Below, in pieces: positions 1-35,086 of a DNA stretch of 35,086 bases; position 1 is the stretch's first letter, and every line of letters starts with the position of its first letter. Position numbers and translations under genes: made by a program. Origin of the DNA: Campylobacterales bacterium (GTDB lineage: Bacteria; Campylobacterota; Campylobacteria; Campylobacterales; QNZT01); NCBI GenBank assembly GCA_027066435.1, contig JAMONX010000091.1:1-35086 (forward strand), given 5' to 3'. The notes beneath the pieces are model-generated. The model searched no databases, was not told the origin of the DNA, and worked only from the letters and a program-made list of their open reading frames with translations.

Positions 1-110
1 CTTTATTATATTAAATGTTTCTTAATTTTAAGATTTAGAGTTATAAGTAGAATAATATTTAATTGTTAGTGGTGAGAAATTAACGAGATTTTAATTGGAT
101 TTACCTAGTT

Positions 111-2843
111 TTATATCTCTATTAATTCAATTTCCTCTTCACGAATATAACAGATGTAAGCATTTACATCTACTTCTGTAATTTTTAACATAGCATTTTT
201 ATAATGAAGTACCTGAGCCACATGTTCACTTTGCCTAGTTTGAGAACTTTTATAGTCTATTATCACATAACGATTTTCTTGTTTCACAAGTAGGTCTAAC
301 TGTTTTAATTCGCCTTTATATGAGATGGATTGCTCTTTGTATAATGTTCCTACTGTAAGCTCTAAAAATGGCTTATATTCCAATAATAATTGAACTCTTT
401 TTTTGATTTTCTCACATAACTCTTCATCTAAAAATAGTTCAAATCTGTTTTTCATTGCCCAGTAAGCATCTTCAATATGTTTTATATCAAACTCTTCGAT
501 GATTTCAAGCATATAGTGAAGAGCTAAACCAAATTGTATAGCTTCAAAATTATCTTTGGAGCTTTTTTCTACTTTTAGTTTTTCTTCTTGTAATCCATAT
601 TTTATTTTCTCATATTCTAAGTGTGGAATTTTTTGTATGAATTTTTGACTTTTATCTGCTTTGATTTCGCCATTTTCACCAAGTGGAAGTTCGCCTAAAA
701 TATCAAAAGAAGATTTTTCATCATTTTTGCAAATTATAAGAGACTCTTTAGCTCTTGTAAAAGCAACATAGAGTAGATTTAAACTATCTTCGTGAGTTAA
801 TTTCTCTTCAGCTTCTAATGCCTTTTTATACTTATTGTCAAAATAGGCTCTATTTTTTAATCTTACATGAATATTTTTAAGTTCGATATCGTTATATTCA
901 AAAATCAAAGATGAACTATTTGCACTTTTTCTCTTAAATCTATCTGCAACTACTACATGAGTAAATTCTAAACCTTTTGATTTATGTATGGTCAAGATTT
1001 TAATTCCTTCATCTTTCTTTGAAGGGGCTTCGATGTTAAGCTCTTCTGATTCAAAAAGAAAAGACTCTATATCTATATATCCAGAAATAATCTCTATAAA
1101 TTTTAACAAAGCAGGGTCATCATTATAGAGTTCAAAATGTTCAATTATATCTTTTACTTGGTTTAATAAATTAAAATTTTTATTAAATTTCTTTATATCT
1201 AGCTTTGCTTCAAAACTCTCACCGATAATTGCTAAAAAGTTTGCACGGTAAAGTCTGTCATCAAAATATAGATATTTTAAAAGTTCTATGATGGCTGAAA
1301 CTGCTGGACTATTTATAAGTTTTGAAGTTGTTTGCGTTGTAATCTTTAAATTTTTATCTCTTTCTAGTAATCCCTCTTCAATTATGTATGCATCGCTATT
1401 TGTATAAGTTAATATCGCTATATCATCTGCTTTTATTCCTCTTTCTTGCAGTAAAAAGATATTTTCTACCAAATCTTCAAGCAAATTTTCGCTTGAGCTT
1501 ATTTTTACATACCCTTTTGGTTTACCTTCTAGATGTAATTGATTTTGATAGTTTGGGATAAGATTGCAAAAAGTTTTATTTACAAAAGTGACGATATTTT
1601 CATAACTTCTATAATTTGTTGTTAGAGCTTTTAATGTTACGGCATATGATTTTTGAGTATGATGAAAAAGCTCTTTTGCTCCTCCTCGAAATCTATAAAT
1701 TGATTGTTTGATATCTCCAACATAAAAGAGTGTTTTAAAATCTTTTGTGCCGATACCTGCATTTATTTCATCTAAAATTGGCTCTAAAATTTTATATTGT
1801 ATGACATTTGTATCTTGAAATTCATCTATCAAGATATGGTCTATCTTTGCATCTAGTCTAAAATAGAGAAAATCACTATCAATATTTTCACGAAGAAGTT
1901 CAAATACACTATTTGTTACATCATTAAAACTTAGTTGATTGTCTGCGATATTTTGAGCCCTTTTGCTCTCTTTGTAGATTTGATAAAGTTCTAAATAACT
2001 GTTTTTAAGATATGCATCTTTTCTTAAAAAATATATTTTTAACTGTTCCTTTAACTCACCCAAAAGTTCATCAGCACGGGGGGTAAAACATTTTTTAAAA
2101 TAGTGATACTCTAAAGTATCTTTTAAAATCCAACTTCTATTTAAAAGTTCATCTATGGATTTAACACAAATTGCTTTTTTAGCTGCAGATGAGAGTCCAT
2201 CACAAGAGAGAAAAAGCTCTTCGAGCATCTTGGCAGTTTTTAATATCTCTTTTTCATTATCAGTGATATTTTCTAAAGTAGAAATATTTTTTAATTCGCC
2301 ATCTTTTGCATAAAGGTTTTCTAAAAATTCAAATATATTACCAAGTTTTTTACTCTCAATAGCTGCAAATTTTATAAGCTCATTGTACTTGTCTTTTTTC
2401 TTAACTCTTCTTAAAAAGTTTTCTATAAATTTTTCTTCATCAGCTTTCTCTTCTATCTTGAAATCAGGCATTAGAGCAAGATTTAGTGAAAATTTACGAA
2501 GAATTTGTGAAAAAAATTTATCTATTGTTGAAACTCTAAGTTCACTCTGTAAGTATGATTGGTAAATATCTTGTCGTTTTGATAATATCTCTTTTTCGCT
2601 AAGATTTACAGTTTTACATATCTCTTGTAGTTCAGCTTTCCTGTTTGTGTTATCTAACTCTTTTAAGACTTTACCGATTCTCTCTTTCATCTCATTTGCA
2701 GCTTTATTTGTAAAAGTTAGAGCTAAAATAGAACTAGGTTTTCCACCAAGATACAGAAGTGAAATATATCGTATGACTAATGCAAAAGTTTTTCCACTCC
2801 CAGCACTCGCTTCATATGCTAAGTTTTTGCAAAAATCCATCAA
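111..2843 (-). CDS. addA: AddA/RecB-like ATP-dependent helicase-nuclease subunit
   Basis: This is the motor and nuclease subunit of an AddAB-type double-strand break resection enzyme, which unwinds and trims DNA ends for RecA loading. The 910-residue protein has a Walker A motif (ASAGSGKT, residues 12-19), the UvrD/Rep motif LTFTNKAANEMKERI shortly after it, a Walker B region (LIDEFQDT, near 335-342), the late helicase motif around TIHKSKGLEF, and a C-terminal PD-(D/E)XK nuclease core (IDYKSS, near 862-868). It overlaps the end of addB by 4 bases, so the two are co-translated. Campylobacterota enzymes of this type have been called AddAB or RecB-like; the partner next door favours AddAB. The start is one of two adjacent ATG codons. 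Confidence 0.9.
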   Translation of the reverse strand: MMDFCKNLAYEASAGSGKTFALVIRYISLLYLGGKPSSILALTFTNKAANEMKERIGKVLKELDNTNRKAELQEICKTVNLSEKEILSKRQDIYQSYLQSELRVSTIDKFFSQILRKFSLNLALMPDFKIEEKADEEKFIENFLRRVKKKDKYNELIKFAAIESKKLGNIFEFLENLYAKDGELKNISTLENITDNEKEILKTAKMLEELFLSCDGLSSAAKKAICVKSIDELLNRSWILKDTLEYHYFKKCFTPRADELLGELKEQLKIYFLRKDAYLKNSYLELYQIYKESKRAQNIADNQLSFNDVTNSVFELLRENIDSDFLYFRLDAKIDHILIDEFQDTNVIQYKILEPILDEINAGIGTKDFKTLFYVGDIKQSIYRFRGGAKELFHHTQKSYAVTLKALTTNYRSYENIVTFVNKTFCNLIPNYQNQLHLEGKPKGYVKISSSENLLEDLVENIFLLQERGIKADDIAILTYTNSDAYIIEEGLLERDKNLKITTQTTSKLINSPAVSAIIELLKYLYFDDRLYRANFLAIIGESFEAKLDIKKFNKNFNLLNQVKDIIEHFELYNDDPALLKFIEIISGYIDIESFLFESEELNIEAPSKKDEGIKILTIHKSKGLEFTHVVVADRFKRKSANSSSLIFEYNDIELKNIHVRLKNRAYFDNKYKKALEAEEKLTHEDSLNLLYVAFTRAKESLIICKNDEKSSFDILGELPLGENGEIKADKSQKFIQKIPHLEYEKIKYGLQEEKLKVEKSSKDNFEAIQFGLALHYMLEIIEEFDIKHIEDAYWAMKNRFELFLDEELCEKIKKRVQLLLEYKPFLELTVGTLYKEQSISYKGELKQLDLLVKQENRYVIIDYKSSQTRQSEHVAQVLHYKNAMLKITEVDVNAYICYIREEEIELIEI

Positions 2844-5206
2844 AGTAGCCTATTACAGATTTTGATATATGGGCAAAAAATACATTTTTTCATATCATCT
2901 GTCATCGTAAAGTTATGCTCTTTTTCATTCAACTGTTCTAATTTTTTATATAAAAGATCTAACTTTTGATCAAAAAAATCTTCTGAAATAAGTTTTCCAC
3001 TATTTAAATCATAAAAATAACTCTCTTTAACCTCTGCACCCTTGGATGCTAAAAGATGATAAAACTGTAGTTGAAAATTGGTTGATTTGTCAATTGATTT
3101 TTTACTTGTCATTGGAATTTTCCCACTTTTATAATCTATAACTTCAAGATAGCCATCTTTTTCATCAACTCTATCTATCACTCCTGTAAGTGTAAAAGTA
3201 TCAATTTTTAAATTAAAACTCTTTTCAATATATTTTATTTTATATCCATCATTTGCTCTTTTTATCTCCTCTTTTATAAAAGGTTCTAAATTTTTAAGCC
3301 ATAAATCTACCAAAAAGCGTAAACTTTGTGATTGTTCACTCTCTTTGTATAGATATGATTGTATTTCAAATCTTAATTCATCTTCATTGAGGTAAATGCT
3401 ATTTTTTTCATAAGCATATTTTAGGGCATTGTGTAAGAGTATGCCTATTATTTTATCGCTATTGTCATCTTTTGGGATTTCTACCTCTGGGAGTTTTTTT
3501 ATGTATTTAAAATAGTACATTCTTTTGCAATCAAGAAAAGTTTTAAGTGCTGTTGAAGAGAGTTTTATCTTTGTAAAATCCCATGAGTGTATTAATTCAC
3601 TCTGTTCGTAATGAGGTTTTGTTTTGTGTGAATTAAATAAGATAGATTCTAATGGAGCTAATGTGTTGATATTCTTTTTGATTTGAAGTTCATCTAGAAA
3701 TCTTGATGGTTGGTTCTTCTCATTTTCAATGTAGCAAATTGAGAGATATTTTGCACTTTCAAAAACTCTTTTATAATAATATTTTTGTAAATTCTCTCTA
3801 TCATTTGTGGTTGGCAGGGATGCAAGAACTCTTAACTCACTTGATAAGAAGAGATCTTTACTGCTACTTTTTGGTACAACTCCTTCATTAAAATCAACTA
3901 CAATTACTCCTTCATATGAAACCCCACGAGTCTCTAGTATTTCAAGTACAGTAACTTTTCCACCTCTTATATCATCAAGTGTTCTAGTTGCTAATCTATT
4001 CAAAAATAGATGAAAAATTTTATGAAAAGGTTGGTTTTCTAAGCTTTTAAAAAGTTTTGAAAATATATAAAGCTCTTCTGTGAAAATTTGTGTCTCTTCC
4101 TCTTCATCATCATCAGGTACATTTATAAATGATAAAAATATAATATTTAGTTCATTTGATGATAATTTTTTATTCCAATTTTTCTGTTCTTTGTCTAATT
4201 TTTCTACATCAATATATAATCGCTTTAATCTATACCTATTTTCAAAACTTTTTTCATTGTAATAGTCATATTTTGCTAATAGTTTTTGATAAGTTTTAGT
4301 TTTTGTATATGAGAATCCCATAGCAAAATTGTAGTTGTTTTCATCATCAAAAAGATCTAACAGTTTGGCAAAGTTAGCATTTGGCAATATTATTGCAATA
4401 TTTTGCGGGGCAATTCCTAGTTTATAATAGTCATAAACTCTTTTTTTAACATAAGCAACTTGTAAAATTTCACTTTTTAATGGTTTTGTATCAATGTTTA
4501 TACTTTGATTCGTTTGTTTGTTTGAAGATTCAATAGATTTAGTTGATAGGTTGATAATATAACTCTTTCCTATATTTAACTCTATGCCCAATGTTTGAAA
4601 CTTTTCTATCATTTTTTTGTTAAATTCATTTACGAAAATATATATTTTTAGTGGTACTATTTTTGCTATTTCATTAAAAAGTTTAAATTCAAAATTGTTT
4701 AGATAACCTTCTAGATGCAACTCTATCTCTTCAAAAGATTTTATATATGCAGAGTTTATTTTATAATGAGAGGGCAGGGTAATTTTGTCAACAAGGTTTT
4801 TTTCATCTAAGAGTTGTTTGTACTTTGTAAGAAGAGTCTTTAGTATCTCTATGTGTTCAAAATATGATGCATAAGTATCATAAAGTTCAAGCTCCTCTAT
4901 CTCTATCAATTCGACAGATAACTCATCAAAAAAACTAAAAAGAAATTTGGAGTTTTTTAAAAAGGCAAAAAACTCTCTTTGTATATGAAGATTTTTGAAA
5001 GTTTCAAAAGAAGAAGCTTCGTTTAAAAGTAGGGTTCTTCTATCTTGATCAATAAATTGACGATTTTTTACAACAATTGCTTTTTTTTCAAATTCGCCTA
5101 TCGTTGTTATTTTTGGGATTAAACCATCAAGCAGTAGCTCTTTTTGAGCTCTTGTTCTTGCGGCTCTTGAAGTTGGGTATATAACCAACTTCTTAGTTTG
5201 TAGCAT
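2840..5206 (-). CDS. addB: AddB-like PD-(D/E)XK nuclease subunit with Fe-S cysteines
   Basis: This is the second subunit of the AddAB-type resection complex. The N-terminal two thirds is a diverged helicase-like region without a convincing Walker A motif, as is common in short AddB proteins. The C-terminal third is a nuclease domain: a first cysteine in FLDCKRMYYF (near residue 560), the nuclease core VIDYKSGK (near 690), and a terminal C-x2-C-x5-C cluster (Cys775, Cys778, Cys784). Four cysteines bracketing the nuclease are the known AddB/AdnB/Cas4-type 4Fe-4S arrangement. At 788 residues it is shorter than Bacillus AddB. Its start overlaps the end of the FixH-like gene by 14 bases, which ties DNA repair to the oxidase block at transcript level. 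Confidence 0.85.
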   Translation of the reverse strand: MLQTKKLVIYPTSRAARTRAQKELLLDGLIPKITTIGEFEKKAIVVKNRQFIDQDRRTLLLNEASSFETFKNLHIQREFFAFLKNSKFLFSFFDELSVELIEIEELELYDTYASYFEHIEILKTLLTKYKQLLDEKNLVDKITLPSHYKINSAYIKSFEEIELHLEGYLNNFEFKLFNEIAKIVPLKIYIFVNEFNKKMIEKFQTLGIELNIGKSYIINLSTKSIESSNKQTNQSINIDTKPLKSEILQVAYVKKRVYDYYKLGIAPQNIAIILPNANFAKLLDLFDDENNYNFAMGFSYTKTKTYQKLLAKYDYYNEKSFENRYRLKRLYIDVEKLDKEQKNWNKKLSSNELNIIFLSFINVPDDDEEEETQIFTEELYIFSKLFKSLENQPFHKIFHLFLNRLATRTLDDIRGGKVTVLEILETRGVSYEGVIVVDFNEGVVPKSSSKDLFLSSELRVLASLPTTNDRENLQKYYYKRVFESAKYLSICYIENEKNQPSRFLDELQIKKNINTLAPLESILFNSHKTKPHYEQSELIHSWDFTKIKLSSTALKTFLDCKRMYYFKYIKKLPEVEIPKDDNSDKIIGILLHNALKYAYEKNSIYLNEDELRFEIQSYLYKESEQSQSLRFLVDLWLKNLEPFIKEEIKRANDGYKIKYIEKSFNLKIDTFTLTGVIDRVDEKDGYLEVIDYKSGKIPMTSKKSIDKSTNFQLQFYHLLASKGAEVKESYFYDLNSGKLISEDFFDQKLDLLYKKLEQLNEKEHNFTMTDDMKKCIFCPYIKICNRLL

Positions 5207-5678
5207 TTACCTCAATTTTATTAAAGGCTATTAAATCATCTATGACAATACGAGATTGTATTTGCCATCTACCTAAATCTTTTATATCAAAAGGTTCAAA
5301 TTTATACACACCATCTTCAGTTTGAGTTGGAACCAATTTTTTATCACTTACAGATGTAAGAGGTCTTGTTATTAGTATATCAACTTTTGCACTATTTATA
5401 GAGTTGTTTTCTTTATCTGTAATTTTAAGTTTGATACTATTTTCTCCAATAATAAAAGCTTCATCTTTAAAATAGACATTATATTTTTTATCAAACTTTT
5501 GTTGTGTAGCTATTATCTCATTGATATTCATATCAACATCTCTGTAATCTGCAAAATATGACTTATCATCATGCACGGGCATAGACTGAGCGACGGCAAC
5601 TGTCCATACACACATGCCTGCTATTATCATTATTGATATCGTTATGCCTATGGGCCATACTATTGGGTTTATTTTCAT
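5193..5678 (-). CDS. FixH-like cbb3 oxidase accessory protein
   Basis: The 161-residue protein has one N-terminal membrane segment (about residues 8-30) followed by a periplasmic domain ending in a beta-rich part (KFEPFDIKDLGRWQIQSRI). This fold and topology match the FixH family, whose members sit with cytochrome cbb3 oxidase genes and are thought to help assembly or copper/heme maturation. It is downstream of ccoNOQP in the same direction, and its start codon overlaps the stop codon of the preceding TPM-like gene by one base. The assignment rests on topology, size and context. No copper ligand motif stands out, so its exact role is not visible. Confidence 0.7.
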   Translation of the reverse strand: MKINPIVWPIGITISIMIIAGMCVWTVAVAQSMPVHDDKSYFADYRDVDMNINEIIATQQKFDKKYNVYFKDEAFIIGENSIKLKITDKENNSINSAKVDILITRPLTSVSDKKLVPTQTEDGVYKFEPFDIKDLGRWQIQSRIVIDDLIAFNKIEVNATN

Positions 5679-6307
5679 TAAGTTGTTCCCTTTTTAAAAT
5701 ATTTAAGTCTTATATAGCGAATTACAAAATAAATTATAATAAGATAGAAAAACAATCTAAATATATCTATTGTTGTCTTAGTTTCACTACCTATACTAGA
5801 ATCTAGTTTGGTATTGTAAGATTCTGCTAACATGTCTGTTAAATCGCTATAGCCATTTAAAAAAGCTGCTGCTGTTGGATCTGATTTAGATTTTTGTATT
5901 GATATGATTTTTGAAAAAGTTCCACCCCAAGGACTAAATAGAGAATTCTCATCAAATTTATCTTTTATATCATCTGAAGTAAAAAGTTTGTTTATGCCAA
6001 CAGTTGTTCTATCAATATATTTTTGTGAAAATATCCATAATATATATGGATTCTTCAGCTCTTTTAAATATCTATTTTTTATTTCCAAGAATTCTTCTTG
6101 TGTCAAATGTTTTTTAACAACTAAAACAGTTGAAATACCTGTTTTTTGATATAACTCATTGCCTATCTCTTGAAGCTTATTTAAAGCTTTTTCTTCAATT
6201 AAGCCTTCACCATCGTAAGAATAACCTGCTTGTAGAGAAGTTACAAATATTAGTGAGGATATCAAAGTAGCAAATATAGCTACTTTGAAATTTTGTAATA
6301 CTATCAC
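5678..6307 (-). CDS. TPM-like membrane-anchored protein of the cco cluster
   Basis: The 209-residue protein has an N-terminal signal-like hydrophobic stretch (about residues 8-27), a soluble central domain (about 33-165) and a C-terminal membrane helix followed by a basic tail. The start of the soluble domain (a helix after GEGLIEE, then the strand GISTVLVVKKHL) resembles the TPM/Psb32 (TLP18.3) domain, which in bacteria is usually tethered by a C-terminal helix. It begins with GTG, only 3 bases after the stop of the 34-residue peptide gene, and is followed directly by the FixH-like gene, so it belongs to the oxidase operon. A role in oxidase maturation is inferred from position only. It could also be an unrelated Campylobacterota-specific protein. 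Confidence 0.6.
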   Translation of the reverse strand: MIVLQNFKVAIFATLISSLIFVTSLQAGYSYDGEGLIEEKALNKLQEIGNELYQKTGISTVLVVKKHLTQEEFLEIKNRYLKELKNPYILWIFSQKYIDRTTVGINKLFTSDDIKDKFDENSLFSPWGGTFSKIISIQKSKSDPTAAAFLNGYSDLTDMLAESYNTKLDSSIGSETKTTIDIFRLFFYLIIIYFVIRYIRLKYFKKGTT

Positions 6308-6310
6308 AAA

Positions 6311-6415
6311 TTAACCTACATAAAGAAAGGCACCAGGAGTGGTGACAATCCAAGCTGTGACTGCTGCCATAGCAAGCATCCCTAAACCAATTGCATAAAA
6401 TAACGCATCTGCCAT
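6311..6415 (-). CDS. 34-residue single-helix membrane peptide in the cco operon
   Basis: This short gene encodes MADALFYAIGLG followed by a continuous hydrophobic helix and a short polar end (34 residues). An AAGGA ribosome-binding site lies 7 bases before the ATG. The gene fits tightly between the DUF4006 gene (10-base gap) and the TPM-like gene (3-base gap). The single helix filling nearly the whole peptide is typical of small accessory subunits of respiratory oxidases, such as CcoM, CydX or CcoQ-like peptides. I do not recognise a named family. The ribosome-binding site, spacing and composition make it very likely to be translated. Confidence 0.7.
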   Translation of the reverse strand: MADALFYAIGLGMLAMAAVTAWIVTTPGAFLYVG

Positions 6416-6425
6416 AATATAATCC

Positions 6426-6641
6426 TTATCTATTTACCCGATTATTGGCATTATCCACACTTATTGCTTCAATGCTAGTCGGGTTTTCTATCTCATAATA
6501 ATTTGTTGCATTTGCTTTTTGTACAGCAACTGCCTGCATAACTAAAAAAGCCAAAATTGCAAGTAGCAACACGGTAGCAATAATGCCACCTAAAAGACCA
6601 TTTAGGTTAAAACACATTCTTCTTGTAGTATTTTCAGCCAT
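6426..6641 (-). CDS. DUF4006-type small membrane protein, cco-associated
   Basis: The 71-residue protein has a short polar N-terminus, one membrane helix (about residues 15-37) and a polar tail rich in Asn. An AAGGAG site stands just upstream, and the gene follows ccoP after 9 bases. Proteins annotated DUF4006 occur right after ccoP in Campylobacter and relatives, and this one fits in size, topology and place. Its function is unknown. Constant linkage to ccoP suggests a structural or assembly role in the cbb3 oxidase. Confidence 0.7.
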   Translation of the reverse strand: MAENTTRRMCFNLNGLLGGIIATVLLLAILAFLVMQAVAVQKANATNYYEIENPTSIEAISVDNANNRVNR

Positions 6642-6650
6642 TTTTTCTCC

Positions 6651-7481
6651 TTATTTTTCGCCAAGCGATAGAATATAATGACCAACAGCTTCTTTTTGAA
6701 TGTCAGTTAATCTTCCATCATTAAATTTAGGCATTGCACCTAAAGCACCATCTTTACCACGATTCAACACATCTGTAACAAAAGTAGTAGTTCCATATGT
6801 TGCAAGATTAGGAGATTGACCTCCTTGTCCTTTACCGTCTTCACCATGACAACTTGTACATGCACTAAAAGAAGCAGGTCTTTCGCCTTTTAAGCCTCCA
6901 GCAACATAAGCGGAAATTGCTTTAGCATCATCGCCACTAGCCAAACCACCAGGCATTTCACCCATAGGGTATCCTAAGCCTTTTGAGCCATTATTGATAA
7001 CATCAAGTACACCTGAAGCTGTACCCCATCTATCAAATCCTGCTGCTTTACCATCAATTCCATCACCAGCAATTCCATGACACGGAGCACATTGGACTAG
7101 GTATACACCTTCACCCATACCCATTAAAGTCTCTTTATCAGGGTTATTCCATTTACTTTGGAATGCTGCATTGTGTGCAGCCACTTCTTCATTGTATTGA
7201 CCAATTTGTGAAAATGCTTTGACTGGATATCCTGCAAGAATATACCACAACGACCAAATTATTAATACAAAAAAGCTTAATCCCCATCCTACAGGTATCG
7301 GATTTTTATACTCTCCTATACCATCCCAGTTTTCGTCAGCTAAATCACCACTGCTTCTATCATTTTTTATTTGATTTATATATTTACCAACAACAACTAC
7401 TGATATCACAATAATAAGCAGAGCACCAAGTAGCCCAAGTTGATGAACATCATCAGTTGCTAGGTTGAATTTTTCAAACAT
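6651..7481 (-). CDS. ccoP: cbb3-type cytochrome c oxidase subunit III, diheme
   Basis: This subunit passes electrons from periplasmic cytochrome c to the CcoN catalytic core. The 276-residue protein has two N-terminal membrane segments, the second within the conserved NPIPVGWGLSFFVLIIW stretch that precedes the heme domains. Two c-type heme sites follow: CAPCH at residues 131-135 and CTSCH at 208-212, each with a downstream Met-containing segment (GEMPGG, GAMPKF) that can supply the sixth ligand. Length and heme spacing are normal for CcoP. The gene overlaps the end of ccoQ by 8 bases. Confidence 0.97.
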   Translation of the reverse strand: MFEKFNLATDDVHQLGLLGALLIIVISVVVVGKYINQIKNDRSSGDLADENWDGIGEYKNPIPVGWGLSFFVLIIWSLWYILAGYPVKAFSQIGQYNEEVAAHNAAFQSKWNNPDKETLMGMGEGVYLVQCAPCHGIAGDGIDGKAAGFDRWGTASGVLDVINNGSKGLGYPMGEMPGGLASGDDAKAISAYVAGGLKGERPASFSACTSCHGEDGKGQGGQSPNLATYGTTTFVTDVLNRGKDGALGAMPKFNDGRLTDIQKEAVGHYILSLGEK

Positions 7482-7716
7482 GCTTTGTTTCTCCTTTATT
7501 TTTCTTTTTATCCCAAGGGGAGATAGTTTCTAATGGAGTAGAAGTGACTTTATCATCGAGTGCAATATTTGCATACTTTTCATAGTCTCTTGTACCTTTT
7601 TTCTCACTATTGTAAAGATGGTAAATATACCCATAGAGCATAAAAACACAAAAACCGGTAGCAAGAATATATCCATATGCTTGTAATGCTTCTAAAGTTT
7701 CAAGACTAATATCCAT
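7474..7716 (-). CDS. ccoQ: cbb3-type oxidase small subunit CcoQ
   Basis: The 80-residue protein has one membrane helix (about residues 12-32) and a charged cytoplasmic tail rich in Lys. Its place between ccoO and ccoP, its size and its topology identify it as CcoQ, the non-catalytic subunit that stabilises CcoP association. An AAAGGAG-like site lies upstream of the ATG. Sequence conservation in CcoQ is low, so synteny carries most of the weight. Confidence 0.88.
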   Translation of the reverse strand: MDISLETLEALQAYGYILATGFCVFMLYGYIYHLYNSEKKGTRDYEKYANIALDDKVTSTPLETISPWDKKKNKGETKHV

Positions 7717-7728
7717 CAGATTCTCCTT

Positions 7729-8394
7729 TTATTTTAAACTATTTAAATATGCAATAAGTGCAACAATTTCTGGAATTTGACCATTTGCTACTGCATCTTT
7801 AACTGCTTGATTTTTCATACCTGCTGTAATTAACTTAGCATCTTCAAGTGCTTTTGCACGAGAATCATCAAGTGAACCAAGTTGAGGCATGTCTGGTTTG
7901 TCATAAGGAGTATTAAATATATCCCTTACTGTAACAGCCTCAGCATAAGCAGTATCGATACCTGCAATATTTGTAAACATATGTTTATATGCTGGCATAA
8001 TAGAACCAGGAACTACTGAGATAGGATCCCACATATGGTTTTCATGCCAATCTGTTGTTCTATAATTACCAACTCTCATAAGATCTGGACCTGTTCTTTT
8101 AGAACCCCAAAGAAAAGGTCTATCATATGCATATTCACCACTTAAGCTATAAGCTCCATATCTATCTGTTTCAGATTTAAATGGACGAATTAACTGTGAG
8201 TGGCATGCATTACAACTATCTTTGATATATACATGTCGACCCGCTAGCTCTAAAACCGTGTAAGGTTTTGTACCAACAACTGGTTGTGAACTCTTTGCAA
8301 AATTTGGTAATATCATAACAATACCCGCAAATGCTATTGTAACAAACACCATTACTGTAAAAAAGAATGGATTTTTTTCTAACCAATGAAACAT
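7729..8394 (-). CDS. ccoO: cbb3-type oxidase monoheme subunit II
   Basis: The 221-residue protein has an N-terminal membrane anchor (about residues 11-30) and a periplasmic cytochrome c domain with one CNACH heme site (residues 61-65). The conserved CcoO segments around SQLIRPFKSE, GSKRTGPDL and SIMPAYKHMF are all present, the last supplying the likely axial Met. It transfers electrons from CcoP to CcoN. It lies 13 bases downstream of ccoN and has normal length for the family. Confidence 0.97.
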   Translation of the reverse strand: MFHWLEKNPFFFTVMVFVTIAFAGIVMILPNFAKSSQPVVGTKPYTVLELAGRHVYIKDSCNACHSQLIRPFKSETDRYGAYSLSGEYAYDRPFLWGSKRTGPDLMRVGNYRTTDWHENHMWDPISVVPGSIMPAYKHMFTNIAGIDTAYAEAVTVRDIFNTPYDKPDMPQLGSLDDSRAKALEDAKLITAGMKNQAVKDAVANGQIPEIVALIAYLNSLK

Positions 8395-8407
8395 AATTTA
8401 TCCCTCC

Positions 8408-9874
8408 TTAAGCCATAGGTGTAGCATTTTGAGGTTCTTTCTCAAGTACTCTACCAGCTTTAAATGTCATGTAAATATTGTATGCCCACATAAAGACACC
8501 AATTAAATATAATAATCCACCAACTCCTCTAATCGTATAGTAAGGGTGAAGTACTGTTACTGTATCTATAAATGAGTAAGCAAGATTACCATATTGGTCA
8601 GTTGCTCTCCACATCATACCTTGTGTGATACCCGCAATCCACATACTTGAGAAATATAGAACTATACCTACTGTTTGAATCCAAAATTGTGATTCCATAA
8701 GTTTTTTACTATAAATTTCTCTTCCAGACATTCTTGGTGTCATATGGAAAAGTGCAGCTATTATCATAAATCCAACCCAGCCTAAAGTTCCATCGTGAAC
8801 ATGTCCTGGAATCCAATCTGTAAAGTGAGCCAATGCATTAACTGATTTGATAGCTTGAATTGGTCCTTCTAATGTTGAGAACATGTAGAAAGTAGAAGCC
8901 ATAATCATAAATTTAATCAATGGATTTGTTTGAAGTTGACCCCACTCACCTTTCATTGTAAGTAGCATATTGATAGCACTACCCCATGAAGGAAGAATAA
9001 GTACAACTGAGAAAACTGATCCCATAGTTTGAACCCAATCAGGAACTGTTGAGTATATAAGGTGATGTCCACCAGCCCAAAGATAAACAAACATTAATCC
9101 CCAAAATGAAAGAAGTGAAAGTTTATATGAGTAAACAGGTTGACCTGACTCTTTAGGTAAAAAGTAATAAATCATTGCAACAATAGGTGTTGTAAATACA
9201 AATGCAACTGCATTGTGACCATACCACCATTGAACCATTGCATCATTGGTTCCTGCATACATAGATACAGAGTGCCACCAATTGCCTATACCACCCGAAG
9301 CAAAATATGTTGGAATAGCCATGTTGTTAAATAGATATAACATTGCAACTGCAACATAAAATGCTATCATATACCACATTGAGATATAGAGATGTTTTTC
9401 TCTTCTTATTCCTATCATGCCAAAAAGACCGATACCAAATATTAGCCATACAACAACTATTGCAATATCAATAGGCCACTCAAACTCTGCATACTCTTTT
9501 GAGGTAGTAATACCCATTAAAAGTGTAACAACAACCGCTGCAACTCCCACTATATAAAGCCAAAAGTGTAGTTTACCCATAAACATCAAAAATGGTGATT
9601 CAGCCATAGAAACTTTTAAGATTCTTTGTCCAAAATAGTACCAAGCTGCCCAAATACCACTCAATGTAAAACCAAAAGCAACTGCATCTGTGTGCAAAGG
9701 TCTTAGCCTACTAAAAGTACCGTATTCCCCAAGTAGATAGTTAAGATCAGGAAATGCTAACTGAAACGCTAACAAAACACCAATTGTCATACCTACAATA
9801 CCCAACACAATAGCTGAAACGGTAAACATCTTAGCAACTGTGTAGTCATATTCTAATGCATTGTGTGATTGCAT
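8408..9874 (-). CDS. ccoN: cbb3-type cytochrome c oxidase catalytic subunit I
   Basis: This is the high-affinity terminal oxidase core, a heme-copper enzyme that reduces oxygen at low concentration and pumps protons. The 488-residue polytopic protein has the expected histidine ligands: an early one in RLRPLHTDAVAFGF, WYGHNAVAFVFT for CuB and the cross-linked Tyr, GGHHLIYSTVPDW, and HVHDGTLGWVGF for the heme pair. It is the first gene of ccoNOQP and has a strong AAGGAGG site 6 bases before the ATG. A TATAAT element on the minus strand at 9928-9933 would give a leader of about 47 bases. Confidence 0.98.
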   Translation of the reverse strand: MQSHNALEYDYTVAKMFTVSAIVLGIVGMTIGVLLAFQLAFPDLNYLLGEYGTFSRLRPLHTDAVAFGFTLSGIWAAWYYFGQRILKVSMAESPFLMFMGKLHFWLYIVGVAAVVVTLLMGITTSKEYAEFEWPIDIAIVVVWLIFGIGLFGMIGIRREKHLYISMWYMIAFYVAVAMLYLFNNMAIPTYFASGGIGNWWHSVSMYAGTNDAMVQWWYGHNAVAFVFTTPIVAMIYYFLPKESGQPVYSYKLSLLSFWGLMFVYLWAGGHHLIYSTVPDWVQTMGSVFSVVLILPSWGSAINMLLTMKGEWGQLQTNPLIKFMIMASTFYMFSTLEGPIQAIKSVNALAHFTDWIPGHVHDGTLGWVGFMIIAALFHMTPRMSGREIYSKKLMESQFWIQTVGIVLYFSSMWIAGITQGMMWRATDQYGNLAYSFIDTVTVLHPYYTIRGVGGLLYLIGVFMWAYNIYMTFKAGRVLEKEPQNATPMA

Positions 9875-9927
9875 TAAAACCTCCTTATGAATTTTAGAAT
9901 GTCACGCAAATATCACATGATGGTGTT

Positions 9928-9933
9928 ATTATA
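9928..9933 (-). promoter_or_regulatory. Candidate -10 box for the cco operon
   Basis: A TATAAT hexamer on the minus strand sits about 55 bases upstream of the ccoN start in the 134-base gap before the YfaZ-like gene. No good -35 hexamer is present at 16-18 bases. GTGA occurs twice, 11 bases apart, just downstream, which could be a regulator site, but this is weak. Confidence 0.4.
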
Positions 9934-10008
9934 TATATTTATTTTACAAAGGAAGCTGAAAATGTGAAAATATTGTGAAAATTCTTTAAAATTTCTTCAA
10001 TATTCTTG

Positions 10009-10581
10009 TTAATCTAGTACAAATTTAAAGCCTAAGTAGGCTGAACTGTTGTAGCTTAAATCTATTTTTTTATAGTTTGTATCGATACTTCTATATCCTA
10101 AATAGAGATTAACATTATCAATTATACTCATATCCACTTCTATTCTATATTCTGTGTAAGATGAGGCATCTTGAAAGGTTAATGGGCTTGGTGCATATGC
10201 AAATTTAAATCCAAGATGACTTTTTGGTAAATCTCCTAGATACATTCTAGCTTTTGCTCCCACCATAATAGGTATTGCTACAAAGCTATCGTTTTTATAA
10301 TCACTAAATATTGTTCTTAGACCTATAGCAAATGATATGTTTTGATAATTTGTTGGAGCATTTTCAACAAAAAATCCCAATCCAAAAAGAGTCTCATCTG
10401 AATTTATAAAATTTCCATTTATATAAAAATTTCTAAAAGTAGGGTCATCATTTGCAAAAGCGAGAGTTGATCTACCCTCTACCTCTAAATCATTAGGATT
10501 TATATTTAATCCTAAACTTGCTTTGTCTATAGCAAAAATATTTAAGTTTATTAGTAATAGTAAAAGTGCAATTTTTTTCAT
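10009..10581 (-). CDS. YfaZ-like outer-membrane protein
   Basis: The 190-residue protein begins with a clear signal peptide (MKKIALLLLLINLNIFA) and continues with alternating polar/aromatic strands ending in an aromatic-hydrophobic beta-strand (SAYLGFKFVLD), as expected of an outer-membrane beta-barrel. The late segment NVNLYLGYRSID and the overall size match the YfaZ family of predicted small barrels. The substrate is unknown. It is a single gene, divergent from the peptide-binding protein gene, with 67 bases between the starts. Confidence 0.7.
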   Translation of the reverse strand: MKKIALLLLLINLNIFAIDKASLGLNINPNDLEVEGRSTLAFANDDPTFRNFYINGNFINSDETLFGLGFFVENAPTNYQNISFAIGLRTIFSDYKNDSFVAIPIMVGAKARMYLGDLPKSHLGFKFAYAPSPLTFQDASSYTEYRIEVDMSIIDNVNLYLGYRSIDTNYKKIDLSYNSSAYLGFKFVLD

Positions 10582-10614
10582 TTATTGTTATCTCCTAAAT
10601 GTCAAGGTCTATTT

Positions 10615-10642
10615 TTGAGTTTAAGATAATCTTCATTATAAT
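10615..10642 (+). promoter_or_regulatory. Promoter of the peptide-binding protein gene (possibly leaderless)
   Basis: TTGAGT (10615-10620) and TATAAT (10637-10642) are separated by 16 bases. Only 6 bases lie between the -10 box and the ATG at 10649, so transcription would begin at or next to the start codon. A short palindrome, AAGAT-A-ATCTT (10623-10633), lies between the two boxes and could be an operator. Confidence 0.6.
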
Positions 10643-10648
10643 CTCATC

Positions 10649-12148
10649 ATGAAAACCTTAGTTTTAGCTCTATTTTTAACATTAAATATATTTGCACAAA
10701 CCTTGCATCTGTCTATATCATCAAGTCCTTCAAAGCTTAACCCTCTTATCTCTACAGATAGTGCTAGTTCTCAGATTGGTGGTTGGATATTTTCATCACT
10801 TTTAACTTACGATAAAGATGGAAAGATAAAAAGCTTGTTGGCTAAAAATTATAAATTTGTAGATGAAACAACATTAATTTTTTATCTTAGAGAGGATGTC
10901 AAGTGGAGTGATGGTGCTCCTTTTACTGCTGATGATGTACTTTTTACATATGAACTTATTCACTCTCCAAAAATCTTTACACCATATACAAATCAGTTTC
11001 GTTATGTTAAAAGTGTGAATATTATTGATAAATATATAGTTGAAGTTAAATATAAAGAGTCATATTTTAAGGCTTTAGAGACTTGGATGATGGATATTGT
11101 ACCAAAACATATCCTTCAAAATGAGAAAGAGATTATGACAAGCAGTTTTAACCAAAAGCCTATAGGTACTGGAAAATATACAATTAATGGTTTTGAAGTT
11201 TCAAAAGATATTATATTGGAAGCTAATAAAGGTTATTTTGAAAAAGAGCCAAAAATTAAGAAAATTGTATATCATTTTATGCCAGATCCCGCCACTGAGT
11301 TTTTGATGCTTAAATCTGGTAAACTTGATGTTGGTTCCCTATCTCCTTTACAGCATAAGAGACAACTTGATGAAGCTTTTAAAAAGAGATTTGAGTTTTT
11401 TGAAAAAATTTCAAACTCTTATACCTATCTTGGTTTTAACCATAAAAATCCAAAGTTTCAAAATCCAAAAGTAAGAGAAGCTATATCATTAGCAATTGAT
11501 AGACAAGAGATAGTTGATATACTGTTTTTTGGACATGGTCAGATTTGTAATGGTCCATTTATGCCTGGTACTTTTGCTTATGATGAGAATGTAACTTCTC
11601 CCAAACAAAATATAGAAAAAGCAAAAGCACTTTTAAGAGAGCTAGGATTTGATGAAAATAATCCTTTAGAGTTTGAGATAGTAACAAATTCCAATAATCA
11701 AACAAGAGTCTATGCTACACAAATTATGCAACATCAGTTAAGAAAAGCTGGAATAAAAGTAAAATTAAAAACTATGGAGTGGCAAGCTTTTTTAAATACA
11801 GTTGTCATGCCAAGAAACTTTGAGAGTGTAGTCCTTGGTTGGTCGCTTGGACTTATGCCTGATGCTTATAGTATTTGGCATAGTGAAGGAAGTAAAAAGG
11901 GTGGGTTCAATTTTGTATCATATAAAAATGATACAGTTGATAGGCTTATAAAAGAGGCTGAAAAAACTGTAGATAGAGAAAAATTAGGAGTCATCTATAA
12001 AGAGATTTATAGAACAATAGTTGGGGATAATCCTTATTTATTTTTGTATATACCAAACACTATCACAGTTGTAAATAGAGATATAAAAAATGTATCACAG
12101 TCGATTATAGGTGTTATGCATAATGTGATTGATTGGATTAAACCATGA
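10649..12148 (+). CDS. Family 5 extracellular peptide-binding protein of an ABC transporter
   Basis: This is the periplasmic binding component of an oligopeptide/dipeptide-type importer. The 499-residue protein has a signal peptide (MKTLVLALFLTLNIFA) and the family 5 landmarks: a conserved early segment LLAKNYKFVDETTLIFYLR, then WSDGAPFTADDVLFTYE (about residues 88-104), FNHKNPKFQNPKVREAISLA near the middle, and the C-terminal WSLGLMPDAYSIWHSE region. No lipobox is seen, so it is probably soluble in the periplasm. No permease or ATPase genes are adjacent. The substrate could be peptides, nickel chelates or another small ligand. Confidence 0.9.
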   Translation: MKTLVLALFLTLNIFAQTLHLSISSSPSKLNPLISTDSASSQIGGWIFSSLLTYDKDGKIKSLLAKNYKFVDETTLIFYLREDVKWSDGAPFTADDVLFTYELIHSPKIFTPYTNQFRYVKSVNIIDKYIVEVKYKESYFKALETWMMDIVPKHILQNEKEIMTSSFNQKPIGTGKYTINGFEVSKDIILEANKGYFEKEPKIKKIVYHFMPDPATEFLMLKSGKLDVGSLSPLQHKRQLDEAFKKRFEFFEKISNSYTYLGFNHKNPKFQNPKVREAISLAIDRQEIVDILFFGHGQICNGPFMPGTFAYDENVTSPKQNIEKAKALLRELGFDENNPLEFEIVTNSNNQTRVYATQIMQHQLRKAGIKVKLKTMEWQAFLNTVVMPRNFESVVLGWSLGLMPDAYSIWHSEGSKKGGFNFVSYKNDTVDRLIKEAEKTVDREKLGVIYKEIYRTIVGDNPYLFLYIPNTITVVNRDIKNVSQSIIGVMHNVIDWIKP

Positions 12149-12798
12149 GAGAGACGGTTATACTTTTTGATCTTGATGGCACATTGCTTGATTCTACTGA
12201 AGCTATACTTTTATGTTTTGAAGATTCTTATGAAGATTTTGGACTTCAAGCACCTGAACGAAAAAGAATTAAAGCACTTATTGGACACACACTTGATTTT
12301 ATGTATGAGCATTTAGGCGTGGAAAAAGATATGGTTTGTGATTTTGTGGATAGATATAAGTTTCACTATAGAAAGAGATCAAAACTTATGACAAAGTTTC
12401 TGCCAAGAGCAAAAGAGGCAATTATTGAAGCTTCAAAATTTGCAAGACTTGGAGTTGTGACAACAAAAACTGGAAGCTATTCAATAGAACTTTTAAAACA
12501 TATGAAAGTTATGGATTATTTTGAAATATTGGTAGGAAGAGAAGATGTTGTAAATCCTAAACCGCATCCAGAACCAATTTTAAAGGCGTTACACCTGATG
12601 AGTGTTACTAATTGTAGCAATGTTTGGATGATAGGTGATACTTCTCTTGATATGGTAAGTGGAAGAGAAGCAGGTGTTGAAACTGTGGGTGTTTGCTGTG
12701 GTTATGGAACAATAAATCAGTTAAAAAAATCTACTAAAGTGATACAAAATGATACATATTCAGCTGTAAGCTATATAAAAAATATAACTAAAGCCTAA
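12145..12798 (+). CDS. HAD-superfamily phosphatase, phosphoglycolate phosphatase-like
   Basis: The 217-residue protein carries all four HAD motifs: I, LFDLDGTLLDS (nucleophile Asp, general acid Asp); II, VVTTKT; III, Lys in NPKPHPEP; IV, MIGDTSLDMVSGREAG. The helical cap between motifs I and II is of the subclass seen in phosphoglycolate phosphatase and pyrophosphatase PpaX. It overlaps the preceding gene by 4 bases (ATGA) and is probably translated with it. The substrate cannot be read from the sequence; 2-phosphoglycolate is a reasonable guess in a cell using oxygen. Confidence 0.85.
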   Translation: MRETVILFDLDGTLLDSTEAILLCFEDSYEDFGLQAPERKRIKALIGHTLDFMYEHLGVEKDMVCDFVDRYKFHYRKRSKLMTKFLPRAKEAIIEASKFARLGVVTTKTGSYSIELLKHMKVMDYFEILVGREDVVNPKPHPEPILKALHLMSVTNCSNVWMIGDTSLDMVSGREAGVETVGVCCGYGTINQLKKSTKVIQNDTYSAVSYIKNITKA

Positions 12799-12862
12799 GT
12801 TAAGTGATAATAATCTAAAATTATGCAACTAAATTTTTAAAATTTAATTATAAGGGGATTTA

Positions 12863-13426
12863 ATGGTTGAAATAAGATGGCATAGTCGTGCCGGACAAGG
12901 TGCTGTAACAGGTGCGAAGGGTCTTGGGGATGTTATTTCTACGACGGGAAAACAGGTTCAGGCTTTTGCTCTTTATGGGTCTGCTAAAAGAGGTGCGTCT
13001 ATGACAGCTTATAATAGAATAGCCGATGAACAGGTTATAAACCATGCTAAATTTATGCATCCTGATTATGTATTTGTTATTGATCCAGCACTTGCATATA
13101 GCGATAACATAACAGAAAATGCAACTGATGATACAAAGTTTATTATCACTACACATTTATCGAAAGATGAGCTAATAAAAGAGATTCCAGAACTACAAGG
13201 CAAAGAAGATAGAGTTTTTGTAGTTGATTGTGTTCAAATTTCTCTAGACACAATTGGAAGATCAATGCCAAATACACCAATGTTAGGTGCTTTTGTAAAA
13301 GTTTCTAGTATGTTTGAATTAGATTATTTTAAAGAGAAGATGCAAAAAGTTTTATCTAAATTTCCACCAAGAATTATCGAAGCAAATATGCAAGCAATCG
13401 ATCGTGCGTTTAATGAAGTAAAATAG
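12863..13426 (+). CDS. porG: Pyruvate:ferredoxin oxidoreductase gamma subunit
   Basis: The 187-residue protein matches the gamma domain of 2-oxoacid:acceptor oxidoreductases, with the starting motif IRWHSRAGQGAVTGAKGL and the later segment TPMLGAFVKVS. It is the first gene of porGDAB. The complex interconverts pyruvate and acetyl-CoA plus CO2 with ferredoxin or flavodoxin. In autotrophic Campylobacterota it carboxylates acetyl-CoA made by the reductive TCA cycle. An AAGGGGAT site lies just before the ATG. In some relatives this subunit is named PorC. Confidence 0.95.
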   Translation: MVEIRWHSRAGQGAVTGAKGLGDVISTTGKQVQAFALYGSAKRGASMTAYNRIADEQVINHAKFMHPDYVFVIDPALAYSDNITENATDDTKFIITTHLSKDELIKEIPELQGKEDRVFVVDCVQISLDTIGRSMPNTPMLGAFVKVSSMFELDYFKEKMQKVLSKFPPRIIEANMQAIDRAFNEVK

Positions 13427-13439
13427 AAAGGTTTATTTA

Positions 13440-13877
13440 ATGAGACAGAGTGAAAATCCAAAGTTTTTGGGGACAGAAGAGCGTTTAGGGTGGGATGAGG
13501 TGAGTCAAGCTACTCTTTTACACTCATTTAATGGTGAAGTGGAAAATGCTTCATTTTTGAAACAAGAAGAGAGAGATTATGCAGTGACAAACTCTTATAC
13601 AGCAAGTGTTGCTGATTGGAGAATTATCAAGCCAATATATAATAGAGACATATGTATTGATTGTCAATTTTGCTGGGTATTTTGTCCAGACACTTCTATT
13701 ATATCAAGAGATAAAATAATGATAGGTATTGATTTTGACCATTGTAAGGGATGTGGTATATGCGTTGAGGTGTGTCCGACAAATCCAAAATCACTTTTGA
13801 TGTTTGATGAGCGTAAAGAAATTGAAGAAGCGTTAGAAGAGTGGCCTGCGAAAAAAACAGATAGTGAGGAAGAATAA
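13440..13877 (+). CDS. porD: Pyruvate:ferredoxin oxidoreductase delta subunit, 2[4Fe-4S]
   Basis: The 145-residue protein contains two ferredoxin cluster motifs, CIDCQFCWVFCP and CKGCGICVEVCP, which shuttle electrons between the beta subunit and external ferredoxin or flavodoxin. An N-terminal extension of about 65 residues precedes the clusters, longer than in archaeal PorD but usual in this phylum. Its last base overlaps the first of porA (TAATG), so the two are translationally coupled. Confidence 0.95.
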   Translation: MRQSENPKFLGTEERLGWDEVSQATLLHSFNGEVENASFLKQEERDYAVTNSYTASVADWRIIKPIYNRDICIDCQFCWVFCPDTSIISRDKIMIGIDFDHCKGCGICVEVCPTNPKSLLMFDERKEIEEALEEWPAKKTDSEEE

Positions 13878-15100
13878 TGGTAGAAAAGATGGATTTACAA
13901 GAAGTTGAAGTATGGGATGGGAACTTTGCTGCAGCACAAGCTTTAAGACAAGCACAGGTTGATGTTGTTGCAGCATATCCTATTACTCCGTCAACACCAA
14001 TTGTTGAAGGTTATGCAAAATTTTTAGCAGATGGTTATGTTGAAGGTGAATTTGTTATGGTTGAGAGTGAACATGCTGCTATGAGTGGTTGTATTGGTGC
14101 AGCGGCGTCTGGTGGACGAGTTGCTACTGCTACAAGTTCGCAAGGTTTTGCTTTGATGGCAGAAGTTCTTTATCAAGCATCTGGGATGAGACTACCAATT
14201 GTATTAACAGTTGTAAATAGAGCGTTGGCTTCGCCTTTAAATGTTCGTGGTGATCACTCAGATATGTATCTTGGACGAGATTCTGGGTGGATACAAATGG
14301 ACGCATTTAATGCTCAAGAAGCTTATGACCTAACACTTATGGCATTTAAAATTGGTGAAAATCATTCTGTAAGACTTCCTGTAATGGTTCATCAAGATGG
14401 ATTTATCACATCTCATACTGCACAAAATATTAATCCTATGACGGATGATGATGCTTATGCATTTGTTGGTAAATTTGAGCCAGTAAGTGAAATGTTAGAT
14501 TTTTCTCAGCCTGTAACTTATGGTGCTCAAACTGAAGAAGATTGGCATTATGAGCATAAAGCAAAACAACATAAAGCAATATTAGATTCTCGTCCTTTTG
14601 TTGATAAAGTTTTTGAAGAGTTTAAAAAGAAAACTGGTAGAGAGTACAAAAGAGTTGAAACTTATATGATGGAAGATGCAGAAGTTGCTGTTATCGCTCT
14701 TGGAACTACCGTTGAGACGGCAAGACTAGTTGCTAAGATTATGAGAGAAGAAGAGGGAATAAAAGCTGGTGTTGTAGCTCCTAGAGTTTTTAGACCATTT
14801 CCTTTTGATAATGTTAGAGATACATTTAAAAATGTAAAAGCTATTGGATGCATGGATAGAAGTAGCCCTGGTGGAGCACTTGGTGCACTTTTTAATGAAG
14901 TGAGTGCGGCTATTTATACAGGCGATAATAAACCGATTATTACAAATTATATTTATGGTTTGGGTGGTAGAGATTTGACAGTTGAATCCCTTAAAGAAAT
15001 TTATAGAGAGTTGGCTTTAAATGCAAAAAGCGGTAAGCAAAATGGAAAAATACAGCAGTTTATTGGATTAAGAGGTCCAAAACTAGAGTATTTTGAATAG
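13877..15100 (+). CDS. porA: Pyruvate:ferredoxin oxidoreductase alpha subunit
   Basis: The 407-residue protein has the alpha-subunit motif AAYPITPSTPIVE (near residues 33-45), which sits near the thiamine diphosphate site, and the conserved block VESEHAAMSGCIGAAASGGR, then ATSSQGFALM and NVRGDHSDMYLGRDSGWIQ. The C-terminal domain has GLGGRDLTVESLK. Length and motifs are complete. A second possible start at Met5 would shorten it slightly. It is followed after 16 bases by porB. Confidence 0.96.
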   Translation: MVEKMDLQEVEVWDGNFAAAQALRQAQVDVVAAYPITPSTPIVEGYAKFLADGYVEGEFVMVESEHAAMSGCIGAAASGGRVATATSSQGFALMAEVLYQASGMRLPIVLTVVNRALASPLNVRGDHSDMYLGRDSGWIQMDAFNAQEAYDLTLMAFKIGENHSVRLPVMVHQDGFITSHTAQNINPMTDDDAYAFVGKFEPVSEMLDFSQPVTYGAQTEEDWHYEHKAKQHKAILDSRPFVDKVFEEFKKKTGREYKRVETYMMEDAEVAVIALGTTVETARLVAKIMREEEGIKAGVVAPRVFRPFPFDNVRDTFKNVKAIGCMDRSSPGGALGALFNEVSAAIYTGDNKPIITNYIYGLGGRDLTVESLKEIYRELALNAKSGKQNGKIQQFIGLRGPKLEYFE

Positions 15101-15116
15101 GAATTGGGGAAAAACA

Positions 15117-16076
15117 ATGAGTAGTACTATTAAAAAGATTAAAAACTTAAAAGAGTTATCAACTGCAAATGATAGATTTGAAGGAGCACATCTATTGTGT
15201 CCTGGTTGTGCACATTCAATCATCGTAAGAGAACTTATGAATTGCACAGATGATAACTTAGTTATCTCTTCAAACACAGGATGTTTAGAGGTTTCAACTG
15301 CTGTTTATCCATATACGTCATGGGATACTTCATGGATACATATTGGATTTGAAAATGCTGCAACTTCAATTACTGGTGCAGAAGCTATGCATAAAGCAAG
15401 AAAGAGAAAAGGGACACTCAAAGACCCAGATGCTCCTGTAAAGTTTGTAGCATTTGGTGGAGATGGATCAACTTATGATATTGGTTTTCAATTCTTAAGT
15501 GGTGCAGTTGAAAGAGGTCATGATTTTACATATATTTGTCTTGATAATGAAGTATATGCAAATACAGGTGGACAAAGAAGTTCAGCAACACCAATTGGCT
15601 CAAGTACAACAACAAGCCCAGCTGGTCGAATCAGTTATGGCGAAAAAAAGATGAAAAAGGATTTAGTAGCAATAATGGCGGCTCACGGTGCACCATATGT
15701 TGCTCAAATGTCTCCAAATAAATGGAAAGATATGCTTAAAAAGATGCAAACTGCTTTAGCAACTGAAGGTCCAGTTTATTTAAATGCGATTTCAGCGTGT
15801 ACAACAGAGTGGAAATTTGATCCAAAAGATACTATTGCTGTTTCTGATTTAGCAACAGATTCTTTGGTATTTCCTTTATATGAAATCATCAATGGAACTG
15901 AGTTAAATATAACTTATCGTCCTAAAAATGTAGTTCCTGTAAAAGATTATTTAGGAGTTCAAGGGAGATTTAAACATCTATTTAGACCTGAATTTGCTCA
16001 TATCTTAGAAGAGTGGCAAAAAAATGTTGATGCTCAATGGGAGTATTTACAAAGAAGAGAAGAGGCTAGAGTATAG
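15117..16076 (+). CDS. porB: Pyruvate:ferredoxin oxidoreductase beta subunit
   Basis: This subunit binds thiamine diphosphate and a proximal 4Fe-4S cluster. The 319-residue protein has the cluster motif LLCPGCAH with further cysteines in NTGCLEVS, the ThDP signature GGDGSTYDIGFQFLSGA followed by NEVYANTGGQ, and a late cysteine in AISACTTEW. An upstream in-frame TTG at 15093 lacks a proper ribosome-binding site. I chose the ATG at 15117 because GGGGA stands 7 bases before it and the family homology begins soon after. A hairpin follows the gene. Confidence 0.95.
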   Translation: MSSTIKKIKNLKELSTANDRFEGAHLLCPGCAHSIIVRELMNCTDDNLVISSNTGCLEVSTAVYPYTSWDTSWIHIGFENAATSITGAEAMHKARKRKGTLKDPDAPVKFVAFGGDGSTYDIGFQFLSGAVERGHDFTYICLDNEVYANTGGQRSSATPIGSSTTTSPAGRISYGEKKMKKDLVAIMAAHGAPYVAQMSPNKWKDMLKKMQTALATEGPVYLNAISACTTEWKFDPKDTIAVSDLATDSLVFPLYEIINGTELNITYRPKNVVPVKDYLGVQGRFKHLFRPEFAHILEEWQKNVDAQWEYLQRREEARV

Positions 16077-16083
16077 CAAAAAT

Positions 16084-16104
16084 AAGAGGAGATTTTCTCC
16101 TCTT
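16084..16104 (+). terminator. Hairpin after porB
   Basis: AAGAGGAGA (16084-16092) and TCTCCTCTT (16096-16104) form a 9-bp perfect stem with a 3-base loop, 7 bases after the porB stop and 15 before pheA. No U-run follows, so it is more likely an mRNA 3' stabiliser or a weak terminator than a full intrinsic terminator. Confidence 0.5.
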
Positions 16105-16119
16105 GATCTATCATAAATC

Positions 16120-16953
16120 ATGAAACAATCAATTGCATATCAAGGTGTTGAAGGTGCCTACTCAGAACAAGCATGTAAAAATGCCTATCCTCATTTAAAA
16201 ACAATTGCATGTGACACTTTTTTTGAAGCCATGTGGCTTGTTGAGCAGGGGGATGTAGATATCGCAATGATTCCTTTGGAAAATTCGACTGCTGGAAGAG
16301 TAGAAGAGATATATAGGCTCATACCTAAAATGGCACTTCATGTTATAGGTGAACATTATGAGAGTGTATCACATTGTCTGCTAGGAGTAAAAGGCTCAAC
16401 TCTAAAAGATATTAAATATGTTGCATCACATCCTCAGGCTCTTGCACAATGTCATAATAATATTTTAAAATTATCACTTTGTGCAGAAGCAAAACTAGAT
16501 ACTGCAGGAGCTGCAAAAGAGGTAGCTGTAATTGGTGATAAAACTAAAGCCGCAATTGCTTCAAAATTAGTAGCTGATATCTATGAACTTGAGATTTTAA
16601 AAGAAGATTTTGAAGACATAAAAGGTAATGTAACTCGTTTTTTTGTCTTGAGTACTAAAAAATATATACCGCCATTTAAGCTTGATAAATCTTATATTAC
16701 ATCATTAATTTTTCAAGTTAGAGATATTCCTTCATCTCTTTACAAAGCATTGGGTGGGTTTGCAACAAATGGTGTAAATTTATTAAAAATTGAGAGTTAT
16801 ATGGGTACAAAGGCACTTCAAGGCAGTCAATTTCATATAGATATAGATGGGCATATTGAATCCAAACCATTAAGACTTGCTCTTGAAGAGTTAGCATTTT
16901 TTGCTGAAGATGTTAGAATGCTAGGAACTTACGAAAAACATAGACTTCATTAA
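16120..16953 (+). CDS. pheA: Prephenate dehydratase, monofunctional with ACT domain
   Basis: This enzyme converts prephenate to phenylpyruvate in phenylalanine synthesis. The 277-residue protein starts directly with the dehydratase domain (AYQGVEGAYSEQA, then PLENSTAGRVEE) and keeps the catalytic GNVTRFF motif near residues 169-175. An ACT domain follows (DIPSSLYKALGGFATNGVNL and IESYMG), the usual site for feedback inhibition by phenylalanine. The chorismate mutase domain found at the N-terminus of many proteobacterial PheA proteins is missing, so mutase activity must be encoded elsewhere. No other aromatic-pathway gene is adjacent. Confidence 0.93.
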   Translation: MKQSIAYQGVEGAYSEQACKNAYPHLKTIACDTFFEAMWLVEQGDVDIAMIPLENSTAGRVEEIYRLIPKMALHVIGEHYESVSHCLLGVKGSTLKDIKYVASHPQALAQCHNNILKLSLCAEAKLDTAGAAKEVAVIGDKTKAAIASKLVADIYELEILKEDFEDIKGNVTRFFVLSTKKYIPPFKLDKSYITSLIFQVRDIPSSLYKALGGFATNGVNLLKIESYMGTKALQGSQFHIDIDGHIESKPLRLALEELAFFAEDVRMLGTYEKHRLH

Positions 16954-16977
16954 AATTTAATTAATTTTATTTAATAA

Positions 16978-16986
16978 TGGTATAAT
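16978..16986 (+). promoter_or_regulatory. Extended -10 promoter of the bactofilin gene
   Basis: TGGTATAAT is a perfect extended -10 element. It predicts a start near 16993 and a leader of about 26 bases carrying the CAAGGAAA ribosome-binding site of the bactofilin gene. No clear -35 box is needed with this type of element. Confidence 0.6.
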
Positions 16987-17018
16987 TTAATTACTTTAAT
17001 TAAAACAAGGAAAATATA

Positions 17019-17663
17019 ATGTTTTTTAAAAACAAAAAACAAGATAATGTACCAGAAGCAACCCCTGTGAGAGTTTCATCATTTTTAACAAGAAGCAGTA
17101 AGTTTGAAGGAAATATTACAACTAATGATAATGTAGAGATAGGTGGCGAATTTATTGGTAATATTGATTGCAAAAAAGAGGTTATCCTCAGTGAATTTGG
17201 CTCAATATTAGGGGATATAAAAGCTGAAAAAGTCTCTAGCAATGGTAAAATAGCTGGAAAGGTTGTATGTAGCTCATTTGAAGGAGATCAAAAATCTTTT
17301 ACAAAAGATAAAATTGAAGCTAAAAATATTAGTATGACTGGGATATTTGAAGGTGTTATAGAATGCGAGAAATTATCTATAAAAGAGAGTGGAAATATCA
17401 AAGCAACTGTCCAATCAAAAAGTATTGATATATCAGGAAAAATTGAAGGCGATATTGCATGTGAAACTTTATCAACCACGATGCATGCAAATGTTAAAGG
17501 GAAACTTTTTGTAAATAAGCTATTAAATAATGGTGGAACGATTGATGGATTTATAGGAAAATATCAAGAAATTTTAATCGATGAAAAAGAGATTATAAAA
17601 GAAGATTCTAAAATTTCTAAAAATGTGAAAACTGTAAAAGAGAAAGAGTTATTGCCAAGCTAA
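17019..17663 (+). CDS. Bactofilin family cytoskeletal protein
   Basis: The 214-residue protein is built of short beta-helix turns typical of bactofilins: GGEFIGNIDCKKEV, GKIAGKVVC, GIFEGVIECEKL, SGKIEGDIACETL and ANVKGKL follow one another at roughly regular spacing. Bactofilins self-assemble into filaments and can place cell-wall enzymes; in Helicobacter CcmA controls helical shape. The beta-helix region spans about residues 20-180, longer than most single-domain bactofilins, and could be two partly repeated blocks. No M23 peptidase gene, the common partner, is adjacent. Confidence 0.9.
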   Translation: MFFKNKKQDNVPEATPVRVSSFLTRSSKFEGNITTNDNVEIGGEFIGNIDCKKEVILSEFGSILGDIKAEKVSSNGKIAGKVVCSSFEGDQKSFTKDKIEAKNISMTGIFEGVIECEKLSIKESGNIKATVQSKSIDISGKIEGDIACETLSTTMHANVKGKLFVNKLLNNGGTIDGFIGKYQEILIDEKEIIKEDSKISKNVKTVKEKELLPS

Positions 17664-17673
17664 TGTGAAAGTG

Positions 17674-17694
17674 GTGAGGACACCATGTCCTCAC
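17674..17694. terminator. Bidirectional hairpin between bactofilin and the zinc-ribbon gene
   Basis: GTGAGGACA (17674-17682) pairs with TGTCCTCAC (17686-17694) around a CCA loop, between convergent genes whose stops are at 17663 and 17701. The flanks are AAAATTTT on one side and TTTCAC on the other strand, so U-runs are short but it is well placed to end both transcripts. Confidence 0.65.
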
Positions 17695-17700
17695 AAAATT

Positions 17701-17892
17701 TTAAGAGACTTTCTCTTTTACTTCATTGTTTGACTTTACTATCTCTCCGCTACCGTGAATAACTTGTGGTATGCATGAAGTACAGATATGTACATCTTCT
17801 CCTAAGCAAACTGCTTTTATGAAAACAGTTTTATTTGTGGCAGTTGAATCTACCATGCAAACATTGCAATATTGTTTATCGTTTAATTCCAT
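17701..17892 (-). CDS. Small zinc-ribbon-like protein of unknown function
   Basis: The 63-residue protein has two CxxC pairs (Cys9/Cys12 and Cys37/Cys40) plus Cys29. The two pairs are 24 residues apart, the usual layout of a small zinc ribbon or rubredoxin-like knuckle. A basic/acidic tail ends in EVKEKVS. It stands alone between two convergent or divergent neighbours. I do not recognise a named family. It could bind zinc or DNA/RNA, or act as a small redox protein. Confidence 0.65.
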   Translation of the reverse strand: MELNDKQYCNVCMVDSTATNKTVFIKAVCLGEDVHICTSCIPQVIHGSGEIVKSNNEVKEKVS

Positions 17893-17965
17893 TTTTTATC
17901 CTTATAATTTTGGTAGTAAAGTTTATCGAAATAAGTTTATTTATAGATTGATTTAGCTCAATTTT

Positions 17966-17974
17966 TGATACAAT
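17966..17974 (+). promoter_or_regulatory. Extended -10 promoter of luxS
   Basis: TGATACAAT has the TGn extension followed by TACAAT. It predicts a start near 17981 and a short leader that includes the TTAAGGA ribosome-binding site of luxS. Confidence 0.5.
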
Positions 17975-17996
17975 GTAAAAAAATTAAGGATTTTAG

Positions 17997-18512
17997 ATGC
18001 CAATGTTAGATAGTTTTATGGTAGATCATACAAAGATGAAAGCACCTGCAACAAGGGTTGCGAAAAAGATGACAACACCAAGTGGAGATATTATAACTGT
18101 ATTTGATTTGAGATTTTATGCACCAAATAGAGATATCATGAGTGAAAAAGGTACTCATACGCTAGAGCATCTTTTTGCTGGTTTTATCAGAGAACATTTA
18201 AATAGTAAAGATGTTGAGATTATAGATGTCTCGCCTATGGGATGCAGAACTGGTTTTTATATGAGTTTGCTTGGTGAGCCTGATGAGATGAGAGTTTCAC
18301 AAGCTTGGAAAGAGGCGATGAAGGATGTATTAAAAGTTGAAAATCAAGATGATATCCCTGAGTTAAATGTATATCAATGTGGTACTTGTAAGATGCATTC
18401 GTTAAAAGAGGCCAAGGAGATAGCAGAAGATATATTATCTCATGATATTGGTGTGATGAGTAATGAAGAGTTAAAACTTGATGAGAGCTTACTTAAAAAT
18501 GCTTCATGTTAA
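17997..18512 (+). CDS. luxS: S-ribosylhomocysteine lyase
   Basis: LuxS cleaves S-ribosylhomocysteine to homocysteine and 4,5-dihydroxy-2,3-pentanedione, the AI-2 precursor, as part of the activated methyl cycle. The 171-residue protein contains the metal-binding motif HTLEH (near residues 56-60), the catalytic cysteine in MGCRTGFY and the third metal ligand in YQCGTC. Length is normal. Its last 7 bases overlap bioA, so the two are translationally coupled. Confidence 0.97.
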
Positions 18513-19798
18513 CAAATAAAATAATAAGAGAGCGAGACCTAAAGCACATATGGCATCCTTGTTCTCAAATGAAAGATTATGAGACACTCCCGTTTATACC
18601 AATAAAATCAGCCAAAGGTGAATATCTTTATGATTTTGATGGCAATCAATATCTAGATGCGATTAGTAGCTGGTGGGTTAATATATTTGGTCACTCAAAT
18701 TCTTATATAAACGAAAAAATAAAAGAGCAACTAGAGACATTGGAGCATATAATTTTTGCAGGATTTACACATGAGAGTGCTGTAAAATTGGCTGAGAGAT
18801 TGGTGAAACTTACACCTCCAAAATTAGAAAAAGTCTTTTTTGCTGATAATGGTTCAAGTGCCATAGAGATAGCACTAAAAATGAGTTTCCAATATTATAA
18901 AAATAAAGGTGAAGTGAGAAATGTTTTCATCTCATTGGAAAACAGTTATCATGGGGAAACTTTAGGTGCTTTAGCTGTTGGTGATGTATCACTTTATAAA
19001 GAGATTTATAATGAAATTTTGATAAAAACTTTCCAAGCTTTATCTCCTGCTTTAGTAGGTGAAGAAGATGCTTTAGCATCGATGGAAAACCTTTTTAAAG
19101 AGCATGAGGGGAAAATTGCTTCTGTAGTTATCGAGCCATTGGTTCAGTGTGCTGGTGGAATGGCTATGTATGATGCTAGTTATATCACAAAACTTAGAGC
19201 TTTGTGTGATAAATATGGAGTATTTTTAATTGCAGATGAAATTGCAGTAGGATTTGGAAGAACAGGAACAATGTTTGCCTGTGAGAGTGCAAATGTTACG
19301 CCCGATTTTATGTGCCTTTCAAAAGGCATTACAGGTGGTTATTTGCCACTGTCTTGTGTTCTTACTACTGATGATATATATCAAGCATTTTATTGTGATT
19401 ATAATGAAGGAAAATCGTTTCTTGATTCTCACAGTTATACGGGTAATGCTCTAGCATGTGCTGCTGCAAATGCAACTCTTGATATATTTGAAAATGAAAG
19501 TATTATTGAGAAAAATAGATCAAAAATAGAATTTTTAAGTTGTGAGCTTAAAAAATTTAAAGAGCTTGAAAATGTAAAAGAGGTTAGACAAAGAGGTATG
19601 ATTGCGGCGGTTGAGCTTAAGGGGTATAATCCAGAGCAGAGAATTGGGCTTGAAATTTATAAATATGCACTGAAAAATGAAGTACTTTTACGACCGCTAG
19701 GAAATGTAGTCTATTTTATGCCAGCATATACTATAAGTGATGAACAGATGCGTCTTATGACAGATGTTGCATATAGAGGGATTAAGAGACTTTTTTAA
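18506..19798 (+). CDS. bioA: Adenosylmethionine-8-amino-7-oxononanoate aminotransferase
   Basis: BioA makes 7,8-diaminopelargonate in biotin synthesis with S-adenosylmethionine as amino donor. The 430-residue class III aminotransferase shows the BioA N-terminus [12 protein letters not shown], the substrate motif [10 protein letters not shown], the cofactor segment [14 protein letters not shown], the Asp of [14 protein letters not shown] and the PLP lysine in [13 protein letters not shown]. It begins inside the luxS stop region. Its 3' end overlaps the convergent small gene on the minus strand by 17 bases. Confidence 0.95.
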
Positions 19799-20066
19799 TT
19801 AGCTCTTTTAACTCTTCTATATCCTTTTTGGTCGCAAGACCAAGCTCATCAACAATTGTTTTAATTTTGTTTTTGAGTTCACTCTCTATTTCATCTTTTT
19901 GCTGACTTGCTTTTGCCATAGTTTCTGTAGCAGTTGCTTTTATATCATCTTTTGACTCTTCACCTTTTTTAAGGATATCGTCAAACTGATCAGAAAAACG
20001 ATCTTTTAAGAGAAGTGCTCCACCAAGGAGTGTGTATAAAAACTCCTTAGATTTGTCATCATTCAT
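19782..20066 (-). CDS. Small coiled-coil, phasin/BMFP-like protein
   Basis: The 94-residue protein starts with a short hydrophobic patch (LYTLLGGALLLKD) and continues as a charged amphipathic helix, ending in [17 protein letters not shown]. The ending resembles the heptad tail of BMFP/YqiC proteins and of short phasins. I chose the ATG at 20066 because it overlaps the stop of the HsrA-like gene as ATGA, giving translational coupling; an earlier in-frame Met would extend into that gene. A membrane- or granule-surface role is possible but not shown. Confidence 0.65.
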   Translation of the reverse strand: MNDDKSKEFLYTLLGGALLLKDRFSDQFDDILKKGEESKDDIKATATETMAKASQQKDEIESELKNKIKTIVDELGLATKKDIEELKELIKKVS

Positions 20067-20728
20067 GAAGCCTCTTTGTCCACATAGCAAAATTTATATC
20101 CTCGTCTTCGTATCGTTTCGATACACTTAATGCCAAGGTTTTTATCTAATTTTTGTCTAATTGCGTTTATAGAAGTTTCGACAACATTTGGAGTTATAAA
20201 CTCAGGCTCTTCCCAGATAGCATTTAAAAGTCTATCTTTTGAGATAACTTGGTTTTTGTGTTCTGCTAAGTAAACTAAAATATCAAAAGGTTTACCTTTT
20301 ATCTCTATTTCTTTATCACTATAAGATGTTTTTTCTTCACCTATATCGATTGTTAGTTTACCAATTTTTATACGGTTATCTATTGTTCTTCTTAGCTTTG
20401 CTTCAACTCTTGCTGAAATGATATCCGTATCAAACGGCTCTTTGATGAAATCATCAGCACCAGTTTTTAAGAATGATATCTCAGTTTCCTTATCATTGAT
20501 GATAGATAAAATTACCAAAGGAACTTTTAAATCCTTAGATATTTTTGTAATAAATTTCTTCGTCTTGTTATATTCAAGGTCGTAGTCAAGCAAAATCAAG
20601 TCATAGTTTCTAAATCGCAAAAAGTTAGAACTGTCATCTATATCATAAGAATCATCCACGATAACTCTTAAACTTAAAGCGATTTGTCTTGATAATTCCT
20701 CATCGACACCTACTGATAATATTCTCAT
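20063..20728 (-). CDS. OmpR-family response regulator, HsrA/CosR-like
   Basis: The 221-residue protein has a receiver domain (about residues 1-115) and a winged-helix DNA-binding domain. The C-terminal half is strikingly like the orphan regulators HsrA (HP1043) of Helicobacter and CosR of Campylobacter: GKPFDILVYLAEH, LLNAIWEEPEFITPNVVE, and ETIRRRGYKFCYV. Those regulators are essential and control redox and oxidative-stress genes without phosphorylation. Here the receiver has an Asp at the usual phospho-acceptor place (LLDYDLE), unlike CosR, but the N-terminal acidic pocket is incomplete (SVGVDEEL). No kinase gene is adjacent, so it is also an orphan. A strong promoter lies upstream. Confidence 0.9.
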   Translation of the reverse strand: MRILSVGVDEELSRQIALSLRVIVDDSYDIDDSSNFLRFRNYDLILLDYDLEYNKTKKFITKISKDLKVPLVILSIINDKETEISFLKTGADDFIKEPFDTDIISARVEAKLRRTIDNRIKIGKLTIDIGEEKTSYSDKEIEIKGKPFDILVYLAEHKNQVISKDRLLNAIWEEPEFITPNVVETSINAIRQKLDKNLGIKCIETIRRRGYKFCYVDKEAS

Positions 20729-20768
20729 ATAAATCCTCTTACCAAATTATTTCTTAAAGTTAAAAGGT

Positions 20769-20797
20769 AAAATAGCACAATATTATTTAAATGTCAA
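20769..20797 (-). promoter_or_regulatory. Promoter of the HsrA-like regulator gene
   Basis: On the minus strand, TTGACA (20797-20792), a 17-base spacer and TATTTT (20774-20769, preceded by TGC, an extended -10) form a near-consensus sigma-70 promoter. The start would be near 20762, giving a leader of about 34 bases with AGAGGAT before the ATG. Confidence 0.75.
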
Positions 20798-20810
20798 TTT
20801 AATATAAAGT

Positions 20811-21098
20811 TTAATATATAAAGTCAACAATTTTTGAGGAGGATGCAACCTCTTTTATATAGCTTACAATCTCCAAATGATAGGGGTGTAAAGCATAAAT
20901 ATTTAAGTCCTCTTTGCTTTTAAAATCAGTTAAAAGTGCGATGTCATAGGCTCTCTCTTCCTCTGCAAAGTTATTGCCTACTTCTATTTTTTGAAGAGGT
21001 TCAATCTTGCCTTGCATCGTTAAAAGTTTTTGTTTAACTTTTTCTTTATTTTCAAAAGAATTATCGATTAGTTTAAAAAATACAATATGTTTTACCAT
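20811..21098 (-). CDS. Dabb (stress-responsive alpha/beta barrel) family protein
   Basis: The 95-residue protein begins with MVKHIVFFKL, the hallmark of Dabb-domain proteins, and shows the central GNNFAEEERAYDIALLTDFKS and the ALHPYHLEIVSYI segment near the end. These are small ferredoxin-like-fold dimers of uncertain function in bacteria. A GGAGC site precedes the ATG. It is divergent from surE, sharing a palindromic promoter region. Confidence 0.88.
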   Translation of the reverse strand: MVKHIVFFKLIDNSFENKEKVKQKLLTMQGKIEPLQKIEVGNNFAEEERAYDIALLTDFKSKEDLNIYALHPYHLEIVSYIKEVASSSKIVDFIY

Positions 21099-21128
21099 AA
21101 AAGCTCCATTTCTTGAAATTGCTAAAAT

Positions 21129-21148
21129 TTATAATGATATCATTATAA
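21129..21148. promoter_or_regulatory. 20-bp perfect palindrome with -10 boxes, between Dabb and surE genes
   Basis: The palindrome TTATAATGATATCATTATAA contains TATAAT elements on both strands. The plus-strand box at 21144-21149 ends 6 bases before the surE ATG; the minus-strand box at 21147-21142 faces the Dabb gene, about 44 bases away. It can serve as a shared divergent promoter and as a dimer-binding operator. Confidence 0.55.
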
Positions 21149-21155
21149 TGAGTAT

Positions 21156-21947
21156 ATGATAAAAAATAAAACAATTTTAATAACAAATGATGATGGATAT
21201 GATAGTGATGGTTTAAAAGCTCTTATAAAAGCAGCAAAAACTTTAGCACGAGTTATAGTTGTAGCTCCTGCAACTGAAAAGTCAGCTTGTGCTCATAGTC
21301 TTACTTTGACAAGACCTATGAGATTTATAGAAGTTGATGATGATTTTTATAAGCTTGATGATGGAACTCCAACTGATTGTATATTTTTGGCATTAAATGC
21401 CTATTTTGATGAAAACAATAAACCTGATTTGATTTTGAGTGGAATTAACAGAGGCTCAAATATGGGTGAAGATATCACATATAGTGGAACTGTCGCTGGA
21501 GCTATGGAGGGTGTACTTTTTGGTGTCCCTTCTATCGCAATTTCTCAAGTTTGCAAAGATAAGTGTCAAAATATTTTTGATTATGGATATGATTTGGCAA
21601 TTGAAGTTGTGATTGATTTAGCAAAGAGAGTTCTTGAAGGCTCTTTTCCTTTGGGAGATAGAAAATTGTTAAATGTCAATATCCCTCCTATAAAAAAATC
21701 AGAGTTTAAAGGTTATAAAATCACCAAAGCAGGATATAGACTTTATGCAAATAGTGCACATTTACATAGAAATCCAAGAGGCGAAGAGTACTATTGGATT
21801 GGGCTTCCTGCTTTGGAATATAGAGTGAGTGAAGATGAACAGATGTGTGATTTATCTGCAATTGAGCAAGGGTTTGTATCTATAACGCCAGTGCATCTAG
21901 ACCTTACTTCTTACAGTGATATCAAAATCTTGGAGGATTGGATATGA
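21156..21947 (+). CDS. surE: 5'/3'-nucleotidase SurE
   Basis: SurE is a metal-dependent phosphatase that removes phosphate from nucleoside monophosphates and short polyphosphate. The 263-residue protein has the signature ILITNDDGYDSDGLKAL with paired Asp ligands, then VVAPATEKSACAHSLT, and the downstream LSGINRGSNMGEDITYSGTV block with the Asn ligand. No ribosome-binding site precedes the ATG, which lies 6 bases from a TATAAT box, so the mRNA may be leaderless. It overlaps the next gene by 4 bases. Confidence 0.96.
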   Translation: MIKNKTILITNDDGYDSDGLKALIKAAKTLARVIVVAPATEKSACAHSLTLTRPMRFIEVDDDFYKLDDGTPTDCIFLALNAYFDENNKPDLILSGINRGSNMGEDITYSGTVAGAMEGVLFGVPSIAISQVCKDKCQNIFDYGYDLAIEVVIDLAKRVLEGSFPLGDRKLLNVNIPPIKKSEFKGYKITKAGYRLYANSAHLHRNPRGEEYYWIGLPALEYRVSEDEQMCDLSAIEQGFVSITPVHLDLTSYSDIKILEDWI

Positions 21948-22576
21948 GATTTGCGAGGAGTAGGATACTTTTTGGTGATGACTTTTCAAAGCTTCAAGAT
22001 GCAAAAGTTCTTCTTTTAGGTGTTGGGGGAATTGGTGGTTTTTGTTTAGATTGTTTGTTTCGTAGTGGGTTACAAGATATTACGATAGTTGATTGTGATA
22101 ATTTTGAATCAAGCAATCAAAACAGACAAATTGGTAGTGAAGCAGTTGGAGCTATAAAAGTTGAACATTTAAAGACTCTCTATCCGACTGTTAAAGCACT
22201 TCATCAAAAAGTTACAAAACAGTGGTGTGAAGAGTTTGATTTTAGTGAATTTGATTTGGTTATAGATGCAATAGACGATATGCCAGCAAAAGTAGCAATT
22301 GCACACAAAGTTCACCAAAAACTCATAAGTGCAACAGGAGGAGCAAAAAAGTTAGACCCTACAAATATACAATTAACTTCTATTTGGAAGACTCACGGAG
22401 ATGCATTAGCCAAAAAGTTTCGTTATGAGTTAAAAAAGAGTGGGTTTAAAGGAGATTTTCCAGTGGCATTTTCACCTGAAAGTGCAAAGTGTACAGATCT
22501 TGGTAGTTTTGTAGGAGTAACTGGGGCTTTTGGACTTGCTATTTGCTCACAAGCTGTGAGAGAAATTATAAAGTGA
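21944..22576 (+). CDS. ThiF/TcdA-like E1 adenylating enzyme
   Basis: The 212-residue protein has the Rossmann nucleotide motif LLGVGGIGGFCLD, the Asp and Arg of the adenylation site (VDCDNFESSNQNRQIGS) and the later IDAIDDMPAKV. This pattern is that of TcdA (CsdL), which dehydrates t6A37 to ct6A in tRNA, rather than ThiF or MoeB, whose zinc cysteine pairs are absent here. It is shorter than E. coli TcdA. I chose the ATG at 21944, 7 bases after GGAGG, rather than a TTG at 21938 that would sit right on that site. Confidence 0.8.
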   Translation: MRFARSRILFGDDFSKLQDAKVLLLGVGGIGGFCLDCLFRSGLQDITIVDCDNFESSNQNRQIGSEAVGAIKVEHLKTLYPTVKALHQKVTKQWCEEFDFSEFDLVIDAIDDMPAKVAIAHKVHQKLISATGGAKKLDPTNIQLTSIWKTHGDALAKKFRYELKKSGFKGDFPVAFSPESAKCTDLGSFVGVTGAFGLAICSQAVREIIK

Positions 22577-23535
22577 AGAGTTTATTTTTACTAACTCTCT
22601 TGTTCTCTTTTGTTTGGGGCTTAGAGAAGCATAACTTTACTCCATCAAATATAAAAGATGGAAAGTTTATGAAAGTTAGGATACTTGATAGCAAAATTAT
22701 AGAAATTTCCAAAATTGAAAAAGAGAAATTTCATGGTATCTCTGGGCTTTCATATGATGAGAATCGTGATATTTTTTACTTGTTAAATGATAGAGGAAGA
22801 CTTTTTAGTGCTAGAGTTTTGGTGAGGGATGGAAAAATTGTTGATTTTATACCAATAAATGGATATAGATTAAAAGATAAATTTGGAAAAAAGTTTTTAA
22901 AACCAAAGAGAGATTCAGAAGGGATGGCAATAGTACAAGATGGAGATAAGAAGTCTCTTCTTATCTCATTTGAGGGCTATCCAAGGGTTATAGAATTTGA
23001 TGTTTATGGTAGAGGCGTAAAAGAAAATAAGAAAAATCTTACTTTGCCTAAAAAACTACAAAATATTAAAAATTATCAAGGTAGAAATTCATCATTAGAA
23101 GCTTTAACCTATCATCCAAGATATGGCATATTAACTACTGGAGAGTTCCCTCTAAAAGGTCAAAAAGATGGTTATCAAGGTATTTATAATTCAAAAGGTG
23201 AAGTGTGTAAATTTAAAAAAGATTATTTTGAAAATGCTGTAACAGAATTTGAAGTTATGAGTGATGGAAATCTTTTAGTACTTGGGAGGGATTTTGATTT
23301 TAAGAGTTTTAGTATTAGTATTACATTGAAAAAAATTTATTTAAAAAATATAGAAAATGGTAGATGCAAGGTAGAGAACTTAGCAGTTTTTACAAGTGAG
23401 GAAGGTTGGGATTTGGATAATTTTGAGGGGCTGACACACTATAAAGATAATATATATTTTATGATTAGTGATGACAATGGAAATTTTCTTCAAAAAACTA
23501 TTTTGACTATGTTTGAAGTTTCTGATTCAAAGTAA
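22573..23535 (+). CDS. Secreted phytase-like (esterase-like) beta-propeller protein
   Basis: The protein starts with a signal peptide (VKSLFLLTLLFSFVWG) followed by a beta-propeller with the conserved pieces GISGLSYDENRDIFYLLNDR, RDSEGMAI, SLEALTYHPRYGILTTGE and WDLDNFEGLTHY. These match the family described as esterase-like activity of phytase, found in periplasmic proteins. I chose the GTG at 22573, which gives a clean signal peptide and overlaps the previous stop codon; an upstream ATG at 22543 adds ten polar residues inside the previous gene. The substrate is unknown. A strong hairpin ends the gene. Confidence 0.8.
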   Translation: MKSLFLLTLLFSFVWGLEKHNFTPSNIKDGKFMKVRILDSKIIEISKIEKEKFHGISGLSYDENRDIFYLLNDRGRLFSARVLVRDGKIVDFIPINGYRLKDKFGKKFLKPKRDSEGMAIVQDGDKKSLLISFEGYPRVIEFDVYGRGVKENKKNLTLPKKLQNIKNYQGRNSSLEALTYHPRYGILTTGEFPLKGQKDGYQGIYNSKGEVCKFKKDYFENAVTEFEVMSDGNLLVLGRDFDFKSFSISITLKKIYLKNIENGRCKVENLAVFTSEEGWDLDNFEGLTHYKDNIYFMISDDNGNFLQKTILTMFEVSDSK

Positions 23536-23555
23536 GAAAAATTCTTACTTTGAAT
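23525..23555 (+). terminator. Strong hairpin terminator after the phytase-like gene
   Basis: A 14-bp perfect stem (23525-23538 with 23542-23555) and a 3-base loop of A is followed by TTTTAG. The stop codon of the phytase-like gene lies inside the left arm. It separates this gene from the convergent lipoprotein genes and may work in both directions. Confidence 0.8.
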
Positions 23556-23567
23556 TTTAGAAACTCA

Positions 23568-23729
23568 CTACTTGTGGCATCCACAAGGTGATGGTGTAGG
23601 TGTGCAAGGTGCAGCTACACAATTAGGAAGCTTAGGTTTTGCTATGTTACATGAAGCACTTTTATAAGTACATCCACTAAATGCAATAACTGATAAAGCT
23701 AAAATTGAACTGATAATAATATTTTTCAT
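23568..23729 (-). CDS. Small Cys-rich lipoprotein
   Basis: The 53-residue precursor has a lipoprotein signal ending in AFSGC (lipidated Cys at residue 20), leaving a mature peptide of about 34 residues with six cysteines counting the lipidated one, and a Pro-rich Cys-rich tail (PCTPTPSPCGCHK). The ATG at 23729 is preceded by AGGAG, which decides the start against a longer upstream reading. It follows another small lipoprotein gene of the same design. Function unknown; metal binding is plausible from the cysteines. Confidence 0.72.
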   Translation of the reverse strand: MKNIIISSILALSVIAFSGCTYKSASCNIAKPKLPNCVAAPCTPTPSPCGCHK

Positions 23730-23742
23730 CTTTTCTCCTTTC

Positions 23743-23913
23743 TTAGTTTTTATTTTTTGGTAAACAGTCACCATATGGACCGGGTACACAATCTGGTAAA
23801 TCTTCACAGCCAACACAGTTACTCACATCAGGAGTTTTTACTGATTTAGTACTGCATCCGCTAAAAGCTATCATAGTAACTGTTATTAAAGTTGTAAAAA
23901 GTAATTTATTCAT
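23743..23913 (-). CDS. Small Cys-rich lipoprotein, paralogue-like to its neighbour
   Basis: This 56-residue gene encodes a signal peptide with lipobox AFSGC (Cys20) and a mature part with spaced cysteines (NCVGCEDLPDCVPGPYGDC). The same lipobox, size and cysteine-proline style as the next gene, 13 bases downstream, point to an old duplication or a pair working together. AAGGGA upstream of the ATG can act as ribosome-binding site. No family is recognised. Confidence 0.7.
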   Translation of the reverse strand: MNKLLFTTLITVTMIAFSGCSTKSVKTPDVSNCVGCEDLPDCVPGPYGDCLPKNKN

Positions 23914-24092
23914 TTACTATCCCTTCTTAAAAGATAAATAAAGTTTACCAAATATGGATAAAAATAGCAATAACTATTGTTTTTTTGGTATAACAAATAA
24001 AGAGTATGTTACAAAATGTAAGTTTTATATAAAAGTATATAAAATCATCTTAGCAAAACACAATACAATTTTTCAAAAAGGCAGATACAATT

Positions 24093-24800
24093 ATGAAAAA
24101 AGAAGAAACTTCAATAGCTCTTTTAATAGATTGTGACAATATTAGTCACAACTCTATAGAGGGAATTATCAACGAATTATCCAAATATGGTGTTATAAAC
24201 ATCAAAAATGCTTATGGAAACTGGAAAAGCCCAAAACTAAAAGGTTGGGAAGAGAAGCTTTTAGAGTTTGCAATACAACCTATACAACAGTTTGACTACA
24301 CAAAAGGTAAAAATGCAACTGACATCGCTATGATAATAGATGCTATGGATATACTCTATTCACAAAACATGGACGCATTTGCACTTGCAACTAGTGATAG
24401 TGATTTTACTCCTATTGTTATGAGGCTTTTAAGAAATGGCTTAAAAGTATATGGTTTTGGCGAGGAAAAAACACCAGATCCTTTTATCAATGCCTGTTCA
24501 CAGTTTATAAAAACCGAGAGCTTAGTGCAGGATGTTAAGCAGCCTAAATTTGATAAAAAAGCACTCAGAAAAGATACAAAACTAGTAAGTTGGCTTAGAA
24601 ATGCGACCCTTCGCACGATGAATGAAGATGGTTGGTCAAATTTATCTAAGATAGGAGCTTACATCTCAAATAACTCTTCATTTTCTCCTGTAAACTATGG
24701 TTATCAGAAATTAGGAGATATCATCCGTGAAATTGATTTATTTGATATTGAGATGCGACTAAATAATAAACAGATGTATATTAAGGATAAGAGAGGGTGA
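24093..24800 (+). CDS. NYN-domain putative ribonuclease with OST-HTH/LOTUS domain
   Basis: The 235-residue protein has an N-terminal NYN (LabA/DUF88, PIN-like) domain: first acidic motif ALLIDCDNIS (near residues 9-18), FDYTKGKNATDIAMIIDAMD in the middle with its Asp, and ATSDSDFTPIVMRLL near 98-112. These acidic residues form the metal site of NYN ribonucleases. The C-terminal 70 residues (from LVSWLRNATLRT to the end) resemble an OST-HTH/LOTUS RNA-binding domain. NYN-LOTUS proteins are widespread in bacteria with RNA-related but mostly undefined roles. Its 3' end abuts the 3' end of the convergent tracrRNA gene; a link to CRISPR is not shown. Confidence 0.85.
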   Translation: MKKEETSIALLIDCDNISHNSIEGIINELSKYGVINIKNAYGNWKSPKLKGWEEKLLEFAIQPIQQFDYTKGKNATDIAMIIDAMDILYSQNMDAFALATSDSDFTPIVMRLLRNGLKVYGFGEEKTPDPFINACSQFIKTESLVQDVKQPKFDKKALRKDTKLVSWLRNATLRTMNEDGWSNLSKIGAYISNNSSFSPVNYGYQKLGDIIREIDLFDIEMRLNNKQMYIKDKRG

Positions 24801-24811
24801 GATAAAGTTTT

Positions 24812-24921
24812 TTCTTGTGTGCCATCGACACGGATGATTTTAATAATCAGAGCCTTACGCAAGGAAACTTTAAAAAACCTCACTTATTATAACACTTTCA
24901 AATTCCACTTCGATATGTTAC
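24812..24921 (-). ncRNA. tracrRNA of the type II-C CRISPR system
   Basis: Bases 24886-24924 are an anti-repeat. In tracrRNA sense, CATATCGAAGTGG (24917-24905) pairs perfectly over 13 bases with the repeat, and GTGTTATAAT (24895-24886) pairs over 10 with two G-U pairs. A bulged loop separates them. Next come a small stem-loop CCTT-GCGT-AAGG (24864-24853) followed by GGCTCTG, like the nexus region of known II-C tracrRNAs, then stem-loops at 24849-24835 (TGATT/AATCA) and 24831-24819 (GTGTC/GGCAC). A promoter sits just upstream on the same strand. The 3' end is uncertain because no U-run follows. The RNA is divergent from cas9. Confidence 0.85.
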
Positions 24922-24924
24922 AAT
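24916..24924 (+). promoter_or_regulatory. Candidate cas9 promoter within the anti-repeat
   Basis: TGTTACAAT is an extended -10 element on the plus strand. It occupies the same place in the anti-repeat as TGCTATAAT in the CRISPR repeats. A start near 24931 would give cas9 a leader of about 39 bases with AAAGG seven bases before the ATG. It overlaps the start region of the tracrRNA. Confidence 0.5.
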
Positions 24925-24927
24925 GCA

Positions 24928-24956
24928 ATTATATCTTATTTTTAAGAAAAAATCAA
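24928..24956 (-). promoter_or_regulatory. tracrRNA promoter
   Basis: On the minus strand TTGATT (24956-24951) and a perfect TATAAT (24933-24928) are 17 bases apart, a strong sigma-70 promoter. The start would be near 24921, at the first bases of the anti-repeat. It lies in the leader of cas9, in the opposite direction. Confidence 0.8.
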
Positions 24957-24969
24957 TAAAGGCTTTGTC

Positions 24970-27852
24970 ATGACGGAAAGAATTTTAGGTTTAGATATAG
25001 GTATTGCATCCGTTGGCTGGGCAGTAGTTAATCATGATAGTAAAAATGAAGAGAATAATAAAATTATTAAAAGTGGTGTAAAAATTTTTACACAAGCTGA
25101 AAATCCAAAAAATGGTAAATCCCTTGCCCTTCCTCGAAGATTGGCAAGAGGTACAAGGCGAACAATAAAAAGAAAAGCTCAGCGTATGAGAAATATTAAA
25201 CTTCTTTTTAGAAGCTATTTAGAGTTACCTTATAGTGAACTATTTGGAGATGAGGGAACAATTTATCATCAGAAAGGACGTGAAGAAGTTTGGAAACTTC
25301 GTGATAGGGCACTTAAGCGAAAGTTGTTAAATGATGAATTTGCAAGAGTTTTAACTCATATTGCAAAAAGAAGAGGGTATAAATCAAATAGAAAATCTGA
25401 AGAGAAAAAAGATAGTGAGGGTAAAAAGGTTTTAAGTGCAATTTCTAAAAATAAAGAACTTTTAGGAGAGTATTTGACAATTGGGCAAGCTATTTTTCAA
25501 ACAACTAAAACTGGCGAAAAAAGACGAAACGAGGATGGAAATTTTAAATTTTCAGTTTCAAGAGAGATGTTGTTTGATGAGATAAGAGTTATTTTTGAAA
25601 AACAAAGGCTTTATGGTAGTGAAATGGCGACAAAAAAGTTTGAAGAAGCATTTGTTGAGGTAGCCTCCTCACAGAGAGATTTTGCATCTGTTGATTATAT
25701 GGTTGGCAAATGTACTTTTGAGAAAAAAGAAAAAAGAGCTCCAAAGCAAAGTTTTTCAGCAGAAGAGTTTGTTTCGATTACTGAAATTATTAACAATAGA
25801 TTGGTACTTGAAGATGGTAAAGAGATATTTTTCAGCAAAGAGCAAATAGAAGTGCTTTTAGATCTTTATAAACAAAATAAAATTATCACTTACAATAAAA
25901 TACGACAAACCCTTAAAATAGAAAGTTCTACACTTTTTAAGAGAGTAAAATATTATAATAAAAACGGGGAAGTTTTATCAGTAAAAGATGCAGAAAAAGT
26001 AAAAATAAAAAATGGCTTTGAAAAGGGTTACCATTCTTTAAAAAAAGTTTTTGAGACTTCACTTTCTAAGATGCATTGGAAAATTTTTTCTAAAGATACA
26101 AATATGTTAAATAAAATTGCAGAGATTTTTTCACATCATAAGAGTGATGAAAAAATAGAGAAGTATCTTAAAAATCTTTTGGAAAAAAATACCTATTTAT
26201 CGGACGATGAAAAAATTACTATTATAGACGCATTGATAGAAAATATCTCTTTTGATAAATTTATACATTTGAGTATTAAGGCAGTGGAAAAGATTAATCC
26301 TGAAATGAAAAAAGGATTAACTTATGATAAGGCTTGTTTGAATGTTGGATATGAAAATATTGAAGGAATTAAGGAAAAATATTTACGCCCTTTAAACAAA
26401 GATGAAAACAATGAGCTAACTAATCCCGTAGTAAAACGAGCTATTTCACAAACAAGAAAAGTTATAAATGCACTTATATCCAGATATGGACAATTTGATA
26501 AGGTGCATATAGAGCTTACAAGAGAGATTAAAAAAAGCCACAGTGATAGAAAAAAGGTAGAGAAAGGACAAAAAGAGTATCAAGAGCAAAAAGAGAAAGT
26601 GGTTAAAAAATTTATTGAAGAGTTTGGAAGAGAGCCAAGAGGAAAAGAACTTTTGATATTTCGTTTAATGCAAGAGCAAGATGGGTATTGTTTTTATCAT
26701 GATAAGGCTATTGATAGAAAAAGGCTTTTAGATGTAGGCTATGTAGAGATAGATCATATCTTGCCATTTAGTCGTAGTTTGGATGATAGTATGAGTAATA
26801 AAATATTGTGTTTTGTGAAAGAAAATCAAAATAAAAAGAATCAAACACCCTATGAGTATTTTGCGAGTACGGATAAAAATTGGCATCGTTTTGAAGAGCT
26901 TGTAAAAGGGGCTGTGAGATTCAGTTATGGAAAAAAGAAAAAACTCTTAAAGAAAAATTTTGATGAAAATTCTGAAAATGAATTTAGAGAAAGAAATAAA
27001 AATGACACCTCATATATGTCAAAATTTCTCAAAAATTTCATAGAAAACAATCTAGAATTAACAGCTAAAAGTTCACAAAAAGTTTTTACAAGAAATGGCT
27101 CGTTAACCGCACTTTTAAGACATAATTGGGGAGTAGCACAAAAAAATAGAGATAATCATTACCATCATGCACAAGATGCAATAGTTTTAGCTTTTGCATC
27201 TCAGTCGCAGGTTCAAAAGCTTTCTACTGTATCAGGAAAAAATGAAGGATTTATTTATGAGAAAAAAGAAGAAAAGTCTAAAAAAGTAAGATTTGAACCA
27301 CCGTTTAGGAATTTTCGTGAGGAAATGGATAAGTCAATAGAGGAGATATTTGTCTCTTATACTCCTAGAAAAAAAGTAACAGGAGCGGCTCACAAGGAAA
27401 CTATACATAGTAAAGATGATAAAAAAGGAGTGTTTCCAGTAAATTATGGGATGGCAGAAAATGGCGAGGTTAAGAGGATAGATGTCTTTAAAAAAGATGG
27501 AAAGTTTCACTTTATCTATCTTTACCCAGCAGACTTTGAAAAAAAAGAGTTGCCTGATGAAACTATCAAAAAAAAGAAAATTGATGGTAGTTATCAATTT
27601 GTATTTTCAATATTTAAGGACGAATTGTTACATTTGAAAAATAAAAATGGTGAATATTTTGGATACTTTAAATTTGCACTAAGTGATGGTCGATTTATGA
27701 TATACAGCCATTATGCTTCATCATGTGATAAAAAAGATTGTCGTGTTAGTACAGGTTCATTAATAGATTTAAAAAAATATCATGTAACTCCTTTAGGTGA
27801 TTATCATGAAATAAAACAAGAAAAAAGATTAGGCACAAAAAGGAGTAAGTGA
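24970..27852 (+). CDS. cas9: Cas9, compact type II-C RNA-guided endonuclease
   Basis: Cas9 cuts double-stranded DNA matching the crRNA next to a PAM. The 960-residue protein has RuvC-I (ILGLDIGIASVGWAV, Asp9), the Arg-rich bridge helix (RLARGTRRTIKRKAQRMRN), RuvC-II (VHIELTREI, Glu515), the HNH core (VEIDHILPFSRS, Asp595-His596, and the Asn-rich NKKNQTPYEYF) and RuvC-III (HHAQDAIVLAFAS, His732-Asp736). All catalytic residues are present. The size is close to C. jejuni Cas9 (984). It overlaps cas1, and no csn2 or cas4 gene is near, which defines subtype II-C. The PAM cannot be read from the sequence. Confidence 0.97.
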   Translation: MTERILGLDIGIASVGWAVVNHDSKNEENNKIIKSGVKIFTQAENPKNGKSLALPRRLARGTRRTIKRKAQRMRNIKLLFRSYLELPYSELFGDEGTIYHQKGREEVWKLRDRALKRKLLNDEFARVLTHIAKRRGYKSNRKSEEKKDSEGKKVLSAISKNKELLGEYLTIGQAIFQTTKTGEKRRNEDGNFKFSVSREMLFDEIRVIFEKQRLYGSEMATKKFEEAFVEVASSQRDFASVDYMVGKCTFEKKEKRAPKQSFSAEEFVSITEIINNRLVLEDGKEIFFSKEQIEVLLDLYKQNKIITYNKIRQTLKIESSTLFKRVKYYNKNGEVLSVKDAEKVKIKNGFEKGYHSLKKVFETSLSKMHWKIFSKDTNMLNKIAEIFSHHKSDEKIEKYLKNLLEKNTYLSDDEKITIIDALIENISFDKFIHLSIKAVEKINPEMKKGLTYDKACLNVGYENIEGIKEKYLRPLNKDENNELTNPVVKRAISQTRKVINALISRYGQFDKVHIELTREIKKSHSDRKKVEKGQKEYQEQKEKVVKKFIEEFGREPRGKELLIFRLMQEQDGYCFYHDKAIDRKRLLDVGYVEIDHILPFSRSLDDSMSNKILCFVKENQNKKNQTPYEYFASTDKNWHRFEELVKGAVRFSYGKKKKLLKKNFDENSENEFRERNKNDTSYMSKFLKNFIENNLELTAKSSQKVFTRNGSLTALLRHNWGVAQKNRDNHYHHAQDAIVLAFASQSQVQKLSTVSGKNEGFIYEKKEEKSKKVRFEPPFRNFREEMDKSIEEIFVSYTPRKKVTGAAHKETIHSKDDKKGVFPVNYGMAENGEVKRIDVFKKDGKFHFIYLYPADFEKKELPDETIKKKKIDGSYQFVFSIFKDELLHLKNKNGEYFGYFKFALSDGRFMIYSHYASSCDKKDCRVSTGSLIDLKKYHVTPLGDYHEIKQEKRLGTKRSK

Positions 27853-28763
27853 TGGGATGGAGAGTAATTTATATCTCTAACCCTGCTTATCTCTCATTGA
27901 AAAATACAAATTTTTTGATTGACCAAAAAGAGTTGAATGAAAAAGTAAGTATTGACTTAGAAGATATTTCAGTGATAGTGATAGAGTCACGACAAGCTAC
28001 GATTACAACTTCTTTATTATCTGCAATTGCTAAAGAAAAAATAGCTCTTTTTGTATGTGATGAGTATCATCATCCAAACGGATTATTTTTGCCTTTTTCT
28101 CAACATAGTAGATTTTCAAAAATTGCACATATACAAAAAGATATTTCAAAGCCTTTGAAAAATAAACTTTGGAAAAAGATTATCCAAATAAAAGTGTTAA
28201 ATCAAGCAAAGGCATTAAAAGTATGCCATCAAGATGGTTATAAAAAATTAAAAATACTAAGTCAAAAAGTGCAATCAAATGATAAAACATACATAGAAAG
28301 TTATGCAGCAAGAGAGTATTTTTTCTATATGTTTGAAGATATAAATCGTCGAGATGATATGGACGGGCGAAATGGAGCATTAAATTATGGGTATGCAATC
28401 ATAAGAGGAGCGATTTCTAGAACCTTAAGCGCATATGGGTTTATACCTGCATTTGGGATAAATCATAGCAATGAATTAAACTCTTTTAACCTAAGTGACG
28501 ATTTAATAGAAACCTTTAGAGTTTTTGTTGATGTTGAGGTTATAAAAATCTATGAAGATTGTGCAGTTGATGAAATTTTTTTAACAAAAGAGCAAAAAGC
28601 ACAGCTTATCAATCTTTTAAATATTTATGTAGATATAGATGGTGAAAAGCTAAGTGTTTTAAATGCCATAGAAAAGATGGTGCAAACACTGCAAAAATCG
28701 TATATACAAGATGATTATAATTTCTTAAAATTGCCAACATTTGTGAAAGGATATAAAATATGA
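27852..28763 (+). CDS. cas1: Cas1 integrase, type II
   Basis: Cas1 inserts new spacers together with Cas2. The 303-residue protein has the conserved region RNGALNYGYAIIRGAIS, the metal-binding His in FGINHSNELNSFNLSDD and the acidic residues just after it (LIETFRVFVD). The ATG at 27852 overlaps the cas9 stop (TGATG) with AGGAGT five bases upstream; a GTG one codon earlier is possible. It ends inside the first codon of cas2. The length and N-terminus (WRVIYISNPAYLSL) are typical of type II Cas1. Confidence 0.97.
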   Translation: MGWRVIYISNPAYLSLKNTNFLIDQKELNEKVSIDLEDISVIVIESRQATITTSLLSAIAKEKIALFVCDEYHHPNGLFLPFSQHSRFSKIAHIQKDISKPLKNKLWKKIIQIKVLNQAKALKVCHQDGYKKLKILSQKVQSNDKTYIESYAAREYFFYMFEDINRRDDMDGRNGALNYGYAIIRGAISRTLSAYGFIPAFGINHSNELNSFNLSDDLIETFRVFVDVEVIKIYEDCAVDEIFLTKEQKAQLINLLNIYVDIDGEKLSVLNAIEKMVQTLQKSYIQDDYNFLKLPTFVKGYKI

Positions 28764-29086
28764 AAGAGGCAATATTTATGAGATTGTTTGTTATGTTTGA
28801 CTTGCCTACTGACACAAAAAGAGGTAGACAATATGCTTCAAAGTTTAGAAGCCATCTTCTTAGAAATGGTTTTAATATGATGCAATATTCTATTTACATC
28901 CGTGTTTGTAAAGGACAAGATGAAACAGATAAATATATAAACCGTATTAAAAAAGCATTACCACCAAAAGGAAATGTGAGAATTTTACAAATTACAGATA
29001 AACAATATAATCGCATGGAAATTTTGGTTGGTGAAAAAAAAATAGAAGAAAAAAAGTTACATATAGAGCAATTAGTTCTTTTTTAA
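28760..29086 (+). CDS. cas2: Cas2 adaptation protein
   Basis: Cas2 forms the dimeric core of the spacer-integration complex. The 108-residue protein has the ferredoxin-like beta strand LFVMFDLPTDT with the conserved Asp, then RSHLLRNGFNMMQYSIYIRVC and VRILQITDKQY. It overlaps cas1 by ATGA. A second ATG at 28778 would start nearer the usual family beginning (MRLFVMFDLP) and may be the true start. It is the last cas gene; the array follows after 124 bases. Confidence 0.95.
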   Translation: MKEAIFMRLFVMFDLPTDTKRGRQYASKFRSHLLRNGFNMMQYSIYIRVCKGQDETDKYINRIKKALPPKGNVRILQITDKQYNRMEILVGEKKIEEKKLHIEQLVLF

Positions 29087-29161
29087 GCGGAATTAAATGA
29101 TAAAAATTCAGAAAAATAAAGATTTACGGACTTAAAATTTATAAACTTAACTACTTTTTTC

Positions 29162-29206
29162 AAGAAAAAAATAGCTCAGAGCCTTTTTCCACAGGGTTCT
29201 GAGCTA
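29162..29206 (-). terminator. Intrinsic terminator closing the CRISPR array (crRNA strand)
   Basis: In minus-strand sense, TAGCTCAGAACC (29206-29195) pairs with GGCTCTGAGCTA (29183-29172) over 12 bp with one wobble. The loop is 11 bases, and seven U residues (29171-29165) follow at once. It lies 4 bases beyond the last repeat in crRNA direction. On the plus strand there is no U-run, so it stops array transcripts, not the cas mRNA. Confidence 0.85.
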
Positions 29207-29210
29207 CGGT

Positions 29211-30500
29211 ATTATAGCATATCGAAGTGGAAAAGGGTGCTATAACTCACAGGTGACGGCTCAATTTTTAAAGCTATATTATAGCATATCGAAGTGGAAA
29301 AGGGTGCTATAACACTAGAGCATACTTGATAAGAAGACTATTCATTATAGCATATCGAAGTGGAAAAGGGTGCTATAACGTATCTTTTACAGGAGATAAG
29401 GGATCCGAAATTATAGCATATCGAAGTGGAAAAGGGTGCTATAACAGGAAAACTTTACATATATGAGTGATGAAAATTATAGCATATCGAAGTGGAAAAG
29501 GGTGCTATAACATTGAATTACTATTAATGCTCAATCTTATAATTATAGCATATCGAAGTGGAAAAGGGTGCTATAACATTGTTTGCGTAAGTGATTCTTT
29601 ACGATGAATTATAGCATATCGAAGTGGAAAAGGGTGCTATAACCTATTGACATTTGTTTAAAAATGTGCGACAATTATAGCATATCGAAGTGGAAAAGGG
29701 TGCTATAACATGATGGGAACACCTAAGCGAGTAGGTACTATTATAGCATATCGAAGTGGAAAAGGGTGCTATAACCTAGTTTTTCTATTCTTGTCGGTAG
29801 AGGAGATTATAGCATATCGAAGTGGAAAAGGGTGCTATAACGGGAGATATGCAATCAGTATCTACGAAAAGATTATAGCATATCGAAGTGGAAAAGGGTG
29901 CTATAACTGCAATGTCCTTATTGAATACTTTTTTATCATTATAGCATATCGAAGTGGAAAAGGGTGCTATAACATGGCACGAATGTAGTTGAAGCAGGTG
30001 GCGATTATAGCATATCGAAGTGGAAAAGGGTGCTATAACAATAATCCACCGCCGTTTCATCGTCAAGATATTATAGCATATCGAAGTGGAAAAGGGTGCT
30101 ATAACAGAAGCTTAGCAGATTGGCAAAAAACACAAATTATAGCATATCGAAGTGGAAAAGGGTGCTATAACGCGTCCGACCAAGACCAAACCACCCTTAA
30201 GATTATAGCATATCGAAGTGGAAAAGGGTGCTATAACTTGATGAGTGTTTCAGTAAAAACAAATATGATTATAGCATATCGAAGTGGAAAAGGGTGCTAT
30301 AACATAAGTCAATTACTATTGCAGGAGCGAAGCATTATAGCATATCGAAGTGGAAAAGGGTGCTATAACAAATCTTCTTCCTCTACTGCTTTTATTAGAT
30401 TATAGCATATCGAAGTGGAAAAGGGTGCTATAACAATTGTGTCAGCTTGGATTTTAAAACTTGAATTATAGCATATCGAAGTGGAAAAGGGTGCTATAAC
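29211..30500 (-). CRISPR. CRISPR array: 20 identical 36-bp repeats, 19 spacers
   Basis: Repeats start at 29211, 29278, 29344, 29410, 29476, 29542, 29608, 29674, 29740, 29806, 29872, 29938, 30004, 30070, 30136, 30202, 30268, 30334, 30399 and 30465. All appear identical. Spacers are 30 bases except the one nearest cas2 (31) and the one at 30370-30398 (29). In crRNA sense (minus strand) the repeat begins GTTATAGCACCC and ends GATATGCTATAAT, like C. jejuni repeats that begin GTTTTAG. The final TGCTATAAT is a perfect extended -10 box, so each repeat can start transcription within the next spacer. Anti-repeat orientation and the downstream terminator confirm this direction. No two spacers look alike. 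Confidence 0.98.
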
Positions 30501-30522
30501 CAAAAGTGTTGAGAATGTTTAG

Positions 30523-31371
30523 TTATAAAATCTCACTTAAATCAAGCATTATCGTTGTACCCTCATTTTTTTGAGTATCAATTTTTATTTTTATCTTATG
30601 TTTATCACAAAAAGATTTTACGATGCTAAGCCCCAAGCCAAACCCTTTTGTTGTTGGGTTTTCTTGATATGATTTATCAAAGACTATGAAGAGGTTTTTT
30701 GTATCTATTCCTATGCCACTATCTTGGATGCAAAGGTTGTTTTTGTCTGTGTAGATTTTTACAAATCCATCTGTTTTGTTGTATTTTATAGCATTTGAGA
30801 TGAGGTTGTCGAGCATTTTTGTAAAGCCGTTTTTGTCAGTTGTGATATGTAACTCTTTTACTTCGTTCGTAATTGTTAAATTATTTTTGATGTCTTGAAA
30901 CTTTTCTATTGATTGGTCCATCGCAACTTTAAGGTCAAAAGTGTTTTTTTCTACTTGTTCGATGTTTTCTTTGATGTTGTACTCTATACTTTCATATAGT
31001 TGTGTAAGATTTTTGGACGCATCTTTTATTCTATTTAGTCGTTTTAGATTTTTTTCATCGGTGATTGATTTTTTTAGCATGGTTATGTTGGCTTCTATTG
31101 TAGCTATTGGGGTGTTTAGTTCATGCAGGGTTTCATCTACCATTGTTTTTAGGTTTTTATCGCTTGTTAAAAAATTATCAATCATAGGTGAGCCTAAAAA
31201 TAGATATAATAAAACAGCTCCAAGTACAAGGAAAAAATCAAGTAGTAGAGTTGGGTTTATATTCTCTTTAAATGTTTGGTGAAGCACCAAAACTATGACA
31301 GTAATGATGGTTATGATGAGTGCATTTCCAAGTAGAAGTTCAGATTTTTTAGAGTTCAAGTTTGTATCCAA
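30523..31371 (-). CDS. Sensor histidine kinase
   Basis: The 282-residue kinase has two N-terminal membrane helices (about residues 13-32 and 40-60) with almost no periplasmic loop. It has a HisKA dimerisation helix with the phospho-acceptor His in ETLHELNTPIA and a HATPase domain with N box (NLISNAIKYN), DSGIGI and GFGLGLSIV. There is no HAMP or PAS domain, so the signal is probably sensed in the membrane or by a partner. It overlaps its response regulator by 23 bases. Its stop codon is only 22 bp from the CRISPR array and no terminator lies between them. Confidence 0.92.
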   Translation of the reverse strand: MDTNLNSKKSELLLGNALIITIITVIVLVLHQTFKENINPTLLLDFFLVLGAVLLYLFLGSPMIDNFLTSDKNLKTMVDETLHELNTPIATIEANITMLKKSITDEKNLKRLNRIKDASKNLTQLYESIEYNIKENIEQVEKNTFDLKVAMDQSIEKFQDIKNNLTITNEVKELHITTDKNGFTKMLDNLISNAIKYNKTDGFVKIYTDKNNLCIQDSGIGIDTKNLFIVFDKSYQENPTTKGFGLGLSIVKSFCDKHKIKIKIDTQKNEGTTIMLDLSEIL

Positions 31372-32011
31372 AGCCTTTTTGGTTTTTTATCATCTCTTTG
31401 CCAATTATCTTTTTTAGTTCATTGATATAAACCCTAAGTGACCCTTCACTTGGTTCTTCATCCCATTCCCAAAGTTTTTTGCTAATCATCTCTTTTGTAA
31501 CAAGTGAGTTTTTATGTTCTATCAAAATATCTAAAAGATAAGAGAGCTTTTTCGTAAGAGTTAGTTCCCCTTTATCACAAGTTAATGTTTTTTGAATAGG
31601 GTTATAGAGATATTTCCCTACTTGTATGACGTTTGCAAAGTTATGAGTTCGTTTCAACAGTGCATTTATACGGCTAAGAAGCTCATCTAAGTCAACAGGT
31701 TTTTTTATGTAGTCATCAGCCCCTTTATCAAACCCTTTAAGTACCGATTCTTTATCTTTAAAAGAGGTCAAAAAGATTGCTGGGGTATTGTTATTTTGCT
31801 CTCTTATACTTTGTAAAACTTCAAATCCATTTAGTTTTGGTACATTGACATCTAACAACATACAGTCATACGAGTTTTCATAACTTTTTTCTAAAGCAGA
31901 TTCACCATCTATACAGATATCTACAATAAATCCACATTCTTGTAAAAAGTCTTCCAAACTTTGTGCAAAAAGAATATCATCTTCTAGTAAAAGTATCTTA
32001 AATTTATTCAT
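31349..32011 (-). CDS. OmpR-family response regulator, partner of the kinase
   Basis: The protein has a complete receiver domain: the acidic pair in LLLEDDILFAQ, phospho-acceptor Asp in CMLLDVNVPKLNGFEVL, Thr/Ser switch in IFLTSFKD and Lys in GADDYIKKPVD. A winged-helix output domain follows (ELTLTKKLSYLLDIL, KLWEWDEEPSEGSLRVYINEL, KGFGYKLEL). I chose the ATG at 32011, which begins MNKFKILLLEDD as usual for the family; an upstream in-frame Met adds twelve unrelated residues. It is divergent from ymdB and leads the two-gene operon. Regulated genes are unknown. Confidence 0.92.
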   Translation of the reverse strand: MNKFKILLLEDDILFAQSLEDFLQECGFIVDICIDGESALEKSYENSYDCMLLDVNVPKLNGFEVLQSIREQNNNTPAIFLTSFKDKESVLKGFDKGADDYIKKPVDLDELLSRINALLKRTHNFANVIQVGKYLYNPIQKTLTCDKGELTLTKKLSYLLDILIEHKNSLVTKEMISKKLWEWDEEPSEGSLRVYINELKKIIGKEMIKNQKGFGYKLEL

Positions 32012-32066
32012 CTGTGTATCATAGCAACTTTCTTGTATAATAATCAAATTATAGATAGGGATTTAT

Positions 32067-32876
32067 TTGAAAATATTATACTTAGCAGATGTAGTGGGCA
32101 AACCTGGTCGTATGATGGTTAAACATCATCTTAAAAATATTAGAGAAAAATTTGATATTGATTTAGTGATTATAAATGCGGAAAATGCAAGTCATGGTTT
32201 TGGCATAACTGTTAAAAATTCCAAAGAGCTTTTTTCTCTTGGTATTGATATGATGACAGGTGGTAATCATTCGTGGGATAAAAAAGATATATTGCCACTT
32301 TTGGAGACGGAGCCGATTTTAAGACCGATAAATTATCCTTCATCAGCTCCAGGAAGTGGGGTTGGAATTTTAAGTGTAGGTAGTGAAAAATTAGCGGTTA
32401 TAAATGCTTTGGGACACTTTACAATGCCTATGGTTGACAATCCATTTACGATAGTTGTTAAAGAAGTGGATAGATTAAAAGAGCAAGGGTTTAAAAATAT
32501 ATTCATCGACTTTCATGCAGAGGCTACGAGTGAAAAAAGAGCTCTTATGGCGATGCTAAAAGGAAAAGTAAGTGCTATTTGTGGCTCACATACTCATATA
32601 GGTACAGATGATTTGGAGATAAATGAGGGTACTTTTTATGTTACAGATGTGGGGCTTACAGGATGCAGAGATGGTGTGATAGGTATGGATAAAAAAGAGC
32701 CTATGCAGAGATTTTTAACCTCAATCTCTTCAAAGTTTGATGTACCAAATAGTTGTAAAAAATTACTTCAAGGTGTCATATTTGAGTTGGATGATGGTAA
32801 GTGTATAGACGCTTTTAAAATCAAAGCTTATGATTTTGAAGAGGTAAAAATTTCACAAAAGGCTTTTCTTGAATAG
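32067..32876 (+). CDS. YmdB-type metallophosphoesterase
   Basis: The 269-residue protein has the metal site pattern of the TIGR00282/YmdB family: KILYLADVVGKPGR with the first Asp, NAENASHGFGI, GGNHSWDKKDI (Asn-His), DFHAEATSEKRA and GSHTHIGTDD. Bacillus YmdB is a 2',3'-cyclic phosphodiesterase affecting RNA turnover and biofilm. The start is TTG behind a TAGGGA ribosome-binding site. Its last bases overlap the start of the glycosylase gene. Confidence 0.9.
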   Translation: MKILYLADVVGKPGRMMVKHHLKNIREKFDIDLVIINAENASHGFGITVKNSKELFSLGIDMMTGGNHSWDKKDILPLLETEPILRPINYPSSAPGSGVGILSVGSEKLAVINALGHFTMPMVDNPFTIVVKEVDRLKEQGFKNIFIDFHAEATSEKRALMAMLKGKVSAICGSHTHIGTDDLEINEGTFYVTDVGLTGCRDGVIGMDKKEPMQRFLTSISSKFDVPNSCKKLLQGVIFELDDGKCIDAFKIKAYDFEEVKISQKAFLE

Positions 32877-33516
32877 TAGTTTTGAGCTTTTAGAGGCTTT
32901 GAAAAATGCTAATTTACTTCAAGATTCAACAGATATAAATTGGTGGTCAAATAGTGGTAGTTTTGAAGTAATTGTTGGAGCTATTTTGACTCAACAAACC
33001 AAATGGGAAAAAGTTGAAAAGTCTCTAAAAAACTTAAAAGAAAATAACATTCTTAATCTTGAAAAGTTGGCAACTATCGATACCAAAATTTTAGCAATAC
33101 TCATAAAACCAAGTGGCTTTTATAACACAAAAGCAAAACGACTTTCAACTCTTTGTAGAAAAATTATTGAAGAATTTGGAGATTTTGAAAACTTTCAAAT
33201 ATCAGTAACAAGAGAGTGGCTTTTAGCACAAAAAGGGGTAGGGCAGGAGAGTGCAGATGCAATTCTTTGTTATGCATGTAAGAGAGAAGCTTTAGTTGTA
33301 GATAACTACACAAACAAAATTTTAAAAGAGTTTGGGTATGAATTTGACTCATATGAAGAGATTCAGCAGTGGATGATGCAAGGGATTTTGGAAAACATGG
33401 ATAGAGTGGATAAGTTATATGAAGGTAAACTTAACTTATCCACAATTTATTCACGATTTCATGGAAAAATAGTGGAGTTTGGAAAAAGCAAAAAAGATAT
33501 AAAGGATTTATTTTGA
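32869..33516 (+). CDS. 3-methyladenine DNA glycosylase, MagIII-type (endonuclease III family)
   Basis: The 215-residue protein belongs to the HhH-GPD superfamily: the N-terminal LTQQTKWEKVEKSL segment, a helix-hairpin-helix near LLAQKGVGQESADAILCYA, and the catalytic Asp in VVDNYTNK. The endings SGFYNTKAKRL and YSRFHGKIVEF are very like Helicobacter pylori MagIII. That enzyme removes 3-methyladenine and, unlike endonuclease III, has no 4Fe-4S cluster; here too the C-terminal cysteine cluster is absent. The start is TTG, overlapping the ymdB stop. Confidence 0.85.
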   Translation: MNSSFELLEALKNANLLQDSTDINWWSNSGSFEVIVGAILTQQTKWEKVEKSLKNLKENNILNLEKLATIDTKILAILIKPSGFYNTKAKRLSTLCRKIIEEFGDFENFQISVTREWLLAQKGVGQESADAILCYACKREALVVDNYTNKILKEFGYEFDSYEEIQQWMMQGILENMDRVDKLYEGKLNLSTIYSRFHGKIVEFGKSKKDIKDLF

Positions 33517-33737
33517 ATACAATAGAACGAAATATCGATATCAGCAAAAAAGATGAGTATTTAGCTTTAATTGCAGAATTAAAAAAGAAATACAAAGATA
33601 AAAAAAGCGAATTTGCGTGGGCAGATGATGAGTGGGAAGAATCTGTGATAAAAGATGAAATGGATAAGTTCTCAGATAAAATTTTATTATTAAATAAAAA
33701 GATAGAAACAATTACAGCATTAGAGAGTGGGGGTTAA
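33513..33737 (+). CDS. Small charged coiled-coil protein of unknown function
   Basis: The 74-residue protein is rich in Lys, Glu and Asp and is mostly helical. It has a Trp-acidic middle (FAWADDEWEESVIKDEMD) and a predicted coiled coil at the end. It starts with TTG in the stop region of the glycosylase gene, so it is probably the last gene of ymdB-magIII. Its stop codon overlaps that of the convergent ribB gene. GGGTTA-AA-TAACCC at 33731-33744 forms a small hairpin across both stops. I recognise no family. Confidence 0.6.
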   Translation: MNTIERNIDISKKDEYLALIAELKKKYKDKKSEFAWADDEWEESVIKDEMDKFSDKILLLNKKIETITALESGG

Positions 33738-34753
33738 ATAACCCTCTCTTCAATTACATTTAACCCAAAACCACTAATTCCAATAAACTCTCTATGTTTT
33801 GTAGTCACAAGAAGTTTAATATCACTAAAACCTAAATAATTTAAAATCTGAGCACCAATCCCATACTCTTTCATATAAGGGTTTTCATTGACCGCTTTTT
33901 CTAAAAAGATTAAAACTCCTCCCTCTTTTTTTAAAATCTCAATACTTTTAAAGAAACTAATATGTCTGCCCTTACTAAATAGTTCCAAATCAGTCGATAT
34001 GTTATGAAATCTTACATTTTGCAAAGGTGAACTATTTTTAAATAGATAGGCAACATGATGGCTTTCATTGTGATCGAGAAAATCAATTCTTTTTGCTTCA
34101 CACTCCATAAATGTTGTTTTTGCTTCACCGATAACTTTTATAAGTGACTCATTTTGCATCCTATATTCGACAATGTCAGATATAAAGACAGTTTTTAAAT
34201 TATGCTCTTTTGCAAATATTTCAAGATCATCTCTCCTTGCCATAGTCCCATCTTCTTTCATAATTTCACAAATCACAGCAGAGGGAGCAATTCCAGATAG
34301 TTTACACAAGTCCACAGAACCCTCTGTGTGACCCGTACGAACCAATGTACCACCATCTTTAGCTATAAGTGGAAAGATATGCCCAGGACGCACTAAATCG
34401 CTTGCCTTGGAGGTATAATCAGCCAATAGATGAATCGTCATATCTCTCTCACGAGTTGATATCCCAGTTTCACACTCTTTTGCGTCCACAGAAACTGTAA
34501 AAGCTGTCTCATAAGAGGAGTCATTTTTAACAACCATAGGATTTAAATCTAATCTTGTAGCAATTTCTTTCGAAAGAGCAACACAAATAAGACCTTTTGC
34601 ATAAGATGCACAAAAATTTACCATATCAGGTGTAGAAAATGTAGATGCATAGACCAAATCCCCCTCATTTTCCCTATCTTCATCATCTATCATGATGACC
34701 ATATTTCCCTTTTTTATCTCTAAAATTGCTTCTTTTACTCTTTGAATTGGCAT
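33734..34753 (-). CDS. ribB: 3,4-dihydroxy-2-butanone 4-phosphate synthase with degenerate GCH II domain
   Basis: The N-terminal 200 residues are RibB, which makes the four-carbon precursor of riboflavin from ribulose 5-phosphate. Motifs include MVIMIDDEDRENEGDLVYAS with its acidic metal site, VRPGHIFPLIAKDGG and RTGHTEGSVDLCKLSG. The C-terminal 130 residues resemble GTP cyclohydrolase II in layout (YGIGAQILNYLGF, HREFIGISGFGLNV) but contain no cysteine, so the zinc site is missing and the activity must come from a separate RibA. Such RibB fusions with an inactive second half are known in other proteobacteria (RibBX). Length is 339 residues. Confidence 0.92.
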   Translation of the reverse strand: MPIQRVKEAILEIKKGNMVIMIDDEDRENEGDLVYASTFSTPDMVNFCASYAKGLICVALSKEIATRLDLNPMVVKNDSSYETAFTVSVDAKECETGISTRERDMTIHLLADYTSKASDLVRPGHIFPLIAKDGGTLVRTGHTEGSVDLCKLSGIAPSAVICEIMKEDGTMARRDDLEIFAKEHNLKTVFISDIVEYRMQNESLIKVIGEAKTTFMECEAKRIDFLDHNESHHVAYLFKNSSPLQNVRFHNISTDLELFSKGRHISFFKSIEILKKEGGVLIFLEKAVNENPYMKEYGIGAQILNYLGFSDIKLLVTTKHREFIGISGFGLNVIEERVI

Positions 34754-34790
34754 TATTTCTCCATTTTTTTGATAATTATAACAAAACTAC

Positions 34791-34819
34791 TTGACAAATA
34801 CAAAAAAAATTACTATAAT
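34791..34819 (+). promoter_or_regulatory. Consensus sigma-70 promoter for the tRNA operon
   Basis: TTGACA (34791-34796) and TATAAT (34814-34819) are exact consensus hexamers with the ideal 17-base spacer. The start near 34826 lies 21 bases before tRNA-Gln. Both tRNAs are probably on this transcript. Confidence 0.9.
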
Positions 34820-34846
34820 CACATCTCAAATTTAGTAAAACGGTAT

Positions 34847-34920
34847 TGGGGTGTCGCCAAGCGGTAAGGCCTCGGTTTTTGGTGCCGATATCAGGGGTTC
34901 GAATCCCTTCACCCCATCCA
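34847..34920 (+). tRNA. tRNA-Gln (anticodon TTG)
   Basis: The acceptor stem is TGGGGTG / CACCCCA. The anticodon stem TCGGT/GCCGA holds a 7-base loop TTTTGGT with anticodon TTG. The T arm is AGGGG-TTCGAAT-CCCTT. The CCA end is encoded. It reads CAA and, by wobble, CAG codons. Confidence 0.95.
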
Positions 34921-34945
34921 CTAAGTTTGGTTTCTTACTATATGT

Positions 34946-35022
<77 letters not shown>

Positions 35023-35024
35023 AC

Positions 35025-35086
35025 TTATTTTTTAATCGAATCAAATATACTTTCAACAACTTCTTTAGCAGTATTAGGATTGATTG
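35025..35086 (-). CDS. C-terminal end of an unidentified minus-strand gene (partial)
   Basis: The last 19 codons and a stop read INPNTAKEVVESIFDSIKK on the minus strand. Codon use and the charged helical ending look like real coding sequence, and the frame is open to the window edge. Too little is present to name the protein. Its stop is 2 bases from the end of tRNA-fMet on the opposite strand. Confidence 0.5.
   Translation of the reverse strand, partial: INPNTAKEVVESIFDSIKK

Follow-up and report, generated by a model that had tools for sequence, protein, structure and literature searches.

A compact bidirectional promoter, one half carried by the anti-repeat, predicted between cas9 and tracrRNA in a Campylobacterales type II-C CRISPR locus

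The region between cas9 and the tracrRNA gene of a Campylobacterales bacterium is probably one compact bidirectional sigma-70 promoter with a "10-bp" geometry, half of which comes from the anti-repeat of the tracrRNA. The locus lies on a 35,086-nucleotide stretch of DNA that was analysed as a whole (hereafter, the window). A polymerase bound in one orientation would use the extended -10 TGTTACAAT inside the anti-repeat and start cas9 at about position 24931, and a polymerase bound in the other orientation would use TATAAT at 24933-24928 and start the tracrRNA at about 24921. We infer the use of both starts from the sequence, its geometry, homology with related loci and the mutual exclusivity of two kinds of cas9 -10. 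The anti-repeat has the motif because it mirrors the repeat, and type II-C repeats of this sort have an extended -10 at their end. As the tracrRNA also starts at the edge of the anti-repeat, the two promoters almost inevitably overlap. A literature search, mainly of freely accessible papers, returned no earlier report of a cas9/tracrRNA bidirectional promoter.

The window contains a complete type II-C CRISPR-Cas locus, with cas9, cas1 and cas2 as the only cas genes, a tracrRNA and an array. The cas9 gene (24970..27852, + strand, 960 aa; TIGR01865, 651 bits) has a putative Shine-Dalgarno sequence, AAAGG, at 24958..24962 (+), where relatives have AAAGGAG. On the same strand are cas1 (27849..28763; TIGR03639, type II) and cas2 (28760..29086; TIGR01573). 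The array (29211..30500, - strand) has 20 repeats, all of which read GTTATAGCACCCTTTTCCACTTCGATATGCTATAAT on the - strand and end, in crRNA sense, in the tail TGCTATAAT (20/20); repeats ending in an extended -10 are the trait of a II-C subgroup and are also seen in C. jejuni. Directly before the tracrRNA is a gene for a protein with NYN and OST-HTH/LOTUS domains (24093..24800, +; Pfam PF01936 and PF12872). Among the relatives, this gene was near cas9 only in L044, there about 5.7 kb downstream, and we rejected it as a part of the CRISPR system based on this lack of positional conservation.

The tracrRNA was delineated on the - strand at 24800..24921 by alignment of its anti-repeat, nexus and second hairpin; its start at 24921 is predicted and its 3' end is uncertain. 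The anti-repeat, nexus stem and second hairpin could be aligned across 17 loci, and 8 of the 17 consensus pairs show changes at both partners that preserve pairing. This covariation supports the identity of the tracrRNA independently of any promoter argument. In Rfam, only the repeat family was matched, and no tracrRNA family. Based on a wobble-aware alignment to the array repeat, the anti-repeat spans 24886..24924 (-), and its + strand is a degenerate crRNA-sense repeat.

The extended -10 facing cas9, TGTTACAAT, is located inside the anti-repeat at 24916..24924 (+), exactly where the initial annotation had placed it, and the repeats have TGCTATAAT in its stead, as stated there. With a self-made, approximate -10 scoring matrix that was not trained on this organism, it scored 8.2, the highest value on the + strand of the spacer (24801-24955, 155 nt; runner-up 4.2), and this score was reached by 1% of dinucleotide shuffles of the spacer (P 0.01). 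A weak -35, TTCAAA (24897-24902, +), precedes it at 16-bp spacing. Two positions of the motif differ from the repeat tail. One is the free N of the extended -10; the other is hexamer position 3, which tolerates change. The extended -10 is therefore intact in the anti-repeat.

On the opposite strand, the tracrRNA has the -10 TATAAT (24933-24928) and a weak -35, TTGATT (24956-24951). When the cas9 -10 was held fixed and the spacer was shuffled, this -10 also beat chance (P = 0.01), so each of the two is better than chance (both P 0.01), as is required of a bidirectional promoter. The tracrRNA -10 was correctly positioned in the initial annotation, which put it four bases away from the cas9 -10; the gap between the hexamers is 3 bp (GCA), a difference in counting. 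With starts placed 7 bp past each -10, cas9 is predicted to start at 24931 (base A, + strand, leader of 39 nt), within the tracrRNA -10, and the tracrRNA at 24921 (base G, - strand), within the cas9 -10. This agrees with the earlier proposal that each start falls in or next to the -10 of the other. The predicted starts are divergent and 10 bp apart. Bidirectional promoters have been defined by -10s on opposite strands and divergent starts 7-25 bp apart (PMC10268837), and their common start spacings in bacteria are 10, 18 and 23 bp (PMC12825309).

A second perfect extended -10-like motif, TGTTATAAT, was missed in the initial annotation. It lies within the tracrRNA gene at the other end of the anti-repeat (24894-24886, -), derives from the opposite end of the semi-palindromic repeat and scores above the assigned tracrRNA -10. 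A transcript starting from it would be a tracrRNA without anti-repeat. Its TATAAT portion is kept throughout the aligned clade, for which the simplest account is pairing with the 5' end of the repeat, and the presence of the motif is therefore not proof of its use.

To place the window among its relatives, we collected approximately 80 related Cas9 loci by order and phylum searches, and 80 named loci from GTDB genomes, partly the same genomes, using an alignment query; in each locus of both sets the repeat and anti-repeat were located and sorted by place and direction. A single-sequence Cas9 search of genome contigs gave no match, and a scan of viral contigs gave distant Cas9s only. In a Campylobacterota clade with Sulfurovum, Sulfurospirillum, Sulfurimonas and Arcobacter-like genomes, the tracrRNA generally lies immediately before cas9 and is transcribed divergently. 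A cas9-facing anti-repeat -10 is less common: it is intact in 7 of 35 loci and broken in 28, L076 among the latter. The intact loci are the window, the Sulfurospirillum-like L071 and L074, L131 and L069, plus L038 and L041 on a separate Cas9 branch. A second strong -10 before cas9 was found in none of the seven intact loci versus 22 of the 28 broken ones (Fisher p 2.6e-4, kinship ignored), and the contrast was similar at other score thresholds, so the anti-repeat is probably the cas9 promoter in the seven. When kinship was taken into account, about four informative independent pairs remained on the Cas9 tree; the direction held in all of them, with none in which both traits changed the same way, and the association fell short of significance (p 0.25) because of this small number of pairs. 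We take this mutual exclusion between the two types of cas9 -10 as moderate support for the anti-repeat -10 driving cas9 in the window.

The loci that lost the anti-repeat -10 usually have a new extended -10 between the anti-repeat and cas9 (TGATATAAT and similar), and this replacement is about 9-20 bp closer to cas9 in most relatives. There, the anti-repeat -10 would have decayed and a new cas9 -10 would have been placed nearer to the gene. In the Cas9 tree, L069, the window and L131 split off one after another close to the base of one clade, and the intact anti-repeat -10 seems to be the original state of the window's own clade, with loss at a later stage. This pattern fits, without proving it, the earlier suggestion that a repeat copy brought a promoter to cas9. 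The upstream neighbours of cas9 vary, and many relatives have an oppositely oriented gene next to it on that side, which indicates that cas9 needs a promoter of its own. Overall, the anti-repeat -10 is the predicted cas9 promoter of the window, and we consider this assignment fairly probable. The initial annotation, which had claimed it, is upheld in that this is the sole plausible promoter near cas9, with no other strong -10 there; the motif itself, on which the claim had been based, is weak evidence.

Two genomes showed unusual arrangements. In one genome, L070 and L106 (G106:C1:716195-719203 and 692465-695473) are identical-scoring cas9 copies, inverted and about 20 kb apart. In L083 (G365), the cas9 match is split into two separate parts, the first of which has stop codons; the gene looks broken, and the array remains.

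The predicted start spacing is 10 bp in the window, L071, L074 and L069, 9 bp in L041 and 8 bp in L038, that is, 8-10 bp in six of the seven intact loci. Within this group, the tracrRNA -10 scored above shuffles in five of six loci (P 0.01-0.04; 0.14 in L069). The seventh intact locus, L131, has several overlapping -10s and is outside the pattern; L131 aside, tracrRNA -10s scoring above chance were confined to the 8-10 bp group. Spacings of 18 and 23 bp in other relatives were considered as conserved bidirectional promoters but could not be confirmed, as their frequencies were near chance: with the cas9 -10 fixed and the rest shuffled, 7.6 were expected and 8 seen at 18 bp, and 7.3 and 10 at 23 bp (of 30). 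Both TATAAT and TGnTA have self-symmetry, and spacings of this kind therefore arise by chance.

Alternatively, the anti-repeat's extended -10 could be a relic kept by pairing with the promoter-bearing repeat, and cas9 could be transcribed from a weak site that escaped recognition or from farther upstream, for example via the NYN gene. We consider this somewhat unlikely. In Firmicutes, the tracrRNA is upstream of and co-oriented with cas9, so that the anti-repeat -10 faces away from it, and the motif is still intact in 11 of 13 anti-repeats. Pairing with a promoter-bearing repeat is therefore enough to retain it, and we rejected motif retention as proof of promoter function. The NYN gene, 169 bp upstream, also shares the strand of cas9, but it is not conserved at this position, and the spacer has no other good site for cas9. 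Moreover, a tracrRNA start at 24921 leaves the last three bases of the motif (AAT, including the critical -7 T) untranscribed, and pairing with the repeat thus does not protect them. Where the tracrRNA is located downstream, no more than 4 of 40 distinct anti-repeats still have an intact tail, which also argues against retention by pairing.

The Firmicutes loci L150, L154, L158, L159, L166, L167 and L170, among others, have an intact anti-repeat extended -10 directed towards the upstream gene, and an antisense or upstream transcript could originate there. In L057, L059, L064, L066, L067, L101 and L105, the anti-repeat lies downstream, about 4.6-4.75 kb from the cas9 start; the extended -10 was copied, but its critical last T is a C (e.g., TGTTATAAC), as though to inactivate the mirrored promoter.

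If both promoters work, one polymerase at a time is expected on them for steric reasons. This could amount to an antagonistic switch, as the initial annotation had proposed, in which a polymerase bound in either orientation would repress its counterpart and thereby set the Cas9:tracrRNA ratio, a reading we regard as improbable. The promoter footprints must overlap, and in E. coli the divergent RNA is repressed when one direction is strongly activated (PMC12825309). However, five bidirectional promoters studied there showed no competition at basal activity, which was too low for it, and competed only under such activation (PMC12825309). The cas9 -10 has also been relocated in most relatives, and the region yielded no activator site. 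In one strain of C. jejuni, no sRNA is more abundant than the tracrRNA (PMC3656092). Strong occupancy in the tracrRNA direction is therefore conceivable by analogy with that species, which has a different architecture. At modest promoter strength, a measurable antagonism between cas9 and tracrRNA is unlikely. It is highly improbable that a longer cas9 leader from upstream readthrough, with repeat-like sequence, pairs with the tracrRNA and is cleaved by RNase III or captured by Cas9 as a post-transcriptional feedback: the + strand of the anti-repeat is repeat-like and noncanonical crRNAs can derive from cellular RNAs (PMC8224270), but nothing points to readthrough, and with a cas9 start at 24931 the two RNAs share no overlap.

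Beyond the bidirectional promoter itself, an inverted repeat copy beside cas9 may have supplied the tracrRNA and the cas9 promoter together, which would make minimal type II-C systems largely repeat-promoter-driven, with Cas9 and tracrRNA made from alternative orientations of one polymerase-binding site. We propose this scenario only tentatively and would not yet bet on it. If true, the repeat sequence has three roles at one locus, as crRNA promoters, tracrRNA anti-repeat and cas9 promoter, and minimal type II-C systems had a simple route to becoming self-contained. The coupling of Cas9 and tracrRNA dosage becomes approachable with a few point mutations, and the relatives that kept or replaced the element are natural variants.

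The predicted promoter resembles the bidirectional promoters described by Warman, Grainger and colleagues (PMC12825309, PMC10268837) in its divergent starts 10 bp apart and its abutting -10s on one short segment that serves both directions and takes one polymerase at a time. It differs in that one -10 belongs to a functional anti-repeat and that the predicted pair is cas9 and tracrRNA. Campylobacter sigma-70 promoters have an extended -10 and no clear -35, and the type II-C repeats of C. jejuni are mapped crRNA promoters of this kind; N. meningitidis has the same organisation according to a personal communication cited there (PMC3656092). The anti-repeat copy in the window derives from the same kind of repeat sequence, but the repeat promoters of C. 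jejuni make crRNAs, whereas the mirrored copy would drive cas9. Unlike the window, the C. jejuni-type loci examined have the tracrRNA elsewhere and have mostly lost the anti-repeat tail. Haemophilus parainfluenzae (PMC6199352) and the Pasteurellaceae and Neisseria loci (L151-L186) share the inverted repeat-like segment upstream of cas9 with the tracrRNA on the opposite strand; in these, however, the anti-repeat faces cas9 from about 105-160 nt and the cas9-facing -10 is broken (TGCAACAAT, TGCTATTAC or TGCCATTAC). The tracr-L autoregulation of type II-A systems (PMC11417352) likewise ties the tracrRNA locus to the control of cas expression, but works via a Cas9-guide complex at Pcas.
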